Assembly (NCBI GenBank): GCA_037143175.1
Contig: JBAWZF010000007.1
Coordinates: 1-64,000, forward strand
Source of the DNA: a bacterium
GTDB taxonomy: Bacteria > Verrucomicrobiota > Kiritimatiellia > CAIKKV01 > CAITUY01
Length of the DNA: 64,000 nucleotides
Reading direction: 5' to 3'
The notes under the pieces are model-generated. The model had not been told where the DNA came from. It saw nothing but the letters and a program-made list of their open reading frames with translations, and did not search any database. Each line of letters begins with the position of its first letter. The stretch's first letter is position 1. Below, piece by piece: positions 1-64,000 of this stretch. The position numbers were made by a program, and so were the translations under genes.

Positions 1-2
1 TG

Positions 3-683
3 CTCTGGCGTCCCGCGCTTAAAGGCGCGACGCACGCTGTCTTCCGAAACGATCTCCAGTCTGCCGGCAATGCGGGTGAATACTATACGCCGCGTGCCGT
101 CACCCAGTTCATGGTTGAAATGGTCAACCCGCAACTTGACGAAATCGTGCTGGATCCCGCCTGCGGTACCGGCGGGTTCCTTGCCTGTACTATTGAGCAC
201 AAGCGCGGGCAGGTCAAAACGCCTGAGCAGGAACGTGCGCTTCAGGTTTCCTTGCGCGGGGTGGAAAAGAAGCCGCTGCCCCATCTGCTCGCCACCACCA
301 ACATGCTTCTGCATGGCATGGACGATCCCTCGTTTATCTCCCGTGGCAATCTGTTGGCCAAGCCGCTCCGTGACTATGGCCCCAAGGATGCCGTGCATTG
401 CATCATCACTAATCCACCCTTTGGCGGCATGGAAGAGGACGGTCTTGAGGATAACTTCCCGCAGCCTTTTCGAACCCGTGAGACCGCCGACCTGTTTCTT
501 TCCCTCATTGTCAAAATACTCCGCCCCGGCGGGCGCGCCGGGATCGTCTTGCCCGACGGTTCGCTTTTCGGGGAAGGCGTCAAAACCCGGATCAAGGAGC
601 ATCTGCTGCTGGAGTGCAACCTCCACACCATCATCCGCCTGCCCAACGGCGTATTCAGGGGGTGGCGGCGGGTCACATCGTAA
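3..683 (+). pseudogene. hsdM: Truncated type I restriction-modification DNA methyltransferase (HsdM type), 5' end outside window
   Basis: The frame is open from the window edge and shows the order of an N6-adenine methyltransferase subunit: NAGEYYTPR near position 65, SAM-binding motif I DPACGTGGF near 148, and catalytic motif IV TNPPFGG near 410. Intact HsdM continues after LPNGVF with a proline/threonine-rich segment and a C-terminal helical region. Here the homology stops at about position 656 and the frame ends eight codons later in unrelated sequence (RGWRRVTS). In type I systems HsdM methylates target adenines together with HsdS; no hsdS or hsdR follows. This is a 3'-truncated remnant, probably cut by the event that brought in the next module. 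The missing 5' part cannot be judged. Confidence 0.85.
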
Positions 684-758
684 CAAGTAACTTTTAGAAC
701 TGTCCTCTCATCAAGCACCTCTGTTTCTATGGACCGCCTATTAAATAACTAGTATTAT

Positions 759-772
759 TAATGTCGACATTA
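759..772. promoter_or_regulatory. Perfect 14-bp palindrome upstream of tcmP
   Basis: TAATGTCGACATTA is a perfect inverted repeat in the AT-rich gap (684-870) between the hsdM remnant and the TcmP gene. Its position about 100 bp before the start fits an operator for a dimeric regulator. It has no T-run and is too short to be a convincing terminator. No regulator gene is adjacent, so the function is a guess. Confidence 0.35.
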
Positions 773-870
773 GCGTGATGATGGATAAAGATTAGTGCAT
801 TGGCATAGCGAAAATTAGGTTTATGTGCATGGGTTTAGTGGTTGATTGAGTGTCTTGGTCGGAGATGATT

Positions 871-1818
871 ATGGTGCGTTCGGTAAAGATCGATCTTCAT
901 GAGGTGTTGAACCCTGCTTGTCGTAGATGCCGGAATCGCGATGAACGTTGCCAAGATGACAATACTGGTTTTTGTGATGAGGCCGTGTCGGTGGTTGACG
1001 GAGGACCCGTTCGCTGTGTTGGCGATTGGGCTACTCAAAAGTTGCATTTCTTGACCCAGTATGTCGGGATTTTTGGTCCGGGAATGAAGAACATGTGGGG
1101 TGGCCACGTACACTACGTTGAGATCTGTAGCGGGCCGGGCCGGTGTCTTATGCGTGACAGTGGAATTGAGGTCGATGGCACCCCTCTTGCCGTCCTCCAA
1201 CACCCGGCTTTTCCCTCATTTGAGACGGCTACATTTCTCGATTTCGATGCAAAGGTTGTTGTCGCGCTCAATGAACGCATTGCGCGACTGAATTTGCAAG
1301 GCAAGGCGCAAGCCTATCAGGCTGACTATTGCGATCCCGGGTCCTTAGTAAGAATTCTGCGGAAGCGCTTTGATAAGGGGATCTCTCTTGTGTTCGTGGA
1401 TCCCACGGACTGTAGTGTTCTCTTTGCTGCCGTAGCCCTTCTTGCAAAGGCTCTTCGCCCCGCCGATTTGATTATCAATATGGCGGTCCGAACGGACGCA
1501 ACGAGGAACGTCACGCGAGCGATCAATTGTGAAGATAGCGAATCGCGGGCCAAGTACATTAGCTTTCTTGGCAGTGATCTGTTTTTTCAGGACCCGCAAG
1601 TTCAGGAACTGGCACGGCTGGGTTCTCATTCTGACCTCCGGGCAAAGTTCCGTCATCATTACTGTGAAAGCATGAGAAGCATTGGGTATCAGCATTTTGA
1701 CTTTCAACCCGTGAAGCACTATTACGACCTCCTTTTTGCCAGTCGGCATGAGCAGGGAATAATCTTCTGGCATCGAGCCCAGAAGTATAGGCATGATGGA
1801 CAGAGTAAGTTTTTGTAG
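871..1818 (+). CDS. tcmP: Three-Cys-motif partner protein TcmP-like, methyltransferase-like fold
   Basis: About 315 residues. I chose the ATG at 871 because GGAG lies at 861-864 with six-base spacing; a GTG at 850 in the same frame has no such signal. The N-terminus carries four cysteines (about residues 17, 20, 27 and 35) that could hold a metal. A W-x3-K-x3-L-x2-Y stretch follows, then VEICSGPG (about 83-90), which resembles a SAM-binding glycine motif. The next gene encodes a CxxxCxxC radical-SAM-like protein, the companion that defines the TcmP family, and that pairing is the main support for the name. The biochemical role of the family is, to my knowledge, not established. The 33-bp gap to the next gene suggests one transcript. 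Confidence 0.72.
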   Translation: MVRSVKIDLHEVLNPACRRCRNRDERCQDDNTGFCDEAVSVVDGGPVRCVGDWATQKLHFLTQYVGIFGPGMKNMWGGHVHYVEICSGPGRCLMRDSGIEVDGTPLAVLQHPAFPSFETATFLDFDAKVVVALNERIARLNLQGKAQAYQADYCDPGSLVRILRKRFDKGISLVFVDPTDCSVLFAAVALLAKALRPADLIINMAVRTDATRNVTRAINCEDSESRAKYISFLGSDLFFQDPQVQELARLGSHSDLRAKFRHHYCESMRSIGYQHFDFQPVKHYYDLLFASRHEQGIIFWHRAQKYRHDGQSKFL

Positions 1819-1851
1819 TTCCAATCGTTATCAATCAATCGAGACTTTGAC

Positions 1852-2664
1852 ATGAATGCTACAACCGGATATCCATGCCGTCCGCCGTCCGGCACACAGG
1901 AATGGGCGGCCAGTAATGTGAACATCCAGGATGGATGTGAGCACGATTGCCGGTATTGCTATGCGAAGACCATGGCGCTCCGTTTCAAGCGAATGACGGC
2001 AGAGTCGTGGAGGAAGACAAAAATTCGGCCCCATAACCTTGCTAAAGGATTTTCGCGACGGACTGGACGGATCATGTTCCCTACGGCGCATGATATCACG
2101 GAAACCAATATCGATGCCTGTTTATTAGTTCTGAAAAAGATGCTGGCGGTCGGAAACGATCTCTTGATTGTTTCCAAACCCCGACCGGTATGCGTGGCGC
2201 GGTTGTGTTCGGAATTGGCTCGCTACAAGGATCAGATTGTACTCCGTTATTCCATCGGATCGGTTAACGATGATGTCCTTGGCTTTTGGGAGCCGGGCGC
2301 GCCCGCCTACCGTGATCGCTTGGAGAGCCTGAAATGCGCTTATAAGCTGGGTTTCGCGACCAGTGTGTCTTGTGAACCGATGTTAGATGGCGCTATTGAC
2401 GACGTTATCACAGATGTCCGGCCTTATGTGACGGACTCGATTTGGTTGGGAAAGGCGAACCGGCTTCGCCAGATCATTCCGTTCAACTGCCCGGGTGACG
2501 CAACAGCCTTGAGGCATGCCGAAGCACTCATTGCCATTCAATCGGACGTCAACATCCGAGCTCTGTACCATCGCTATCGAAACGATCCCCTGATCAAGTG
2601 GAAAGATAGTATCAAGCAGGTCATCGGGCTTCATCGGCCCAATAAGGCCGGTCTTGATGTGTGA
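1852..2664 (+). CDS. Three-Cys-motif radical-SAM-like protein (phage Gp37/Gp68 / DUF5131 type)
   Basis: A 270-residue protein with the signature C29-x3-C33-x2-C36 (CEHDCRYC) near the N-terminus, the pattern that holds the 4Fe-4S cluster of radical SAM enzymes. MFPTAHDI at about 75-82 and SCEPMLDG at about 175 match what I recall of the phage Gp37/Gp68-like family. No tungsten/molybdenum or SPASM cysteine set follows, so no extra cluster is evident. It sits directly after tcmP and most likely works with it on a common, unknown substrate. Substrate and reaction are not known. The pair next to a broken restriction gene suggests arrival as a mobile or defence-associated module. Confidence 0.75.
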   Translation: MNATTGYPCRPPSGTQEWAASNVNIQDGCEHDCRYCYAKTMALRFKRMTAESWRKTKIRPHNLAKGFSRRTGRIMFPTAHDITETNIDACLLVLKKMLAVGNDLLIVSKPRPVCVARLCSELARYKDQIVLRYSIGSVNDDVLGFWEPGAPAYRDRLESLKCAYKLGFATSVSCEPMLDGAIDDVITDVRPYVTDSIWLGKANRLRQIIPFNCPGDATALRHAEALIAIQSDVNIRALYHRYRNDPLIKWKDSIKQVIGLHRPNKAGLDV

Positions 2665-2697
2665 GGGCAGATTCTTGGCTGGCCACTGAAACGGAAG

Positions 2698-3498
2698 ATG
2701 ATGGACAAATTCAGCCTTTCTTTGTTTCAGCGGGCTTGTGTTCGGGCCAGCAAGGTGATGGTGGGCGTGATCGCAGTTGTTGCGGTCTGCGTGGCATACA
2801 GTCTGTGGATTGAACCCCAGTGGCTGGTCGTCAAGCAGGTCTCGATCAAGGCGCCAGCAGCCGTGCGGCTGATTCATATCACGGATATCCATTACAAGGG
2901 GGATCGGGTTTATCTCAATCGGGTCGTCGACAGGATCAACCGGACCCCGGCGGATTTGGTGTGCTTTACGGGTGATCTGGTTGAGGATCGGGCCTATCTG
3001 CGGGAAAGTCTTGAAATCCTGGCGCGGGTGAATAAGCCGATGGTGGGGATTGCGGGCAACCATGACTTGTGGGCTCAGGTGCCGGTTGATGAACTCCGTG
3101 CTGGCTTTGCCAAGACGGGCGGGATGTGGCTGACAGATACCAATGTCCTCCTGCTGAACGGGAAGGTGGAAATTGTGGCCTGCTCCGGCGACCCCAGCCG
3201 CTTACCAAAATCCCGGTTAAGTGAATCCGCCAAACGGGTTTTGCTGACCCATTATCCCGGTCTCGTGGGAGGCCTATACGGGCAAGCCTTCGATCTGATC
3301 TTGGCGGGACATAGCCATGGCGGTCAGGTTCGAATTCCCCTGATCGGACGACTGATCATGCCGTTCAATGTGAAGCCTTATGATGTGGGCCTTTTCCCGA
3401 CTCCCGCCGGCCCCCTCTATGTCAATCCCGGTATCGGTACCTTCTATCTGAATGCCCGCTTCTTCTGCCGTCCTGAAATTACCGTTCTGGAGTTATGA
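2698..3498 (+). CDS. Membrane-anchored calcineurin-like metallophosphoesterase
   Basis: A 266-residue protein with one N-terminal hydrophobic helix (about residues 18-37), then the metallophosphoesterase order: ITDIHYKGD (about 61-69), FTGDLVED, GIAGNHDLW, LTHYPG and LAGHSHGGQ. The Asp, His and Asn residues of these motifs bind the dinuclear metal centre. The layout resembles the YkuE-type family of membrane-bound phosphoesterases that act on lipid or nucleotide phosphates; the substrate here is unknown. It starts 33 bp after the radical-SAM gene on the same strand and could be co-transcribed. No good Shine-Dalgarno sequence separates the ATG at 2698 from the one at 2701. Confidence 0.85.
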   Translation: MMDKFSLSLFQRACVRASKVMVGVIAVVAVCVAYSLWIEPQWLVVKQVSIKAPAAVRLIHITDIHYKGDRVYLNRVVDRINRTPADLVCFTGDLVEDRAYLRESLEILARVNKPMVGIAGNHDLWAQVPVDELRAGFAKTGGMWLTDTNVLLLNGKVEIVACSGDPSRLPKSRLSESAKRVLLTHYPGLVGGLYGQAFDLILAGHSHGGQVRIPLIGRLIMPFNVKPYDVGLFPTPAGPLYVNPGIGTFYLNARFFCRPEITVLEL

Positions 3499-3506
3499 GG
3501 ACATCT

Positions 3507-3539
3507 TGCTAAAGCTTATGAATATTGCCTGATGTTGTA
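3507..3539 (+). repeat. 33-bp dispersed repeat, copy 1 (degenerate)
   Basis: Begins TGCTAAAGCTTATGAATATT. The left 22 bases match the other copies; the right end has drifted. It lies just past the metallophosphoesterase and just beyond the 3' end of the minus-strand LacI-like gene, so copies 1 and 2 bracket that gene in the same orientation. Confidence 0.6.
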
Positions 3540-3564
3540 ATTCACGCGCTTGGTTTGGCGACGG

Positions 3565-4899
3565 TTAACGCAGGGGATTATCATCTTCTGACAGGGCCGG
3601 TGACGGTAATTCTGTCGTGTTCACCAACTCAGTTTGCGCAACGGAGTTCTCTTCCTGAGGCGCCTGCAATTCAGGCTCCGTCGCTGGGATGGGTTCTGGC
3701 GGCGGTGCAGGGATTGGGGTAGGTGCGGGGATTGGCTCCGGTACCGAGGCCGAGACTGTCACTTCAGGCACTGATGCCGCCGGGACGTCGGCATCCACCT
3801 CGGTCTCGGATGTTATGGCTGGTCGCGCGTCTGTGATGGCGGGCTGGGGGTCCGGTGTTGGTGTGTCCATCACGGCGGGCTCTGCTATCGGAGAGACTTC
3901 GCGAGTTGTCTCTGACACCGGTGAAATAATCTCTGCTTCCGAGCCGGTCTCCGGTGTTGGTTCTGGCGTGCACACCGGTATGGCGGTAGGCTCCTGCTCG
4001 GGTTCAACCGCTGCCGGGATCGCTGGCTCGGACTCCGGTGTCTCCCCAACACCTGGCGATGGATAGGTCGGACTTGGATCAGGTACAGGAATGGACTCTG
4101 GTGCTGGGGCCGACACTTCAGGCGCAGATGCCGCCGGGACGTCGGCATCCACCTTGGTTTCCGTTGGCATGTCTTCGATGGTCGGCAGGGGGATTTGTGT
4201 CGGTACCTCCGCCAGTTTCGGCTCTGGTTCCGGTATGGGTTCCATGGCCGACGGGATCGCCGGGGCAAAAGGGGCCACTTCAATCGGCGTTGGCTCCGGT
4301 GTCGCATGGGTATCAGGTGCTGTCGCCGGAATCAGTTCTGGTGTGGGAAGGGAGTCCGGTACCGGGACCGGTGTCGGTTCAGTGATGACAGGCACGGGTT
4401 CCTCCACCGCCGGGATTACCGGTACGGATGGTGCCTCTTCTACTGGCGTTGGCTCCGGAACCAGATCTGGTGTGGGAATGGATGTGGGCTCCGGGCTGGG
4501 TGTCGGTTCTACGATGACGGGTTGTGGTACCGGTGTTGGCTCTTCGATGACCTGGGGTGCTGGGTCCGGGACAGGGATCGAGTCTGGCTCGATGATGATC
4601 TCAACCGGTGAAGCCACTTCAGTCACCAGTTGAATAGAGGGTGACACGTCCGGTTTTCCCTCCTGAATCCCGTCCGTCCTCTCCCCTTGAGGGAGAGGTT
4701 TTTGATGTTCTCCATGGGCCTTGCCGACGGCGACCAGATTGGGTTGGAATCCGAGTTGAGTGATGGCGGTACGGATGCGGGCCTGGGTGGCGGGGCTTAT
4801 CCGGTACTTGTCGGCCTTCCCGTTAAGCACAAACGAGACGGCGGATGTCGAGGCACCAGCGGCCTTGGCTACATCAAAAATTGTAGACGTCGAGCTCAT
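3565..4899 (-). CDS. LacI-type DNA-binding domain fused to a long Pro/Glu/Thr-rich repeat tail
   Basis: The start at 4899 gives an N-terminus beginning STIFDVAKAAGAS, a good LacI-family helix-turn-helix (residues about 5-56, ending GFQPN). The usual hinge helix and sugar-binding periplasmic-binding-like domain are absent. Instead there are about 370 residues of low complexity with PEPTP, PVPVPD and EPIPAP units and many acidic residues, with no signal peptide or membrane helix. An internal duplication is visible: VDADVPAAS occurs twice, from near-identical DNA at 3760-3805 and 4114-4159. Residues after the DNA-binding domain (PLPQGER) come from a hairpin repeat at 4678-4698, which suggests that insertion joined the two parts. 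It may be a functional DNA-binding protein with a disordered tail, or a decayed regulator read into repeats. The 33-bp repeat copy 2 ends exactly at its ATG. Confidence 0.6.
   Translation of the reverse strand: MSSTSTIFDVAKAAGASTSAVSFVLNGKADKYRISPATQARIRTAITQLGFQPNLVAVGKAHGEHQKPLPQGERTDGIQEGKPDVSPSIQLVTEVASPVEIIIEPDSIPVPDPAPQVIEEPTPVPQPVIVEPTPSPEPTSIPTPDLVPEPTPVEEAPSVPVIPAVEEPVPVITEPTPVPVPDSLPTPELIPATAPDTHATPEPTPIEVAPFAPAIPSAMEPIPEPEPKLAEVPTQIPLPTIEDMPTETKVDADVPAASAPEVSAPAPESIPVPDPSPTYPSPGVGETPESEPAIPAAVEPEQEPTAIPVCTPEPTPETGSEAEIISPVSETTREVSPIAEPAVMDTPTPDPQPAITDARPAITSETEVDADVPAASVPEVTVSASVPEPIPAPTPIPAPPPEPIPATEPELQAPQEENSVAQTELVNTTELPSPALSEDDNPLR
4678..4698. repeat. REP-like hairpin inside the LacI-like gene
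   Basis: CCTCTCCC and GGGAGAGG form a perfect 8-bp stem around a 5-base loop. This is the look of a short intergenic REP-type palindrome, yet here it lies inside an open reading frame, at the border between the DNA-binding head and the Pro-rich tail. Confidence 0.6.
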
Positions 4900-4931
4900 G
4901 CTAAAGCTTATTAACATTGGTTATTATGAAA
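4899..4931 (+). repeat. 33-bp dispersed repeat, copy 2, adjoining the LacI-like start codon
   Basis: TGCTAAAGCTTATTAACATT followed by GGTTATTATGAAA. Read on the minus strand it occupies the 33 bases immediately upstream of the LacI-like ATG (4897-4899), so it is positioned as promoter or operator for that gene. The outer bases ATGTT and AGCAT form an imperfect dyad 20 bp long. Confidence 0.75.
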
Positions 4932-4956
4932 AGCAAGAAGCGGCCGCGTGCAGCGG

Positions 4957-6081
4957 TCAGATGGTCTTGCGGAGGCGCCAGGCGGCCAGCAGGTTGAAGA
5001 GGAGGCCGAGGATTAGCAGGCCTGCCAGGTGCGGAAGTACATCCATGAACGAGGCGTCCTTAAGGATGATTTGGCGCAAGGCCGCGACGAAGTAGCGCGG
5101 GATGATGAGAAGGGTGATGCCCTGAATGGGTAGGGGCATGTTTTGGATGGGGAAGATAAATCCTGACAGGATGATGGCGGGGAGCATTGAGGTGAGGACG
5201 GCAACCTGAAACGCCATCTGCTGTGTCCGGGTAATGGTGGAGATCAGGACTCCCATACCCAGTGCGGCGAACAGAAACAGCAGTGTGGTGAGGCCAAGGA
5301 GTAGGAATGAGCCCTTGATCACAATGTCAAAGAGAACGTAGCCCAGAAAAAGCACGGTGATCATTGTCCCCACGCCAACCACGACATAAGGCAGGAGTTT
5401 GCCGAGGATCAGCTCCTGGGGACGGATAGGCGACACCATAATCTGTTCCATGGTCTGGCGCTCTTTTTCACGGACGATTGACACTGAAGTGGCGACGACC
5501 CCTGATAGCATGAGCAGCAGCCCGATCAATCCCGGAATGAGAAATTTGGCGCTTTGGAGTTCCGGGTTGAACCAGATGCGCGGTTCCAGTGTGATGAGCG
5601 GAAGAGCCAAGGGCGTGGCCGAGTGTTGCAGTGCTTTCAATCGCACTTTTCTGCTCATCCGGTCGGCAAGAGCCTCAAGATAACCGATGGTGGTGGAGGC
5701 GGTATTGGCATCGCTGGCATCTACCAGTGCTTGTACAGGGGCTGCTTCACCGCGGGCGATGGCTTTGGCATAGCCGCGAGGAATGATCAGCACGGCGCGA
5801 ACGCGGCCGCGGTCCAGCCATTCATTTGCTTCCGCCGGACGGCTCAGGGTGGCGACTTTGTCGAAATAAGGGTTTTGGAAAAGGCTGTCCTGAAAAGCCC
5901 GGCTTTCCGGCGTGCGGTCTTCATCCAGCAGGGCGATGCGGATGTGTTTGACGTCGAAGGAAAGCGCATAGCCATAGAGTGCGAGCAGCATGGCGGGCAC
6001 AAAGACCAGGAGTGCCAAAGACAGGGGATCCCGGCGGATCTGCCGGAATTCCTTTTTTAAAATGGCCCAGAATCGACGCAT
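4957..6081 (-). CDS. ABC-2 type transporter permease (YbhS/YbhR/YhhJ-like)
   Basis: A 374-residue permease with one N-terminal transmembrane helix (about 21-42), a large extracytoplasmic domain (about 45-175), then five or six membrane helices to the C-terminus. VSIVREKERQTMEQIMVSP is the conserved cytoplasmic loop of ABC-2 export permeases, and PIRPQELILGKLLPY follows it. With the ATPase just upstream in its reading direction it forms an ABC exporter, probably for drugs or other amphiphiles. E. coli ybhFSR has two permeases; here only one is present, so it may act as a homodimer. The 33-bp repeat copy 2 lies 25 bp past its stop. Confidence 0.9.
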   Translation of the reverse strand: MRRFWAILKKEFRQIRRDPLSLALLVFVPAMLLALYGYALSFDVKHIRIALLDEDRTPESRAFQDSLFQNPYFDKVATLSRPAEANEWLDRGRVRAVLIIPRGYAKAIARGEAAPVQALVDASDANTASTTIGYLEALADRMSRKVRLKALQHSATPLALPLITLEPRIWFNPELQSAKFLIPGLIGLLLMLSGVVATSVSIVREKERQTMEQIMVSPIRPQELILGKLLPYVVVGVGTMITVLFLGYVLFDIVIKGSFLLLGLTTLLFLFAALGMGVLISTITRTQQMAFQVAVLTSMLPAIILSGFIFPIQNMPLPIQGITLLIIPRYFVAALRQIILKDASFMDVLPHLAGLLILGLLFNLLAAWRLRKTI

Positions 6082-6090
6082 AGTTAGTGA

Positions 6091-6132
6091 GTGAGCAGTG
6101 AGCAGTAAGCAGTGGGCAGTGGGCAGTGAGGA
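6091..6132. repeat. Six tandem heptamers between ATPase and permease genes
   Basis: Six 7-bp units in a row: GTGAGCA twice, GTAAGCA, GTGGGCA twice, GTGAGGA. They fill almost the whole 70-bp gap between the two genes and displace any ordinary ribosome-binding site for the permease. The copy number could vary by slippage and so alter coupling between the genes. Confidence 0.8.
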
Positions 6133-6151
6133 GAATCGAGTTTGGATTGTT

Positions 6152-6907
6152 TCATTCTGAATCCTGTTTTGCCAGCTTGATGAAGGATTCTTCCAGGGTG
6201 GTCGCTCCGGTTTGGCGTTTGATCTCAGAGGGCGTGTCTAGAGCGATGAGTTTGCCGCTGCTGATGAATCCGAGGCGGCCGCAGAATTCGGCTTCATCCA
6301 TAAAGTGGGTGGTGATCAGAACGGTTGTACCCTGGGCGGAGAGTTTATGGATCAGGTCCCAGAAGAGGCGGCGGGAAACCGGGTCGACGCCACTGGTGGG
6401 TTCATCCAGAAACAGAATGGGCGGGTTATGTAGGATGGCGCACCCGAGAGCGAGCCGCTGTTGCAAGGCGCCGGACAAAACGCCGGTCAGGCGGTGTTCG
6501 AGCCCTTTCAGCCCCGCCATGGCGACCACGTTATCCATCTGGCGCTGAAGTTCAGTTCCTTCAAGGCCATAAACCCCGCCGAAGAAGCGGATATTTTCTT
6601 CAACGGTCAGGTCTTTATACAGACTGAACTTTTGAGACATATAGCCGATGTTTTCACGGATCTGATCAGGTTGACTGTTGATATCGAAGCCGTTGACCCG
6701 GGCGGTGCCGGAGGAGGAGGAAAGCAGGCCGCAGAGCATCCGGATGGTAGTGGACTTCCCTGCGCCATTGGGCCCCAGAAAGCCGAAGATCTCCCCGCGC
6801 TGGACGGTAAACGAGATCCTGTCAACGGCGGTGAACTGACCGAAGACCTTGGTCAGACTTTCAATTTCAATGGCATAGTCAGTTGTTTTCACTTCCACAC
6901 TCCCCAT
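6152..6907 (-). CDS. ABC transporter ATP-binding protein
   Basis: About 251 residues with Walker A GPNGAGKST, Q-loop YMSQKFSLY, Walker B ILFLDEPTSGVD and the H-loop in TTHFMDEAE, the DrrA/CcmA type of exporter ATPase. The signature is LSGALQQRLALG, where the second glycine of LSGGQ is alanine; exchange at this ATP-contacting site is uncommon but exists. The frame extends to an ATG at 6925, but the extra residues (MIRMIR) come from an intergenic GATCAGAATG-type repeat, so I prefer 6907. It is 70 bp upstream of the permease in the same direction. It is now separated from hlyD and tolC by plus-strand genes. Confidence 0.85.
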   Translation of the reverse strand: MGSVEVKTTDYAIEIESLTKVFGQFTAVDRISFTVQRGEIFGFLGPNGAGKSTTIRMLCGLLSSSSGTARVNGFDINSQPDQIRENIGYMSQKFSLYKDLTVEENIRFFGGVYGLEGTELQRQMDNVVAMAGLKGLEHRLTGVLSGALQQRLALGCAILHNPPILFLDEPTSGVDPVSRRLFWDLIHKLSAQGTTVLITTHFMDEAEFCGRLGFISSGKLIALDTPSEIKRQTGATTLEESFIKLAKQDSE

Positions 6908-6997
6908 TCTGATCATTCTAATCAATCTGTCAAAAGCTCTCTTTTGGTCTCCAATTCTGACACTTGTTTCGTAACGAGCATTCTATATACTAAAGAT

Positions 6998-7555
6998 ATG
7001 GAATTTGATGTGGATGTAGTTTTTGATGTTGTTTCCCGCCGTTTGCCTGCGGCGGGTGTATCGGTTGTGATGATAGGGGGCCATGCCGTCAATCATTACG
7101 GGGTATCCCGGGCCACACAGGATATAGACTTCATGGTTGCGGCAACTGACGAAGACGCTGTCCGGCGAGTGATGCAGGAGGCGGGGTTCACTAACATTTC
7201 CCTGCATGAGACGGTGATGTTTTTCAATCGACCAGGATCGCCCTTGCGTGTCGATTTTCTCAAAGTGGATCGGGAGACCCTGGACATACTTTTGGCGAAT
7301 GCGAAGCAAATTGATTATTTTGGCGGACATGGCATTCGGGTGCCTCAGTTGCGGGATCTCTTGGGAATGAAAATTTTTGCGTTATCGAATGGTGGTGCCA
7401 AGCGGGAAGATAAAGACTTCTGGGATATTGTGCATTTGGTCATCGAGAACCATGTCAATATTGAGGAAGAACTTCATGAATTGTGCCGACAGTTCGGGAC
7501 GGAAGCAATCTTCACGAGGCTGAGTGCGCAAATCAGGGGACAGCAAAATGATTAA
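6998..7555 (+). CDS. MNT/DUF6036-type nucleotidyltransferase
   Basis: 185 residues. MIGGHAVNHYG followed by SRATQDIDFMV gives the GG...DxD core of minimal nucleotidyltransferases, with a third acidic position in LRVDFLKVD. The C-terminal part (LLGMKIFALSNGGAKREDKDFWDIV) is typical of the AbiEii/DUF6036-like branch that often serves as the toxin or antitoxin half of a two-gene module. The start at 6998 has weak upstream signals. The next ORF starts inside its last codons (ATG at 7548, stop at 7553-7555), which supports a translationally coupled pair. The gene runs against the flanking efflux genes and appears inserted between them. Confidence 0.8.
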   Translation: MEFDVDVVFDVVSRRLPAAGVSVVMIGGHAVNHYGVSRATQDIDFMVAATDEDAVRRVMQEAGFTNISLHETVMFFNRPGSPLRVDFLKVDRETLDILLANAKQIDYFGGHGIRVPQLRDLLGMKIFALSNGGAKREDKDFWDIVHLVIENHVNIEEELHELCRQFGTEAIFTRLSAQIRGQQND

Positions 7556-7739
7556 TTTCCCGAAGGTTTCTGCTGGTTCGGACTGGCCGGTTCCAAAACT
7601 GAAACTGCGCGAATATGCCCTGTTCAGTGAACGCTGCCTGAAGAGTAATTCCACCATCACGCCGGAAAACTGCCTTGCGAAGCGTGCCACTGAAAAGACT
7701 ATTAAGAGACCGTTCAGCTTCAGACCGCCAGGTTTCTGA
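7548..7739 (+). CDS. Small protein coupled to the nucleotidyltransferase, possibly truncated
   Basis: 63 codons; the ATG overlaps the end of the nucleotidyltransferase gene by eight bases. The first half (MINFPKVSAGSDWPVPKLKL) looks like a normal protein start. The last 20 residues are basic and irregular and end just before the 33-bp repeat copy 3, so a longer partner may have been cut. I do not recognise a family. By position it is the likely partner of the nucleotidyltransferase in a toxin-antitoxin-like pair. Confidence 0.45.
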   Translation: MINFPKVSAGSDWPVPKLKLREYALFSERCLKSNSTITPENCLAKRATEKTIKRPFSFRPPGF

Positions 7740-7775
7740 TTCGCGGAAATCGATTCACGTCGGACTACGACCTCT

Positions 7776-7808
7776 TGCTAAACCTTTGAAGTATTGAACA
7801 TTATTCAA
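7776..7808 (+). repeat. 33-bp dispersed repeat, copy 3 (degenerate)
   Basis: TGCTAAACCTTTGAAGTATT then GAACATTATTCAA. It lies in the 213-bp gap between the small nucleotidyltransferase partner and the outer-membrane protein gene. The TGCTAAACCTTTG core is shared with copies 4 and 5. Confidence 0.6.
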
Positions 7809-7952
7809 TTTGAGGGACGGCCTAGCACTTTAAAGACGACTGTTCTTAGGCAAGGATTGGGGGAGAACGTGGAACCGTGTCTTAAGCGGGGTGGTGTGGT
7901 TTACTGTTTATAGTTTTATCTAAAGAATGATGGAATTGAAAGGGGATCAGAA

Positions 7953-8996
7953 ATGAAACCTAACATCGCTAATCCTTCTTTGCAGTCAATTGCCCGGAGA
8001 CGATCATGGCTGGGAGTTAGTGTCGTTCTGCTGTGGGTGGTTATTTGTCAGGGCGGGGATGCAATTCCTGCGTCGGACAATACGGGCCCGGGCTATTTGA
8101 CGGCACCTTCGTTGTCGCCTTGGCATTTTCTCCGGCCTTCCTCCATGTTCGCGATGCCCGTATTGGAGAATCAAGGGGGGGCGCGGTTTGACGTGGATTT
8201 TCATTGGGCCAATGTGATGAATATTTCCACGAATGATTACTTATTTGATGGAGAATGGATTCGAACCAATCTTCGATTGTCCAGAGGGGTGGGGGAAGGA
8301 GTGGCGGTTGGTGTGGGATTGCCGATTATTGGCAGGACAGGCGGGTTTGCGGATAGCGCGATAGAAAGTTTTCACAGTGCATTTGGCCTAAGCAAAAATA
8401 GCCGGGTTTCAGGTCGCCGTAACCAGTCATTGGTCACGGTCAATAACGAGGGGGATTCTGTTACCGTGGTGGAGGGGGACTCCTGGGGTATAGGAGATAT
8501 GTCGACCTTTTTGGCGGCACGACTCACGGAAGGCACCTGCGTCCTGCCAGCCATCACTGTTCTCGGAGAGGTGTTTTTTCCCACCGGTGATGAGAATGAG
8601 TTGCGTGGGGTTGGGTCGCCTGGTGCGGCATTGAGTTCTGTTGCGTCCAGGCGATTGGGCGAGGGCCCTTTCATCGCTTTTCTTGGCTTAGGCGTGGAGT
8701 ACCATGACTCGGACGATATTGAGGGGATCAAATTTAATGATGAACTGTTTTCTGGATTGGTGGGGTTGGCTTATGAATATTCCAAGTCTATAAGTTTTAA
8801 TCTTCAGTACCTGATCAGTTCACCAGTCGCCGAGGATTATTTTGCTTACTCTGATCCAAGTGAGGACGTCAGTTTTGGATTCAAGTGGCGGAGTAGGAGT
8901 GGTTCTGCGCTGGAACTGGCTATGTCTGAAAATGTGGATAACTTTCAAAACAGTGCCGATATCACTGTTCATCTCGCCTTTGGCTGGCGTTTGTAA
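7953..8996 (+). CDS. DUF3187-like outer-membrane beta-barrel protein
   Basis: 347 residues with a signal peptide (hydrophobic core about residues 20-33, probable cleavage near GGDA). The rest has alternating aromatic and polar residues and glycine-rich turns typical of an outer-membrane barrel and ends in FGWRL, close to the C-terminal aromatic signature. GVGLPIIGRTGGFADSAI and the GVGLEYHDSDD-like stretch resemble DUF3187 proteins of unknown function. It stands alone on the plus strand, bracketed by 33-bp repeat copies 3 and 4. AAAGGGGATCAG upstream serves as ribosome-binding site. The role is unknown; adhesion, transport or structural functions are all possible. Confidence 0.7.
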   Translation: MKPNIANPSLQSIARRRSWLGVSVVLLWVVICQGGDAIPASDNTGPGYLTAPSLSPWHFLRPSSMFAMPVLENQGGARFDVDFHWANVMNISTNDYLFDGEWIRTNLRLSRGVGEGVAVGVGLPIIGRTGGFADSAIESFHSAFGLSKNSRVSGRRNQSLVTVNNEGDSVTVVEGDSWGIGDMSTFLAARLTEGTCVLPAITVLGEVFFPTGDENELRGVGSPGAALSSVASRRLGEGPFIAFLGLGVEYHDSDDIEGIKFNDELFSGLVGLAYEYSKSISFNLQYLISSPVAEDYFAYSDPSEDVSFGFKWRSRSGSALELAMSENVDNFQNSADITVHLAFGWRL

Positions 8997-9044
8997 TGTA
9001 ATGGAATGGCCCATGGCGTAGTATAACGGCTGCCCGCCAAACTA

Positions 9045-9077
9045 TGCTAAACCTTTGTAGCATTGGTTATTGTGAAA
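9045..9077 (+). repeat. 33-bp dispersed repeat, copy 4
   Basis: TGCTAAACCTTTGTAGCATT then GGTTATTGTGAAA. The first 18 bases contain a perfect TGCTA/TAGCA inverted repeat. It lies 49 bp after the outer-membrane protein gene. Confidence 0.75.
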
Positions 9078-9282
9078 GGCAAACGCAGCAAAAGACAGTA
9101 TCCAGAATTCAGGGTTCAGAATGGGGCGTTTTGACAGAATTAACAGAATGATCAAAATGTCAGGATGCGTTGCCGAAGAAGTAGATGCGGCGAATAAGCT
9201 TCTTAATCACCGCAATATTTGCGCTGTTCACATGAAGAGTTCACTATCTAGATCAGGTGAAAAGCTTATGCCTTACATACAT

Positions 9283-9563
9283 GAAGATAGTGAAAGGGCT
9301 GATGGAACGGCAATCCGGTTTTACAGCATGTCGGCCCAGATTGAAGCAGAGCGAAAAAATATTATCAGATTCTGGAGTCCAGTCAGAAGGGAACCCTGGA
9401 GATCACGCTTTGGGTGAAATGGTTTCTTGAATGTCTTGGTCGCGCCTTGGAACGAGCTCACACGACGCTCTTGCGTGACATTCGGGAGCTACTCGATCGT
9501 GGCACCTTGTCACAGAATCCGAGTCGTGGACGAAGTACAAGTTATCGTCTGTGTGATTCTTGA
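9283..9563 (+). pseudogene. Decayed C-terminal part of a Fic-family protein gene
   Basis: Fic-like segments appear in two frames. RFYSMSAQIEAERK (from about 9316) is in one frame. After the A-run at 9354-9359 the match moves to another: YYQILESSQKGTLEIT, then WVKWFLECLGRALERA. The next Fic-like stretch, RDIRELLDRGTL with GRSTSYRL, follows at once, so the segment that normally lies between these motifs is missing. A stop is at 9561-9563. The catalytic HPFxxGNGR motif is absent. This is a frameshifted, internally deleted remnant of a Fic protein with a C-terminal winged-helix region. The unit lies between repeat copies 4 and 5. Confidence 0.7.
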
Positions 9564-9581
9564 TGAAACCCGGTGACCCAA

Positions 9582-9614
9582 TGCTAAACCTTTGCAGCAT
9601 TGGTTATTGTGATG
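9582..9614 (+). repeat. 33-bp dispersed repeat, copy 5, containing the tolC stop codon
   Basis: TGCTAAACCTTTGCAGCATT then GGTTATTGTGATG. Read on the minus strand, its inner part supplies the TAA stop of the TolC-family gene (9604-9606). The end of that gene was therefore set by the repeat or the event that placed it. Confidence 0.75.
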
Positions 9615-11073
9615 ATGGCTTCCAGTAAATGGCGTGTTTCAGGGTGGCTTCGGCGATGAGAAAATCGGCTTCAGCTGAAATACGTTGGGCCGTGGAGAGG
9701 GTTAACTTGGTTTGAGCGTCGAGAACATCCGAGTGGCGGGAAGTGCCGCTCTTCCATTGGTCGGTGGCTACCTGAAGGTTGCGAGTGGAGCTGGCTTCGG
9801 CATGACGGGATGTTTTGAGTTGCGCGAGGGCGTAGTTCCTTGAGAGAAAAGCAGCTTTGGTTTCGGCGAGGATGGCCTCACCCAGGGCTTGAGTTTGATA
9901 TTCGTCACGGGTGGCCCGGGCCTTGGCTTCAGCCGTTCGGGCATGGATCAGTCCGCCATCAAAAAGATTCCAGGTGACGGCGGCACCGATAAAAGCATCA
10001 TCCCTCCATTTATCTTCAGGTGGGAAATCGCGCGGGTTTGGGTTCCCCTGTTCATAGCGGGCAATCAAGGCGAGTTGGGGTCTGGCTTCTGCGCGGGCCG
10101 CTCCAATGAGGGCGCCTTTGGCTTGGGCGCTTAAGCGGAGGCTGGCCAACTCCGGTCGGTTGGATAAAGCGATGACTAGGGCTTCTTCCAAGTTGGGGAA
10201 TGGCGTTACTGTGGGAGCGTCTGGTTTCCGGGGGGATTGCTGCAGGGAAATTTCCTGGCCTGTCAGTTGAGTCAGTTGAATGCGGTTTAGGTCCGCTTGC
10301 TGCTGGGCCGCCTGCAGTTGGAGTTGGATTTGATCAAGGAGGACTTCAGTGGCCAGTAAGTCGTTATCGGTGGCCATTCCGGCATTTTTGAGATTCTTTA
10401 TATCGGTAAGCTGGGTCTCGGTGCGGGTGACAGAGGACTGAAAGGCTGCGATCTGAGCAAGCGCCTTACTCCATTGCCAGTAGGCGGTAAGCGTTTGAAG
10501 TTCAATATCAGCAGCAGCGGCGTCCAAGGATTGTCGGGCGGCGGCCTCATCTAATCTGGTGCTGCGGCGTTGGTGGGTAACCCGGCCTCCGGTATAGAGT
10601 GGCTGAGTCAGGCCGATGGAGGCGGAATACTGATCAGTCATGACGGGTAGGGTTACCCCTGGTCCCAGGGTTCCATTTTCGAGGCCCTCGAAGTGCTGGG
10701 CTTGGGCGCGGGCATCCAGTTGTGGTTTCAGGCCGGCGTCGGCCTGAAGTCTCCGTGCCGAGGCCATGTGTAGGTCTTCATTCCGCCCTTTGAGCGCAGG
10801 GCTATGGGCCAGGGCCAGTTGCACAACGGCGTCTGGTGTCAGGAGTGATGAATCTGCACGGGTATTGGAAAAAGAACAAAAGAAGCAAACGCATAGAGCG
10901 AGTAAGAAGATGGCCATTTTAGAGCACGGGTTGGACGGTCTGCCCACGCGGCTCGGATAAACCTCGCCCTCCAGAAGATGAGGCAGATACGATTGCCTAA
11001 AATCTGATGGAGGGCGAACCTCGTGTGAGCCGTGTGGGCAGAGGGAGGAATGAAGGAAATGATGTATTTTCAT
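9604..11073 (-). CDS. TolC-family outer-membrane efflux protein
   Basis: 489 residues from the ATG at 11071-11073, which overlaps the ATPase stop as ATGA. A second candidate at 10917 begins MAIFLLALCVCFF and gives a clean signal peptide. Two long repeated OEP halves follow, with SIGLTQPLYTGG (about 150) and AAVTWNLFDGG (about 365) at equivalent places in both halves. The segment between the two candidate starts is largely a palindromic repeat (10939-11042), so an insertion probably lengthened the 5' end. The protein should form the outer-membrane channel for the HlyD/ABC exporter encoded upstream in its reading direction. Its stop lies in a 33-bp repeat. Confidence 0.85.
   Translation of the reverse strand: MKIHHFLHSSLCPHGSHEVRPPSDFRQSYLPHLLEGEVYPSRVGRPSNPCSKMAIFLLALCVCFFCSFSNTRADSSLLTPDAVVQLALAHSPALKGRNEDLHMASARRLQADAGLKPQLDARAQAQHFEGLENGTLGPGVTLPVMTDQYSASIGLTQPLYTGGRVTHQRRSTRLDEAAARQSLDAAAADIELQTLTAYWQWSKALAQIAAFQSSVTRTETQLTDIKNLKNAGMATDNDLLATEVLLDQIQLQLQAAQQQADLNRIQLTQLTGQEISLQQSPRKPDAPTVTPFPNLEEALVIALSNRPELASLRLSAQAKGALIGAARAEARPQLALIARYEQGNPNPRDFPPEDKWRDDAFIGAAVTWNLFDGGLIHARTAEAKARATRDEYQTQALGEAILAETKAAFLSRNYALAQLKTSRHAEASSTRNLQVATDQWKSGTSRHSDVLDAQTKLTLSTAQRISAEADFLIAEATLKHAIYWKPSSQ
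10939..11042. repeat. Palindromic repeat element at the 5' end of tolC
   Basis: Arms of about 35 bp: TCTGCCCACGCGGCTCGG onward to CCTCGCCCTCCA (10939-10973), and its imperfect complement at 11008-11042. A small inner inverted repeat (AGGCA/TGCCT) sits in the 34-base centre. It resembles the GGAGGGCGAGG-type intergenic repeats of Planctomycetes and relatives as I remember them. It lies inside the longer tolC reading frame. Confidence 0.75.
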
Positions 11074-12008
11074 ATGCGGGATCCTTCTGGTGTGGTGCTC
11101 ATCAGGGAGACAAAGACATCTTCAAGCGAGGGTTCAATGGTTTGAAACTCAATTCCGGTTTGGCCATTTTGTGTGAGCCAGGCTTGGGCCTCATGGGTTT
11201 CGTCGGAACCGCGGGCGGCGAAAAAGTGGAGCCTGTCGCCGTATCTAACCAAGGCGGTCGGGGGCCAGCGTTGTTTTAATATCTCGTGAACGACATGGAG
11301 GGAACTTCCGCCGATGATTGAGTACATGCGACCGCGAAGATCGTTCTTAACTGCCGCGGGAGTGTCTAGCCGGATAATTTGTCCGGCGTGCATGAGGGCG
11401 ATCTGGTGGCAACGTTCGGCCTCGTCGAGATAAGGAGTGGTCATGAGGATGGTGATGTTTTGGGCGAGGAGCGCTTTGAGGATCATCCAGAACTCCTTGC
11501 GTGAGATCGGATCGACGCCGGTGGAAGGTTCATCCAGAAACAAGATTTCCGGGGTGTGGATCAGGGCACAGGCAAGGGCGAGTTTCTTTTTCATGCCGCC
11601 AGACAGGACTCCGGCAAGTCTTTTATGGAAGGGATCCAGTCGAGTGAAGGCCAACAGTTCATCGCGACGCTTCTCAAAATGATCCACTCCGTGGAGATCG
11701 GCGAAAAATTCAATATTTTCATCTACTGTCAGGTCGCCATACAGAGTGAAGGCCTGGGAGAGATAGCCGATACGCGCTTTGATGGCGCCCACGTTCTGGC
11801 GGAGATTGAGTCCGAGGATTTTCCCCTCGCCCTGTGTGGGCTTCAGAATTCCGCATAACAAACGGATGGTGGTGCTCTTTCCAGCCCCATCCGGACCAAT
11901 CAGCCCAAAAAAGGTTCCGCGCTGGATGGAGAGGTTAACCCCTTTGACTGCCACGACGGCGTCGAAGGATCGCCCCAGGTTTTGTGTTACTATGACGGAA
12001 TCTTGCAT
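11070..12008 (-). CDS. ABC transporter ATP-binding protein
   Basis: About 312 residues from the ATG at 12008; a GTG at 12047 overlaps the hlyD stop and is the alternative. Walker A is GPDGAGKST, the signature is LSGGMKKKLALA, Walker B is ILFLDEPSTGVDP, and TTPYLDEAERC follows. The C-terminal part (about 225-312) is the accessory region seen in DrrA/YbhF-type exporter ATPases. It lies between the periplasmic adaptor and tolC with short overlaps, so the three form one transcription unit. Together with the second ATPase (6152-6907) it may correspond to the two halves of the fused YbhF ATPase, split into separate genes. Confidence 0.88.
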   Translation of the reverse strand: MQDSVIVTQNLGRSFDAVVAVKGVNLSIQRGTFFGLIGPDGAGKSTTIRLLCGILKPTQGEGKILGLNLRQNVGAIKARIGYLSQAFTLYGDLTVDENIEFFADLHGVDHFEKRRDELLAFTRLDPFHKRLAGVLSGGMKKKLALACALIHTPEILFLDEPSTGVDPISRKEFWMILKALLAQNITILMTTPYLDEAERCHQIALMHAGQIIRLDTPAAVKNDLRGRMYSIIGGSSLHVVHEILKQRWPPTALVRYGDRLHFFAARGSDETHEAQAWLTQNGQTGIEFQTIEPSLEDVFVSLMSTTPEGSRI

Positions 12009-12043
12009 TAAATAATTCTGACTCTTGAATTCTTTCCCTTTCC

Positions 12044-13000
12044 TCACAGATACCCATCAGCCGGCATGCCGGGTTTAAAGACATTCCTTGGATTTGGCAG
12101 GGTGATTTTGATGCGATAGACCAGTTTGGTGCGTTCATCGGGTGTTTGCACATTGCGCGGTGTGAACTCGGCTTCAGATGAGATGAACGTGATGAGGCCC
12201 TCGTATCGCATGGGGTCACCATCCACCTTGATGTGGGCTTTTTGACCGAGTTTAACCGTGGGCAGTTTGGTCTCCGGCAGGTAGAGCGAGAGCCAGACTT
12301 CGTCTAATTGTGACAATGTGGCCAGTGGTGTGCCAATCATGACCATTTCGCCCTGTTCGATGTTTTTAGTGGTGATGGTGCCGGTTGCGGTTGATTTAAC
12401 CGTGCAGTCGGCGAGGGCTTTTTCGGCTTGGGAAAGTCGGGCTTGGGCTACTTCAACAGCGGCTTGGGAGGCGCGGATTTCTTCCTGGCGGTTGCCTTTG
12501 ATCAAGCGGGTCAATTGCTGGTCGGCGGCGGCAAGACTTGCGGAAGCGCGCTCCAGTGCCGTGGCCGCATCGTCCCGTTGTTTCTGGGTAACGCTGTTTT
12601 GCGTCAGGAGGGTCACCATACGCTGAGCATCGGTGGCGGCGGCATCGGCGGTGGCCTTGGCTTCCCGTACTTGAGCCCGGGCCCGTTGGATATCTTCGTC
12701 CCGGCTGCCGGCGAGCATCAGATCGCGTTGAGCTTGTCCCTGGGCGAGTGCGGCACGGGCTTCGTCGTAGCGGAACTTATAAGTCAGGGGATCGATGGTG
12801 GCGATGATCTGGCCATTCGTGACGGTGGTTCCTTCATTGATGAGGAGTGAGGTGATACGACCCGCGACTTCGGGTGCCAAACGGATCTGGGTACATTCAA
12901 TGGTGCCTGAGCCATCGGGTTTATCCGTTTTGAAAGTGCAGGAACTGGTAAGGAGGAGGGGAACAGTCAGCAAGCATTTGAACCATGTTTGAGTATTCAT
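12044..13000 (-). CDS. HlyD/YbhG-type periplasmic adaptor lipoprotein of the ABC exporter
   Basis: About 318 residues from the ATG at 13000. The first 20 residues end in LLLTSSC, a lipobox, so the protein is probably lipid-anchored in the inner membrane. APEVAGRITSLLINEG is the first half of the split lipoyl domain, ADCTVKSTATGTITTKNIEQG the second. Between them lies a long alanine/glutamine-rich coiled-coil hairpin (about 75-185). It should link the ABC permease to TolC. It is the first gene of the minus-strand exporter unit and is divergent from the exonuclease gene; the 180-bp gap between them holds an inverted repeat. Confidence 0.87.
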   Translation of the reverse strand: MNTQTWFKCLLTVPLLLTSSCTFKTDKPDGSGTIECTQIRLAPEVAGRITSLLINEGTTVTNGQIIATIDPLTYKFRYDEARAALAQGQAQRDLMLAGSRDEDIQRARAQVREAKATADAAATDAQRMVTLLTQNSVTQKQRDDAATALERASASLAAADQQLTRLIKGNRQEEIRASQAAVEVAQARLSQAEKALADCTVKSTATGTITTKNIEQGEMVMIGTPLATLSQLDEVWLSLYLPETKLPTVKLGQKAHIKVDGDPMRYEGLITFISSEAEFTPRNVQTPDERTKLVYRIKITLPNPRNVFKPGMPADGYL

Positions 13001-13055
13001 GGTGTTCATTATGATCATCAAACGGTAAAGATCAATCCAATCTGGCGATTGGGGG

Positions 13056-13159
13056 AGTTGTTGAGTTGTCATGTTGCCAAGTTGTTAAGTGGAAGACCGA
13101 GAGTCTTGTCAGGCATTGGCATTTACACAACAACTCAGCAACCTGACAACTTAACAACT
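13056..13159. repeat. Long imperfect inverted repeat between hlyD and the exonuclease gene
   Basis: Arms at 13056-13089 (AGTTGTTGAGTTGTCATGTT onward) and 13126-13159 (ending CTTAACAACT) pair over about 34 bases with several mismatches, around a 36-base centre. Each arm is built from GTTGT/AGTTG words. It occupies the shared upstream region of two divergent genes. Confidence 0.7.
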
Positions 13160-13180
13160 GTTTTTTGTTTGGAGAGTAAC

Positions 13181-13831
13181 GTGGTTAGCGTTAAAGTGGA
13201 GGACATGACAGATATTGAAACCATGGCCATCATCGACTTTGAGACCACGGGGCTTTCTCCGGCGATGGGTGCCAGGGCAACGGAAATTGCTGTGGTATTG
13301 ATGCGGGATGGGGTGATTGTGGCGCGCTATCAAAGCCTGATGAACGCCGGGGTTCATATCCCCTCCTTTATCGAGGAGTTAACTGGTATCAGCAATGCCA
13401 TGGTGCGAAGTGCGCCGCCTGTGGCTGAAGTGATGGCTGCGGCTGCAGATTTTATCGGCGATCATCCCATGGTCGCACATAATGCCTCCTTCGACAGCAA
13501 GTTCTGGGATGCGGAATTAGGCCGGATCCAGCGGCAGCGGCGCCAGGAATTTGCCTGTTCGATGCGGGTGGCGCGTCGTCTTTTTCCCGAGTCTTACAAT
13601 CATAAACTGGGCACATTGGTGCACTTTCTCGGGCTTCCCGATACTGGTGTGCATCATCGGGCCATGGCGGATGCTGAAATGACCGCCCATCTGGTGACGC
13701 GAATCCAGGCGGAACTGAGTCAGCGGTTTGGTTTACATCACGTTCCACACAAACATCTGCGTGCGATTCAGTCAGCTTCAGTCGCCAAGTTGGAGGCAAC
13801 CATTAACCGACTTCTGAAGGCGACAACGTAA
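13181..13831 (+). CDS. DnaQ-like DEDDh 3'-5' exonuclease
   Basis: 216 residues from the GTG at 13181, chosen because GGAG at 13171-13174 is six bases upstream; an ATG at 13205 is the alternative but its GGAGG is only two bases away. Exo I is AIIDFETTGLSP (Asp and Glu ligands), Exo II is MVAHNASFDSKFWD, and Exo III is HHRAMADAEMT with the DEDDh histidine. The domain fills most of the chain, as in stand-alone epsilon/PolC-like exonucleases. A C-terminal tail of about 45 residues has no recognised fold. It is a single gene and its exact substrate is uncertain. Confidence 0.87.
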   Translation: MVSVKVEDMTDIETMAIIDFETTGLSPAMGARATEIAVVLMRDGVIVARYQSLMNAGVHIPSFIEELTGISNAMVRSAPPVAEVMAAAADFIGDHPMVAHNASFDSKFWDAELGRIQRQRRQEFACSMRVARRLFPESYNHKLGTLVHFLGLPDTGVHHRAMADAEMTAHLVTRIQAELSQRFGLHHVPHKHLRAIQSASVAKLEATINRLLKATT

Positions 13832-14140
13832 ATTTCCAAGATCTTTGGCGCTGGTGATATTTGTGGCTTTTCCGGCAATTAGAGTCATGACAGCCTCCGA
13901 GTAATCCTCTCCGACTCAATGTTTTTGTGTAACACAAAGTACTCAATCGAGAAGTTTAGGCATGGACGAACTGCGTCTTCAAGAAATCATAATAATATCT
14001 ACTTTTATTTGCATTATGAAAATATGCTCATTCTTCATCTGCAAAATTGACCGGCATCCAGTCGATGACGGAGCCTCCACTGGAGGGGTAATATGGGCTG
14101 ACGGAGAAACGGTGGGATGCGGAATATTCTGGTCGTTACA
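13832..14140. other. Gene-poor stretch
   Basis: No frame in this part gives a recognisable protein; a 69-codon ORF starting at 13962 looks random. The stretch is locally AT-rich around 13980-14040 (runs such as CATAATAATATC). It contains no hairpin with a T-tract. It ends at copy 6 of the 33-bp repeat and is probably the debris of earlier insertions. Confidence 0.5.
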
Positions 14141-14173
14141 TTTCGCAATAGCCAATGTTCATAAGCTTTAGCA
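14141..14173 (-). repeat. 33-bp dispersed repeat, copy 6 (opposite orientation)
   Basis: Minus strand: TGCTAAAGCTTATGAACATT then GGCTATTGCGAAA. With its flank (CTCATGCTAAAGCTTA) it is the copy closest to copy 2. On the plus strand an ATG follows directly at 14173, as at the LacI-like gene, but that frame (MRSTGVNTLLLHLS) stops after 14 codons. Confidence 0.75.
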
Positions 14174-14244
14174 TGAGATCAACTGGCGTGAACACACTGC
14201 TGTTGCACTTGTCATGACTGGCAAACGGTTGTAAAAGGAACGGC

Positions 14245-14544
14245 ATGCCAATGGATATGACAAGTGCCGTTTGTGTCAAACCTCGGATGGTATCTTTTTC
14301 TTTGGCGGCGAATTATGTTAAAGCCTACAGTGAGCGCCGAGTGGATTCGCGGCGGATCCCGGTTGATTTTCTGGACGGTTTCCGTAACCGTGACTGTGCT
14401 GCAACGGACTGCAGGACTTGTGGATATTGTGAGCAGATTGCCGCGCAGGTCGTTTCGATATCCCCCGGGTACCGCGGCGAGATATTGAAAAAGTACGCGG
14501 CGGTGGATGATGCTCTGGTGCGAGGGGGGCTTTGGAATGGCTGA
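14245..14544 (+). CDS. Short cysteine-cluster protein coupled to the methyltransferase, possibly a C-terminal fragment
   Basis: 99 residues. The part from about residue 40 onward (VDFLDGFRNRDC, then ATDCRTCGYCEQIA) looks like a conserved C-terminal iron-sulfur or zinc cluster region, with cysteines about 51, 56, 59 and 62. The first 30 residues are irregular and may be junction sequence. The stop overlaps the methyltransferase start by eight bases, so the two are translated together. I do not recognise the family with confidence; it may be the tail of a larger enzyme whose N-terminal part was lost near the 33-bp repeat. Confidence 0.45.
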   Translation: MPMDMTSAVCVKPRMVSFSLAANYVKAYSERRVDSRRIPVDFLDGFRNRDCAATDCRTCGYCEQIAAQVVSISPGYRGEILKKYAAVDDALVRGGLWNG

Positions 14545-15259
14545 TATACGCGCTGGGGAATTGGAATTCCTGGACCAGCCGGATTGTGACCCGGCATTTG
14601 CCTCCGCCAGTTACCGTTTCATGGAGACGATCAATGGTTGTTTTGGCGGCACACTGGTCGTTCAGCGTTTTCTGGCCGCAGAAACAGTCGGACGGCACGT
14701 CGGCAGCACCCTGCGTATTTTGGATATCGGCTCGGGCAGTTGCGACATTCCGCTGGCCGTGAGCCGCTGGGCGGGTGCGCGCGGTATTCCGGTGCAGTTC
14801 ACCTGTCTGGAAACCGCCGGTCATGTGGTTGACCTGGCGCGTGGGAAACTTGCCATGGCGGGAGATCCGGCGGTGCAACTGCTGCAGGAGGATGTTTTCA
14901 CCCATACGCCAAGTGTGCCCTATGATTATGCAGTTGGGTCCATGTGCTTTCATCATTTCAGTGATGTCCAGATTCTTGCCCTGCTCAGGCGGCTCCGCGG
15001 GTTTGTTCGCCATAGTGTATTGATCAACGACCTCCGGCGCGCGCCACTGGCGTCACTGGGGGCGAGACTGTTGCTGACTGCAGCCGCGGCGCCGGCAGGG
15101 GTGTGGCACGATGCTTTGCTCTCCATCCGGCGCGGTTTTAAAGTCAATGAACTGGACGCCTTGTTACAGCAACTCGACCGCGTCACGGTCTCCGTGGAGC
15201 TGGCGCGCTGGTTTCGGATTACCGCCATCATCCGGTTCAAGTCTGAAGCGCGCGCATGA
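14537..15259 (+). CDS. Class I SAM-dependent methyltransferase
   Basis: 240 residues from the ATG at 14537, preceded by GAGGGGGG. Motif I is ILDIGSGSCDIPLAV (about 60-75), an acidic motif II lies in FTCLETAGHVV, and the motif equivalent to post-II is LLQEDVFTH. SMCFHHFSDVQ is the typical motif after strand 4 of small-molecule methyltransferases, and VLINDLRRAPLA is the next strand. The fold suits methylation of a quinone, lipid or polyketide-like molecule rather than DNA or protein; the substrate is unknown. It overlaps the cysteine-cluster gene upstream. Confidence 0.8.
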   Translation: MADIRAGELEFLDQPDCDPAFASASYRFMETINGCFGGTLVVQRFLAAETVGRHVGSTLRILDIGSGSCDIPLAVSRWAGARGIPVQFTCLETAGHVVDLARGKLAMAGDPAVQLLQEDVFTHTPSVPYDYAVGSMCFHHFSDVQILALLRRLRGFVRHSVLINDLRRAPLASLGARLLLTAAAAPAGVWHDALLSIRRGFKVNELDALLQQLDRVTVSVELARWFRITAIIRFKSEARA

Positions 15260-15380
15260 AGAAACTACGAAGTGGCCGTGGAGTTGACAGATAGCGCTTG
15301 CAGGGCGATTTTCTCGGGAATACCATCCCGACATAGGAAATATGGAGTTCCTGATATTGAAAAGGCGTGCAAAAAGAGAA

Positions 15381-17063
15381 ATGAATGATGATTCCAGGGA
15401 GTTTTACGCCAGTTTGAGTCCTCTTTACCACTTGATCTATCCCGCTTCGGCGGCCACACCCGCTTCCTTAGAATACGAGCTGCCAAGGCGTGGCCCCTTC
15501 GGCCATTGGCTGCTACTCGCCGCATGGCTGGCAACCGTTGGCGCCGCTGCGGCCAGCGAGGAATGGCGGTCATGGGAAGTGGCCAGGGTGCGCCTCCATC
15601 AGACACGTCTCACCCTGCTGGAGAGCGACCATGTCCACGACCTCGACTATGCGTATCGCAAGGTAGGCGAACAGGCCGCCCTAGTCGCCGCCCAACAAGC
15701 GCTGACCAATCAGCAACCGCCCTTGGTCACACCTGGCGTGCGCGTGGAAGCCTATCACAGTCTGAACGACGATTCCGTCCAACCCTTCCTCCGCTACCTG
15801 CCACCCGGCTACACGCCGACCCGTGTGCCGCCGTTGATTGTCTACCTGCACGGCTATAACCCAGGCATCGAGCTCATCCACAACCCCTCTATTCCGGATG
15901 CGTTGGGGCGCCTCGCCGACGAACTCGGCGCCTGCGTGGTCGCGCCGTTCGGCCGCTGTAACTCCGATTTTCAGGGGGTCGGTGAACTGGATGTCCTGCG
16001 CGTGATGGATGAGATGTGTACCCGTTTTAATACCGATCCGCAGCGTGTGGTGCTGGCGGGTCACTCCATGGGCGGTCTGGGGGCCTGGTGTATCGGGGCG
16101 CGTCACCCGGAGCGTTTCAGCGGCTTGCTGGTGCTGTCCGGCCGCGGCGATTTCTATACCTGGCACCAGCTCACCCCCGCTGATCTCCCTCCGTGGCAAC
16201 GACGGCTGGTGGATATGCAGTTCGCGGCGGCCTACGCCACCAACCTGACAACCCTTCCCGTCCTAGCCTGGCACGGAGGTGCGGATGACCTGATTCCCTT
16301 CCGGGAAGGGCGCGCTATCGTGGCCCTGACCCGCCCTTACAACCGGAACATCACGTTCTACGCCCTGCCGCAGCGTGGCCACGACATTGTCGAAGACGTC
16401 TTGTTGCACCCCAAGACGCGCACCTGGCTGCAGGAGACCCTCCGGCCGGGGCACGCCAAAAACCGTCCTGTCGGACGGCGCGTAGGTGAGACTGGTAGCC
16501 GTCTGCAGGATGCTCTACTGCAACCCTTCCTCTTCGTCGGCGGCACCACCACCAATCAGGAAGAGACCGTGCGCCTGCTGCAAAACCGCGCCGACGAGTG
16601 GTGCCGCTTCACCCGCAGCCAGCCGCGCCACCAGACGGAAGCCGTCATGGTGACCAATCTGGCCGCCGCCTGCCATCTTTTTGTCTTTGGCGAGCCGGAG
16701 ACCAGCCCCTTGGTGCGAACCATCCTGGAGCGTGCCGGGGTACAGGTCACTCCCACCACCTTCCGCATCGCCGGTCGTACTCTTCCCCGCACCGGCCATG
16801 GGCTCTGGTTCACCGGGCGCAACCCTCTCAACCCGCAACTTCTGGGGATTGTGCAGTGCGGCCGCCCCTGGGGTGAAACGCTGAGCGACAACCACCGCTA
16901 TGACCGCATCCCGGATGTGATGGTCTACGGCGAAGAAGCCGACCGCTGGGGGTACAACCTCGCGGTCGCCGCTGGCTTCCTCGACGTGCAGGACCAGGTA
17001 CAGTGGTACGATCCCCCCGTCACCCCGGCGATCCGGCAGTACGACGTGAAGCTATGTTGGTAG
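15381..17063 (+). CDS. Chimeric gene: methyltransferase N-terminus joined to an exported alpha/beta hydrolase
   Basis: About 560 residues. The first 20 (NDDSREFYASLSPLYHLIYP) are the standard start of a class I methyltransferase, not of a hydrolase. After about position 15444 a hydrophobic segment (HWLLLAAWLATVGAAAA) looks like the signal peptide of a different protein. The hydrolase part has an oxyanion-type YLHGYNPG, nucleophile motif AGHSMGG, an Asp in HGGADDLIP and a His in PQRGHDIV, the prolyl-oligopeptidase/esterase type. A C-terminal domain of about 180 residues has no clear relative. From 15450 to the stop the DNA is visibly C-richer than its neighbours, which suggests transfer. Whether it is translated from 15381 is uncertain. 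Confidence 0.65.
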   Translation: MNDDSREFYASLSPLYHLIYPASAATPASLEYELPRRGPFGHWLLLAAWLATVGAAAASEEWRSWEVARVRLHQTRLTLLESDHVHDLDYAYRKVGEQAALVAAQQALTNQQPPLVTPGVRVEAYHSLNDDSVQPFLRYLPPGYTPTRVPPLIVYLHGYNPGIELIHNPSIPDALGRLADELGACVVAPFGRCNSDFQGVGELDVLRVMDEMCTRFNTDPQRVVLAGHSMGGLGAWCIGARHPERFSGLLVLSGRGDFYTWHQLTPADLPPWQRRLVDMQFAAAYATNLTTLPVLAWHGGADDLIPFREGRAIVALTRPYNRNITFYALPQRGHDIVEDVLLHPKTRTWLQETLRPGHAKNRPVGRRVGETGSRLQDALLQPFLFVGGTTTNQEETVRLLQNRADEWCRFTRSQPRHQTEAVMVTNLAAACHLFVFGEPETSPLVRTILERAGVQVTPTTFRIAGRTLPRTGHGLWFTGRNPLNPQLLGIVQCGRPWGETLSDNHRYDRIPDVMVYGEEADRWGYNLAVAAGFLDVQDQVQWYDPPVTPAIRQYDVKLCW

Positions 17064-17086
17064 ATTCAGATTTAGTGGTTTACTGC

Positions 17087-17115
17087 TTGACGGGGCGGGT
17101 TGATTTCCGCAGATT
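17087..17115 (+). promoter_or_regulatory. Possible sigma-70 promoter for the mre cluster
   Basis: TTGACG at 17087-17092 and CAGATT at 17110-17115 with 17-bp spacing lie about 60 bp before mreB. The -35 is good and the -10 weak. Confidence 0.3.
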
Positions 17116-17165
17116 ACTAAACAAAAGTTGTCTTAAGAGGGTTTCAGGATGACGTGTAGGATTAA

Positions 17166-18212
<1,047 letters not shown>

Positions 18213-18301
18213 TCTTCTCTCGAATAGTCGCCTCTTCTCGTGCAATGGGTTTTAATTTGAACACACTCCGAAGGGAGTGATGGGATGAGGGGCTTTTTGA
18301 C

Positions 18302-19138
18302 GTGAGGGATCGTACATTTGTCTTAGGAGTGGTGCTGGCGACCTTTTTTCTGGTTCTCCTGAACCTGCCGTCGTCGGTGTCATCTTCGTTGCGAGACTTC
18401 TTTCGGGGAGGCATGGCCACCTATCAGGGTGGGGTTACCCGCCTGCTATCACGTGTTCACAAGACTTCCGCCGCTGTTGGTAATATCGGTGACATCATTC
18501 AGGAGCGTGACCGACTGGACAAGGAGGTTACCGTGCTCAGGACTCAACTCCGGGGGGTGGAGGGGGTTTTGCGCGAAAACAATGAATTACGTGAATTGAT
18601 GGGCTTTAAAAAACGACTGAGCGTTAAGACGGTGGCGTGTGCGGTGATTGCCCGTGATGATGGATATGGGTGGTGGCAGACCATGCGCCTTGATAAGGGA
18701 CGGGACGAGGGGGTGGCGGCGGATATGCCCGTGATGACGCTGGAGGGCCTGGTGGGACGTGTGATTGAGGTGGGGGCACACACCTGCGATGTCCTGTTGA
18801 TTTCAGACCGGGCATTCAAGGTGTCGGTTCGTTTTGAGCAGGAAGGTTCGTTCGGGATACTTCAGGGGGGCGGGATTTCGTTGCGTGGTGACCACAGTTT
18901 CGGGGTGCTTTGTAATCCCCTTCCATCCGAGGTGGATTATGTGAGGAAAGATTTGAAAATCAAACCAGGCGAATGGGTTGTGACGTCGGGCTTTGGCGGG
19001 GTATTTCCAGCAGGGCTTGTGGTAGGGCGTGTGGTCAGTATGAGTATGGATGAAACGGGGCTTTATCAGGTTGCTGAAGTGGCGCCAGCTGCCGATATGG
19101 CCCGGCTTCAACATGTATTAGTGGTGACGGAACCGTGA
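18302..19138 (+). CDS. mreC: Rod-shape-determining protein MreC
   Basis: 278 residues with a GTG start. An N-terminal membrane helix (about 5-24) is followed by a coiled coil (about 55-100) and the two beta-barrel domains of MreC, with VMTLEGLVGRVIEVG and VVTSGFGGVFPAGLVVG as the landmark glycine-rich strands. MreC is a bitopic periplasmic scaffold that connects MreB to PBP2 and RodA. The 89-bp gap after mreB has no obvious terminator. The next gene starts 10 bp on. Confidence 0.92.
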   Translation: MRDRTFVLGVVLATFFLVLLNLPSSVSSSLRDFFRGGMATYQGGVTRLLSRVHKTSAAVGNIGDIIQERDRLDKEVTVLRTQLRGVEGVLRENNELRELMGFKKRLSVKTVACAVIARDDGYGWWQTMRLDKGRDEGVAADMPVMTLEGLVGRVIEVGAHTCDVLLISDRAFKVSVRFEQEGSFGILQGGGISLRGDHSFGVLCNPLPSEVDYVRKDLKIKPGEWVVTSGFGGVFPAGLVVGRVVSMSMDETGLYQVAEVAPAADMARLQHVLVVTEP

Positions 19139-19148
19139 GATCATTCAA

Positions 19149-19655
19149 ATGACAGCCGCAATCATGATTTTTTTATTGCTGGGGGGGGGGCTTCTGCAAA
19201 GCCTTATGCCCGCGTCAGCGGTACTGGGGCTTGCCAAACCGCCGTTTTTGATGGCCGTGTCGCTTTATTATGCTTTGGCTCATCCGCGGGGGACTGCAGT
19301 GCTGGCGGCCATTCTGGCCGGGGTTATTCAGGACTCGATGAGCCTTTTGCCCCTGGGGTATTCGGCGCTTTGTTTTGTGATATTCGGGGTGATATTGGCG
19401 GAGACACGCGAGAAGTTGTTCGGAGATAGTTTGTTTACGGTGGCCATATTGGGCGCCAGTTTGGGTGCTTTGACCACCTTGGGATTGTTTCTGATGTTGA
19501 GCCTTAACTCTCTGGCGGACTCCATCCCATTCTGGTGGGTGGCACTCAAGATGGGGGGCACGGCATTACTGGGTCTTGGTATTGCTCCGTTGGTGTGGTG
19601 GGTGGCGGCTACGCTTGAACGCCACGTGGGGTTAACGTATGTCGGTGAGAGATAA
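19149..19655 (+). CDS. mreD: Rod-shape-determining protein MreD
   Basis: 168 residues, almost entirely hydrophobic, with about five membrane helices. Sequence conservation in MreD is low; the assignment rests on size, topology, the QDSMSLLPLGYSALCFVIF segment and position between mreC and mrdA. It is an inner-membrane partner of MreC. The mrdA frame overlaps its last codons, or starts one base after its stop if the ATG at 19657 is used. Confidence 0.88.
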   Translation: MTAAIMIFLLLGGGLLQSLMPASAVLGLAKPPFLMAVSLYYALAHPRGTAVLAAILAGVIQDSMSLLPLGYSALCFVIFGVILAETREKLFGDSLFTVAILGASLGALTTLGLFLMLSLNSLADSIPFWWVALKMGGTALLGLGIAPLVWWVAATLERHVGLTYVGER

Positions 19656-19656
19656 T

Positions 19657-21483
19657 ATGGCAGCAGGTGAAACCATTCTTATGGAATTGAAGCGCATCCG
19701 GCTAGTGCTGCTGGTCATGCTGGGCCTGTTGTTTCTGCTGGCTACATTGCTGTTTGATATCCAGGTTTCACGGAGGCCGGAGTTTGAAGCCAGTTTACAT
19801 AAACAAAGTTTGCGGCGGATCCGTTTGCCTGCACCGAGGGGGCGGATATTTGACCGGAATCAGGTGTGTCTGGCCGATAACCAGCCTTGTTACTGCCTGG
19901 CTTTCAATTTGGAAGATCTTCGTCAGCCCGGACGGTGGAAGAATACAGTGGCGGAGGTGCAGCGCCGGGTCGGGGAGCTCAAGGGACTGATGGGGCGAAA
20001 AGCCATCATTGACGAAGCAGATATTTGGAGCCATATCCAGCGCCGTCTCCCGTTACCGCTGGTGGTTTGGCGGAGTCTGGATCCTGCGGCGCTGGCGCGA
20101 CTTTCAGAGTCTTCGGTGAATATGGCGGGGGTCGAGATTTATGTGGAGCCCAATCGCGTTTATCCCAATGGGGAATTGGCGGCTCATCTTCTGGGGTATG
20201 TGGGAAAGACGGACTTCTCCGGGGCGGAGATGGCTGGGTTTCAGTATTATCTTCCGGAGATGGACGGAAAAATGGGGTTGGAGCGCCAGTTTAATAAACA
20301 TGTCATTGGCGAGCCTGGGGAGCGCCTGGTGCGTATTGACGCATCGGGGCTCAAACGTGCAGAGCGAATCGACAAGGAGCCGATACCTGGTGCGAATGTG
20401 ATTCTGGCAATCGATAGCCGGATTCAAGCCTTAGCGGAATTAGCCATCCGAGATGTTCCTGGTGCTGTGGTGGTGTTGGATCCTACTAATGGGGATGTGC
20501 TTGCCCTGGCGAGTTCTCCGACGTTTAATCCAAATCAGTTGATGCCTGTTTTTCCGAAAGCGCTATGGGATCAGCTTAATTCTGACCCCTCCAAGCCCAT
20601 GTTGAATAAAGCGGTGGCTGAAGTGTACGCGCCCGGGAGTATCTTCAAGCCGGTGACCGCCTTGGCGGCCTTGAATATGGAGGCCGTTTCTGCCGCCCTG
20701 ACAGTGGATTGCCCCGGTTACTTTATGATTGGGAATAAAGCCATGAAATGCTGGAACCCCAATGGACATGGGGTGGTGGATTTACGGCGAGGGATTGAGC
20801 AATCGTGTAATACGTATTTTATTACCATCGGGCTGAAATGCGGGAATGATGCCATCTCTGATCTGGCGAAATTGTTTGGCCTGGGGGAGAAGACGGGTAT
20901 CGAACTTGATCGTGAGGCTGCCGGGGTTGTGCCTACGCCGGAGTGGAAACAGAAATACTGGCACGAGGACTGGCGGAATGGCGATACCTGTAATTTTTCA
21001 ATCGGACAGGGAGCATTAGCCGTGACCCCCTTGCAAATGGCGGTGGTGGCGGCCACGCTTGCCAATAGCGGGGATGTTTTCCGTCCGCGTTTGGTACTGG
21101 GCTTACAGGACACGGCCGGTCTCTCTATTACAAATTATCCTGCGACGTTGGTACGGCATTTGCCGCTCGATCCGGCGGCGATGAGGGCGGTACGAAACGG
21201 AATGCACGATGTTATCATGGCTCCCACCGGAACCGGGAAGCGGGCCGCCATCCCCGGAATTGAAATGGCGGGGAAGACGGGCACAGCGGAGTATGGAGAG
21301 AAAGAAGACCGGAAGAAGCATGGGTGGATGATCCTGTTTGCCCCTTATGACAAGCCGCGTTATGCCGTTGCCATGGTGGTGGATGATGCCGTCTCCGGGG
21401 GATTCACCGTAGGACCACGACTCCATGACCTCATGATGGGGATTTTCAAGGTGTCTGAAGGTCGGCGGGAGGTGGATGGGTGA
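19657..21483 (+). CDS. mrdA: Penicillin-binding protein 2, elongation transpeptidase
   Basis: About 608 residues from the ATG at 19657 (GGTGAGAG upstream); the frame also allows an ATG at 19639. One N-terminal membrane helix is followed by the dimerisation/pedestal domain with RGRIFDRN-like PRGRIFDRN. The transpeptidase motifs are SIFK (Ser at about 328), SCN, and KTGTAEYG (about 540). PBP2 crosslinks peptidoglycan during elongation together with RodA, whose gene overlaps its stop codon. Length is normal for class B enzymes. Confidence 0.95.
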   Translation: MAAGETILMELKRIRLVLLVMLGLLFLLATLLFDIQVSRRPEFEASLHKQSLRRIRLPAPRGRIFDRNQVCLADNQPCYCLAFNLEDLRQPGRWKNTVAEVQRRVGELKGLMGRKAIIDEADIWSHIQRRLPLPLVVWRSLDPAALARLSESSVNMAGVEIYVEPNRVYPNGELAAHLLGYVGKTDFSGAEMAGFQYYLPEMDGKMGLERQFNKHVIGEPGERLVRIDASGLKRAERIDKEPIPGANVILAIDSRIQALAELAIRDVPGAVVVLDPTNGDVLALASSPTFNPNQLMPVFPKALWDQLNSDPSKPMLNKAVAEVYAPGSIFKPVTALAALNMEAVSAALTVDCPGYFMIGNKAMKCWNPNGHGVVDLRRGIEQSCNTYFITIGLKCGNDAISDLAKLFGLGEKTGIELDREAAGVVPTPEWKQKYWHEDWRNGDTCNFSIGQGALAVTPLQMAVVAATLANSGDVFRPRLVLGLQDTAGLSITNYPATLVRHLPLDPAAMRAVRNGMHDVIMAPTGTGKRAAIPGIEMAGKTGTAEYGEKEDRKKHGWMILFAPYDKPRYAVAMVVDDAVSGGFTVGPRLHDLMMGIFKVSEGRREVDG

Positions 21484-22658
21484 GGGAATTCCTTCAACAG
21501 TTTCATCTGCTGCGTCGCATGAACTGGATCATGCTCCTGATGATTATCGGTTTGATGGCCGTGGGCGTTTGCTTCATCTACAGCGCGACGTCAATGCGGG
21601 AGGATTCAACCGTGGATTTGTACGTCAAACAGATTAAATGGGCGCTTGCGGGCATGGTTTGTTATCTCGGGGTAACGCTTTTCGACTACCGGCGGTTGCG
21701 TGACGTGTCTTGGATGTTTTATATCGTGGCCGTGATCTTGCTGGTGGCGGTGTTGTTTTTTGGAACGCGTATCTACGGCGCCAAGCGCTGGTTGATGTTT
21801 ATGGGGGTGGGTGTGCAGCCATCGGAAATTGGCAAACTCGCCGTGATTACCCTGAGTGCCTGCCTGTTGAGCCCTGCGGCAGAGAAGTTTGACCGCTTGC
21901 CGTCCATGTGGCGGTTGTTCCTGCTGGCAGCAATTCCCATGGTGCTGGTGATGAAAGAACCGGATCTGGGAAGCGCACTTGTGTATCTGCCTGTGGTGGT
22001 GGCAATGTTGTTTGTGGCGGGGGCCCGCATCAAGCCTCTGGTACTACTGGGGGGGGGTGGAGTGGCGGCTGTGATGCTCGTGCTTGCGGCGGTAGCGCTG
22101 CCGGAGCAGATGGGAATGACGCCTGAGCATCAGGAAAAATTTTTTCATGCCATCCGGTTGAGCGAATATCAGCGAGACCGGATTGAGGTGTTTTTGCAGC
22201 CTGGAAAAGATCCGATGGGCACGGGTTGGAATAAGCGGCAATCCGAAATAGCTGTGGGTTCAGGGGGGCTTACGGGTAAAGGGTACTTGGGCGGAACGCA
22301 GAATATTCTGGGTTTCCTGCCGCGTACGGTGGCTCCGACGGATTTCATTTTTTCGGTTATTACGGAGGAATTGGGTTTTTTGGGAGCTTTAGGCGTGTTG
22401 ACGATGTATGGTGGGCTGGTGGTGTGCGGTTTATATGCTGCCATGATGGCGCGCGATAAAATGGGACGGGTGTTGTGTGTGGGTATTGTAATGATGGTAT
22501 TCACGCATGCTTTTGTAAATATGGCAATGACCATTGGGGTGTTGCCAGTGGTGGGGATCCCTCTGCCGCTGGTCAGCTACGGTGGGACATTTATGGTAAT
22601 TACTCTGTTTGCTTTAGGTTTGATTCAAAGTGTGTATGTGCGACGGCCGGGATTGTGA
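21480..22658 (+). CDS. rodA: SEDS-family peptidoglycan glycosyltransferase RodA
   Basis: 392 residues with about ten membrane helices; GTG start overlapping the mrdA stop (GTGA). IKWALAGMVCYL, the conserved GVGVQPSEIGKLA loop, VMKEPDLGSALVYLP and GIPLPLVSYGG are SEDS-family markers. The Asp in KEPDLG corresponds to the residue needed for glycan polymerisation in RodA. It polymerises lipid II with PBP2 as partner. TDFIFSVITEELGFLG confirms the RodA/FtsW group; neighbourhood decides for RodA. Confidence 0.95.
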   Translation: MREFLQQFHLLRRMNWIMLLMIIGLMAVGVCFIYSATSMREDSTVDLYVKQIKWALAGMVCYLGVTLFDYRRLRDVSWMFYIVAVILLVAVLFFGTRIYGAKRWLMFMGVGVQPSEIGKLAVITLSACLLSPAAEKFDRLPSMWRLFLLAAIPMVLVMKEPDLGSALVYLPVVVAMLFVAGARIKPLVLLGGGGVAAVMLVLAAVALPEQMGMTPEHQEKFFHAIRLSEYQRDRIEVFLQPGKDPMGTGWNKRQSEIAVGSGGLTGKGYLGGTQNILGFLPRTVAPTDFIFSVITEELGFLGALGVLTMYGGLVVCGLYAAMMARDKMGRVLCVGIVMMVFTHAFVNMAMTIGVLPVVGIPLPLVSYGGTFMVITLFALGLIQSVYVRRPGL

Positions 22659-22683
22659 CCGTTGTCAGGAAAGGATGTGCTGA

Positions 22684-24285
22684 ATGTTTGGATTTCGTTT
22701 TGGAAGAAAGAGTTTTAAGCGGGAGATTGTGATTAATGCCGAGAGTCTGGAGACCCGTGTGGCGGTTCTGGAGAACGGTAAACTGGAGGAGTTCCAGGTT
22801 GAGCACCCCACCGAGGAACGGATTGTGGGGGGGATTTATAAAGGGGTGATTAAAAACCTGGAAGATGGGTTGCAGGCCGCTTTTGTGGATATTGGCCTTA
22901 AGAAAAATGCATTCCTGCATTATTGGGATATGATTCCGGAAGATGCAGCCCGCCTGGAGGCGGCGGAGGATATCACGATCAGAAATATGACGAAGAAAAA
23001 ACGTCATACAAGCGCGGAAATTGCCCGAATGTTTCCCATCGGTTCTGAAATTGTGGTTCAGGTCACCAAGGGGCCGATCAGCACCAAAGGGCCGCGGGTA
23101 ACAGCAAACCTGAGTATTCCGGGGCGGTATCTGGTGATGTTGCCCGGTAGTAATTTAAAAGGTGTTTCGCGTAAGATTGAAGACGAAAAAGAGCGGCAGC
23201 GCCTGAAGAAAGTGCTGGCCCGGCTTCCCACGCCCGAGGGTGTTGGCTTGATTATCCGTACGGCCGGCATGGGCGCCCAGCAACGCAGCTTCGTTCGCGA
23301 CATGCGGGCGATGGTGGATGTGTGGGGAGAGATTAGTCGCGGGATCCGGGAGACACCGGCCCCGTGCTGTTTATATGAAGAACTCGACCTTGTGGAGCGC
23401 GTGGTGCGGGACTGGCTGACAGAAGATATTGACCGCATTGTGGTGGATGATCCGCTTAAGGTGGAGCGTATTAAAGATCTGGCCTCGAAAATTTCGCGGC
23501 GTGTCCGGTCCCGCATTCAGCAGTACGAGGGGGCGGCTCCGATCTTTGACCACTTTAATATCGAACGCCAGCTTGAAAATGCATTTGCCCGCAAGGTGAT
23601 GCTGAAGTCAGGCGGATATATTATTTTCGAGGAGACCGAGGCGCTGATTTCCGTGGATGTTAATACTGGCCGGCACAAGGGGGCACAATCCCAGGAAGAT
23701 GTGATATTCGAAGTTAACACGGAAGCGGCTGAGGAAGTGGCGCGTCAGCTCAGGTTGCGAAATGTCGGCGGGTTGATCGTGGTTGATTTTATCGACATGA
23801 AGCAGAAGAAAAACAGAAACGCCGTATATAAAACGATCAAAGACGCCCTGCATCGCGATAAGGCCAAGACCAATGTTCTGCAAATTTCCCATCTTGGATT
23901 GCTGGAAATGACCCGGCAGCGTGTGGATGAGGGCGTGCTCTCCTCCATGTTTGTGGATTGTCCGTATTGCAAGGGCAAGGGGAGCGTGAAGTCGCCGCTT
24001 TCCATGAGTGTTGAGATTCAACGCCAGATCGTGGCTGTGATGCGCCGGTTTAAAGATTCAGGCCAGAACCGGAAATTACAGATTGTCGTTCACCCCACGG
24101 TGTTGGAGCGGTTGCGTAAAGAGGATGAAGCCGTTCTTGTTAATTTAGAAAGCAAATTTGCGGGCTTTTTGAGCTTCAGGGCTGATCCGGGGCGCCATGT
24201 AGAAGATTTTGATGTCCGGAATGCGGAAACCAGCGAGATGTATTTTACCACCATTTCAAAACCAGCAGAGTCCCGTCCGGGCTGA
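22684..24285 (+). CDS. rng: Ribonuclease E/G family endoribonuclease
   Basis: 533 residues. An N-terminal S1 domain (about 40-125, with GIYKGVIKNLEDGLQAAFVDIG) precedes the RNase H-like and DNase I-like parts. The metal-binding region is ISVDVNTGRHKG followed by VVDFIDMKQKKNR, and the zinc-link is the CPYCKGKG motif near residue 430. It lacks the long disordered C-terminal scaffold of RNase E, so the length fits RNase G. It processes rRNA and mRNA at single-stranded AU-rich sites. Position 25 bp after rodA, as in the mre-rng arrangement of proteobacteria, supports co-transcription with the shape genes. Confidence 0.93.
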   Translation: MFGFRFGRKSFKREIVINAESLETRVAVLENGKLEEFQVEHPTEERIVGGIYKGVIKNLEDGLQAAFVDIGLKKNAFLHYWDMIPEDAARLEAAEDITIRNMTKKKRHTSAEIARMFPIGSEIVVQVTKGPISTKGPRVTANLSIPGRYLVMLPGSNLKGVSRKIEDEKERQRLKKVLARLPTPEGVGLIIRTAGMGAQQRSFVRDMRAMVDVWGEISRGIRETPAPCCLYEELDLVERVVRDWLTEDIDRIVVDDPLKVERIKDLASKISRRVRSRIQQYEGAAPIFDHFNIERQLENAFARKVMLKSGGYIIFEETEALISVDVNTGRHKGAQSQEDVIFEVNTEAAEEVARQLRLRNVGGLIVVDFIDMKQKKNRNAVYKTIKDALHRDKAKTNVLQISHLGLLEMTRQRVDEGVLSSMFVDCPYCKGKGSVKSPLSMSVEIQRQIVAVMRRFKDSGQNRKLQIVVHPTVLERLRKEDEAVLVNLESKFAGFLSFRADPGRHVEDFDVRNAETSEMYFTTISKPAESRPG

Positions 24286-24342
24286 TTTGGTGGAGTGAAA
24301 TTGAGTGGAGAATAAAAAAAACTAAAAAGAATTATAATCCTG

Positions 24343-24370
24343 TTGACAGTAAATCAGCGTATGGTAGATT
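24343..24370 (+). promoter_or_regulatory. Sigma-70 promoter for tRNA-Thr / tuf transcript
   Basis: Perfect TTGACA at 24343-24348 and TAGATT at 24365-24370 with 16-bp spacing, preceded by an A-rich tract (24311-24332) that could act as an UP element. Such a strong promoter suits the first tRNA and translation-factor genes. A leader of about 130 bases lies before the tRNA; no riboswitch was recognised in it. Confidence 0.6.
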
Positions 24371-24512
24371 TTGCGGTCTGTTTTTGGGATGAGTCCATAA
24401 GTTGAGTGTGAATTACTTGGCAGGGAGCGAATTTCCCGTTGTCGGATTTGATGAAGGCAACAGGAAGTCGTCTTTTTGTGTTTGTTGGAAGCTAAGGTGG
24501 AAAAATCGCGAG

Positions 24513-24588
24513 GCCCCCGTAGCTCAGTTGGTAGAGCACGTCCTTGGTAAGGACGAGGTCAGCGGTTCGATCCCGCTCGTGGGCTCCA
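24513..24588 (+). tRNA. trnT-GGU: tRNA-Thr, anticodon GGT
   Basis: 76 nt with an encoded CCA. The anticodon loop TTGGTAA (GGT at 24546-24548) is closed by GTCC/GGAC. D arm GCTC/GAGC and T arm AGCGG/CCGCT are complete. The acceptor stem has one C-T mismatch at the fifth pair. It lies directly before tuf, as tRNA-Thr does in the thrU-tufB operon of E. coli. Confidence 0.95.
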
Positions 24589-24656
24589 TAATTTTGAATG
24601 ACCGGATTGGCTGGTCAAAGTGGAACTGAAAAAGAGAATAAACTAGGAGTACGACT

Positions 24657-25865
24657 ATGGCGAAAGAAACGTTTAGCAGAACCAAGCCGCATGTGAATGT
24701 GGGTACGATCGGGCACGTTGACCATGGCAAGACCACCTTGACGGCGGCCCTTACCTATGTTCAGTCGTTATGCGGGTTGAGCACATATATCAAATATGAT
24801 CAGGTTGCCAAGGCCTCAGAGTCTCAGGGGCGTCGTGATCCGACCAAGATTTTGACCATTGCGACATCGCATGTTGAATACAGTTCGGTTAATCGCCATT
24901 ATGCGCACGTTGACTGTCCGGGTCATGCTGACTATGTTAAGAATATGATTACCGGTGCGGCTCAGATGGATGGCGCCATTCTGGTGGTGAGCGCGTCTGA
25001 TGGACCGATGCCTCAGACCCGTGAGCACATCCTGCTTGCCCGTCAGGTCGGTGTGCCCAAGGTTGTCGTGTTCCTGAACAAGGTTGATACCGTTGATGAT
25101 CCTGAATTGCTGGATCTTGTTGAGCTCGAGATTCGTGAATTGCTGAGTAAGTATGATTACCCCGGCGACGATACCCCGATCATTCGTGGTAGCGCCTTGG
25201 GTGCGATCAAGGCGACCACGGCGGATGATCCTGCGTGTCAGTGCATCAAGGACTTGATGAACGCGTTGGATACGTTTATTCCGGAACCTGTCCGGGTTAT
25301 TGACCAGGCGTTCCTGCTTTCGATCGAAGATGTATTCTCGATTGAAGGTCGTGGTACCGTGGTAACCGGTCGTATCGAGCGTGGTATCATCAAGGTCGGC
25401 GAAGAAGTTGAAATCGTCGGGTTGAAGCCTACGGTTAAGACGATTGTTACCGGCGTCGAGATGTTCCGCAAGTTATTGGATCAGGGACAGGCTGGTGATA
25501 ATGTCGGCTGTCTGCTTCGTAGCACCAAGAAGGAAGATGTTGAGCGCGGCCAGGTGTTGGCTAAGCCTGGTTCTATCACTCCTCACACAACGTTCAAGTG
25601 CGAAGTTTATGTGTTGAGCAAGGAAGAGGGTGGTCGTCACACCCCGTTCTTCAAGGGTTATCGTCCTCAGTTCTACTTCCGTACCACGGACGTGACAGGC
25701 GACATTACGTTGCCTGACGGTGTTGAGATGGTGATGCCAGGTGATAATATCAGCATGACGGTTACGCTGATTGCACCGATCGCCATGGAGAAGTCCATGC
25801 GTTTCGCTATCCGTGAGGGTGGCCGTACGGTGGGTGCCGGTACTGTGTCTGAAATTCTGCAATAA
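24657..25865 (+). CDS. tuf: Elongation factor Tu with altered switch I
   Basis: 402 residues, slightly longer than usual. G1 GHVDHGKT, G3 DCPGHAD, G4 LNKVD and the domain 2 and 3 landmarks ([30 protein letters not shown]) are normal. The switch I region is not: the nearly invariant KARGITI is replaced by a stretch five residues longer ending [17 protein letters not shown]. The Mg-binding threonine is kept but the preceding RGI is lost. Planctomycete EF-Tu has a similar replacement as I recall. [13 protein letters not shown] in domain 2 also differs from the common LLRGxKREE. AGGAG upstream is strong. It is the only tuf in the window; none lies after fusA. Confidence 0.96.
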
Positions 25866-25899
25866 TTAATCGTCCGGCTGAGGTCGGACAATTTTGTCC

Positions 25900-25917
25900 G
25901 GGCGGTTCGCCGCCCGT
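25900..25917 (+). promoter_or_regulatory. Stable UUCG-tetraloop hairpin after tuf
   Basis: CGGGCGG-TTCG-CCGCCCG is a perfect 7-bp stem with an exceptionally stable tetraloop. A second small stem (GTCCG/CGGAC) precedes it. There is no T-tract, so it is more likely an RNA processing or stability element between tuf and rpmG than a full terminator. Confidence 0.5.
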
Positions 25918-25937
25918 ACACTTAAGGATGGTTTGAA

Positions 25938-26090
25938 ATGCCGAGGGAACTGGTCACTCTCGCTTGTACCGAGTGCAAGCGGCGTAATTATACGACTACG
26001 AAGAACAAACGGCTTACTCCGGATCGTATGGAGATAAAGAAGTACTGCCGATTTGAGAAGAAGCATACGGTGCATAAGGAGACCCGTTAA
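25938..26090 (+). CDS. rpmG: Large ribosomal subunit protein bL33
   Basis: 50 residues, normal length. [17 protein letters not shown] is the typical N-terminal half with the CxxC knuckle; the second half has a single cysteine ([10 protein letters not shown]) instead of a full CxxC, a form common in Gram-negatives. The ATG at 25938 has AAGGATGG upstream. It sits between tuf and tRNA-Trp, the standard place in this cluster. L33 binds near the E site of the 50S subunit. Confidence 0.93.
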
Positions 26091-26105
26091 GGGTTTGCCA
26101 GATAT

Positions 26106-26181
26106 AGGCCAGTAGCTCAATTGGCAGAGCGCCGGTCTCCAAAACCGGAGGTTGGGGGTTCGATGCCCTCCTGGCCTGCCA
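26106..26181 (+). tRNA. trnW-CCA: tRNA-Trp, anticodon CCA
   Basis: 76 nt with encoded CCA. The acceptor AGGCCAG/CTGGCCT pairs perfectly over 7 bp. The anticodon loop CTCCAAA (CCA at 26139-26141) is closed by CCGGT/ACCGG. It stands between rpmG and secE, as in many bacteria. Confidence 0.96.
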
Positions 26182-26201
26182 AATCAGCACGGAGTAATCT
26201 A

Positions 26202-26408
26202 GTGAGCAAAATAGGCGATAGCTTTCAGAAGGTTCAGTTCTTTCTTGCGGATGTGAAGAATGAGCTGCGTAAATCGACCTGGCCCACCCGTGGGGAATTG
26301 GTTGAGTCGACCGTGGTGGTGATTCTGTCAGTTGTATTATTTGCGGTTTTTATTGGTCTTTGCGACGTGGTTTTGAGGCAGGCGATTGGCTTGCTGGCGC
26401 GTCACTAA
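26202..26408 (+). CDS. secE: Preprotein translocase subunit SecE
   Basis: 68 residues from the GTG at 26202, with GGAG seven bases upstream; longer frames would run through the tRNA. FFLADVKNELRKSTWPTRGELVEST is the conserved amphipathic helix plus hinge, seen here in two parts (FLADVKNELRKSTWP and TRGELVEST), followed by one membrane helix. This is the short one-helix SecE form. It clamps SecY in the Sec translocon and precedes nusG as usual. Confidence 0.93.
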   Translation: MSKIGDSFQKVQFFLADVKNELRKSTWPTRGELVESTVVVILSVVLFAVFIGLCDVVLRQAIGLLARH

Positions 26409-26432
26409 CTTTATAGCAAGTCCGGGGTTTTC

Positions 26433-26984
26433 ATGAGTGAAAAACAATGGTTTGTGCTTCATACGTTGACTGGCCAGGAGGCGAAGGTCAAGGAAAGCAT
26501 TGAGCGTCGCCTGGACAAGGAAGAGATGCGCGCCTATGTGGATCAGGTATTGATCCCTACGGAAAAAGTGTCTGAGACCAAAAAAGGGGTTAAGAGTGTC
26601 ATTACGCGGAAGTTTTTCCCGGGCTATGTCCTCGTAAGTATGTCCCTTTATGGTGACGATCGTAAAGTGATTGAGACCGTTTGGTATTTTATTCGCGAAA
26701 CGCCGGGTGTGATTGGATTTGTTGGTGGAGATCGGCCGGCGCCTCTCCGGCCCGATGAAGTAGAACGGCTCCTGTTCCAAGTGGAAGAGAAGAAAGAGAA
26801 AGTTAAGCCGAAAGTGATTTATGACCTGGGTGAGACGGTCAAGATTACGGATGGCCCTTTCATGAATTTTACAGGAACTGTGGATGAAGTGGATGCGGAT
26901 CGCGGGAAGCTTAAGGTCTCGGTTGCGATTTTTGGTCGCACGGCACCCGTGGAACTGGAGTACTGGCAGGTTGAGAGGCAATAA
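26433..26984 (+). CDS. nusG: Transcription termination/antitermination factor NusG
   Basis: 183 residues. The NGN domain (about 1-115) has [18 protein letters not shown] and FPGYVLVSM; the KOW domain (about 128-183) has [16 protein letters not shown]. NusG binds RNA polymerase, suppresses pausing and links it to Rho or the ribosome. It lies between secE and rplK, the canonical place, so this is the housekeeping copy; a paralogue is at 56026. Confidence 0.96.
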
Positions 26985-27033
26985 GCCTACGGATTTGCGG
27001 GTTTCTCGCTAAATCAGATGTCGAGGGAAAGAT

Positions 27034-27459
27034 ATGGCAAAGAAAGTAACAGGAAAAATCAAGCTGCAGATTCCCGCCGGGCAGGCGAATCCGGCACCCC
27101 CAGTCGGGCCGGCACTTGGCCAGCACGGGGTGAATATCATGCAGTTTTGTAAGGAATTTAACGCGGCCACGCAGAATAGTGCTGGCTTGGTGATACCGGT
27201 GGTTATAACCGTTTACCAGGACCGCTCATTCACGTTTATCACGAAGAGCCCGCCCGCCTCATCTTTGTTGAAGCGGTCTGCAGGATTGGCCAAGGGTTCA
27301 GCCCAGCCGAACCGCGACAAGGTTGGCAAGGTGACGCCCCAGCAGGTGCTGGAAATTGCGCGCCAGAAGATGAACGATCTGAATGCGACAGACGAAAACC
27401 ACGCCGCCCGCATGATTGAGGGGACGGCTCGCAGCATGGGAATCGAGGTAATTCGTTAG
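27034..27459 (+). CDS. rplK: Large ribosomal subunit protein uL11
   Basis: 141 residues, standard length. The N-terminal [17 protein letters not shown] segment is the proline-rich part that contacts the GTPase-associated centre of 23S rRNA; the C-terminal domain includes [10 protein letters not shown] and ends in a short GIEVIR tail. Overlap-free, three bases from rplA, so both are made from one message. Confidence 0.97.
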
Positions 27460-27461
27460 CC

Positions 27462-28145
27462 ATGGCGACGCACGGAAAAAAATATCGTAAGGTGGCAGAA
27501 AAGACTGAAAACAAGGTTTACACCGCGTTAGAGGCCATCAGCTTCCTGAAGGCAAATAAAATTGCCAAATTTGATGAAACCGCCGAACTCGCAATTCGGC
27601 TTGGTGTGGATACCAAGAAGACAGATCAGACTGTTCGTGGCACCGTTGCGCTGCCGCATGGAACCGGTAAAGTTGTACGTGTCGCTGTTTTTGCAGCAGG
27701 TGCGGCGGCGGATGCGGCTCGGGCGGCTGGTGCAGATTTCGTGGGTAACGACGATCTAATTGAAAAGGTCAAAGGGGGCTGGGTTGATTTTGATATTGCG
27801 ATCGCGACACCCGATGCCATGAAGGAAGTCCGCAAGCTAGGAAAGGTCTTGGGCCCTCGTGGTCTCATGCCTAATCCGAAAACCGGAACAGTCTCGGATG
27901 ATACCGCTTCTGCGGTTCGTGAGAGCAAGGCCGGGCGTGTGGAGTATCGGATGGATCGTAACGGTAACGTGCAGGTTCCCTTTGGGAAGCTGTCTTTCGA
28001 TGCCGCCAAGCTTCTGGATAATGTCAATGCTGTGATTGCGGCGGTCGCGTCCGCTCGTCCGGCTGCGGCGAAGGGTGTCTTTATTAAACGTTGTACGCTG
28101 AGTTCCACGATGGGGGTTGGCCTCCGCGTTGATGTGCGTGAGTAA
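27462..28145 (+). CDS. rplA: Large ribosomal subunit protein uL1
   Basis: 227 residues. GTVALPHGTGKVVRVAVF and VLGPRGLMPNPKTGTV are hallmarks. L1 forms the mobile stalk near the E site and, in E. coli, represses the rplKA message; I did not identify a matching leader target here. The C-terminal half has the usual SFDAAKLLDN stretch. Confidence 0.97.
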   Translation: MATHGKKYRKVAEKTENKVYTALEAISFLKANKIAKFDETAELAIRLGVDTKKTDQTVRGTVALPHGTGKVVRVAVFAAGAAADAARAAGADFVGNDDLIEKVKGGWVDFDIAIATPDAMKEVRKLGKVLGPRGLMPNPKTGTVSDDTASAVRESKAGRVEYRMDRNGNVQVPFGKLSFDAAKLLDNVNAVIAAVASARPAAAKGVFIKRCTLSSTMGVGLRVDVRE

Positions 28146-28162
28146 CGAAAAGGTTGGGTTCA

Positions 28163-28681
28163 ATGAGACCAGAAAAACAATCAATTCTAGGGGAAATTAC
28201 TTCCCAGGTGAACGATTCAACCTTTGTTTTTGTCGCGGATTATCGCGGCATGAAGGTAGAGCAGTTCTCTGAACTTCGCCGGAAACTCGGCAAAGTGGGT
28301 GCGCGGATGCAAGTGGTGAAAAACCGTTTTTTGCGTCTGATCACCAAAGAAAAGGGATGGCAGCATCTGGATACGTCACTGAAGGGGCAGTCAGCCATTG
28401 TGACGGGGTCAGATGTGGTTCAGGCAGCGAAGACGATTAAGCAGTTTTGTTCTGCGAATAAGTTGCCTGTTGTGAAAGCAGGGGTAATGGGGAATGTGAT
28501 CTTGACATCCTCTCAGATCGATGACCTTGCAGAACTGCCTCCTCGCGAAGTGTTGTTGAGTCAGTTGGTGGGTACTGTGGCGGCTCCGCTTACGCGCTTG
28601 GTTGGCGTGCTGAAGCAAAAGGTGTCATCCATTGTGTACGTGTTGAAGGCAATTGAGGACAAAAAGAACGCAACGAAGTGA
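28163..28681 (+). CDS. rplJ: Large ribosomal subunit protein uL10
   Basis: 172 residues from the ATG at 28163; a TTG at 28154 is less likely. FVFVADYRGMKVEQFSELR and VVKNRFLRLI are typical of the rRNA-binding part; the C-terminal helix (from about 140) carries the L7/L12 dimers. Only 17 bp separate it from rplA, so the long L10-binding leader known from E. coli is absent at this site. Confidence 0.95.
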   Translation: MRPEKQSILGEITSQVNDSTFVFVADYRGMKVEQFSELRRKLGKVGARMQVVKNRFLRLITKEKGWQHLDTSLKGQSAIVTGSDVVQAAKTIKQFCSANKLPVVKAGVMGNVILTSSQIDDLAELPPREVLLSQLVGTVAAPLTRLVGVLKQKVSSIVYVLKAIEDKKNATK

Positions 28682-28717
28682 CGTTTGAGTGTAGTTGATT
28701 AGGAAGGGAGATATACC

Positions 28718-29116
28718 ATGTCTGAAGAAATCAAGTTGGATGCGAAAATGGAAGAGATTGTTAAGGCTGTTGAAAACATGACCGTTTTGGAGCTCTCGCA
28801 GCTCGTGAAGGGTCTTGAACAACGTTTGGGTGTTACGGCATCTGCCCCGATGGGTATGATGGCGGCAGCTCCTGCTGGCGCTCCTGCGGCAGCTGCGGCA
28901 GAGAAAACCGAATTCAATGTCATTCTTGCGGCCGCTGGCAGCAATAAAATTGGTGTTATCAAGGAAATCCGTGGCATTACTGGGCTCGGCTTGAAGGAAT
29001 CCAAGGACCTTGTCGAAGGCGCTCCGAAGTCCGTTAAAGAAGGTATTACCAAGGACGAAGCCGCCAAGATCAAGGAACTCCTTGAGAAGGCTGGCGCGAC
29101 CGTCGAAATCAAGTAA
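28718..29116 (+). CDS. rplL: Large ribosomal subunit protein bL12 (L7/L12)
   Basis: 132 residues. N-terminal dimerisation helices (about 1-35), an alanine-rich hinge of about 25 residues ([15 protein letters not shown]), and the globular C-terminal domain with [26 protein letters not shown] and [11 protein letters not shown], which recruits translation GTPases. GGAAGGGAG precedes the ATG, fitting the high expression needed for a multi-copy stalk protein. Confidence 0.97.
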
Positions 29117-29203
29117 CCCTGTTTCAGGGTGGTGTGTTACGACGGGCGGTCGATTGGCCGCGGTGTTGGTGTCCTGGAAACCCGGTGCAACAGGTGCTTG
29201 GAT

Positions 29204-33031
<3,828 letters not shown>

Positions 33032-33059
33032 CGGAGGCGGCGGTAACGCTGAGTCACCT

Positions 33060-36000
33060 ATGTCGGAACGTACCTTTACAAATTCTGCCGCCCGCGAGCG
33101 GCTTGGGATGCCCCTTATGGAGGGGTTTGATTCCGTAAATATCTCATTGGCATCTCCGGAAACAATCCGGGCGTGGAGCCATGGGGAAGTTAAGAACCCG
33201 GAGACCATTAATTACCGTACTTATAAGCCGGAAAAGGGTGGTTTGTTCTGTGAGCGAATATTCGGACCTACTCGTGACTGGGAATGCAGTTGCGGTAAGT
33301 ACAAGCGCATTAAGCACAAAGGGGTAATCTGCGATCGTTGCGGGGTGGAAATAACCCAGTCACGGGTCCGCCGGGAACGCATGGGGCATATTGATCTTGC
33401 AGTGCCTGTATCTCATATTTGGTTTTTCAAATGTACTCCCAGCCGGCTCGGTTTGGTTCTTGATATGACGGCCCGGTCGCTCGAGCGCATTCTCTATTAT
33501 GAAGATTATGTTGTCATTGAACCAGGGGATACGCCGCTTCAAGAAAAGCAGCTTCTGAGTGAGATGGAATATCGGGAAGCTCAGGATAAGTACAGTGATG
33601 CTTTCGTTGCCAAAATCGGCGCTGAAGCTGTCCGTGATCTGATGAAGAAATTGGATCTTGAAAAGGCTATGGTTGAACTTGATGCGCAAATGGAAACGAC
33701 GCGCAGCAAGCAAATCAGGAAGAAGATTTCCAAGAGAATGAAGGTTCTCGAGGGGTTCTTGACAAGTAATGCCCGTCCTGAATGGATGATTTTTGAAGTG
33801 ATGCCTGTGATCCCGCCGGATTTGAGGCCCTTGGTTCCGCTTGAGGGCGGGCGGTTTGCCACATCGGATTTAAATGATCTGTATCGGCGAGTCATCAATC
33901 GCAACAACCGGCTTAAGAATTTGCTTCAGCTGAAAACACCTGACGTCATTATTCGTAATGAAAAACGCATGTTACAGGAAGCTGTGGACGCGGTTATTGA
34001 TAATGGCCGTCATGGTCGCGCCGTCACCGGAGCAGGCAATCGCCCGCTGAAGTCTTTGAGTGATATGCTCAAGGGTAAAGGTGGCCGTTTCCGTCAGAAC
34101 CTTCTTGGGAAACGCGTGGATTATTCCGGGCGTTCTGTGATTGTGGTTGGCCCTGAGCTCAAGCTTCATCAGTGCGGATTGCCGAAAAAGATGGCCCTCG
34201 TTTTGTTCGAGCCGTTTATTATCCGTCGCTTGAAAGAGATGGGAGTTGCTCATACCGTTCGCTCAGCCAAGAAGTTGATCGACAAGCAGTCCGATGAGGT
34301 TTGGGCGATATTGGAAGAGATTACGCGGGACAAGACGGTTATGTTAAACCGTGCTCCTACCCTGCATCGTCTCAGCATTCAATCGTTTGAGCCCACTTTG
34401 GTTGAAGGGGAGGCTATTCAGGTTCATCCTCTCGTGTGTACGGCTTATAACGCTGACTTCGATGGCGATCAGATGGCGGTGCATGTGCCTCTTTCCATTG
34501 AGGCTCAGATCGAGTCCCGTCTGTTGATGCTTTCACCGCACAATGTGTTCTCGCCTTCAAGCGGAAGACCGGTGATGACGCCCACACAGGACATTGCCTT
34601 GGGGATTTATTATCTTACGTCTTCAGCGCAAAAAGATCGCATTAAGGAAGCCCGTCGTAAAAAAGAAGGTAAGGCCATTGAGCAGGAACGCCTTCCGATT
34701 TTTTCCGAAGCCAGTGAGGTTCGTCTTGCGTATGATGATGGTGCGTTGAAGATTCACCATCGGATACGATTTAAAAATCCAGATTTTCAACGTAAGACGG
34801 TGTTCGGAGATGTTAATTCTAAGATGCTTGTGACGACGGTGGGTCGCGTCTTCTTTAATGAAATTCTACCGAGTACCCTTGGGTTTGTAAATCGGTGTTG
34901 CGATAAGTCGTTCCTGGGTAAATTGATTTGGCATTGTTACCGTGCAAGCGGGAACACTGAAACCGTGCGGGTTCTCGATAGTCTCAAAAATATCGGGTTT
35001 GAGCACGCAACCCTGGCTGGAATTTCAATTGGTCTGTCCGATATGATCATCCCAATTGAAAAGGAAGAGATTATTGCCAGAGCGCACAAGTCGGTGGCTG
35101 AAGTGGAAAGTCAATACCGGCGCGGTATCATTACCGATGGTGAGCGTTACAATAAGATCGTGGATATCTGGACGCAGGCCACTGACGAAACGTCTACGGC
35201 CATGTATCGCGCCATTGAAGAGAATGGCGATAGCGATGAGGCTAATCCGATCTTTATGATGGTTGATTCCAAGGCTCGTGGTAGCCGCCAGCAGATTCGG
35301 CAGTTGGCCGGTATGCGGGGTTTGATGGCCAAGCCGTCTGGTGAAATTATTGAGCGCCCGATTGTTTCGAATTTCCGGGAAGGCTTGAGCGTTCTGGAGT
35401 ATTTCATCAGTACTCACGGAGCGCGTAAGGGATTGGCTGATACCGCGCTTAAAACTGCTGATGCAGGATATCTGACCCGTAAGTTGGTTGATGTGGCTCA
35501 AGATGTGAGAATTATTGAGCAGGATTGCAATACCCTTAATGGTATCGAAGTCAAGGCGATCGGTGAAGGCGATGAAAACATGGTGTCACTGGCGGACCGT
35601 TTGAAAGGGCGTACTGCGCTCAATGATATTGTCAATCCGGTGACGCGCGAAGTGATTGTTCCGGCAGGTGGACTGATTGATGAAGTGGTCGCCGACGTTA
35701 TCATGAACGCTGATATCGAGAAGGTCAGGATCCGGAGTGTACTGACCTGTGAATCAAAACGTGGTATCTGTGCGAAGTGCTATGGGCGGGATTTGTCAAA
35801 TGGCAATCCTGTCGAAATCGGTACGGCTGTTGGTATTATTGCCGCTCAGTCGATCGGTGAGCCCGGTACACAGTTGACCATGCGTACCTTCCATATTGGT
35901 GGTACCGCCAGCGCCGTGTTCAAGCAGCCCCATGTCATCTCGAAGCATGATGGTACCATTCAGTACATCAATATGCGTACCGTTGTGAATGAACAGGGAA

Positions 36001-37241
36001 GCTTTGTAGTATTGAACAAAAACGGTTCAGTATGCGTATTTGATGATACCGGTCGAGAAGTGGAACGACATTCGATTGCGATCGGTGCGCTCATCTCGGT
36101 GGCAGATGGCGGACGCGTCAAGAAAACGCAAAGTTTCATTGAGTGGGATCCGTATAGTGTGCCGATTCTGGCCGAGAAGGCGGGCTCGGTGCATTTCCAG
36201 GGATTCATTGAAAATGTGACCGTTAAGAAAGATGTAGATCAGTCGACCGGGCTGATGGGAACCGTTGTCCTTGAGCATAAAGAGGATTTGCATCCGCAGA
36301 TCGTTGTAACTCATGGCCATAATGAGCCTGCCTCTATCTATAATATTCCTGCCGGCGCCCACGTCATGATCAAGGACGGCAAAAAAGTCACCGCGGGTGA
36401 AGTGCTTGCCAAGACGCCTCGTAAGGAGTCTAAGACCAAGGACATCACCGGTGGTCTTCCTCGTGTGGCGGAACTTTTTGAGGCTCGACGTCCCAAGGAT
36501 GCTGCTGAAATTGCGAAGATTGACGGAATTGTTGATTTTGGAGCGAATCAACGCGGACGGCGATGTCTGCTTATTCGCGATTCCGTCACCAATGATGAAG
36601 AACAGCATCTGATCCCGATGGGAAAACATATTGTTGTCTATAAAGGTGACTATGTGCAAAAGGGCCAGCAATTAACAGAAGGGCCGATTGTGCCTCAGGA
36701 AATTCTGGAAATTTGCGGACCGCAAGAGCTTCAGGAATATCTTGTTAATCAGGTGCAGGAGGTGTATCGGCTGCAGGGTGTTGAGATCAATGACAAGCAT
36801 ATTGAAATCATCGTCAGGCAGATGTTGCGCAAGGTCCGGATTACGGATGCCGGTGACACCGATTTCCTCTGGGGTGAGCAAGTTGAAAAACAGGCTTTTC
36901 AGGAAGTCAATGCGAAAGCGTCGGCAGAAGGAAAGCGTGCGGCAGAGGCTTCTCCCGCTCTTCTGGGGATTACGAAGGCAGCCTTGGAAACTGAAAGTTT
37001 CATTTCGGCGGCCTCGTTCCAAGACACTACGCGTGTCCTTACGGAAGCGGCTACCTTGGGACGTGTTGATACCTTGTACGGATTTAAAGAGAACGTGATC
37101 ATGGGGCATTTGATACCTGGCGGGACAGGCTTCCCTATGTTCAGGAATATAAAATTAGTGCCCTTGGCGGAGCCAATTCCTGAAGAGGATCTGCGCCAGG
37201 AGAGTGAAGAGTTAAAGAAAGCCAAGGAGCTTCTTGGATAA
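33060..37241 (+). CDS. rpoC: DNA-directed RNA polymerase subunit beta prime
   Basis: 1393 residues from the ATG at 33060. The N-terminal zinc ribbon is [20 protein letters not shown], the active-site Mg loop is [13 protein letters not shown], and the second zinc site is [16 protein letters not shown]. The trigger loop region ([20 protein letters not shown]) and the bridge helix before it are conserved. It lies 28 bp after rpoB; the two subunits are separate, not fused. Confidence 0.97.
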
Positions 37242-37309
37242 CGCTTGACAAGAAGGCGATGCTTAGGGCATCTTTATACGCTTTGCGTTTGAAGGGATAA
37301 CAAAAATTT

Positions 37310-37687
37310 ATGCCAACGATTAATCAACTTGTAAAATACGGACGTAAACAGGTCCGATATAAAAGCAAATCACCTGCGCTGAAGAATTGTCCTCAGCGTA
37401 GAGGGGTATGTCTCTCAGTTAAGACGCAGACGCCTAAGAAGCCGAATTCGGCGTTACGTAAAGTAGCGCGTGTTCGTCTGACAAACGGCGAGGAAGTGAC
37501 GGCTTACATCCCTGGCGAAGGGCACAATTTGCAGGAGCATAGTGTTGTGCTTGTGCGTGGCGGGCGTGTAAAGGACTTGCCTGGTGTTCGCTACCACATT
37601 GTTCGTGGGACTTTGGACACATTAGGCGTTGATGGACGGCACAGGGGCCGTTCCAAATATGGCGTCAAAACACCGAAACAAGCGTAG
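37310..37687 (+). CDS. rpsL: Small ribosomal subunit protein uS12
   Basis: 125 residues. [20 protein letters not shown] and [18 protein letters not shown] are the decoding-centre loops; the lysine in KKPNS is the streptomycin-sensitive form. It lies 68 bp after rpoC and 14 bp before rpsG, the usual str-operon order. The gap to rpoC has a short GATGC/GCATC stem but no clear promoter. Confidence 0.97.
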
Positions 37688-37701
37688 GATGGCGCAAGAT
37701 C

Positions 37702-38175
37702 ATGGGACGAAGACGAAGAGCAGTACGGCGGACGGTTGACCCGGATCCGAAATTTAACAGCGAGCTGGTTGGCCGGCTCGTCAACCACCTGATGAAGGTG
37801 GGGAAAAAATCGGTTTCGGTTAATATTGTATACGATGCCTTGAAAGTCATTCAGGAGAAACATCCTGATGGCGATCCACTTGAGATCATTTTAAGGGCAA
37901 TTAGCAATGTGAGTCCGAAAGTCGAAGTCAAGTCGCGCCGGGTGGGTGGGGCGACGTATCAGGTGCCGGTTGAGGTTTCGCCTGATCGCCAAGGGGCTTT
38001 GGCCATGCGTTGGATTATGCAGTATGCCAAGACGCGAAAAGGTGTTCCGATGCGTCGGGCTTTAGCGCAAGAGATTTTGGATGCATATGCCGAACAGGGA
38101 AATGCGATCAAGAAACGCGATGAAACGCATAAGATGGCGCAAGCGAATAAAGCTTTTGCTCATTATCGATGGTAG
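37702..38175 (+). CDS. rpsG: Small ribosomal subunit protein uS7
   Basis: 157 residues. RRRAVRRTVDPDPKFNSELV, the conserved KPxVEVKSRRVGGATYQVPVEV core (seen as VEVKSRRVGGATYQVPVEV) and the C-terminal HKMAQANKAFAHYRW match bacterial S7. S7 nucleates assembly of the 30S head and in E. coli represses its own operon. A terminator-like hairpin follows before fusA. Confidence 0.97.
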   Translation: MGRRRRAVRRTVDPDPKFNSELVGRLVNHLMKVGKKSVSVNIVYDALKVIQEKHPDGDPLEIILRAISNVSPKVEVKSRRVGGATYQVPVEVSPDRQGALAMRWIMQYAKTRKGVPMRRALAQEILDAYAEQGNAIKKRDETHKMAQANKAFAHYRW

Positions 38176-38193
38176 TGGTTAAAAATTGATAAA

Positions 38194-38231
38194 TCCCGTC
38201 GGCCTCTCGAGCGGCGGGACTTGTTTTGTTT
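38194..38231 (+). terminator. Terminator-like hairpin between rpsG and fusA
   Basis: TCCCGTCG at 38194-38201 pairs with CGGCGGGA at 38212-38219 (one G-U pair) around a 10-base loop, followed by CTTGTTTTGTTT. The T-rich tail is interrupted, so it is probably a partial terminator or attenuator that lowers fusA relative to rpsLG. Confidence 0.5.
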
Positions 38232-38242
38232 AGTAGACGAAA

Positions 38243-40378
38243 ATGGAAACTGTATTGGAACAGAATAAACAAAGTGGAGCGGCAGGGGAGTCCCGTCAGC
38301 GTGAAGCTGCGGATCGCCTCAAGCCGTTATCTGCTGTTCGCAATATCGGAGTCATTGCCCACATTGACGCAGGCAAGACTACGACCAGCGAACGTATTCT
38401 GTTTTATGCAGGACGTGTGCATCGTATGGGAGAGGTGCATGACGGAACTGCGGTTATGGACTGGATGCCGCAGGAAAAAGAACGTGGCATCACCATAACC
38501 AGCGCGGCGACCATGTGTTTTTGGCGAGATCATCAGATTAATCTCATAGACACCCCGGGGCATGTGGACTTTACCGTTGAAGTTGAGCGATCGTTGAGGG
38601 TGCTTGATGGTGCTGTTGTTGTATTCTGTGGTGTAGGTGGCGTTCAGCCGCAGTCTGAAACGGTTTGGCACCAGGCGGATCGGTATCATGTACCCCGGAT
38701 TGCTTTTGTCAATAAAATGGATCGGGTCGGGGCTAATTTTGGCGCCGTAGTTGAACAGATTCGAACGCGGCTTGGGGCATTGCCGGTACCGATTCAAATT
38801 CCCTGGGGCAGTGAGGAGAATTTTGCGGGCATTGTTGATCTGGTCACGATGCAGGCGATCTCTTTTGATGAGACCACCTTCGGATCCACTCTGAAATATC
38901 TACCCATTCCCAGCGAAATAGCCGTTGATGCCGAGCGTGCGCGGGCTAACATGATTGAAGTGTTGGCCGAGCATGACGAGCAGGTGCTTGAGGCCTATCT
39001 TGAGTGTCCGGATGTGTCTTCTGAGATTCTCAAGGCGGGGTTGCGTCGTGCCACCCTGGCTCAGAAAATTACGCCGGTTTTATGTGGTTCATCGCTGCGC
39101 AATAAAGGGGTTCAGAATTTACTTGATGCGGTTGTCGAGTTTCTCCCTTCGCCGCTGGATGTCCCGCCGATTCAGGGGGAGCATCCCAAAACCAAGGAAT
39201 TGGTGACGCGTGAGGCCGATGATTCGGCACCTCAAAGTGCATTAGTTTTTAAATTAATGAGTGATCCCTATATGGGGCGGATGGCTTTTGTTCGCGTCTA
39301 TTCGGGGCAGATCAAGCAGGGCCAGAATGTTTTTAACCCTCGGACGAAGAAACGTGAGCGGGTGATGAAGCTGGTTTTCTTGCATGCCGATGACCGTAAG
39401 GATGTGGATGTCATTCATGCTGGTGAAATTGGTGCGATTATCGGACTGAAGACGGTGACGACAGGGGATACACTTTGTGCTGAGAACATGCCTGTTGAGC
39501 TTGAGCGTATTCGTTTCCCGGAGCCGGTTATATCAATGGCTATTGAGCCAAAGTCCCAGGCCGACCGGGATAAATTAATTGAAGCTTTAAGCGCGCTTTC
39601 AGCCGAAGATCCTACTTGTGTAGTTTCGAAAGATGCGGATTCCGGTCAAACCCTGTTGAGTGGAATGGGTGAGTTGCATCTTGAAATTTTGAAAGACCGT
39701 ATGTTTCGTGAATTTAAAGTCCAGGCGAATGCCGGTCGTCCAATGGTTTCATATCGGGAAACCATAACCGCCAGGGGACATGGGACATGTCAGTTTGATC
39801 GTGAGATCGGGGGCCAGCGGCAATTTGGAGAAGTAGTTCTTGATGTCGAACCTGCGGAACGGGGTTCGGGCGTCGAGGTGAAATTTGAGGTTCCTCAGAA
39901 TCGCATTCCTTCAGCCTTCCGGGCCAGTGTTGAAGAAGGAATTCGTGATGGGTTGACAACAGGCGTCCTTGCCAACTATTCGTTGGTGGATGTAAAGGTG
40001 CGAGTGGTGGGCGGAGATTTTCGCGATCAGGAATCCACGGAGATGGCATTCAGGACTGCGGGAGTTATGGCATTGCGGGATGCGGTTAAGGGCGCAAAAC
40101 CAGCAATTCTTGAGCCCATCATGTCTCTGGAGATTATACTTCCAGCAGAGCATCTGGGTGATGTGCTGAACGATGTGAGCGCCAGGCGCGGCCATGTTCA
40201 GAATATGGTTGGGAAAGAAACTGTGCAGGTAATCCATGCGCGGGTTCCGTTGGCGGAACTTTTTGGTTACTCTACTGCTATCCGGTCATTAACCCGGGGG
40301 CGTGCGAGTTACACTATGGAGCCGGCCTGTTTTGATGTGGTGCCGGAGGCGATACAAAAGCAACTTCTGGAACGGTGA
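38243..40378 (+). CDS. fusA: Elongation factor G
   Basis: 711 residues. G1 AHIDAGKTT, switch [12 protein letters not shown] (normal, unlike tuf), G3 [10 protein letters not shown]4 NKMDR and the domain IV/V parts ([23 protein letters not shown]-like [10 protein letters not shown]) are complete. The N-terminus has about 30 extra residues before the GTPase core ([17 protein letters not shown]), longer than usual but without a known function. EF-G drives translocation and ribosome recycling. Confidence 0.97.
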
Positions 40379-40382
40379 GTGA

Positions 40383-40694
40383 ATGATGGAAAAGCAACGA
40401 ATACGCATACGTTTGAAAGCCTACGACTATCGGGTACTGGATCAGTCAGTGTCTGATATTGTAGAGACGGCAAAAAGGACGGGAGCCCGGGTCGTTGGAC
40501 CGATTCCCATGCCCACGCGCATTGAAAGTTATAGTGTCAACCGAAGTGTTCATGTCGATAAAAAATCGATGGAACAATTTGAAGTTCGCACGCATAAACG
40601 GTTGTTGGACATTGTGGAGCCGACGGCAAGAACGGTGGATGAGCTGAAGAAGCTCAACATGCCGGCCGGCGTAGATATAACGATCAAGATTTAA
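40383..40694 (+). CDS. rpsJ: Small ribosomal subunit protein uS10
   Basis: 103 residues; ATG codons at 40383 and 40386 both possible. [31 protein letters not shown] and [11 protein letters not shown] are standard. S10 is also the NusB partner NusE in rRNA antitermination. It starts four bases after fusA, so the S10 operon is joined to the str operon with no tuf copy between them. Confidence 0.97.
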
Positions 40695-40704
40695 GCAGGT
40701 AGCC

Positions 40705-41352
40705 ATGCAAGGGATACTCGGAAAAAAAATTGGAATGACGAGAGTTTTTGGTGACGAAGGTCAGCAAACTCCCGTTACAGTAATTGAGGTGGGCCCATGT
40801 GTGGTCGTTCAGCGAAAGACAAAGGGCTGCGACGGCTATGATGCGCTCAAGCTTGGGTATGATGATGTGAAAGCATCGCGTGCGAATAAACCCCATAACG
40901 GACAGTTTACGGCTGCAAAGGTTACGCCTAAGCGTTTCTTACGCGAGTTTCCCGTGACTTCCAGTGATGAAACCAAGGTGGGTGATACCATCACGGCTTC
41001 AATTTTGGAAGGCGCCTTGTTTGTCGATGTCATTGGAACGACAAAAGGCCGTGGCTTTCAGGGCGTTGTGCGTCGGCATGGGATGGCTGGCGGTCCGATG
41101 ACCCATGGTGGTCATTCTAAGCGTCGCGTTGGGTCCATTGGTTGTCGTTCATATCCCGGCCGTGTTCATAAGGGTAAGCGCATGCCTGGCCATATGGGCA
41201 ATGTGCGGGTAACAACGCAAAACTTAAAAGTTGTTCAGCTCCGTGCCGGAGAGAATTTGATCCTTGTGAAAGGGGCGATTCCCGGGCCGGTTGGGGCGAT
41301 GGTTGAAGTACGAATAGCCTTGAAGAAGACGAAGGCAGGGCAGGTGAAATGA
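40705..41352 (+). CDS. rplC: Large ribosomal subunit protein uL3
   Basis: 215 residues. GILGKKIGMTRVFGDEG at the start and GRGFQGVVRRHGMAGGPMTHG then YPGRVHKGKRMPGHMGN are diagnostic; the latter loop reaches the peptidyl-transferase centre. The stop overlaps the rplD start (ATGA, 41349-41352). Confidence 0.97.
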   Translation: MQGILGKKIGMTRVFGDEGQQTPVTVIEVGPCVVVQRKTKGCDGYDALKLGYDDVKASRANKPHNGQFTAAKVTPKRFLREFPVTSSDETKVGDTITASILEGALFVDVIGTTKGRGFQGVVRRHGMAGGPMTHGGHSKRRVGSIGCRSYPGRVHKGKRMPGHMGNVRVTTQNLKVVQLRAGENLILVKGAIPGPVGAMVEVRIALKKTKAGQVK

Positions 41353-41990
41353 GCAAGCTTTCAGTCTATGATATGAAGGGATCCTCGTCGACAAAAGTTG
41401 AATTTCCAGATGAACTGTTGACGACCAAAGGGCAGCAGGCCGTTCATGATGTAGTCATCGCCTATCAGGCTGGCATACGCGCCGGTACGGCTGACACTTT
41501 AGGAAAAGGGGCTGTAGCCGGGAGTAACAAGAAGCCGTGGAAGCAGAAGGGGACAGGGCGTGCCCGTGCGGGTTACCGTCAGTCGCCCGTGTGGCGCGGT
41601 GGTGGTGTGGCCCACGGTCCGCATCCGCGAAGTTATGCCAAAAAAGTTCCACACAAAGTGGCGCAGTTGGCCTTCCGTCGAGCCTTCAGTGACCTGGTGC
41701 GCGAGGATCGTATTCGGGTATTGGATCAGCTTTCATTTGCAGAGCCCAAAACGAAAACTGCGGCTGCACTGCTTAAGGCGCTTGGATTGAATAAGGGTGC
41801 ACTGGTGGTGGTTGACACGCTTGACAAAAATTTGTTGTGCGCCCTTCGCAATATAACCAATGTTGAAGTTACCACCGCAAAAGATGTTAGTACGTTTCAG
41901 TTGATTCGTTATCCTGTAACGGTGTTAACGCGTGCCGGTATGGATGGGGTGCGTTCGCGGCTTGAGGGTGAAGCAGGGAGGAAATCATGA
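41349..41990 (+). CDS. rplD: Large ribosomal subunit protein uL4
   Basis: 213 residues. The exit-tunnel loop KPWKQKGTGRARAGYRQSP with WRGGGVAHGP is conserved. L4 lines the tunnel constriction; in gammaproteobacteria it also represses the S10 operon, but no leader like that is visible here. Overlaps both neighbours by four bases. Confidence 0.96.
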   Translation: MSKLSVYDMKGSSSTKVEFPDELLTTKGQQAVHDVVIAYQAGIRAGTADTLGKGAVAGSNKKPWKQKGTGRARAGYRQSPVWRGGGVAHGPHPRSYAKKVPHKVAQLAFRRAFSDLVREDRIRVLDQLSFAEPKTKTAAALLKALGLNKGALVVVDTLDKNLLCALRNITNVEVTTAKDVSTFQLIRYPVTVLTRAGMDGVRSRLEGEAGRKS

Positions 41991-42268
41991 AAAATGCGCT
42001 TTCAGCGGTGCGAGGCCTGCATATCACCGAAAAGGGGACATTGCTAGCCGCTCAGAATAAGTATCTTTTTAAAGTGGATCCGGCAGCCAATAAGCTGGAA
42101 ATTAAAATGGCTGTAGAGGACTTTTTTAAGGTCAAAGTGGTCAAGGTCAACACCATGAACTATGATGGCAAGAAACGCCGGGAGCGGACGCTTCATTATG
42201 GCAAAAAAGCCGATTGGAAGCGTGCCGTAGTAACCTTGAAGGATGGCGATAAGATCGATTTGGAATAG
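41987..42268 (+). CDS. rplW: Large ribosomal subunit protein uL23
   Basis: 93 residues. ITEKGTLLAAQNKYLFKVDP, VEDFFKVKVVKVNTMNYDGK and RRERTLHYGKKADWKRAVVTL match bacterial L23, which sits at the tunnel exit and docks trigger factor and SRP. Starts inside the rplD stop. Confidence 0.96.
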   Translation: MKNALSAVRGLHITEKGTLLAAQNKYLFKVDPAANKLEIKMAVEDFFKVKVVKVNTMNYDGKKRRERTLHYGKKADWKRAVVTLKDGDKIDLE

Positions 42269-42280
42269 GAAGCACACGAC

Positions 42281-43105
42281 ATGGCGCTTAAAAGTTATAA
42301 ACCTACGACGCCGAGCTTGCGTAATACCAAGCTCTCCACGTTTGACGAAATTACAAAGAGTAAGCCCGAACGTTCGTTGACTCGGGCTCAAAAATCTCAG
42401 GCGGGACGTAATTCTGCCGGCCGGGTAACTATCCGGCACCGCGGTGGTGGACATAAGCGGAAATTCAGAATTATTGATTTCAAACGGAACAAGATTGGGA
42501 TCACGGCTAAGGTTCAGGCGATTGAATATGATCCGAATCGTTCTGCCAATATAGCTTTGTTGGCCTACCGCGATGGCGAAAAGCGTTATATCCTGGCTCC
42601 CTTGGGACTGGAAGTTGGCGCGATTGTCATGGCGGGTCCAGATGTGGAACCTGTGACGGGCAACATGATGCCGCTCTCGAAGATTCCGCTTGGCCTGTCG
42701 ATACATAATATCGAACTTACTGTCGGAGGCGGGGCGCAATTAGTGCGGAGTGCAGGCCAGACGGCTCAGTTGATGGCCCGTGAGGGTGGATATGCCAGCG
42801 TGAAGCTGCCGTCCGGTGAAATCCGGCTGATTAATGTCAATTGCATGGCGACAATTGGGCAGGTGGGTAATATTGATCATAATGGCGTTAAGCTTGGCAA
42901 GGCTGGGCGCAAGCGCTGGAAGGGGATTCGTCCGACCGTTCGTGGTGTGGCGATGAACCCGGTGGATCACCCGATGGGTGGTGGTGAAGGTCGTACGTCT
43001 GGCGGTGGTCACCCAGTGACGCCGTGGGGTCAGCTCACGAAGGGCAAGAAGACTCGGGCGAAACGTAAGGCGTCGAAAAAATTTATTCTTAGTCGGAGAA
43101 AGTAA
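42281..43105 (+). CDS. rplB: Large ribosomal subunit protein uL2
   Basis: 274 residues. [20 protein letters not shown] near the N-terminus and [19 protein letters not shown] near the C-terminus, the latter holding the histidine placed close to the peptidyl-transferase centre. Length and order are standard; rpsS begins three bases after its stop. Confidence 0.97.
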
Positions 43106-43108
43106 ACC

Positions 43109-43390
43109 ATGGGCCGTTCACTTAAAAAAGGGCCGTTTGTTGATGAAAAGCTGCTGGAGCGTGTGGAGAAGATGAACCGTGCAGGCGAGAAGCGCGTTGT
43201 CAAGACGTGGTCGCGCCGCTCCATGATTGCGCCCGAATTCGTCGGGCACACGCTGGCTGTTCATAACGGGAAATTGCATATGCCGGTCTATATTACGGAG
43301 TATATGGTCGGTCATCGGTTGGGTGAATTTGCGCCCACACGAATTTTCCGGAAACACGGAACGCATACGGATAAAACTGTGGCGAAGTAA
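43109..43390 (+). CDS. rpsS: Small ribosomal subunit protein uS19
   Basis: 93 residues. [39 protein letters not shown] and [19 protein letters not shown] are standard S19. It should be followed by rplV, but here an unrelated exported-protein gene intervenes four bases after its stop. Confidence 0.97.
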
Positions 43391-43394
43391 CTGA

Positions 43395-43901
43395 ATGAGA
43401 ACGCTCAGCCTTAAATGGCGGCTTGGCTCCTTTAGTGTTGGCTTTTTTATATGGATTGTGGTTAATTCACCGGCTTCGTCAGAAGATGCCGGAAAAGCTG
43501 AACTGAATGAGGGTATCAAAAGCCAGGTACGGAATCTGAGTGAAGCATTGGTTGCTGCAAAGATTGAGATTGATTATTTAAAAGCGAGGCTTGAAACCCG
43601 AGCTTGTGAGGCGGAGGATGCGACCGGTGTGTTGCCGGGCGGATCTGCGACGTTGAGGGAAAAGAACTATCTGATTTTGGATGTTAACAAAGAGTTGGGC
43701 ATGGTAATCCTCAACGGAGGGCATCGAGACGGGGTAAAGCCTGGGTTGATGTTTGATGTGATAAATGGGGATCATTCCGTGACGACGGTTCGAGTTGTGG
43801 ATTCGCGTTGGGCCATCGCTGGTGCGGTGATTCAAAACATGAGCCGGAAGTTACCCAAAGTTCAGGATCGGGCAGTTTTGGCAGCCGGATCGAAGAACTA
43901 G
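43395..43901 (+). CDS. Predicted exported coiled-coil protein embedded in the S10 operon
   Basis: 168 residues, not a ribosomal protein. The N-terminus (KWRLGSFSVGFFIWIVVNS then PASSED) is a signal peptide or membrane anchor with cleavage near residue 29. Residues about 36-68 (KSQVRNLSEALVAAKIEIDY and on) form a coiled coil. The C-terminal part (about 88-160) contains ELGMVILNGGHRDGVKPGLM and RVVDSRWAIAGAVI, resembling the small beta domain at the FlgT C-terminus found in several envelope proteins of PVC bacteria. It lies four bases after rpsS and ten before rplV, so it must be co-transcribed and is probably highly expressed. Function unknown; a periplasmic structural or envelope role is my guess. 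Confidence 0.8.
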   Translation: MRTLSLKWRLGSFSVGFFIWIVVNSPASSEDAGKAELNEGIKSQVRNLSEALVAAKIEIDYLKARLETRACEAEDATGVLPGGSATLREKNYLILDVNKELGMVILNGGHRDGVKPGLMFDVINGDHSVTTVRVVDSRWAIAGAVIQNMSRKLPKVQDRAVLAAGSKN

Positions 43902-43911
43902 GAGCGAGTTA

Positions 43912-44247
43912 ATGGAAGTTAAAGCAATAACCAAATATGTTCGGTTGTCACCGCGGAAAGCGCGTGATATGGCTCGGGCGATCCAAGGTATGCCTGTGGC
44001 TGAAGCGATTAAAAAGGTTGAATTCAGTGAGCGTAAGGCGGCGAAGCAGTTGGAAAAGACCATTCGTTCGGCTGTAGCAAATGCTGAAAACAATGCCAAG
44101 CTATTGGCTGACGATCTGCGGGTTAAAGAGGCCACGATTGGTGAAGGGCCTGCGATGAAACGCTTTTGGGCGAGATCGCGCGGCATGGTGAGCCGAATTC
44201 GGAAACGGACTAGCCATATTACGATCGTGTTGTCGGATGGAAAGTGA
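43912..44247 (+). CDS. rplV: Large ribosomal subunit protein uL22
   Basis: 111 residues. YVRLSPRKARDMARAIQGM, the NAENNAKLLADDL helix and RGMVSRIRKRTSHITIVLSD (beta hairpin that lines the exit tunnel) identify L22. Normal length; displaced from rpsS by the inserted gene. A 36-bp gap leads to rpsC. Confidence 0.96.
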   Translation: MEVKAITKYVRLSPRKARDMARAIQGMPVAEAIKKVEFSERKAAKQLEKTIRSAVANAENNAKLLADDLRVKEATIGEGPAMKRFWARSRGMVSRIRKRTSHITIVLSDGK

Positions 44248-44283
44248 CCGGTAAATACCGGATGACGTGAAAGGAGCATCGTT

Positions 44284-44952
44284 TTGGGACAGAAAATCAA
44301 TCCGATTGGATTAAGGATTGCGGTCAGCAAGGCCTGGAAGTCGCGCTGGTTTGCGGACAAGCGCACATTTGGCACCCTGCTGAATGAGGATCTGACGATC
44401 CGTGATCTCGTAAAGAAACGTCTTGATGCAGCGGCGGTTGCCGAGATCATTATCGAGCGCTATGCAAATCGCGTTCGGGTAACTATTTGTACCGCCAGAC
44501 CTGGCATTGTTATTGGCCGTAAGGGGCAGGATCTTGATCGTATTCGCGAAGAAATCGCGAAGTTGACCGGCAAGGAAATCTATCTTGAGATCCGCGAGAT
44601 CCGGAGTCCTGACACCAATGCCCAGTTAGTCGCCGAGAGTGTGGCGCTTCAAATGGAGCGTCGCGTTTCATTCCGGCGAGCTATGAAGCGCGCCATCAAA
44701 ATGGCGATGGAGTTGGGTGTTAAAGGCATCCGTATCAAAGTGTCTGGCCGTCTGGGTGGCGCTGAACTTTCGCGCGTTGAATGGTATAAAGAGGGAACGA
44801 TTCCCCTGCATACCTTGCGTGCAAATATTGATTACGGGTTTGCCGAGGCGCAGACTACCGCTGGTAAGATTGGCGTGAAAACATGGATTTGCAAAGAAAA
44901 AGACGAGCCGGAGAAGGCAGTGAGGGGACGTTCTAATGCCGCTTATGCCTAA
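44284..44952 (+). CDS. rpsC: Small ribosomal subunit protein uS3
   Basis: 222 residues with a TTG start (GGAGC upstream). [20 protein letters not shown] begins the protein; [18 protein letters not shown] is the KH RNA-binding motif and [20 protein letters not shown] the C-terminal domain core. S3 is part of the mRNA entry helicase. The last codons overlap rplP by 17 bases. Confidence 0.96.
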
Positions 44953-45349
44953 ACGCGTTAAGCACCGTATGGTGCAACGTGGATCTCGTAAGGGAAACGC
45001 TCAGTCAGGAAATTCTCTCGCATTTGGTGAGTATGGGTTGAAAGCACTTGATCGGGCTTGGGTTAAAGCCAACCAGATTGAGGCGTGCCGCGTCGCCATG
45101 AATCGCAATATGAAGCGACGTGGTAAAGTGTGGTTGCGCATTTTCCCAGACAAGCCTGTGAGTAAAAAGCCTCTTGAAACCCGGCAGGGCAAGGGGAAAG
45201 GCGATCCGGAATTCTGGGTTGCTGTCATTTTGCCTGGAACAATGATGTTTGAAGTGGACGGTGTTTCAGAGCAATTGGCTAAGGAATCGTTGCGTCTGGC
45301 GGCGGCGAAGTTGCCGATTCGGACAATGTTTGTTAAACGGCACCACTAA
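44936..45349 (+). CDS. rplP: Large ribosomal subunit protein uL16
   Basis: 137 residues. [17 protein letters not shown], the [20 protein letters not shown] segment and [19 protein letters not shown] are typical. L16 organises the A-site tRNA region. Overlaps the end of rpsC; a start at 44945 would shorten it by three residues. Confidence 0.96.
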
Positions 45350-45381
45350 TACGGGCCAAATAGGACAGGGGTGCGGACGAT

Positions 45382-45579
45382 ATGAAGGCCGCTAAACTGA
45401 GAGAAAATAACAAAGAAGAACTCGTGCAGCAATGCTCTGATATGGAGAAAGAATTGCGCACGTTGAAGATTCGTAAATCGGCGAGCCAGATCGAGCAGCC
45501 GTCACGTATTACAAGCTTACGTCGGGATATTGCCCGGGCGCAGACGGTAATGAGTGAACGGCGTCGCCAGCAAGGTTGA
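45382..45579 (+). CDS. rpmC: Large ribosomal subunit protein uL29
   Basis: 65 residues, two helices. [20 protein letters not shown] and [20 protein letters not shown] then [17 protein letters not shown] fit L29, although the usual LFNLRFQ sequence is replaced by LRTLKIRK, a mild divergence. Position between rplP and rpsQ supports the call. Confidence 0.92.
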
Positions 45580-45860
45580 TGATTATGGTAGACATGGAAA
45601 CCAATCGAGCGCTTCGCAAACAACGCACTGGAATTGTTGTCAGTTCGGCGATGCAAAAGACCATTGTGGTGCGTGTGGAGCGGACGACTCGTCATCCCCT
45701 GTATGGGAAAGAGATGACGCAGGCTAAGAAGTATCATGCGCATGACGAAGAGAACGCAGCTAAAGTTGGCGATAAGGTGCGGATCGTTGAGACGCGGCCG
45801 TTGAGTAAGCTTAAGCGGTGGCGTCTCGTCGAAATTGTTGAAACAGCTAAACGCCAGTAA
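45576..45860 (+). CDS. rpsQ: Small ribosomal subunit protein uS17
   Basis: 94 residues from the ATG overlapping the rpmC stop (ATGA); an internal ATG at 45591 would match the usual family start. [20 protein letters not shown] and [20 protein letters not shown] are the OB-fold landmarks. S17 binds the 5' domain of 16S rRNA. Confidence 0.95.
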
Positions 45861-45874
45861 CTGGGTGAACGACC

Positions 45875-46237
45875 ATGATTCAAGAAGAAACAAACCTTGA
45901 TGTTGCAGACAATACCGGAGCGCGGCGGGTGCGTTGCTTTCGTATTATCGGGCAGCGCAAGATGTATGCTCACATCGGTGATTTGATCCGGGTTGCGGTG
46001 CAAGAAGCCCAGCCGACGGGATTGGTAAAAAAAGGGCAGGTTTGTCGGGCAATTATTGTCCGGACATGCCAGCCGATTCGCCGTCCTGATGGATCGGCTC
46101 TTCGGTTTGACAACAACGCGGTGGTGCTTGTGGATGAAAAGCTTAACCCGATCGGGACTCGTATTTTTGGCCCGGTGGCGCGTGAGCTTCGTGAGAAGTA
46201 CATGAAAATTGTCTCACTCGCACCTGAGGTGTTGTAA
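45875..46237 (+). CDS. rplN: Large ribosomal subunit protein uL14
   Basis: 120 residues. [20 protein letters not shown], the [20 protein letters not shown] loop and [20 protein letters not shown] identify L14, part of the subunit interface and the landing site of RsfS. Start of the spc-type gene order. Confidence 0.97.
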
Positions 46238-46248
46238 AAGAGGAATCT

Positions 46249-46560
46249 ATGAATATCCGACGAAACGATATCGTTGTGGCCACACGAGGCCGGGACAAAG
46301 GTAAGCAGGGAAAGGTGCTTCAAGTTGTTGTTGGGAAGCATCGGGCAATTGTTGAGGGGCTCTGCATGGTGACCAAGCATCTTCGGAAATCTCAGGATAA
46401 TCCGAAGGGGGGCATTGTGCAGAAGGAATCTTCCATTGCTATTGCCAACTTGATGGTCTACTGCCCGCAGTGCAAGAAGGCGGTCCGCGTAAAGCGTGTG
46501 GCCGAGGGTGACAAGCGGATCCGCAAGTGCAAGAAATGCAGTCAAGCATTTGACTCGTAA
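46249..46560 (+). CDS. rplX: Large ribosomal subunit protein uL24
   Basis: 103 residues. A KOW motif (ATRGRDKGKQGKVLQVVVGK) near the N-terminus and GGIVQKESSIAIANLMVY then CPQCKKAVRVKR with a second KKCS give a bacterial L24 that keeps a four-cysteine zinc ribbon at its C-terminus. L24 starts 50S assembly. Confidence 0.96.
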   Translation: MNIRRNDIVVATRGRDKGKQGKVLQVVVGKHRAIVEGLCMVTKHLRKSQDNPKGGIVQKESSIAIANLMVYCPQCKKAVRVKRVAEGDKRIRKCKKCSQAFDS

Positions 46561-46568
46561 GGTGGTCT

Positions 46569-47114
46569 ATGACGGGACTTAAGACGAAATATAAACAAGA
46601 AGTTGTGCCGGCGCTGATGAAATCGCTTGGGTGCAAGAATGTAATGGATGTGCCTCGACTGTTGAAAGTGGCCATTAATATGGGCTTCAATTCAACGGTC
46701 GACAAAGATCAGATCCGGGCTATTTCTGATGATTTGGGAAAAATTTCCGGTCAGAAACCAGTCATCACCAAGGCGCGCAAGAGTATTTCAAATTTCAAGT
46801 TGCGCCAAGGCATGCCGGTAGGAGCGAAGGTAACCCTTCGTGGTGATCGGATGTATGAATTCATGGATCGACTGATCCATGCCTCATTACCCCGAATTCG
46901 AGATTTTCGGGGATTGCCGGTAAAAGGGTTTGATGGACGGGGAAGCTACACCTTTGGTCTTCAGGAGCAGTCTATTTTTCCTGAAATTGACCCGGATGAT
47001 GTAAAAAGGGTGCAGGGAATGAACGTGACGATTGTCACATCGGCGTCAACGGATGCACGGGCTCGTGAACTGCTCACGATGGTCGGTATTCCATTCATGA
47101 AGCCGACTAAGTAG
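46569..47114 (+). CDS. rplE: Large ribosomal subunit protein uL5
   Basis: 181 residues. [38 protein letters not shown] and the C-terminal [20 protein letters not shown] match L5, which binds 5S rRNA and contacts P-site tRNA. Spaced eight bases from rplX. Confidence 0.97.
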
Positions 47115-47137
47115 AACACGGCAAGGAGGACGTTCTT

Positions 47138-47323
47138 TTGGCTAAGAAATCACAGGAAGTCAAGGCGAGCCGCACGCCGAAATTTAGCACACGCCGCTAC
47201 AACCGCTGTAAACGCTGCGGGCGACGACATGCTTTTATGCGTAAGTTCCAGGTTTGCCGTATTTGCTTCCGGGAACTGGCATCAACGGGGATGATCCCCG
47301 GAGTAATTAAGGCGAGCTGGTAA
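47138..47323 (+). CDS. rpsZ: Small ribosomal subunit protein uS14, zinc-binding type
   Basis: 61 residues with a TTG start preceded by [27 protein letters not shown] and [14 protein letters not shown] contain the two CxxC pairs of the short zinc form, rather than the longer zinc-free S14. [11 protein letters not shown] is the standard C-terminus. Confidence 0.96.
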
Positions 47324-47335
47324 ATTGGAGAGCCT

Positions 47336-47734
47336 ATGAGTTTGTCGGATCCTATCAGTGACATGTTGAATCGCATTCGGAACGCATCGGGTGCGGGGTT
47401 GAAAACGACTGACATCAGCCATTCTAAAATGAAGGGCGAGATTGCGGTTATTTTGAAGAAGGAAGGTTATGTCCGCGACGTTACAGTTGAGGGGCAAGGC
47501 CGTGAAAAAGTGTTGCGAGTGGTATTGAAGTATGATTCCAACCGGAGCCCTACCATCAGAGGATTGCGTCGGGTGAGCAAGCCAGGGCTTAGGCGCTATG
47601 TGGGGTTTGATGAGATCCCCCTGGTGTTGGGCGGTATGGGGGTGTCAATTTTGAGTACTCCCTCGGGAATTGTTACGGATAATGAAGCACGGCGGAAACG
47701 CGTTGGCGGAGAATTGCTTTGCCAAATCTGGTAA
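47336..47734 (+). CDS. rpsH: Small ribosomal subunit protein uS8
   Basis: 132 residues. DPISDMLNRIRNASGAGLKT, then GLRRVSKPGLRRYVGFDEIP and VLGGMGVSILSTPSGIVTD are diagnostic. S8 binds helix 21 of 16S rRNA and in E. coli represses the spc operon. A perfect 7-bp stem (CTGTAAT/ATTACAG, 47756-47776) lies in the gap to rplF. Confidence 0.96.
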   Translation: MSLSDPISDMLNRIRNASGAGLKTTDISHSKMKGEIAVILKKEGYVRDVTVEGQGREKVLRVVLKYDSNRSPTIRGLRRVSKPGLRRYVGFDEIPLVLGGMGVSILSTPSGIVTDNEARRKRVGGELLCQIW

Positions 47735-47803
47735 AATCAGGTGTTTCCGGAATTGCTGTAATTCAGTGGATTACAGGTAACATAATTTAAATAGGGGAAG
47801 AGA

Positions 47804-48337
47804 ATGTCTAGAATCGGCAAACAACCGATAGCCATACCTAAGGGCGTATCAGTCCTCGTAAGTGGCGGGACGGTATCGGCCAAAGGTCCTAAAGGTGACT
47901 TGGTGACGAAACTTCCTCCGTCCATCAAGGCGGAAGTGAAAGATTCGAACATCATCGTGAGTACGGATGAAGATACAGTGCGTGGACGAAGTTTCCATGG
48001 GCTGGGCCGCAGTTTGGTCGCGAATATGGTTCTTGGCGTGGACAAGGGTTATTCGATTGAACTTGAACTTCAGGGTGTCGGATTTCGTGCGGCTGTGCAG
48101 GGAAGCAAGCTCACGATGAATATCGGGTATTCAAGTCCGGTGGTGCATGAAGCGCCAGCGGGCATTACAGTAGCAGTTAAGGATAGTGTAATAACGGTTG
48201 GGGGCGCGGATAAGCAGCTCGTCGGTGATGTTGCGGCGCGTATTCGTTCCTATTATCCGCCTGAGCCTTACAAGGGCAAGGGAATCCGTTATAAGGGCGA
48301 ACATGTCCGGCGTAAGGCCGGTAAGACGGTGGCCTAA
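47804..48337 (+). CDS. rplF: Large ribosomal subunit protein uL6
   Basis: 177 residues. MSRIGKQPIAIPKGVSV, GLGRSLVANMVLGVDKGYSI and the C-terminal PPEPYKGKGIRYKGEHVRRK are standard L6, with two repeated domains binding near the sarcin-ricin loop. GGGGAAGAG upstream is a good ribosome-binding site. Confidence 0.97.
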   Translation: MSRIGKQPIAIPKGVSVLVSGGTVSAKGPKGDLVTKLPPSIKAEVKDSNIIVSTDEDTVRGRSFHGLGRSLVANMVLGVDKGYSIELELQGVGFRAAVQGSKLTMNIGYSSPVVHEAPAGITVAVKDSVITVGGADKQLVGDVAARIRSYYPPEPYKGKGIRYKGEHVRRKAGKTVA

Positions 48338-48340
48338 CGT

Positions 48341-48694
48341 ATGAAAACAGTGGATCGAAAAGAAAATCGTGCCCGCAGGCACTCGAGAATTCGCAAGAAC
48401 ATCGCGGGAACTTCAGAGCGCGCACGTTTGTGTGTAATGATCTCCAACAAGCATATTTATGTTCAGCTTGTGGATGATGATAAAGGAGTGACGCTGGCGG
48501 CGGTGTCATCATCTGGTAAAGATGGTGTCGGCAAGAAAAATGCCGAGGGCGCCAAGTTGCTTGGAAAGCGGTTGGCGGAAATTGCCATGGAAATAGGCGT
48601 CAAAAACGTTGTGTTTGACCGCGGTGGATATAAGTATCATGGCCGGGTTAAGGCAATTGCCGATGCCGTACGTGAGGCAGGGTTTAAATTCTAG
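48341..48694 (+). CDS. rplR: Large ribosomal subunit protein uL18
   Basis: 117 residues. [40 protein letters not shown] and [20 protein letters not shown] identify L18, a 5S rRNA-binding protein. It starts three bases after rplF. Confidence 0.97.
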
Positions 48695-48716
48695 CCCTAG
48701 AAAGCAAGAGCACACT

Positions 48717-49220
48717 GTGATAAAAGAACGAACAAGGGCGGATAATAATTCAGACTCCTCGGGTGGCGAAGTTGAGGAGCGTGTGGTGTTTGTCAACCGC
48801 TGTGCAAAAGTGGTTAAAGGCGGACGCCGGTTTAGCTTCAGCGCGATTGTCGTGGTCGGCAATCGGAATGGAATGGTCGGATACGGGTTTGGTAAGGCGA
48901 ACGAAGTTGCCGATGCAATCCGAAAAGGCGGGGAAATTGCCCGTCGGAGCATGATTCATGTGACGCTCAAAGACCGGACTATCCCTCATGAGGTAACGGG
49001 GCAGTGTGACGGCGGGTATATTTTGTTGAAGCCGGCTTCACAAGGTACCGGTGTTATTGCTGGTGGCGGGATGCGCGCTGTTTTGGAGTTGTCCGGAATA
49101 CATGATATTCTCGGCAAGTCGCTCGGTAGCGGAAACAAGGTTAACGTGGTTAAGGCGACCATCAACGCGTTAGAGTCCCTGCGATCTCGTGATGAGATCA
49201 TGGCGGCTCGTCAGAACTAA
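48717..49220 (+). CDS. rpsE: Small ribosomal subunit protein uS5
   Basis: 167 residues from the GTG at 48717; the longer open frame lies inside rpl[21 protein letters not shown], then [20 protein letters not shown] and the C-terminal [20 protein letters not shown] are conserved. The N-terminal 18 residues ([14 protein letters not shown]) are a variable extension. rplO follows directly; rpmD (L30), which usually lies between, is missing. Confidence 0.95.
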
Positions 49221-49255
49221 TCACTAATCATTTGATCCGATAGGTGGAATACACG

Positions 49256-49699
49256 ATGAACTTACATTCATTGAAAAATACGACAGGCGCTAAATCATCA
49301 AGAAAGCGTCTTGGTCGCGGAGTGGCTTCAGGACTTGGTAAAACATCAGGTCGTGGGCACAAAGGGCAGTATGCGCGTTCAGGGCACAAGCATAAGCTTG
49401 GGTTCGAGGGTGGACAAATGCGCCTGATTCGACGAATCCCGAAACGGGGTTTCACGAATATTTCTCGCAAAGAATTTCTCCCGGTGAACGTTGCGGAGCT
49501 AAATATCTTTGCTGTTGGTTCCGAGGTGACGCCTGATTTGATGAAATCAAAAGGGCTCGCGAATGGGGGCGCAGATGGCATTAAAATTCTGGGTACAGGT
49601 ACGATCACGAAAAAACTGACCGTTAAGGCCCATAAGTTTAGTGTTGAAGCAAAAGCTAAAATTGAGGCCGCTGGCGGCGTTTGTGAGATTGTTACGTAA
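49256..49699 (+). CDS. rplO: Large ribosomal subunit protein uL15
   Basis: 147 residues from the ATG at 49256 (AGGTGGA upstream). RKRLGRGVASGLGKTSGRGH, GFEGGQMRLIRRIPKRGF and the C-terminal KAKIEAAGGVCEIVT match L15, a late 50S assembly protein with a long N-terminal tail in rRNA. A start at 49244 is possible but adds only four residues. Confidence 0.96.
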   Translation: MNLHSLKNTTGAKSSRKRLGRGVASGLGKTSGRGHKGQYARSGHKHKLGFEGGQMRLIRRIPKRGFTNISRKEFLPVNVAELNIFAVGSEVTPDLMKSKGLANGGADGIKILGTGTITKKLTVKAHKFSVEAKAKIEAAGGVCEIVT

Positions 49700-49717
49700 G
49701 GGAAATGAGATTGCGAC

Positions 49718-51073
49718 ATGCTTTCTGCGTTTAAAAATAGTTTTAAAATTCCTGAGTTGAGGGATCGTATATTATTTACGATGGGCCTTATTTTCATTTG
49801 CCGCTTGGTGGCTCATGTTCCAACTCCTGGAGTGGACGCAGTAGCGTTGCAGCGTGTTGTTTCTGACATTGAAAAAAGTTCAGGTGGCGGTGTACTGGGC
49901 CTGCTGGACATGTTCAGTGGCGGTGCTTTAAGCAATTGCGCTGTGGGTGCTCTCGGAATTATGCCCTATATCAGCGCCTCCATCATTCTTCAACTCCTTA
50001 GCGCGGTGGTGCCCGCGCTGGGGCGGTTGAAACTGGAAGGGGATACGGGCCGCCAGAAAATCACGCAATATACTCGCATGCTGACGGTGTTTCTGTGCGT
50101 GATTCAGGGTTGGTTTATGGCCGCTACTCTTGAAAATCCCGCCATGTTGGGGTTGCCTGAGGGGGTTAATCTCGTTCTGAACCCCGGATTGGGCTTTAAG
50201 CTGATGACCATCGTTACGATGACCACAGGAACTGTGTTCATCATGTGGTTGGGGGAACAGATCACACAGCGCGGAATTGGAAATGGTATTTCCCTTATCA
50301 TTACTGAAGGAATTGTTAGCCGGTTGCCGGCGGCAGTGGCCTATGTGATCCAGATGTTTCACGTGGGTGAGGATGGGATCCGGCAATTCAATCCGGTATT
50401 CCTGATTGTTCTCCTGATTGCCCTGTTTGGAGTCGTTGCCGGCACAATTCTTCTGACCCAGGGGCAGCGCAAGATCCCAATTCAGTATGCGAAGCGTGTC
50501 GTTGGTCGCAAGGTATATGGCGGGCAGAGTACGTTTATGCCGCTGCGGATTAACTATTCAGGCGTCATGCCGATTATTTTCGCTCAATCGATTCTCATGT
50601 TTCCCGCAATTTTATTGCGGCGCATACCCGGTGATTTTGCCCAGAATCTGGCAAACATGATCACGATGGACACTGTATTGTATATGGTGCTCTACGGGGT
50701 GATGATTTTGTTTTTCTCCTATTTCTGGGTGGCAACGCAGTTTAACCCCGTTCAAATCGCTGACGACTTGAAGAAATATGGTGGATATGTCCCCGGAGTA
50801 CGTCCAGGGGGGCCAACAGCTGAATTTCTTGATATGACCATGACAAAGATTACCTTGGCCGGGGCCATTTTCTTGACGGTTATTGCTGTGATTCCCTCGG
50901 TGATGAACCGCCAGTTTGGGGTTCCTTGGTTGGTTTCATCCTTTTTCGGAGGAACAAGTTTGTTGATCACAGTCGGTGTCATGTTGGACACGATGCGCCA
51001 GGTGGAATCACATCTTCTCATGCGCCATTACGACGGTTTCTTGCATAAAGGGAAACTGCACGGTCGGAGATAA
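49718..51073 (+). CDS. secY: Preprotein translocase subunit SecY
   Basis: 451 residues with ten membrane helices. FRIPELRDRILFTMG-like FKIPELRDRILFTMGLIF begins the protein; LGIMPYISASIILQLL is helix 2, GQRKIPIQYAKRVVGRKVYG the loop that binds SecA and the ribosome, and VGVMLDTMRQVESHLLMRHY the C-terminal end. It forms the protein-conducting channel with SecE (26202). Normal position after rplO. Confidence 0.97.
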   Translation: MLSAFKNSFKIPELRDRILFTMGLIFICRLVAHVPTPGVDAVALQRVVSDIEKSSGGGVLGLLDMFSGGALSNCAVGALGIMPYISASIILQLLSAVVPALGRLKLEGDTGRQKITQYTRMLTVFLCVIQGWFMAATLENPAMLGLPEGVNLVLNPGLGFKLMTIVTMTTGTVFIMWLGEQITQRGIGNGISLIITEGIVSRLPAAVAYVIQMFHVGEDGIRQFNPVFLIVLLIALFGVVAGTILLTQGQRKIPIQYAKRVVGRKVYGGQSTFMPLRINYSGVMPIIFAQSILMFPAILLRRIPGDFAQNLANMITMDTVLYMVLYGVMILFFSYFWVATQFNPVQIADDLKKYGGYVPGVRPGGPTAEFLDMTMTKITLAGAIFLTVIAVIPSVMNRQFGVPWLVSSFFGGTSLLITVGVMLDTMRQVESHLLMRHYDGFLHKGKLHGRR

Positions 51074-51101
51074 TCAGCGCAGTGTTGGAGTTATCGTTGC
51101 T

Positions 51102-51761
51102 ATGAAAACAATTATTTTATTAGGGGCGCCTGGAGCGGGTAAGGGGACCATTGCTGAAGGGATTCGCAATGAGAGCGCTTTTATTCATGTGTCCACCGGG
51201 GATATGTTGCGAGAGGCCGTGAAAAATGGCACCGTGATTGGCCGTCAGGCTGAGGGTTACATGAAGCGGGGGGAGTTGGTCCCTGATGACGTCATTGTTG
51301 GAATTGTCGGGGAGCGGCTTGAACGTGGGGCGCGCGATTTAGCTTATATGTTTGATGGCTTTCCGCGAACTCTTGATCAGGCCCGCTTGTTGGATGAAGC
51401 GTTATCCCGGTATGTTTCGAAAGTTGATAAAGTGTTTCTCCTGGATGCGCCTCGAGAGCTTTTGATGGCTCGCTTAACGGGACGCCGGGTATGCCGGAAG
51501 TGCGGGCAAAGTTACCATGTGATTAACATTCCGCCGAAATCAGAGGGCATTTGCGACCTGTGCGGTGGCGAATTATATCAGCGGGCCGATGACAGTGAGG
51601 CCACCATTCTCAATCGTTTAGAGGTATATACGAAGCAGACAGAAAGCCTCATTTCTTATTACGAGAAAAAAGGCGTTCTGGTGCGAGTAGATTCCGCTAG
51701 GCAGAGGCAGGCAACGGTTTCTGAAATTTTGGCAGTGGCTAAACCGTTGATTGCTTCATGA
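51102..51761 (+). CDS. adk: Adenylate kinase with zinc-type LID
   Basis: 219 residues from the ATG at 51102; the longer frame lies within secY. P-loop GAPGAGKG, FDGFPRTLDQA and the LID with CRKCGQSYH and CDLCGGELYQR, four cysteines placed for zinc as in long Gram-positive-type enzymes. The threonine in STGDMLREAV contacts AMP. It interconverts AMP, ATP and ADP. It overlaps map by four bases (ATGA). Confidence 0.96.
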   Translation: MKTIILLGAPGAGKGTIAEGIRNESAFIHVSTGDMLREAVKNGTVIGRQAEGYMKRGELVPDDVIVGIVGERLERGARDLAYMFDGFPRTLDQARLLDEALSRYVSKVDKVFLLDAPRELLMARLTGRRVCRKCGQSYHVINIPPKSEGICDLCGGELYQRADDSEATILNRLEVYTKQTESLISYYEKKGVLVRVDSARQRQATVSEILAVAKPLIAS

Positions 51762-52504
51762 TCATTCTCAAGAATCGGGATGAGATTCGCAAGATGCGTG
51801 AAAGCGGTCGCATCGCGGCATGTGTAAGAGAAGAAATTGCTAGGCTTGTGTCTCCGGGGATAAGCACTCGTGAGTTAGATGATAAGGCGGCTCAATTAAT
51901 TGCCGCCATGGGAGCCAAGAGTGCCTTTTTGGGGTATCGGGGATATCCCGGGAATATTTGTATTTCGATCGACGCTGAAGTGGTCCATGGCATACCGGGT
52001 GATCGGAGAATTGAAATCGGTCAGATTGTAAGCCTTGATGTCGGTGTGATGTTTGGTGGGTTTGTGGGTGACACGGCAACGACGGTGATGGTTGGCGTGA
52101 CGGATCCTGATGTGGTCAGGTTAGTGCGTGCTACCGAGCAGGCGTTGGCGGCGGGAATAGAAAAGGCGCGCGCCGGAAAGCGCTTGGGCGATGTATCCCA
52201 CGCGGTGGAGGCCGTTGTTACGCAGGCAGGGTTTTCGGTAGTTCGAGACTTTGTCGGGCATGGGGTCGGGCGGAAGTTACATGAAGATCCGCAGATTCCG
52301 AATTTCGGAACGGCAGGGGCCGGGCCCAAATTGAAGGTGGGTATGACACTGGCGATCGAACCCATGGTCAACATGGGGGGGAGTGCCGTTAATGTGTTGG
52401 GAGATGGCTGGACAGTGCGTACAGCAGACGACAGGCCATCAGCACATTTTGAGCATACGGTGGCGATCTGTGAGGATGGCCCCGAAATTTTGACGGCGGT
52501 GTAA
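51758..52504 (+). CDS. map: Type I methionine aminopeptidase
   Basis: 248 residues. The five metal ligands are visible in order: Asp in SLDVGVMFGG, Asp in FVGDTATTV, His in VGHGVGRKLHEDP, Glu in AIEPMVNMG and Glu in FEHTVAICEDGPE. GYRGYPGNICISI is typical of type I. The enzyme removes the initiator methionine from nascent proteins. Adjacent adk and secY are the standard neighbours; infA, often next, is absent. Confidence 0.96.
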   Translation: MIILKNRDEIRKMRESGRIAACVREEIARLVSPGISTRELDDKAAQLIAAMGAKSAFLGYRGYPGNICISIDAEVVHGIPGDRRIEIGQIVSLDVGVMFGGFVGDTATTVMVGVTDPDVVRLVRATEQALAAGIEKARAGKRLGDVSHAVEAVVTQAGFSVVRDFVGHGVGRKLHEDPQIPNFGTAGAGPKLKVGMTLAIEPMVNMGGSAVNVLGDGWTVRTADDRPSAHFEHTVAICEDGPEILTAV

Positions 52505-52590
52505 ATCCGTTGTTAAATTTGAATTTTGGGATGGACAACAGGTAAGGCCATTGATAAATTGGCTAGCTATTTTTGGAATGGAGACAGAGG

Positions 52591-52704
52591 ATGAAGGTCA
52601 GAAGTTCAGTCAAGAGGATTTGTGAGCGCTGCAAAATTGTGCGCCGCCGGGGTGTGGTGCGGGTGATTTGCACCAATTCACGTCATAAGCAGCGTCAAGG
52701 TTAA
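52591..52704 (+). CDS. rpmJ: Large ribosomal subunit protein bL36
   Basis: 37 residues. [20 protein letters not shown] then [17 protein letters not shown] holds the C-C-C-H zinc site of L36. GAGACAGAGG precedes the ATG. It sits between map and rpsM as expected; the 86 bp before it contain no infA. Confidence 0.96.
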
Positions 52705-52716
52705 GGAGAATTTGGG

Positions 52717-53112
52717 ATGCCCAGAATATTAGGTGTTGATATACCCGGAAAGAAGTGCATTGAGTATTCCTTGCGCTATCTCTATGGAATTGGACCAACC
52801 AACGCCCGTCAAGTGATTGACGAGGCCAAGATTGACCCGGTCAAGAAGGCCGACGATCTGACGGATGAAGAGTTGGCTCGAATTATTAATGTGATTCAAA
52901 ATACTTACCGGATTGAGGGTGATTTGCGCCGCGAAGTGGCACAGAACATTCGTCGTCTGATCAGTATCGGAAGTTACCGTGGTATTCGTCATAAGCGCGG
53001 ACTCCCAGTTCGGGGCCAGCGCACGAGCACTAACGCGCGGACTCGCAAGGGGCCACGGCGCACGGTGGGTGCAGTTCGCGGTAAAGAGGCGCGGGCGGCC
53101 GCGAAGCAGTAA
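52717..53112 (+). CDS. rpsM: Small ribosomal subunit protein uS13
   Basis: 131 residues. [35 protein letters not shown] (helix-hairpin-helix) and [20 protein letters not shown] are standard, with a basic alanine-rich tail. S13 forms bridge contacts with the 50S and P-site tRNA. AAGGAG lies eight bases upstream. Confidence 0.97.
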
Positions 53113-53146
53113 CAAACAGTAGTGATAAAAGAGGTACGGGTTCGCA

Positions 53147-53635
53147 ATGGCAGACGTTAAAGAAAAAGTTGAAGAAAAAGTTGGCGCCAAGCCGGAGGCC
53201 GCTGGGGCTCCGATTCCGGACGCTTTGGCGGGAGGCCCCGATGGTGCGGCTCGGCCAGTTCGGCAGCAGCGTGTCCGTGCAGGGCGTGTGGTGCCGTTTG
53301 GTATCGTCCATATTCGGGCGACATTCAACAATACAATCATTTCAGTTTCAGACAGTAAGGGTGGCGTGATTGCGTGGAGCACCTCAGGTCGTGCGGGATT
53401 CAAGGGATCCCGTAAGAGTACCGCCTTTGCCGCCAGTGTGGTGGCGCAGGAAGTGGCGCGGCAAGCGGTTGCCCGGGGTATGCAGGAAGTTGAAGTTCGT
53501 GTTCAGGGGCCGGGTGCGGGACGTGAATCAGCGATTCGCGCATTGCAGTCTGCCGGCTTGAACCTCACCATGATCAAAGATGTGACGCCGATGCCGCATA
53601 ACGGTTGCCGGCCTCGCAAACGTCGCCGCGTCTAA
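53147..53635 (+). CDS. rpsK: Small ribosomal subunit protein uS11, with N-terminal extension
   Basis: 162 residues, about 30 more than usual. The core begins near [20 protein letters not shown] and continues [20 protein letters not shown], ending [17 protein letters not shown]. The first 45 residues are Lys/Glu then Ala/Pro/Gly-rich ([18 protein letters not shown]). The extension is in frame with a good AGAGGT upstream, so it is probably real. S11 lies at the 30S platform. Confidence 0.95.
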
Positions 53636-53667
53636 AGGCAGATTTTGTAGAGAACAGGAGAATTCGA

Positions 53668-54291
53668 ATGGGTAGATATACTGGACCAGCATGCAGGCTT
53701 TGTCGCCGTGAAGGTATGAAGCTGTTTTTGAAGGGGGATCGTTGCCGTATGGCAAAGTGTCCTATTGAAACCGGGCGTCCGGCCCCGGGTATGCACGGCG
53801 CGCGTCCTTCCAAGAAGACGGATTATTGCGTTCAGTTGCGTGAAAAGCAACGGTTGCGTCGTTCTTACGGTTTGCGCGAAGGGCAGTTCAAGCTTTTCTT
53901 CGAGCGAGCGGCGAGCAAGCGTGGCGTAACAGGCGAGATGTTGTTGCAGTTGCTTGAAATGCGGCTTGATAATCTGGCTTATCGTCTTGGCTTTGGAGCT
54001 TCGCGACGTGCGGCAAGACAGCTTGTTTTGCACGGGCATTTCACGGTCAATGGCCGTCGTGCGGATGTGCCTTCCATGACGTTGAAAGTGGGCGACAAGA
54101 TTGAAGTTAAGGGGCGCAAACAAAGTCAGGAAGCCGTGAAGCGAGTGGTGGATGCCAAGGGGCGGGAAGCTGCTTCCTGGTTGACGCTGGATAAGGATGC
54201 GCTTAAGGGTGAAGTGATTCGCATTCCTACACGTGAAGAAATTGCGCCGTTGGTCAATGAACAGTTGATCGTTGAATTGTACTCTAAGTAA
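53668..54291 (+). CDS. rpsD: Small ribosomal subunit protein uS4, zinc-containing type
   Basis: 207 residues from the ATG at 53668 (CAGGAG upstream). GRYTGPACRLCRREGMKLF and the following CRMAKC give a four-cysteine zinc site, the C+ form. PGMHGARPSKKTDYCVQLRE and the S4 domain LEMRLDNLAYRLGFGASRRA are typical. S4 nucleates 30S assembly and in E. coli represses the alpha operon. Confidence 0.97.
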   Translation: MGRYTGPACRLCRREGMKLFLKGDRCRMAKCPIETGRPAPGMHGARPSKKTDYCVQLREKQRLRRSYGLREGQFKLFFERAASKRGVTGEMLLQLLEMRLDNLAYRLGFGASRRAARQLVLHGHFTVNGRRADVPSMTLKVGDKIEVKGRKQSQEAVKRVVDAKGREAASWLTLDKDALKGEVIRIPTREEIAPLVNEQLIVELYSK

Positions 54292-54342
54292 AGATATTCG
54301 TGCCGGGGAATGGTGAAACTGTTTCCGGGGAAGGACTGAATC

Positions 54343-55365
54343 ATGCCAATCAGACTGAGCAAATTCGAGATGCCCAAGCGGTTAGTAAAGGACGAAGCTT
54401 CAGCCACGCCAACGTTTGCGCGGTTTGTTGCCGAGCCGCTTGAAGTGGGCTATGGGCGCACCATTGGGAATTCTTTGCGCCGGGTGTTGTTGTCTTCCCT
54501 GGAGGGAGCTGCAATTTCATCGGTGCGGATTGAGGGGGCTCCTCATGAGTTCTGCTCGCTACCAGGGGTTGTGGAAGATGTGACGGATATTATCCTGAAC
54601 CTTAAAAAGGTGTTACTCAAGGCGCAGAGCCGTGAGTCTCGCCTTTTGCACCTGAAAGTAAAGGGTGCCCGTGAGGTCAAGGCGGGAGATATTCAAACCG
54701 ATGGGACCATTGAGGTGTTAAACCCCAATCAACACATCGCGACGCTGGCTTCGGACGGGGTTCTGGATATGACCTTGGAAATTCGGGTCGGGCGTGGCTT
54801 TTGCCCTGCCGAGTTGAACAAGAAGGACAATCAGGATATCGGTCGTATTCCGATTGATTCGATTTTTTCTCCTGTCAAACGCGTGAATTTCTTTATCGAA
54901 AACACCCGCGTGGGTCAGCGGACGGATTATGACAAACTCATTATGGAAGTGACCTCGGATGGTCGTATTTCTCCTGATGATGCGTTGACTGTTTCGGCCG
55001 CAGTGTTGCGCCACCACCTTGATGTGTTCGTTGACTACGATAAGAATGTGGTTGAGTTTGAGGATGTGGAAGCCAAGGTTGATCTTGAGCGTGATCAGAT
55101 GCTTAAGACCCTCAACATGAGCGTTAATGAAATTGAGTTGAGCGTTCGTGCGGCCAATTGTCTGAACAACGCCAATATCACGACCGTCGGGCATTTGGCC
55201 CAAAAGTCAGAGGCTGAGATGCTGAAATATCGTAATTTTGGCAAAAAATCTCTGAATGAAATTAAGGCCAAATTAACGGATCTCGGGTTAAGCCTCGGGA
55301 TGAAATTCGACGAGGATCTGGTGAAAGCCATGAGAGGGCTTGAAGCCAATAAAGATAGCGAATAG
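54343..55365 (+). CDS. rpoA: DNA-directed RNA polymerase subunit alpha
   Basis: 340 residues. The N-terminal dimerisation domain has EPLEVGYGRTIGNSLRRVLL and GVVEDVTDIILNLKKV; the C-terminal domain (about 260-325) has NCLNNANITTVGHLAQKSEA and LKYRNFGKKSLNEIKAKL, which contact UP elements and activators. Normal length and place before rplQ. Confidence 0.97.
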   Translation: MPIRLSKFEMPKRLVKDEASATPTFARFVAEPLEVGYGRTIGNSLRRVLLSSLEGAAISSVRIEGAPHEFCSLPGVVEDVTDIILNLKKVLLKAQSRESRLLHLKVKGAREVKAGDIQTDGTIEVLNPNQHIATLASDGVLDMTLEIRVGRGFCPAELNKKDNQDIGRIPIDSIFSPVKRVNFFIENTRVGQRTDYDKLIMEVTSDGRISPDDALTVSAAVLRHHLDVFVDYDKNVVEFEDVEAKVDLERDQMLKTLNMSVNEIELSVRAANCLNNANITTVGHLAQKSEAEMLKYRNFGKKSLNEIKAKLTDLGLSLGMKFDEDLVKAMRGLEANKDSE

Positions 55366-55457
55366 TCCTATCTGGAATTCGCGCTGAATTGATGAAAGTG
55401 AACGACCGGGATGTGGATGAAGTTCCATGCGCGGCGTAAGGATGTCGGGAGTCAGCA

Positions 55458-55922
55458 ATGCGTCACAGAAAAAATATGGTGAAATTGGGTCGGCCTGCAG
55501 AAGCGCGTAAAGCGCTGATGATGTCCATGGTCGGCAGTCTTATTGAAGAACAGCGGATAAAGACAACCTTGCCCAAGGCCAGGTTAGCCCGTGCGTTGGC
55601 AGAGAAGATGGTGACAGTGGCGAAGCGCGCCATCGCTTCTGGAAAGCCTGAGAAAATGTTGCAAGGTAAGCGGAAAGTTTTGGCAGTGCTGCGTCACCGC
55701 AAGCCAATGCTCAAGCTTTTTGACACCATTGCTCCTCAGTACAAGGATCGTTTGGGTGGTTACACCCGGATTACCAAAGTTGGTCGTCGTGGGAGCGATA
55801 GCTCCGAGATGGCGATTCTGGAATGGGTCGATCTTGTCATTGTGAAGAAGGGGCGTAAGGCAAAAGACGCTGCGGCGGGTAACGATGAGCCTGTTGCCGG
55901 GGATGTCAAAAAGGAGTCATAA
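55458..55922 (+). CDS. rplQ: Large ribosomal subunit protein bL17
   Basis: 154 residues. MRHRKNMVKLGRPAEARKAL, then EEQRIKTTLPKARLARALAE and GGYTRITKVGRRGSDSSEMA identify L17. The last 25 residues form a charged tail (RKAKDAAAGNDEPVAGD). It ends the long ribosomal block and is followed by a strong terminator. Confidence 0.96.
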   Translation: MRHRKNMVKLGRPAEARKALMMSMVGSLIEEQRIKTTLPKARLARALAEKMVTVAKRAIASGKPEKMLQGKRKVLAVLRHRKPMLKLFDTIAPQYKDRLGGYTRITKVGRRGSDSSEMAILEWVDLVIVKKGRKAKDAAAGNDEPVAGDVKKES

Positions 55923-55973
55923 GTCCTTTTTCCATTGTGAGGATGATTCTTCCGGGAGAATTCCTCATGTCAG

Positions 55974-56007
55974 AAGACGCCGATAGAGATGTCGGCGTCT
56001 TTTTTTA
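55974..56007 (+). terminator. Rho-independent terminator after rplQ
   Basis: AAGACGCCGA (55974-55983) and TCGGCGTCTT (55992-56001) form a perfect 10-bp stem with an 8-base loop, followed by an unbroken T-run. It is the clearest intrinsic terminator in the window and closes the ribosomal protein block 50 bp after rplQ. Confidence 0.9.
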
Positions 56008-56025
56008 TTCGAGGGGGTATTAGTA

Positions 56026-56550
56026 ATGGATGTTCAGATGCTCGATGGCCTCGTTTCTTCCGGCGAAGTGCTTTGGTATGTTTTGTATGTCAAGCCGCGC
56101 TGTGAAAAGAAAATGGCGGGCTACTGCGAGGTTCACGGTGTGGAGTGTGATTTGCCTGTTCGTGAGGAAACCAAAATTTATCAGAGGCGCAAAGTGACGG
56201 TTCATAAGCCGGTTTTTCCAGGCTATGTATTCCTTCGCTTCTCCCAGGATCATAAGCTCACTGTGTTGAAGAGTAATATGGTCGTTCGTATCCTCCCGGT
56301 TGATAATCAGGAGCAGTTTTATAAAGAATTACAACAGATACGCCAGGCCTTGGCGATCGACCCCACTCTGGATGCCTCGGCGGCCTTCCAGTCCGGACGG
56401 CGTGTTATGATCAAGAGCGGTCCTTTCCAGGGGCTGGAAGGGGTGGTACAGTTGGTCAAAGGTAAAACCAAAGTGGTGCTCAATGTGGATATCATCGGCC
56501 GCGCGATTGCGGTTGAAGTAGGCATGGAATTATTGGAACCAGTGGAGTAA
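56026..56550 (+). CDS. NusG paralogue (RfaH/UpxY/LoaP-like specialised antiterminator)
   Basis: 174 residues. The NGN domain has WYVLYVKPRCEKKMAGY and FPGYVFLRFS; the KOW domain has IKSGPFQGLEGVVQLVKGKT. It differs clearly from the housekeeping NusG at 26433 (different N-terminus, shorter insert). Such paralogues load onto polymerase at one or a few operons and allow read-through of long surface-polysaccharide or toxin genes. It starts 19 bp after the rplQ terminator and is followed by nspC-like and autotransporter genes on the same strand, which are its likely targets or partners. GGGGG precedes the ATG. Confidence 0.88.
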   Translation: MDVQMLDGLVSSGEVLWYVLYVKPRCEKKMAGYCEVHGVECDLPVREETKIYQRRKVTVHKPVFPGYVFLRFSQDHKLTVLKSNMVVRILPVDNQEQFYKELQQIRQALAIDPTLDASAAFQSGRRVMIKSGPFQGLEGVVQLVKGKTKVVLNVDIIGRAIAVEVGMELLEPVE

Positions 56551-56565
56551 TGGCGGAGATGACTC

Positions 56566-57702
56566 ATGGATGTGCGTAAACTGGTGACCCCTTGTTATGT
56601 GGTGGATGAGTCGAAACTGGCGGCCAACCTGGAGCGACTCGATGGAGTTCAGCGGCGGACGGGATGTAAAATCCTTCTGGCCCTGAAAGGGTTTTCCATG
56701 TTCAGCACCTTTCCTCAGATCCGGAAGGTGTTGCCGGGCATTGCCGCGAGTTCCCTGAATGAGGCTCGTCTTGGCTTCGAGGAGTTTGGTCGTGAGGTGC
56801 ACGTTTATGCTCCTGCCTATCGGGCAGATGAATTCGATGAACTCTTGGGCTATGCTTATCACCTGGTATTTAATTCGTTTGCGCAATGGCATCAGTTCAA
56901 GCTGAAGGTGAGTCAATCGGGCAAGTCTGTCCGATGCGGATTACGGGTCAATCCTCAGCACTCCGAAGTGAAAGTAAAACTGTATGATCCCTGTGCGCCA
57001 GGATCACGGCTGGGGATCACCCTGGACCAGTTTGAAGGGCAGGAGCTATCCGGTTTGTCAGGACTACACTTCCACACCTTATGTGAATTGAATGCGGATG
57101 CATTGGCGCGGACCCTGCCCGTGGTGGAGGCGAAATTCGGCAAATATTTCAGCGGGCTGGAGTGGATAAACTTTGGCGGGGGGCATCACATCACACGGTC
57201 GGATTATGATGTCGATCTGTTGTGCCGGGTGATCAATGAGTTTCGCGCGCGATATCCCCATCTCGAAGTCTACTTGGAACCCGGCGAAGCCATTGCCTTG
57301 AATACCGGGGTGCTTGTCACCTCTGTTTTGGACATCGTGCACAATGAAATCGACATCGCCATTCTGGATACTTCGGCGGCCGCTCACATGCCTGATGTCA
57401 TCGAGATGCCGTATCGCCCGGGAATAGTTGGGGCGGGAACCCCGGGGGAGCAGCCTTTCACCTATCGGCTTGGTGGAATGACATGTCTCGCGGGGGATGT
57501 GATCGGGGATTATTCGTTTGCGGCGCCACTCGCGATCGGCGATAAATTGATCTTTACCGATATGGCTCATTACACCATGGTTAAAAACAACACGTTTAAC
57601 GGGGTCGGCTTACCTGCGATTGCAATTTACCATCCGGATCGGGATGACATCGAGGTTGTTCGCCGATTCGGATATGACGATTACCGCAATCGCTTGTCCT
57701 GA
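56566..57702 (+). CDS. nspC: Carboxynorspermidine/carboxyspermidine decarboxylase-like PLP enzyme
   Basis: 378 residues, fold III alanine-racemase/ornithine-decarboxylase type. The PLP lysine lies in KILLALKGFSMF, the glycine-rich phosphate site in WINFGGGHHITRSDYD, and EPGEAIALNTG with LDTSAAAHMPDVIEMPYRP marks the C-terminal beta domain. The residues fit NspC, which decarboxylates carboxynorspermidine or carboxyspermidine in the alternative polyamine route. The partner dehydrogenase gene is not in the window. It starts 16 bp after the NusG paralogue, so the two share a transcript. Confidence 0.9.
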   Translation: MDVRKLVTPCYVVDESKLAANLERLDGVQRRTGCKILLALKGFSMFSTFPQIRKVLPGIAASSLNEARLGFEEFGREVHVYAPAYRADEFDELLGYAYHLVFNSFAQWHQFKLKVSQSGKSVRCGLRVNPQHSEVKVKLYDPCAPGSRLGITLDQFEGQELSGLSGLHFHTLCELNADALARTLPVVEAKFGKYFSGLEWINFGGGHHITRSDYDVDLLCRVINEFRARYPHLEVYLEPGEAIALNTGVLVTSVLDIVHNEIDIAILDTSAAAHMPDVIEMPYRPGIVGAGTPGEQPFTYRLGGMTCLAGDVIGDYSFAAPLAIGDKLIFTDMAHYTMVKNNTFNGVGLPAIAIYHPDRDDIEVVRRFGYDDYRNRLS

Positions 57703-57739
57703 CGGTGTGTCACTGCAGGTTTGGCGGTGAGCAAGAGGA

Positions 57740-60013
57740 GTGCTGTTCATGAAACGCTTAAATGCTTTGTCGGGCGCTCTAATGGGTGTGTGTGTGTGCG
57801 CGGTCTCTCTGGCCGCAGCTGGCGCCGGGATGGCAGCTCAGGTCGAACCGGACCCTTCTGCAACGCCCTGGAGCCAAGCGCTCCCCTCCGGCCAGTTGAA
57901 TGTAGGGGTCCATTTTGGTGACCAGCAGACCGAAACCTTCGGGGATATTCTGATTCCGATTTATCAACGCAGGACGGATCTGGTTTTTATCAACCCGCGG
58001 GGGTCATGGAATGACGATGAGGCCCGGGAGTTCAATTTCGGGCTGGGGGGACGTCATCTCTTCCCGGATAAAAGCATTATTCTCGGGGGTAACCTGTTCT
58101 ATGACCGACGCACTACCACGCTCGACAACACCTTTAATCAAGGCGGATGCGGCGTAGAGTTTTTGAGCCAATGGCTGGATGCCCGTGCCAACTATTATTT
58201 TCCGGAACAGGGTGAAAAAACGGCGGATACCTATATGGTGACACCCGGCACCAGCCAGGAACATACTGAGTACTGGTACGCGCCAACGGCGCAAGGGCAT
58301 GTTATCAGTCAATATGGTTACGAGATTACGGATTCTTACAATTTCAAAACCCTTCAGCATTACAGGACTGCCGAACGTGCGATGGATGGATTTGATGCCG
58401 AAATCGGGTCGCTGCTGCCCATCCCGCTTCTTAAAGATTATGCCGATGTAAAAGTGTTTGTCGGGGCTTATGACTATCATGCCCATTATGGCGATGATAT
58501 TGCCGGACTGAAGGGCCGCCTTGAAGTCCGGCCGGTTCCCGCCGTGTATCTGGATGCCGGCTGGGTGGAAGATGAGAAGCTCTTTGGGTCACGGTATTCC
58601 GTTGGGATTCGCGCGGCGTTGCCCTTTAATCTGGCGCGATTGAGCCGGGGTCAGAATCCCTTTGCAGGTGCTCTGGACGGGTTTAAAATGACGGGTACGC
58701 GAGCTCCGTTTGCCTCCCGGATGACAGAGATGGTTGTCCGTGATTTACACGTCCGTACCACTGTGTCGAAACCCGGGGAAGTGGTTGCGGATCGCAGGGT
58801 TCTGGAGAAAGTGTTGGTCTCACATGATCGCAAGGACCACACTGAATTATTGGCGACGGATGTGACGTTTGTGGATGATGACAATCGGAGCGGGCTGCAA
58901 AATGGAACCTGGGAAAATCCCTATCGCCAAATTAACACTGGCGTTCAAAATGCGGTAGGCAGTCTGGTTTATGTGAATGATGCCGCTCAGCAGTACCGAG
59001 AAAATGTTGTGTTGCAAGAAGGAATCACCCTGTGGGGATCCGGGGCACCTATCTATGGGCGACATGGAATATTCCAAGGCCGCATTTCTCCGGTCGTAAA
59101 TGGGGGTGGGGGGCGGCCGGCAATCACTTTGGCCAATCATGTCATGGTGACAGGGTTTGAGCTCATCCAGCCGGCAGGCGTCCCCTCATCCAGCCCTGTT
59201 ATCTTTGGCGAAAATGTGTCAGACGTGATGATTGTGAATAACACGATTCGCGGAAATGGATCCGCTTCAGCCGGGATTGAAATGAACGCATTCAGCATCC
59301 CTGTCTTTGCAGCAACGGTATGGAATAACCGGATCGTAAGTGCCCGGGGGGCCGGGATTGATATCGAGGTCGGGTCGGTTCCCCTGACTGATATTACATT
59401 GGGACAGAATACGGTAACCGGCAACAGCGGGGATGGCATTTCCCTGCAAGCCTTTACGGTCGATGCCACAATCACATTGTCGGATATCATGGCCAATGCC
59501 AACGGTGGAGCGGGAGCTTTTCTTGATATATACGGTTACAACAGTGTCAACGTCTCCTTTGACAACATGGAGGCCAGTGATAATCACTCCGACGGGATTC
59601 ATGCGATACTGGTTTCAGGCGGGGTGGTCACTGCTGATTTTGTGAATAATCGGCTGATTCGGAATGGTGCGGGTGGCGTGTTCCTTGATCTCAATTCCGG
59701 CCTCAACTCCACGATTGTCGCGAGGGGGAATCGAATTGCCGACAACGTGGCCAATGGGGTTAATTTTCAGACGTTGGCGCCTTGGGACAGTATCTATGAC
59801 TTCGGCATGGCGGGCGGCGGGACATCGGACTCTGGTTTGAATGCCCTCTATGGAAATGGCGCTTACCAGATGTCGTTCGTCGGGGCCGGCACTTTGTTTG
59901 CCTCAGGAAACTGGTGGGGGACACCGACTCCTGTGGATAATGTGGACTATCGGGATGAAGGAGGCGGGGTGATTATTCCTGCTCCAGCACTTTCTGTCCC
60001 ATTAACACCCTGA
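57740..60013 (+). CDS. Inverse autotransporter with right-handed beta-helix passenger
   Basis: 757 residues. After a signal peptide (about 1-32) the region 50-310 is an intimin/invasin-type beta barrel: FNFGLGGRHLFPDKSIILGG, NLFYDRRTTTLDNTFNQGGC and GVEFLSQWLDARANYYFPE. From about 380 to the end the chain has repeated short strands with NNTIRGNGS, QNTVTGNSGDGISL and NNRLIRNGAGGVFL motifs, a parallel beta-helix like those of pectate-lyase-type adhesins. The barrel-first order means the passenger is exported to the cell surface through its own barrel. No Ig-like domains are present. It could mediate adhesion or bind carbohydrate. It ends 41 bp inside the convergent gene. Confidence 0.88.
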   Translation: MLFMKRLNALSGALMGVCVCAVSLAAAGAGMAAQVEPDPSATPWSQALPSGQLNVGVHFGDQQTETFGDILIPIYQRRTDLVFINPRGSWNDDEAREFNFGLGGRHLFPDKSIILGGNLFYDRRTTTLDNTFNQGGCGVEFLSQWLDARANYYFPEQGEKTADTYMVTPGTSQEHTEYWYAPTAQGHVISQYGYEITDSYNFKTLQHYRTAERAMDGFDAEIGSLLPIPLLKDYADVKVFVGAYDYHAHYGDDIAGLKGRLEVRPVPAVYLDAGWVEDEKLFGSRYSVGIRAALPFNLARLSRGQNPFAGALDGFKMTGTRAPFASRMTEMVVRDLHVRTTVSKPGEVVADRRVLEKVLVSHDRKDHTELLATDVTFVDDDNRSGLQNGTWENPYRQINTGVQNAVGSLVYVNDAAQQYRENVVLQEGITLWGSGAPIYGRHGIFQGRISPVVNGGGGRPAITLANHVMVTGFELIQPAGVPSSSPVIFGENVSDVMIVNNTIRGNGSASAGIEMNAFSIPVFAATVWNNRIVSARGAGIDIEVGSVPLTDITLGQNTVTGNSGDGISLQAFTVDATITLSDIMANANGGAGAFLDIYGYNSVNVSFDNMEASDNHSDGIHAILVSGGVVTADFVNNRLIRNGAGGVFLDLNSGLNSTIVARGNRIADNVANGVNFQTLAPWDSIYDFGMAGGGTSDSGLNALYGNGAYQMSFVGAGTLFASGNWWGTPTPVDNVDYRDEGGGVIIPAPALSVPLTP

Positions 60014-60938
60014 GGTGCGCTTCGACAGAAGCCGTGAGCCCCGAAAGACTGTAGCCGCCCTCCAGAACAGAAACCAAACGGCCCATGCAGCAGACATCAG
60101 CCAGTTCCATGGTCATTTGGGTAAGCCTGGCAAATCCCTGCTCTGTGAGGGTTGCGGCGGCCAGTTTGTCATCTCGATGCCCATCGAACCCCGCGGAGAT
60201 GAGGATGAACTCAGGCTGAAATCCTGCGACCGCGGGGATTATCACCCTGGCAAAGGACTGTTGGTAATCCGCGTCAGTGGCATCAGCAGGCATGGGCACA
60301 TTGAGTGTAAAGCCCTTTCCTGCACCTTCTCCCGTCTCGGAGGCATGCCCGCTATCAGGGGGGTAGAGCGAGTCCTGGTGGAGACTGGCATAAAACACGG
60401 AAGGATCATTGTAAAAGACATTTTGTGTGCCATTCCCATGGTGGATATCCCAGTCGATAATGGCAATCCTGCGCAGGCCGTACCGGTGTTGCAGATATCT
60501 GGCCCCAATGGCGACATTGTTGAAAAAACAGAAGCCCATCGCCCGATCCGGCATTGCATGATGCCCCGGGGGGCGGACAGCGCAGAAGGCATTCTGCACC
60601 TGATGCAGCATCACTGCGTCCAGGGCGGTGAGCACCGCCCCAGCAGCCATCAGAGCGGCTTCGTAGGTCCCGGGCGAACCCAGTGTCACCTCATCAGGTT
60701 TAAACAGTTTTCCGGTGCTGCTGGCGAGGCGGATCTGGTCAACATAACAAGCGGTGTGGATGGCGGTTATGGCTTCGATGGAGGCCGGTCGGGGTTGGAT
60801 ATGGCGGAGCGACTCCCACAGTCCGGTTTCCTTTAAGTGCTTCAGCAGGGCGGTCAGGCGTTGACGCTTTTCCGGGTGGGCCCATCCCGTTTGATGTTTA
60901 AGAAAAACCGGATCATAAAGAAAAGCAGTCTTAAGCAT
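59973..60938 (-). CDS. Histone deacetylase-like amidohydrolase (AcuC/AphA family)
   Basis: 321 residues from the ATG at 60938; the longer frame to 61055 runs into the inverted-repeat element. PPGHHAMPDRAMGFCFFNN, then DWDIHHGNGTQNVFY (Asp and His zinc ligands) and ISAGFDGHRDDKLA (second Asp) are the class II HDAC-like core. Bacterial members act on acetylated small molecules such as polyamines or acetoin-linked proteins. Location next to a polyamine decarboxylase makes acetylpolyamine deacetylation an attractive possibility, but that is inference. It converges on the autotransporter with a 41-bp overlap. Confidence 0.88.
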   Translation of the reverse strand: MLKTAFLYDPVFLKHQTGWAHPEKRQRLTALLKHLKETGLWESLRHIQPRPASIEAITAIHTACYVDQIRLASSTGKLFKPDEVTLGSPGTYEAALMAAGAVLTALDAVMLHQVQNAFCAVRPPGHHAMPDRAMGFCFFNNVAIGARYLQHRYGLRRIAIIDWDIHHGNGTQNVFYNDPSVFYASLHQDSLYPPDSGHASETGEGAGKGFTLNVPMPADATDADYQQSFARVIIPAVAGFQPEFILISAGFDGHRDDKLAAATLTEQGFARLTQMTMELADVCCMGRLVSVLEGGYSLSGLTASVEAHLRVLMGQKVLEQE

Positions 60939-61005
60939 GCTGAGTTCTGGCTCCTGAATTCCGGAGTTGTTACTATTCCCCGGCGCATTCGTCAATCGAA
61001 TCCCC

Positions 61006-61252
61006 CTAGGGCAGACACATCTAAATTTCCCCTTATTCTGGCGTATTCGGCTCAAATGCTCAGGTGGGAAGGCTTGTATTTGGAGTGCGGCGGCTTGACG
61101 CCGCTTTTCCCGGCGCGGCTTGACGCGCTGTACTGTCGGCCTGTCAAGCCAGGCCTTATGAAAGCGGCGTCAAGCCGCCGCACTCCAAATCTCCGTCGTC
61201 AGATTGAGCCAATAAGGCCAGAAATTCGAGAATTTAGATGCGTCTGCCCTAG
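61006..61252. mobile_element. MITE-like inverted-repeat element with 9-bp target duplication
   Basis: Terminal repeats: CTAGGGCAGACACATCTAAA from 61006 and its complement ending at 61252 (one mismatch). Inside lies a second inverted repeat: TTTGGAGTGCGGCGGCTTGA and its complement around 61170-61190, the GCGGCTTGACGCCGC type. Direct repeats CGAATCCCC flank it at 60997-61005 and 61253-61261, a 9-bp target-site duplication. It encodes no transposase. It lies between the deacetylase-like gene and dapL and supplies the start region of the longer deacetylase frame. Confidence 0.85.
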
Positions 61253-61323
61253 CGAATCCCCCTTGATTCCCGCCTCTGACACAGGTATCTTGAAGCCCGT
61301 TTTCAATATCAAGGAGTAATACC

Positions 61324-62544
61324 ATGGACGTTCAGAAATTGTTTGCAGATCGTATTGGCGGCACCTCATTCGGCACCACCAACGAGATTTATAAATTCGA
61401 GAAAATCAAGCGTGCCAAGGCGGCGGCCCGGGCGGCCCGACCCACTGTCGAGTTGCTCGATTTTGGCGTGGGCGAGCCCGATCAGATGGCGCCTGCCCCC
61501 ATCCGGAAAGCACTGAAAAAAGCGGTGGATAATCCTGCCAATCGCGGCTATTCAGATAACGGAATTCGTGAGTTCAAGGTGGCGGCCGCGGACTACATGA
61601 GCAAGTTCTTCGGGGTCACTGATCTGAACCCGGACACGGATATCTGTCACAGCATCGGTTCCAAGCCGGCATTGGCGATGTTGCCCCTCTGCTTCATCAA
61701 TCCCGGTGATGTGGCGCTGGTCACGGTGCCTGGCTATCCGGTTCTGGCGACCCACACCCGCTATCTTGGCGGTGAAGTGGTGAAGGTTCCCCTGAAAAAG
61801 GAAAATCATTTTTATCCCGATCTCGATAGCATCGATCCCGCCATTCTGGCGCGTACCAAGTTGTTCTATGTCAATTATCCCAATAATCCAACGGGCGCGG
61901 CCCCGACAGAAGAACTCTTCGATCGCCTGATCGCCTTCGCCCAGAAACACAATATTCTCATTGTACAGGATGCAGCCTATGCCACCTTGGTGTATGGCCA
62001 ACCCCTCTCGATTCTGAGCCGCCCGGGCGGGAAGGATGTTGCGGTTGAACTCCACTCCATGAGCAAGAGTTACAACATGACGGGCTGGCGCCTTGGGTTT
62101 GTGGCTGGCGCCGCACGCATTGTGCAGGCCTATGCTGAAGTGAAGGACAACGTGGACTCCGGGCAATTCAAAGCCATTCAATTGGCCGCTTGCGAAGGGA
62201 TCGCCGACAAGAAGCTCGCGGACAAGATCAAGAAGCATTATGAGCGCCGGTTGAAGAAAATCGTCAAGGTCCTCAAGGGCGTGGGCTTTAAGGCGAAAAT
62301 GCCCGGTGGCACCTTCTATCTTTACGTTCCGGCTCCGAAGGGGGCGGGCGTCAAGACGTTCCTTACGGCGGAAGATGCCTCGCAATACCTGATTCGCGAG
62401 TGCTCCATCTCCACGGTACCCTGGGATGATGTGGGGCCTTTCCTCCGCTTCTCCGCGACCTTTGAGTCGAAGGATAAAGTGGATGATGATCGCGTGATTG
62501 CCGAGTTGGGTGAGCGCCTGATGAATGCCAATTTGAGATTCTAG
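61324..62544 (+). CDS. dapL: LL-diaminopimelate aminotransferase
   Basis: 406 residues, fold type I aminotransferase. LLDFGVGEPDQMAPAPIRKA, VNYPNNPTGAAPTEELFDRL and the PLP lysine in SMSKSYNMTGWRLGF are clear. GTSFGTTNEIYKFEKIK at the start is typical of DapL, which makes LL-diaminopimelate directly from tetrahydrodipicolinate for lysine and peptidoglycan. The pathway is known from plants, Chlamydia and other PVC bacteria. AAGGAG precedes the ATG by seven bases. Confidence 0.88.
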   Translation: MDVQKLFADRIGGTSFGTTNEIYKFEKIKRAKAAARAARPTVELLDFGVGEPDQMAPAPIRKALKKAVDNPANRGYSDNGIREFKVAAADYMSKFFGVTDLNPDTDICHSIGSKPALAMLPLCFINPGDVALVTVPGYPVLATHTRYLGGEVVKVPLKKENHFYPDLDSIDPAILARTKLFYVNYPNNPTGAAPTEELFDRLIAFAQKHNILIVQDAAYATLVYGQPLSILSRPGGKDVAVELHSMSKSYNMTGWRLGFVAGAARIVQAYAEVKDNVDSGQFKAIQLAACEGIADKKLADKIKKHYERRLKKIVKVLKGVGFKAKMPGGTFYLYVPAPKGAGVKTFLTAEDASQYLIRECSISTVPWDDVGPFLRFSATFESKDKVDDDRVIAELGERLMNANLRF

Positions 62545-62565
62545 TCATCATGTGAGGAGGGCGAG

Positions 62566-63135
62566 ATGTCGCAAATAGAGAAGCTGATTATCGGGATTGA
62601 GGAAAGCGCTCGAACCGTGGGAACCCTGGTCGGGCAAGTTCAGGCATTACACTCTATTTGCACGCTGATGGTGGCCTCGCTGAAATGCGGGAACAAGGTG
62701 CTGACGGCCGGGAATGGCGGGAGTGCGGCTGAAGCAATGCATATGGCCGAAGAACTGCTGGGCCGTTTCCGTCACAATCGGCGCTCCTTGCCGGCGGTGG
62801 CCCTGACGGCCGATGGCACGGCCCTGACCTGCATTGCCAATGACTTTGGCTATGATCAGGTTTTCAGCCGGCAGATCGAAGGACTCGGGAGCGCGGGGGA
62901 TGTGCTGGTGCTATTCAGTACCAGTGGTGCGGCCGTGAATCTCCGGCTGGCGCTCGAAGCGGCACGGGCCAAAGGGATGAAAGTGATTGGCCTTCTGGGG
63001 AAAGATGGCGGCCCCCTGGCGGGCAAATGCGATCTTGAGATTATTGTCAAAGGCACTGCCACAGAACGCATTCAGGAAGCCCACCAGGTGCTGCTGCACC
63101 TGATTCTGGATGCGGTTGAGAGCGAGTTCGCTTGA
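62566..63135 (+). CDS. gmhA: SIS-domain phosphoheptose isomerase (GmhA/DiaA family)
   Basis: 189 residues. TAGNGGSAAEAMHMAEELLG is the sugar-phosphate site, FSTSGAAVNLRLALEAARAK the second SIS motif, and TERIQEAHQVLLHLILDAVE the zinc-site helix with conserved Glu and His. GmhA turns sedoheptulose 7-phosphate into D-glycero-D-manno-heptose 7-phosphate, the first step to LPS inner-core heptose. DiaA, a DnaA-binding relative, is the alternative; the catalytic Glu/His pattern favours GmhA. lipA starts inside its stop codon. Confidence 0.87.
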   Translation: MSQIEKLIIGIEESARTVGTLVGQVQALHSICTLMVASLKCGNKVLTAGNGGSAAEAMHMAEELLGRFRHNRRSLPAVALTADGTALTCIANDFGYDQVFSRQIEGLGSAGDVLVLFSTSGAAVNLRLALEAARAKGMKVIGLLGKDGGPLAGKCDLEIIVKGTATERIQEAHQVLLHLILDAVESEFA

Positions 63136-64000
63136 GCGGTCTGCGTCTGCCCCCCTGGATTCGGATCCGCTATTCCGGGCGTGGGAATCAAGATGCAGTG
63201 CATCAGGTGCTGAAGGCCAGTGACCTGCATACGGTCTGTCAGGGCGCGCAGTGTCCCAATCAACACGAGTGTTTCAGCCGCGGGGTAGCCACCTTTATGA
63301 TTCTGGGGGATACCTGTACCCGGGATTGCCGCTTCTGCGCGGTTCATTCCGGCCTACCCACACCTGTTGATCCCGATGAACCGCTCCGTCTGGCGGCAGC
63401 CGTAGCCAAACTCAAACTCCGTCATGTTGTGGTGACCAGTGTGACACGGGACGATCTTTCCGATGGGGGCGCCCGGCATTTTGCCGCCACCATAACCGCG
63501 ATACGGACTCAACTGCCAGCTGCCACGATCGAGGTACTGACGCCTGATTTCAAGGGAGTTGAGCGGGACATTGATCTTGTTTTGGATGCAGCCCCGGATG
63601 TCTTTAATCATAATCTGGAGACGGTGCGGGCCTTGCAAAAGACGATCCGACCGGCGGCGAGTTATGAATGCTCCCTGGCGGTTCTGGCTTATGCGGCGCG
63701 CCGGAGCGGCGGTCGGACTGCTGTTAAGTCCGGGCTGATGGTCGGGCTGGGCGAGTCGGATGACGAAGTCTATGCGACCATGACTGATCTCAGGGCGGCT
63801 GGCGTGGAGTTGCTCACCATTGGCCAGTATCTGGCGCCCTCCGCGGCGCATGCCCCGGTCAAGCGCTATGTGACTCCTGAACAATTTGAAGAATACGCCC
63901 GGCGGGGACAGGCAATGGGGTTCCGCAACGTGGCATCCGGCCCCATGGTGCGTTCTTCGTATATGGCGGAGCATCAATTCCATGGCGGAGAAAAGCCGGG
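63132..64000 (+). CDS. lipA: Lipoyl synthase, 3' end outside window
   Basis: The frame is open from the TTG at 63132 (overlapping the gmhA stop) to the window edge, 289 codons. PPWIRIRYSGRGNQDAVHQV begins the protein; the auxiliary cluster is C-x4-C-x5-C (VCQGAQCPNQHECFSRG), and the radical SAM cluster is CTRDCRFC. HVVVTSVTRDDLSDGGARHF and VFNHNLETVRAL are standard. LipA inserts two sulfurs into octanoyl chains on lipoyl domains. No ATG in the right place was found, so TTG is the best start. Confidence 0.92.
   Translation, partial: MSGLRLPPWIRIRYSGRGNQDAVHQVLKASDLHTVCQGAQCPNQHECFSRGVATFMILGDTCTRDCRFCAVHSGLPTPVDPDEPLRLAAAVAKLKLRHVVVTSVTRDDLSDGGARHFAATITAIRTQLPAATIEVLTPDFKGVERDIDLVLDAAPDVFNHNLETVRALQKTIRPAASYECSLAVLAYAARRSGGRTAVKSGLMVGLGESDDEVYATMTDLRAAGVELLTIGQYLAPSAAHAPVKRYVTPEQFEEYARRGQAMGFRNVASGPMVRSSYMAEHQFHGGEKP

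Follow-up and report, generated by a model that had tools for sequence, protein, structure and literature searches.

Non-ribosomal genes (secY, adk, map, infA and rpoA) are carried in the S10-spc-alpha cluster of ribosomal protein genes, and their products have cytosolic or translocon functions. The gene analysed here resembles them as a non-ribosomal gene in a ribosomal protein operon, but it differs from them in the export signal of its product and in its place within the S10 operon, immediately in front of rplV. At the level of the protein, two described systems are closest. The C-terminal domain of FlgT (PF16538), with the LPHT ring of Vibrio flagella, has the fold nearest to that of the C-terminal beta domain, although the protein has neither the N-terminal nor the middle domain of FlgT. 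MreC (PF04085) shares the succession of membrane segment, coiled coil and periplasmic-side beta domain, with a weak structural match. Unlike MreC, the protein has just one short beta domain, short forms of its family have no coiled coil, and its gene is linked to rplV and not to mreB/mreD, the mre operon owning its own mreC.

Database searches were carried out for the protein encoded in the window, i.e. the whole stretch of 64,000 nucleotides that was analysed. Pfam, searched with the window protein and four lineage alignments, returned coiled-coil noise and weak FlgT_C matches only, and NCBIfam, searched with the window protein and two Verrucomicrobiia-like alignments, had no covering family. 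The PDB gave nothing significant by sequence, and an Rfam search of positions 40000-46000 gave no match. No paper on the gene was found in the literature searched, most subscription journals lying outside the search. The lack of a Pfam or NCBIfam family and of a paper agreed with the original prediction, according to which no system of this kind had been described.

Arrangement of the locus and parts of the protein

The features of the locus are summarized in Table 1. The reading frame starts with ATG and ends with TAG, giving 168 aa, and is separated by 4 nt from the rpsS stop codon and by 10 nt from rplV; the close packing first noted for this gene was exact in its coordinates. In the E. coli control, rpsS and rplV were adjacent with 14 nt between them. 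When the rpsS-rplV gap was shuffled 2000 times, none of the shuffles reached 168 open codons. An assembly artefact or a chance reading frame was rejected on the basis of this test, of homologues at the same place and of purifying selection on the protein.

Table 1. Features of the rpsS-rplV region in the window
Feature	Position	Strand	Basis or remark
rpsS (uS19), upstream neighbour	43109..43390	+	
Undescribed gene, 168 aa exported-type protein (start ATG at 43395, stop TAG at 43899-43901)	43395..43901	+	family precedes rplV across Verrucomicrobiota
N-terminal export signal, residues 1-29 (basic n-region, hydrophobic core, SPA-S type site)	43395..43481	+	sequence reading, hydropathy, dN/dS
Long helix of coiled-coil type, residues 31-76	43485..43622	+	AlphaFold2 model, alignments
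Six-strand beta domain, residues 92-162	43668..43880	+	alignments, AlphaFold2, Foldseek, dN/dS
TAGGAG, stop codon of the gene overlapping the likely rplV Shine-Dalgarno sequence	43899..43904	+	sequence
rplV (uL22), downstream gene, the constant partner throughout the phylum	43912..44247	+	

The other members of the genus and family had the same overlap of stop codon and Shine-Dalgarno sequence. A simple scan of the + strand from 43000 to 44400 revealed neither a promoter nor a terminator. These two observations make a shared transcript very likely, and from the sequence we infer that the gene is co-transcribed with rpsS and rplV. The codon usage value of the gene (0.694) was below that of all its ribosomal neighbours and resembled those of mreC and secY, so its protein output may be lower than theirs.

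The protein had been described as a signal-peptide, coiled-coil protein with a small beta domain, and the hydropathy survey and the AlphaFold2 model were in agreement with this description. An N-terminal hydrophobic segment above threshold was found in 86 of the 93 proteins encoded at the site, against none of 15 ribosomal and fusA genes. A lipobox-like motif was seen in nine of the 93, and some N-termini look uncleaved. The window protein is predicted to have a cleaved signal peptide, and some relatives an uncleaved anchor or a lipobox. The AlphaFold2 pLDDT was about 90-96 for the helix core and the beta domain, and a model of a long form from an independent lineage showed the identical order of strands in the beta domain. 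Within this domain G109, G117, R138 and D158-R159 are near-invariant. The helix differs in length among lineages.

The nearest structures to the beta domain in Foldseek were the FlgT/LPHT ring and then MreC, both periplasmic. The E values were 7e-4 and 1.3e-4 for 8z5n and 5.7e-3 and 8.6e-4 for 3w1e, with modest TM-scores, and F1-ATPase beta barrels scored like the other matches; the fold thus does not fix the function. In a search of viral structures, the best named match was a phage protein labelled as a FlgT C-terminal domain.

Distribution, linkage to rplV and descent

A homologue directly upstream of rplV was present in 87 of 141 Verrucomicrobiota genomes, a fraction that is not a frequency, as the genomes were picked to cover lineages. 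These homologues fell in all three main branches of a ribosomal protein tree (uL22, uS3 and uL16; FastTree; 142 rows with the E. coli outgroup). Nearer to the window, all five other genomes of the genus that were searched and all three other genera of the family had the homologue between rpsS and rplV, without an internal stop. The gene is thus neither peculiar to this assembly, with homologues across genus, family and phylum, nor broken by stops in its genus and family, the two outcomes against which the original prediction had been set.

The class of the window was surveyed in 146 genomes, together with further loci. Families with the gene between rpsS and rplV are f1-f6, f12, f14, f16, f18, f26, f29, f37 and f42; it also occurs there in single members of f10 and f24, and in two contigs titled Methylacidiphilum sp. 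Phi (L133, L134). In the wider phylum a long form of 235-320 aa occupies the site in f48, f49, f52, f57, f58 and f66. A short form of 108-130 aa, consisting of signal and beta domain without the helix, occupies it in f46, part of f51, f61, f64, f67 and f69 (loci L165, L178, L181, L187, L190, L193, L196, L198, L201, L207 and L220). Many of the examined genomes had no such gene upstream of rplV; having been lost in them, it is not essential everywhere. At several loci where the gene is missing, the spacing between rpsS and rplV is 80-260 nt against the usual 10-30 nt (L069, L081, L090, L092 and L124 in f10; L173, L188, L219, L223 and L224 in f51; L071, L077, L089 and L215). These gaps are possibly decayed remnants of the gene. 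Genomes of f24 without a copy linked to rplV have a homologue of 165-217 aa elsewhere (L280 2521-3174, L281 2501-2998, L282 2104-2634), near murJ/ruvB/aat-like or gltX-like genes, which may be either a relocation or a paralogue.

In many genomes the S10 operon is split after rpsS, with unrelated DNA following. In 22 of the 30 genomes examined for this (21 of 29 split genomes, and G027) the gene still stands directly before rplV, as the first gene of the second half-operon, at a distance ranging from a short overlap to 124 nt. The operon is broken precisely at the rpsS-rplV junction in one large clade, which is probably Lentisphaeria-like, in f24 and in G027 (split loci L225-L240, L243, L245, L247-L251, L086, L095, L238, L242 and L244), and the split requires only three changes on the ribosomal tree. 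The gene was kept with rplV in two of these three inferred events. As it precedes rplV even after rpsS has been separated, the conserved linkage is that of the gene with rplV and not that of the rpsS-rplV pair. The position between rpsS and rplV was borne out for this genome, where it is packed and conserved, whereas the constant linkage is to rplV alone. In G027 (L016 5830-6397) the signal/lipobox-like start and the helix-beta part lie in different frames with an A run between them, by frameshift, sequencing error or recoding.

Comparison of alignments by hhalign pointed to the homology of all lineage versions. The E values were 9e-26 for class against Verrucomicrobiia-like long, 3e-21 for long against split-operon, 1e-18 for class against split-operon, 1e-13 for long against short and 1.4e-12 for class against short; by this sequence evidence the four versions are homologous. 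A gene tree of the C-terminal 100 residues kept the four lineage groups with the fewest changes possible, 3. Presence and absence of the gene required at most 18 changes on the ribosomal tree against about 44 when shuffled, although this tree alone cannot separate gain from loss. The gene is probably ancestral to Verrucomicrobiota and has been lost repeatedly; the simplest account would be vertical inheritance of a gene that already stood here in the ancestor. Calling the gene "inserted" between rpsS and rplV had the polarity wrong, since it occupies this position throughout Verrucomicrobiota. The data did not support an origin by recent insertion, or by horizontal gain, within a single lineage, as the groups of the gene tree match the lineages and every main branch of the ribosomal tree has the gene.

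Pairwise dN/dS among six genomes of the genus was 0.17-0.51 for the whole gene. For the four genus pairs split by region, it was 0.16-0.22 in the beta domain, indicating purifying selection, 0.24-0.66 in the helix (intermediate) and 0.37-0.84 in the signal, which evolves fastest. The values for rpsS and rplV were 0-0.05. This pattern of substitution is one that fits a functional, fast-evolving exported protein.

Proposed role and alternative explanations

The reading that we prefer, with a probability of roughly 40%, is that of an ancient envelope-anchored adaptor or scaffold, co-transcribed with ribosomal genes and present in an amount that follows ribosome synthesis. The small exported protein would be held at the membrane or in the periplasm and its helix would pair or trimerise. 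The C-terminal small beta barrel of FlgT-C/MreC type would bind an envelope partner, rendering the protein a periplasmic adaptor or scaffold, and co-transcription with rplV and the other genes of the S10 cluster would let its amount track ribosome synthesis. Here we infer export, oligomerisation, partner binding and growth-rate coupling. In favour of this reading we count the conserved place before rplV, the homology of the lineage forms and the lineage-wise gene tree, the export-type N-termini, the beta topology shared by two models with periplasmic nearest relatives, the selection on the beta domain and the short gaps with no promoter or terminator in the scan. Counted against it are the modest Foldseek scores, the many genomes that lost the gene and the low codon usage value, and the oligomeric-scaffold part would not be universal, since the short form in several families has no helix. 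An envelope adaptor or scaffold is favoured because a flagellar role is unlikely and most carriers have a separate MreC.

A flagellar basal-body protein of the FlgT kind would account for the best structure matches, which are FlgT and the LPHT ring, and for the weak PF16538 matches in 9 of 22 and 5 of 16 relatives, the best of which (E 0.0089) stays below the cut-off. However, the gene for the FlgI P-ring is missing in 38 of 43 carriers, the genome of the window among them, and such a role is accordingly highly improbable. Another explanation is a divergent MreC-like component of the elongasome, working with the MreBCD-PBP2-RodA system encoded about 20 kb upstream. The shared order of parts, the mre operon within the same window, the place of MreC among the structure matches and the best PDB profile match, MreC 9dvb (E 0.021), speak for it. 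Against it, a canonical mreC is encoded separately at 18302-19138, inside the mreB-mreC-mrdA-rodA run, and no MreC match was obtained for G149 and G160, two carriers from a single genus. The window protein gave no PF04085 match, and none of 22 relatives passed the curated cut-off, one of them giving E 0.046. By hhalign, the MreC of the same phylum was matched with E 8e-5 over 79 columns and prob 61 (6.9e-5 and 0.0023 for the others of three lineage alignments), a weak and partial likeness compared with 1e-12 to 1e-26 within the family. A divergent MreC-like component is therefore unlikely, and identity as MreC itself was rejected on the canonical mreC, the weak and partial profile similarity and the linkage to rplV. 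The elongasome genes lie on the same strand as the S10 cluster and about 20 kb upstream of it; the window holds mreB, mreC, mrdA (PBP2) and rodA at 17175-22658, then rng, tuf, rpoBC, rpsL-rpsG-fusA and the S10 cluster.

Two further explanations were considered. The gene could be a passenger, an ordinary envelope gene that chanced to be captured by a highly expressed operon of the phylum ancestor and was kept since its loss would disturb rplV expression. Such an origin would suit the repeated losses (up to 18 changes on the tree), some of which leave gaps of 80-260 nt, and the f24 homologue found at another place where the copy linked to rplV is missing. It is harder to reconcile with a linkage to rplV that outlived two of three operon splits, and with vertical inheritance over the phylum under purifying selection on the protein, and we regard it as doubtful. 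Alternatively, the gene could be a secretion-monitoring leader of the SecM type, in which the nascent chain during its export, or the gene's own translation, controls how rplV is translated, so that envelope export capacity sets ribosomal protein output. The uL22 protein lines the exit tunnel of the ribosome, and this was counted for such a leader together with the signal peptide, the constant place directly before rplV, kept after the operon split, and the overlap of its stop codon with the rplV Shine-Dalgarno sequence in genus and family. Yet a C-terminal arrest motif is not conserved, the tails after GDR varying between lineages; what is conserved is a folded beta domain, with selection acting on the protein; and in several split genomes the gene lies as far as 78-124 nt from rplV. 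These points make a leader of the SecM type quite improbable.

A broader proposal is that of a mechanism specific to the phylum, with the rplV transcript as the link through which an envelope protein is made or exported. Envelope growth and ribosome synthesis would then regulate one another, through shared dosage or through translation of rplV that depends on secretion. We consider this unlikely and speculative. Every cell needs to match envelope growth and ribosome synthesis; an exported-type gene kept before rplV across a phylum makes a link between ribosome and cell surface directly testable. Experiments on essentiality, localisation and coupling are already feasible, since cultured and genetically tractable Verrucomicrobiota exist. 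For Verrucomicrobium spinosum a transposon library and targeted mutagenesis have been published, and its essential genome is reported to include 100 essential proteins of unknown function (PMC12283558).

Proteins of about 280-300 aa with a membrane segment, a long coiled coil and a beta domain were also found in the class of the window. They have the same domain order as the protein described here and are homologous to it with E about 1e-6 to 1e-16, but they are longer and are encoded away from ribosomal genes; they are likewise undescribed. In several families of the class, proteins of about 284 aa with a membrane segment, a very long coiled coil and a related beta domain are encoded as tandem pairs, for example at 5610-6464 and 6484-7335 of L035.
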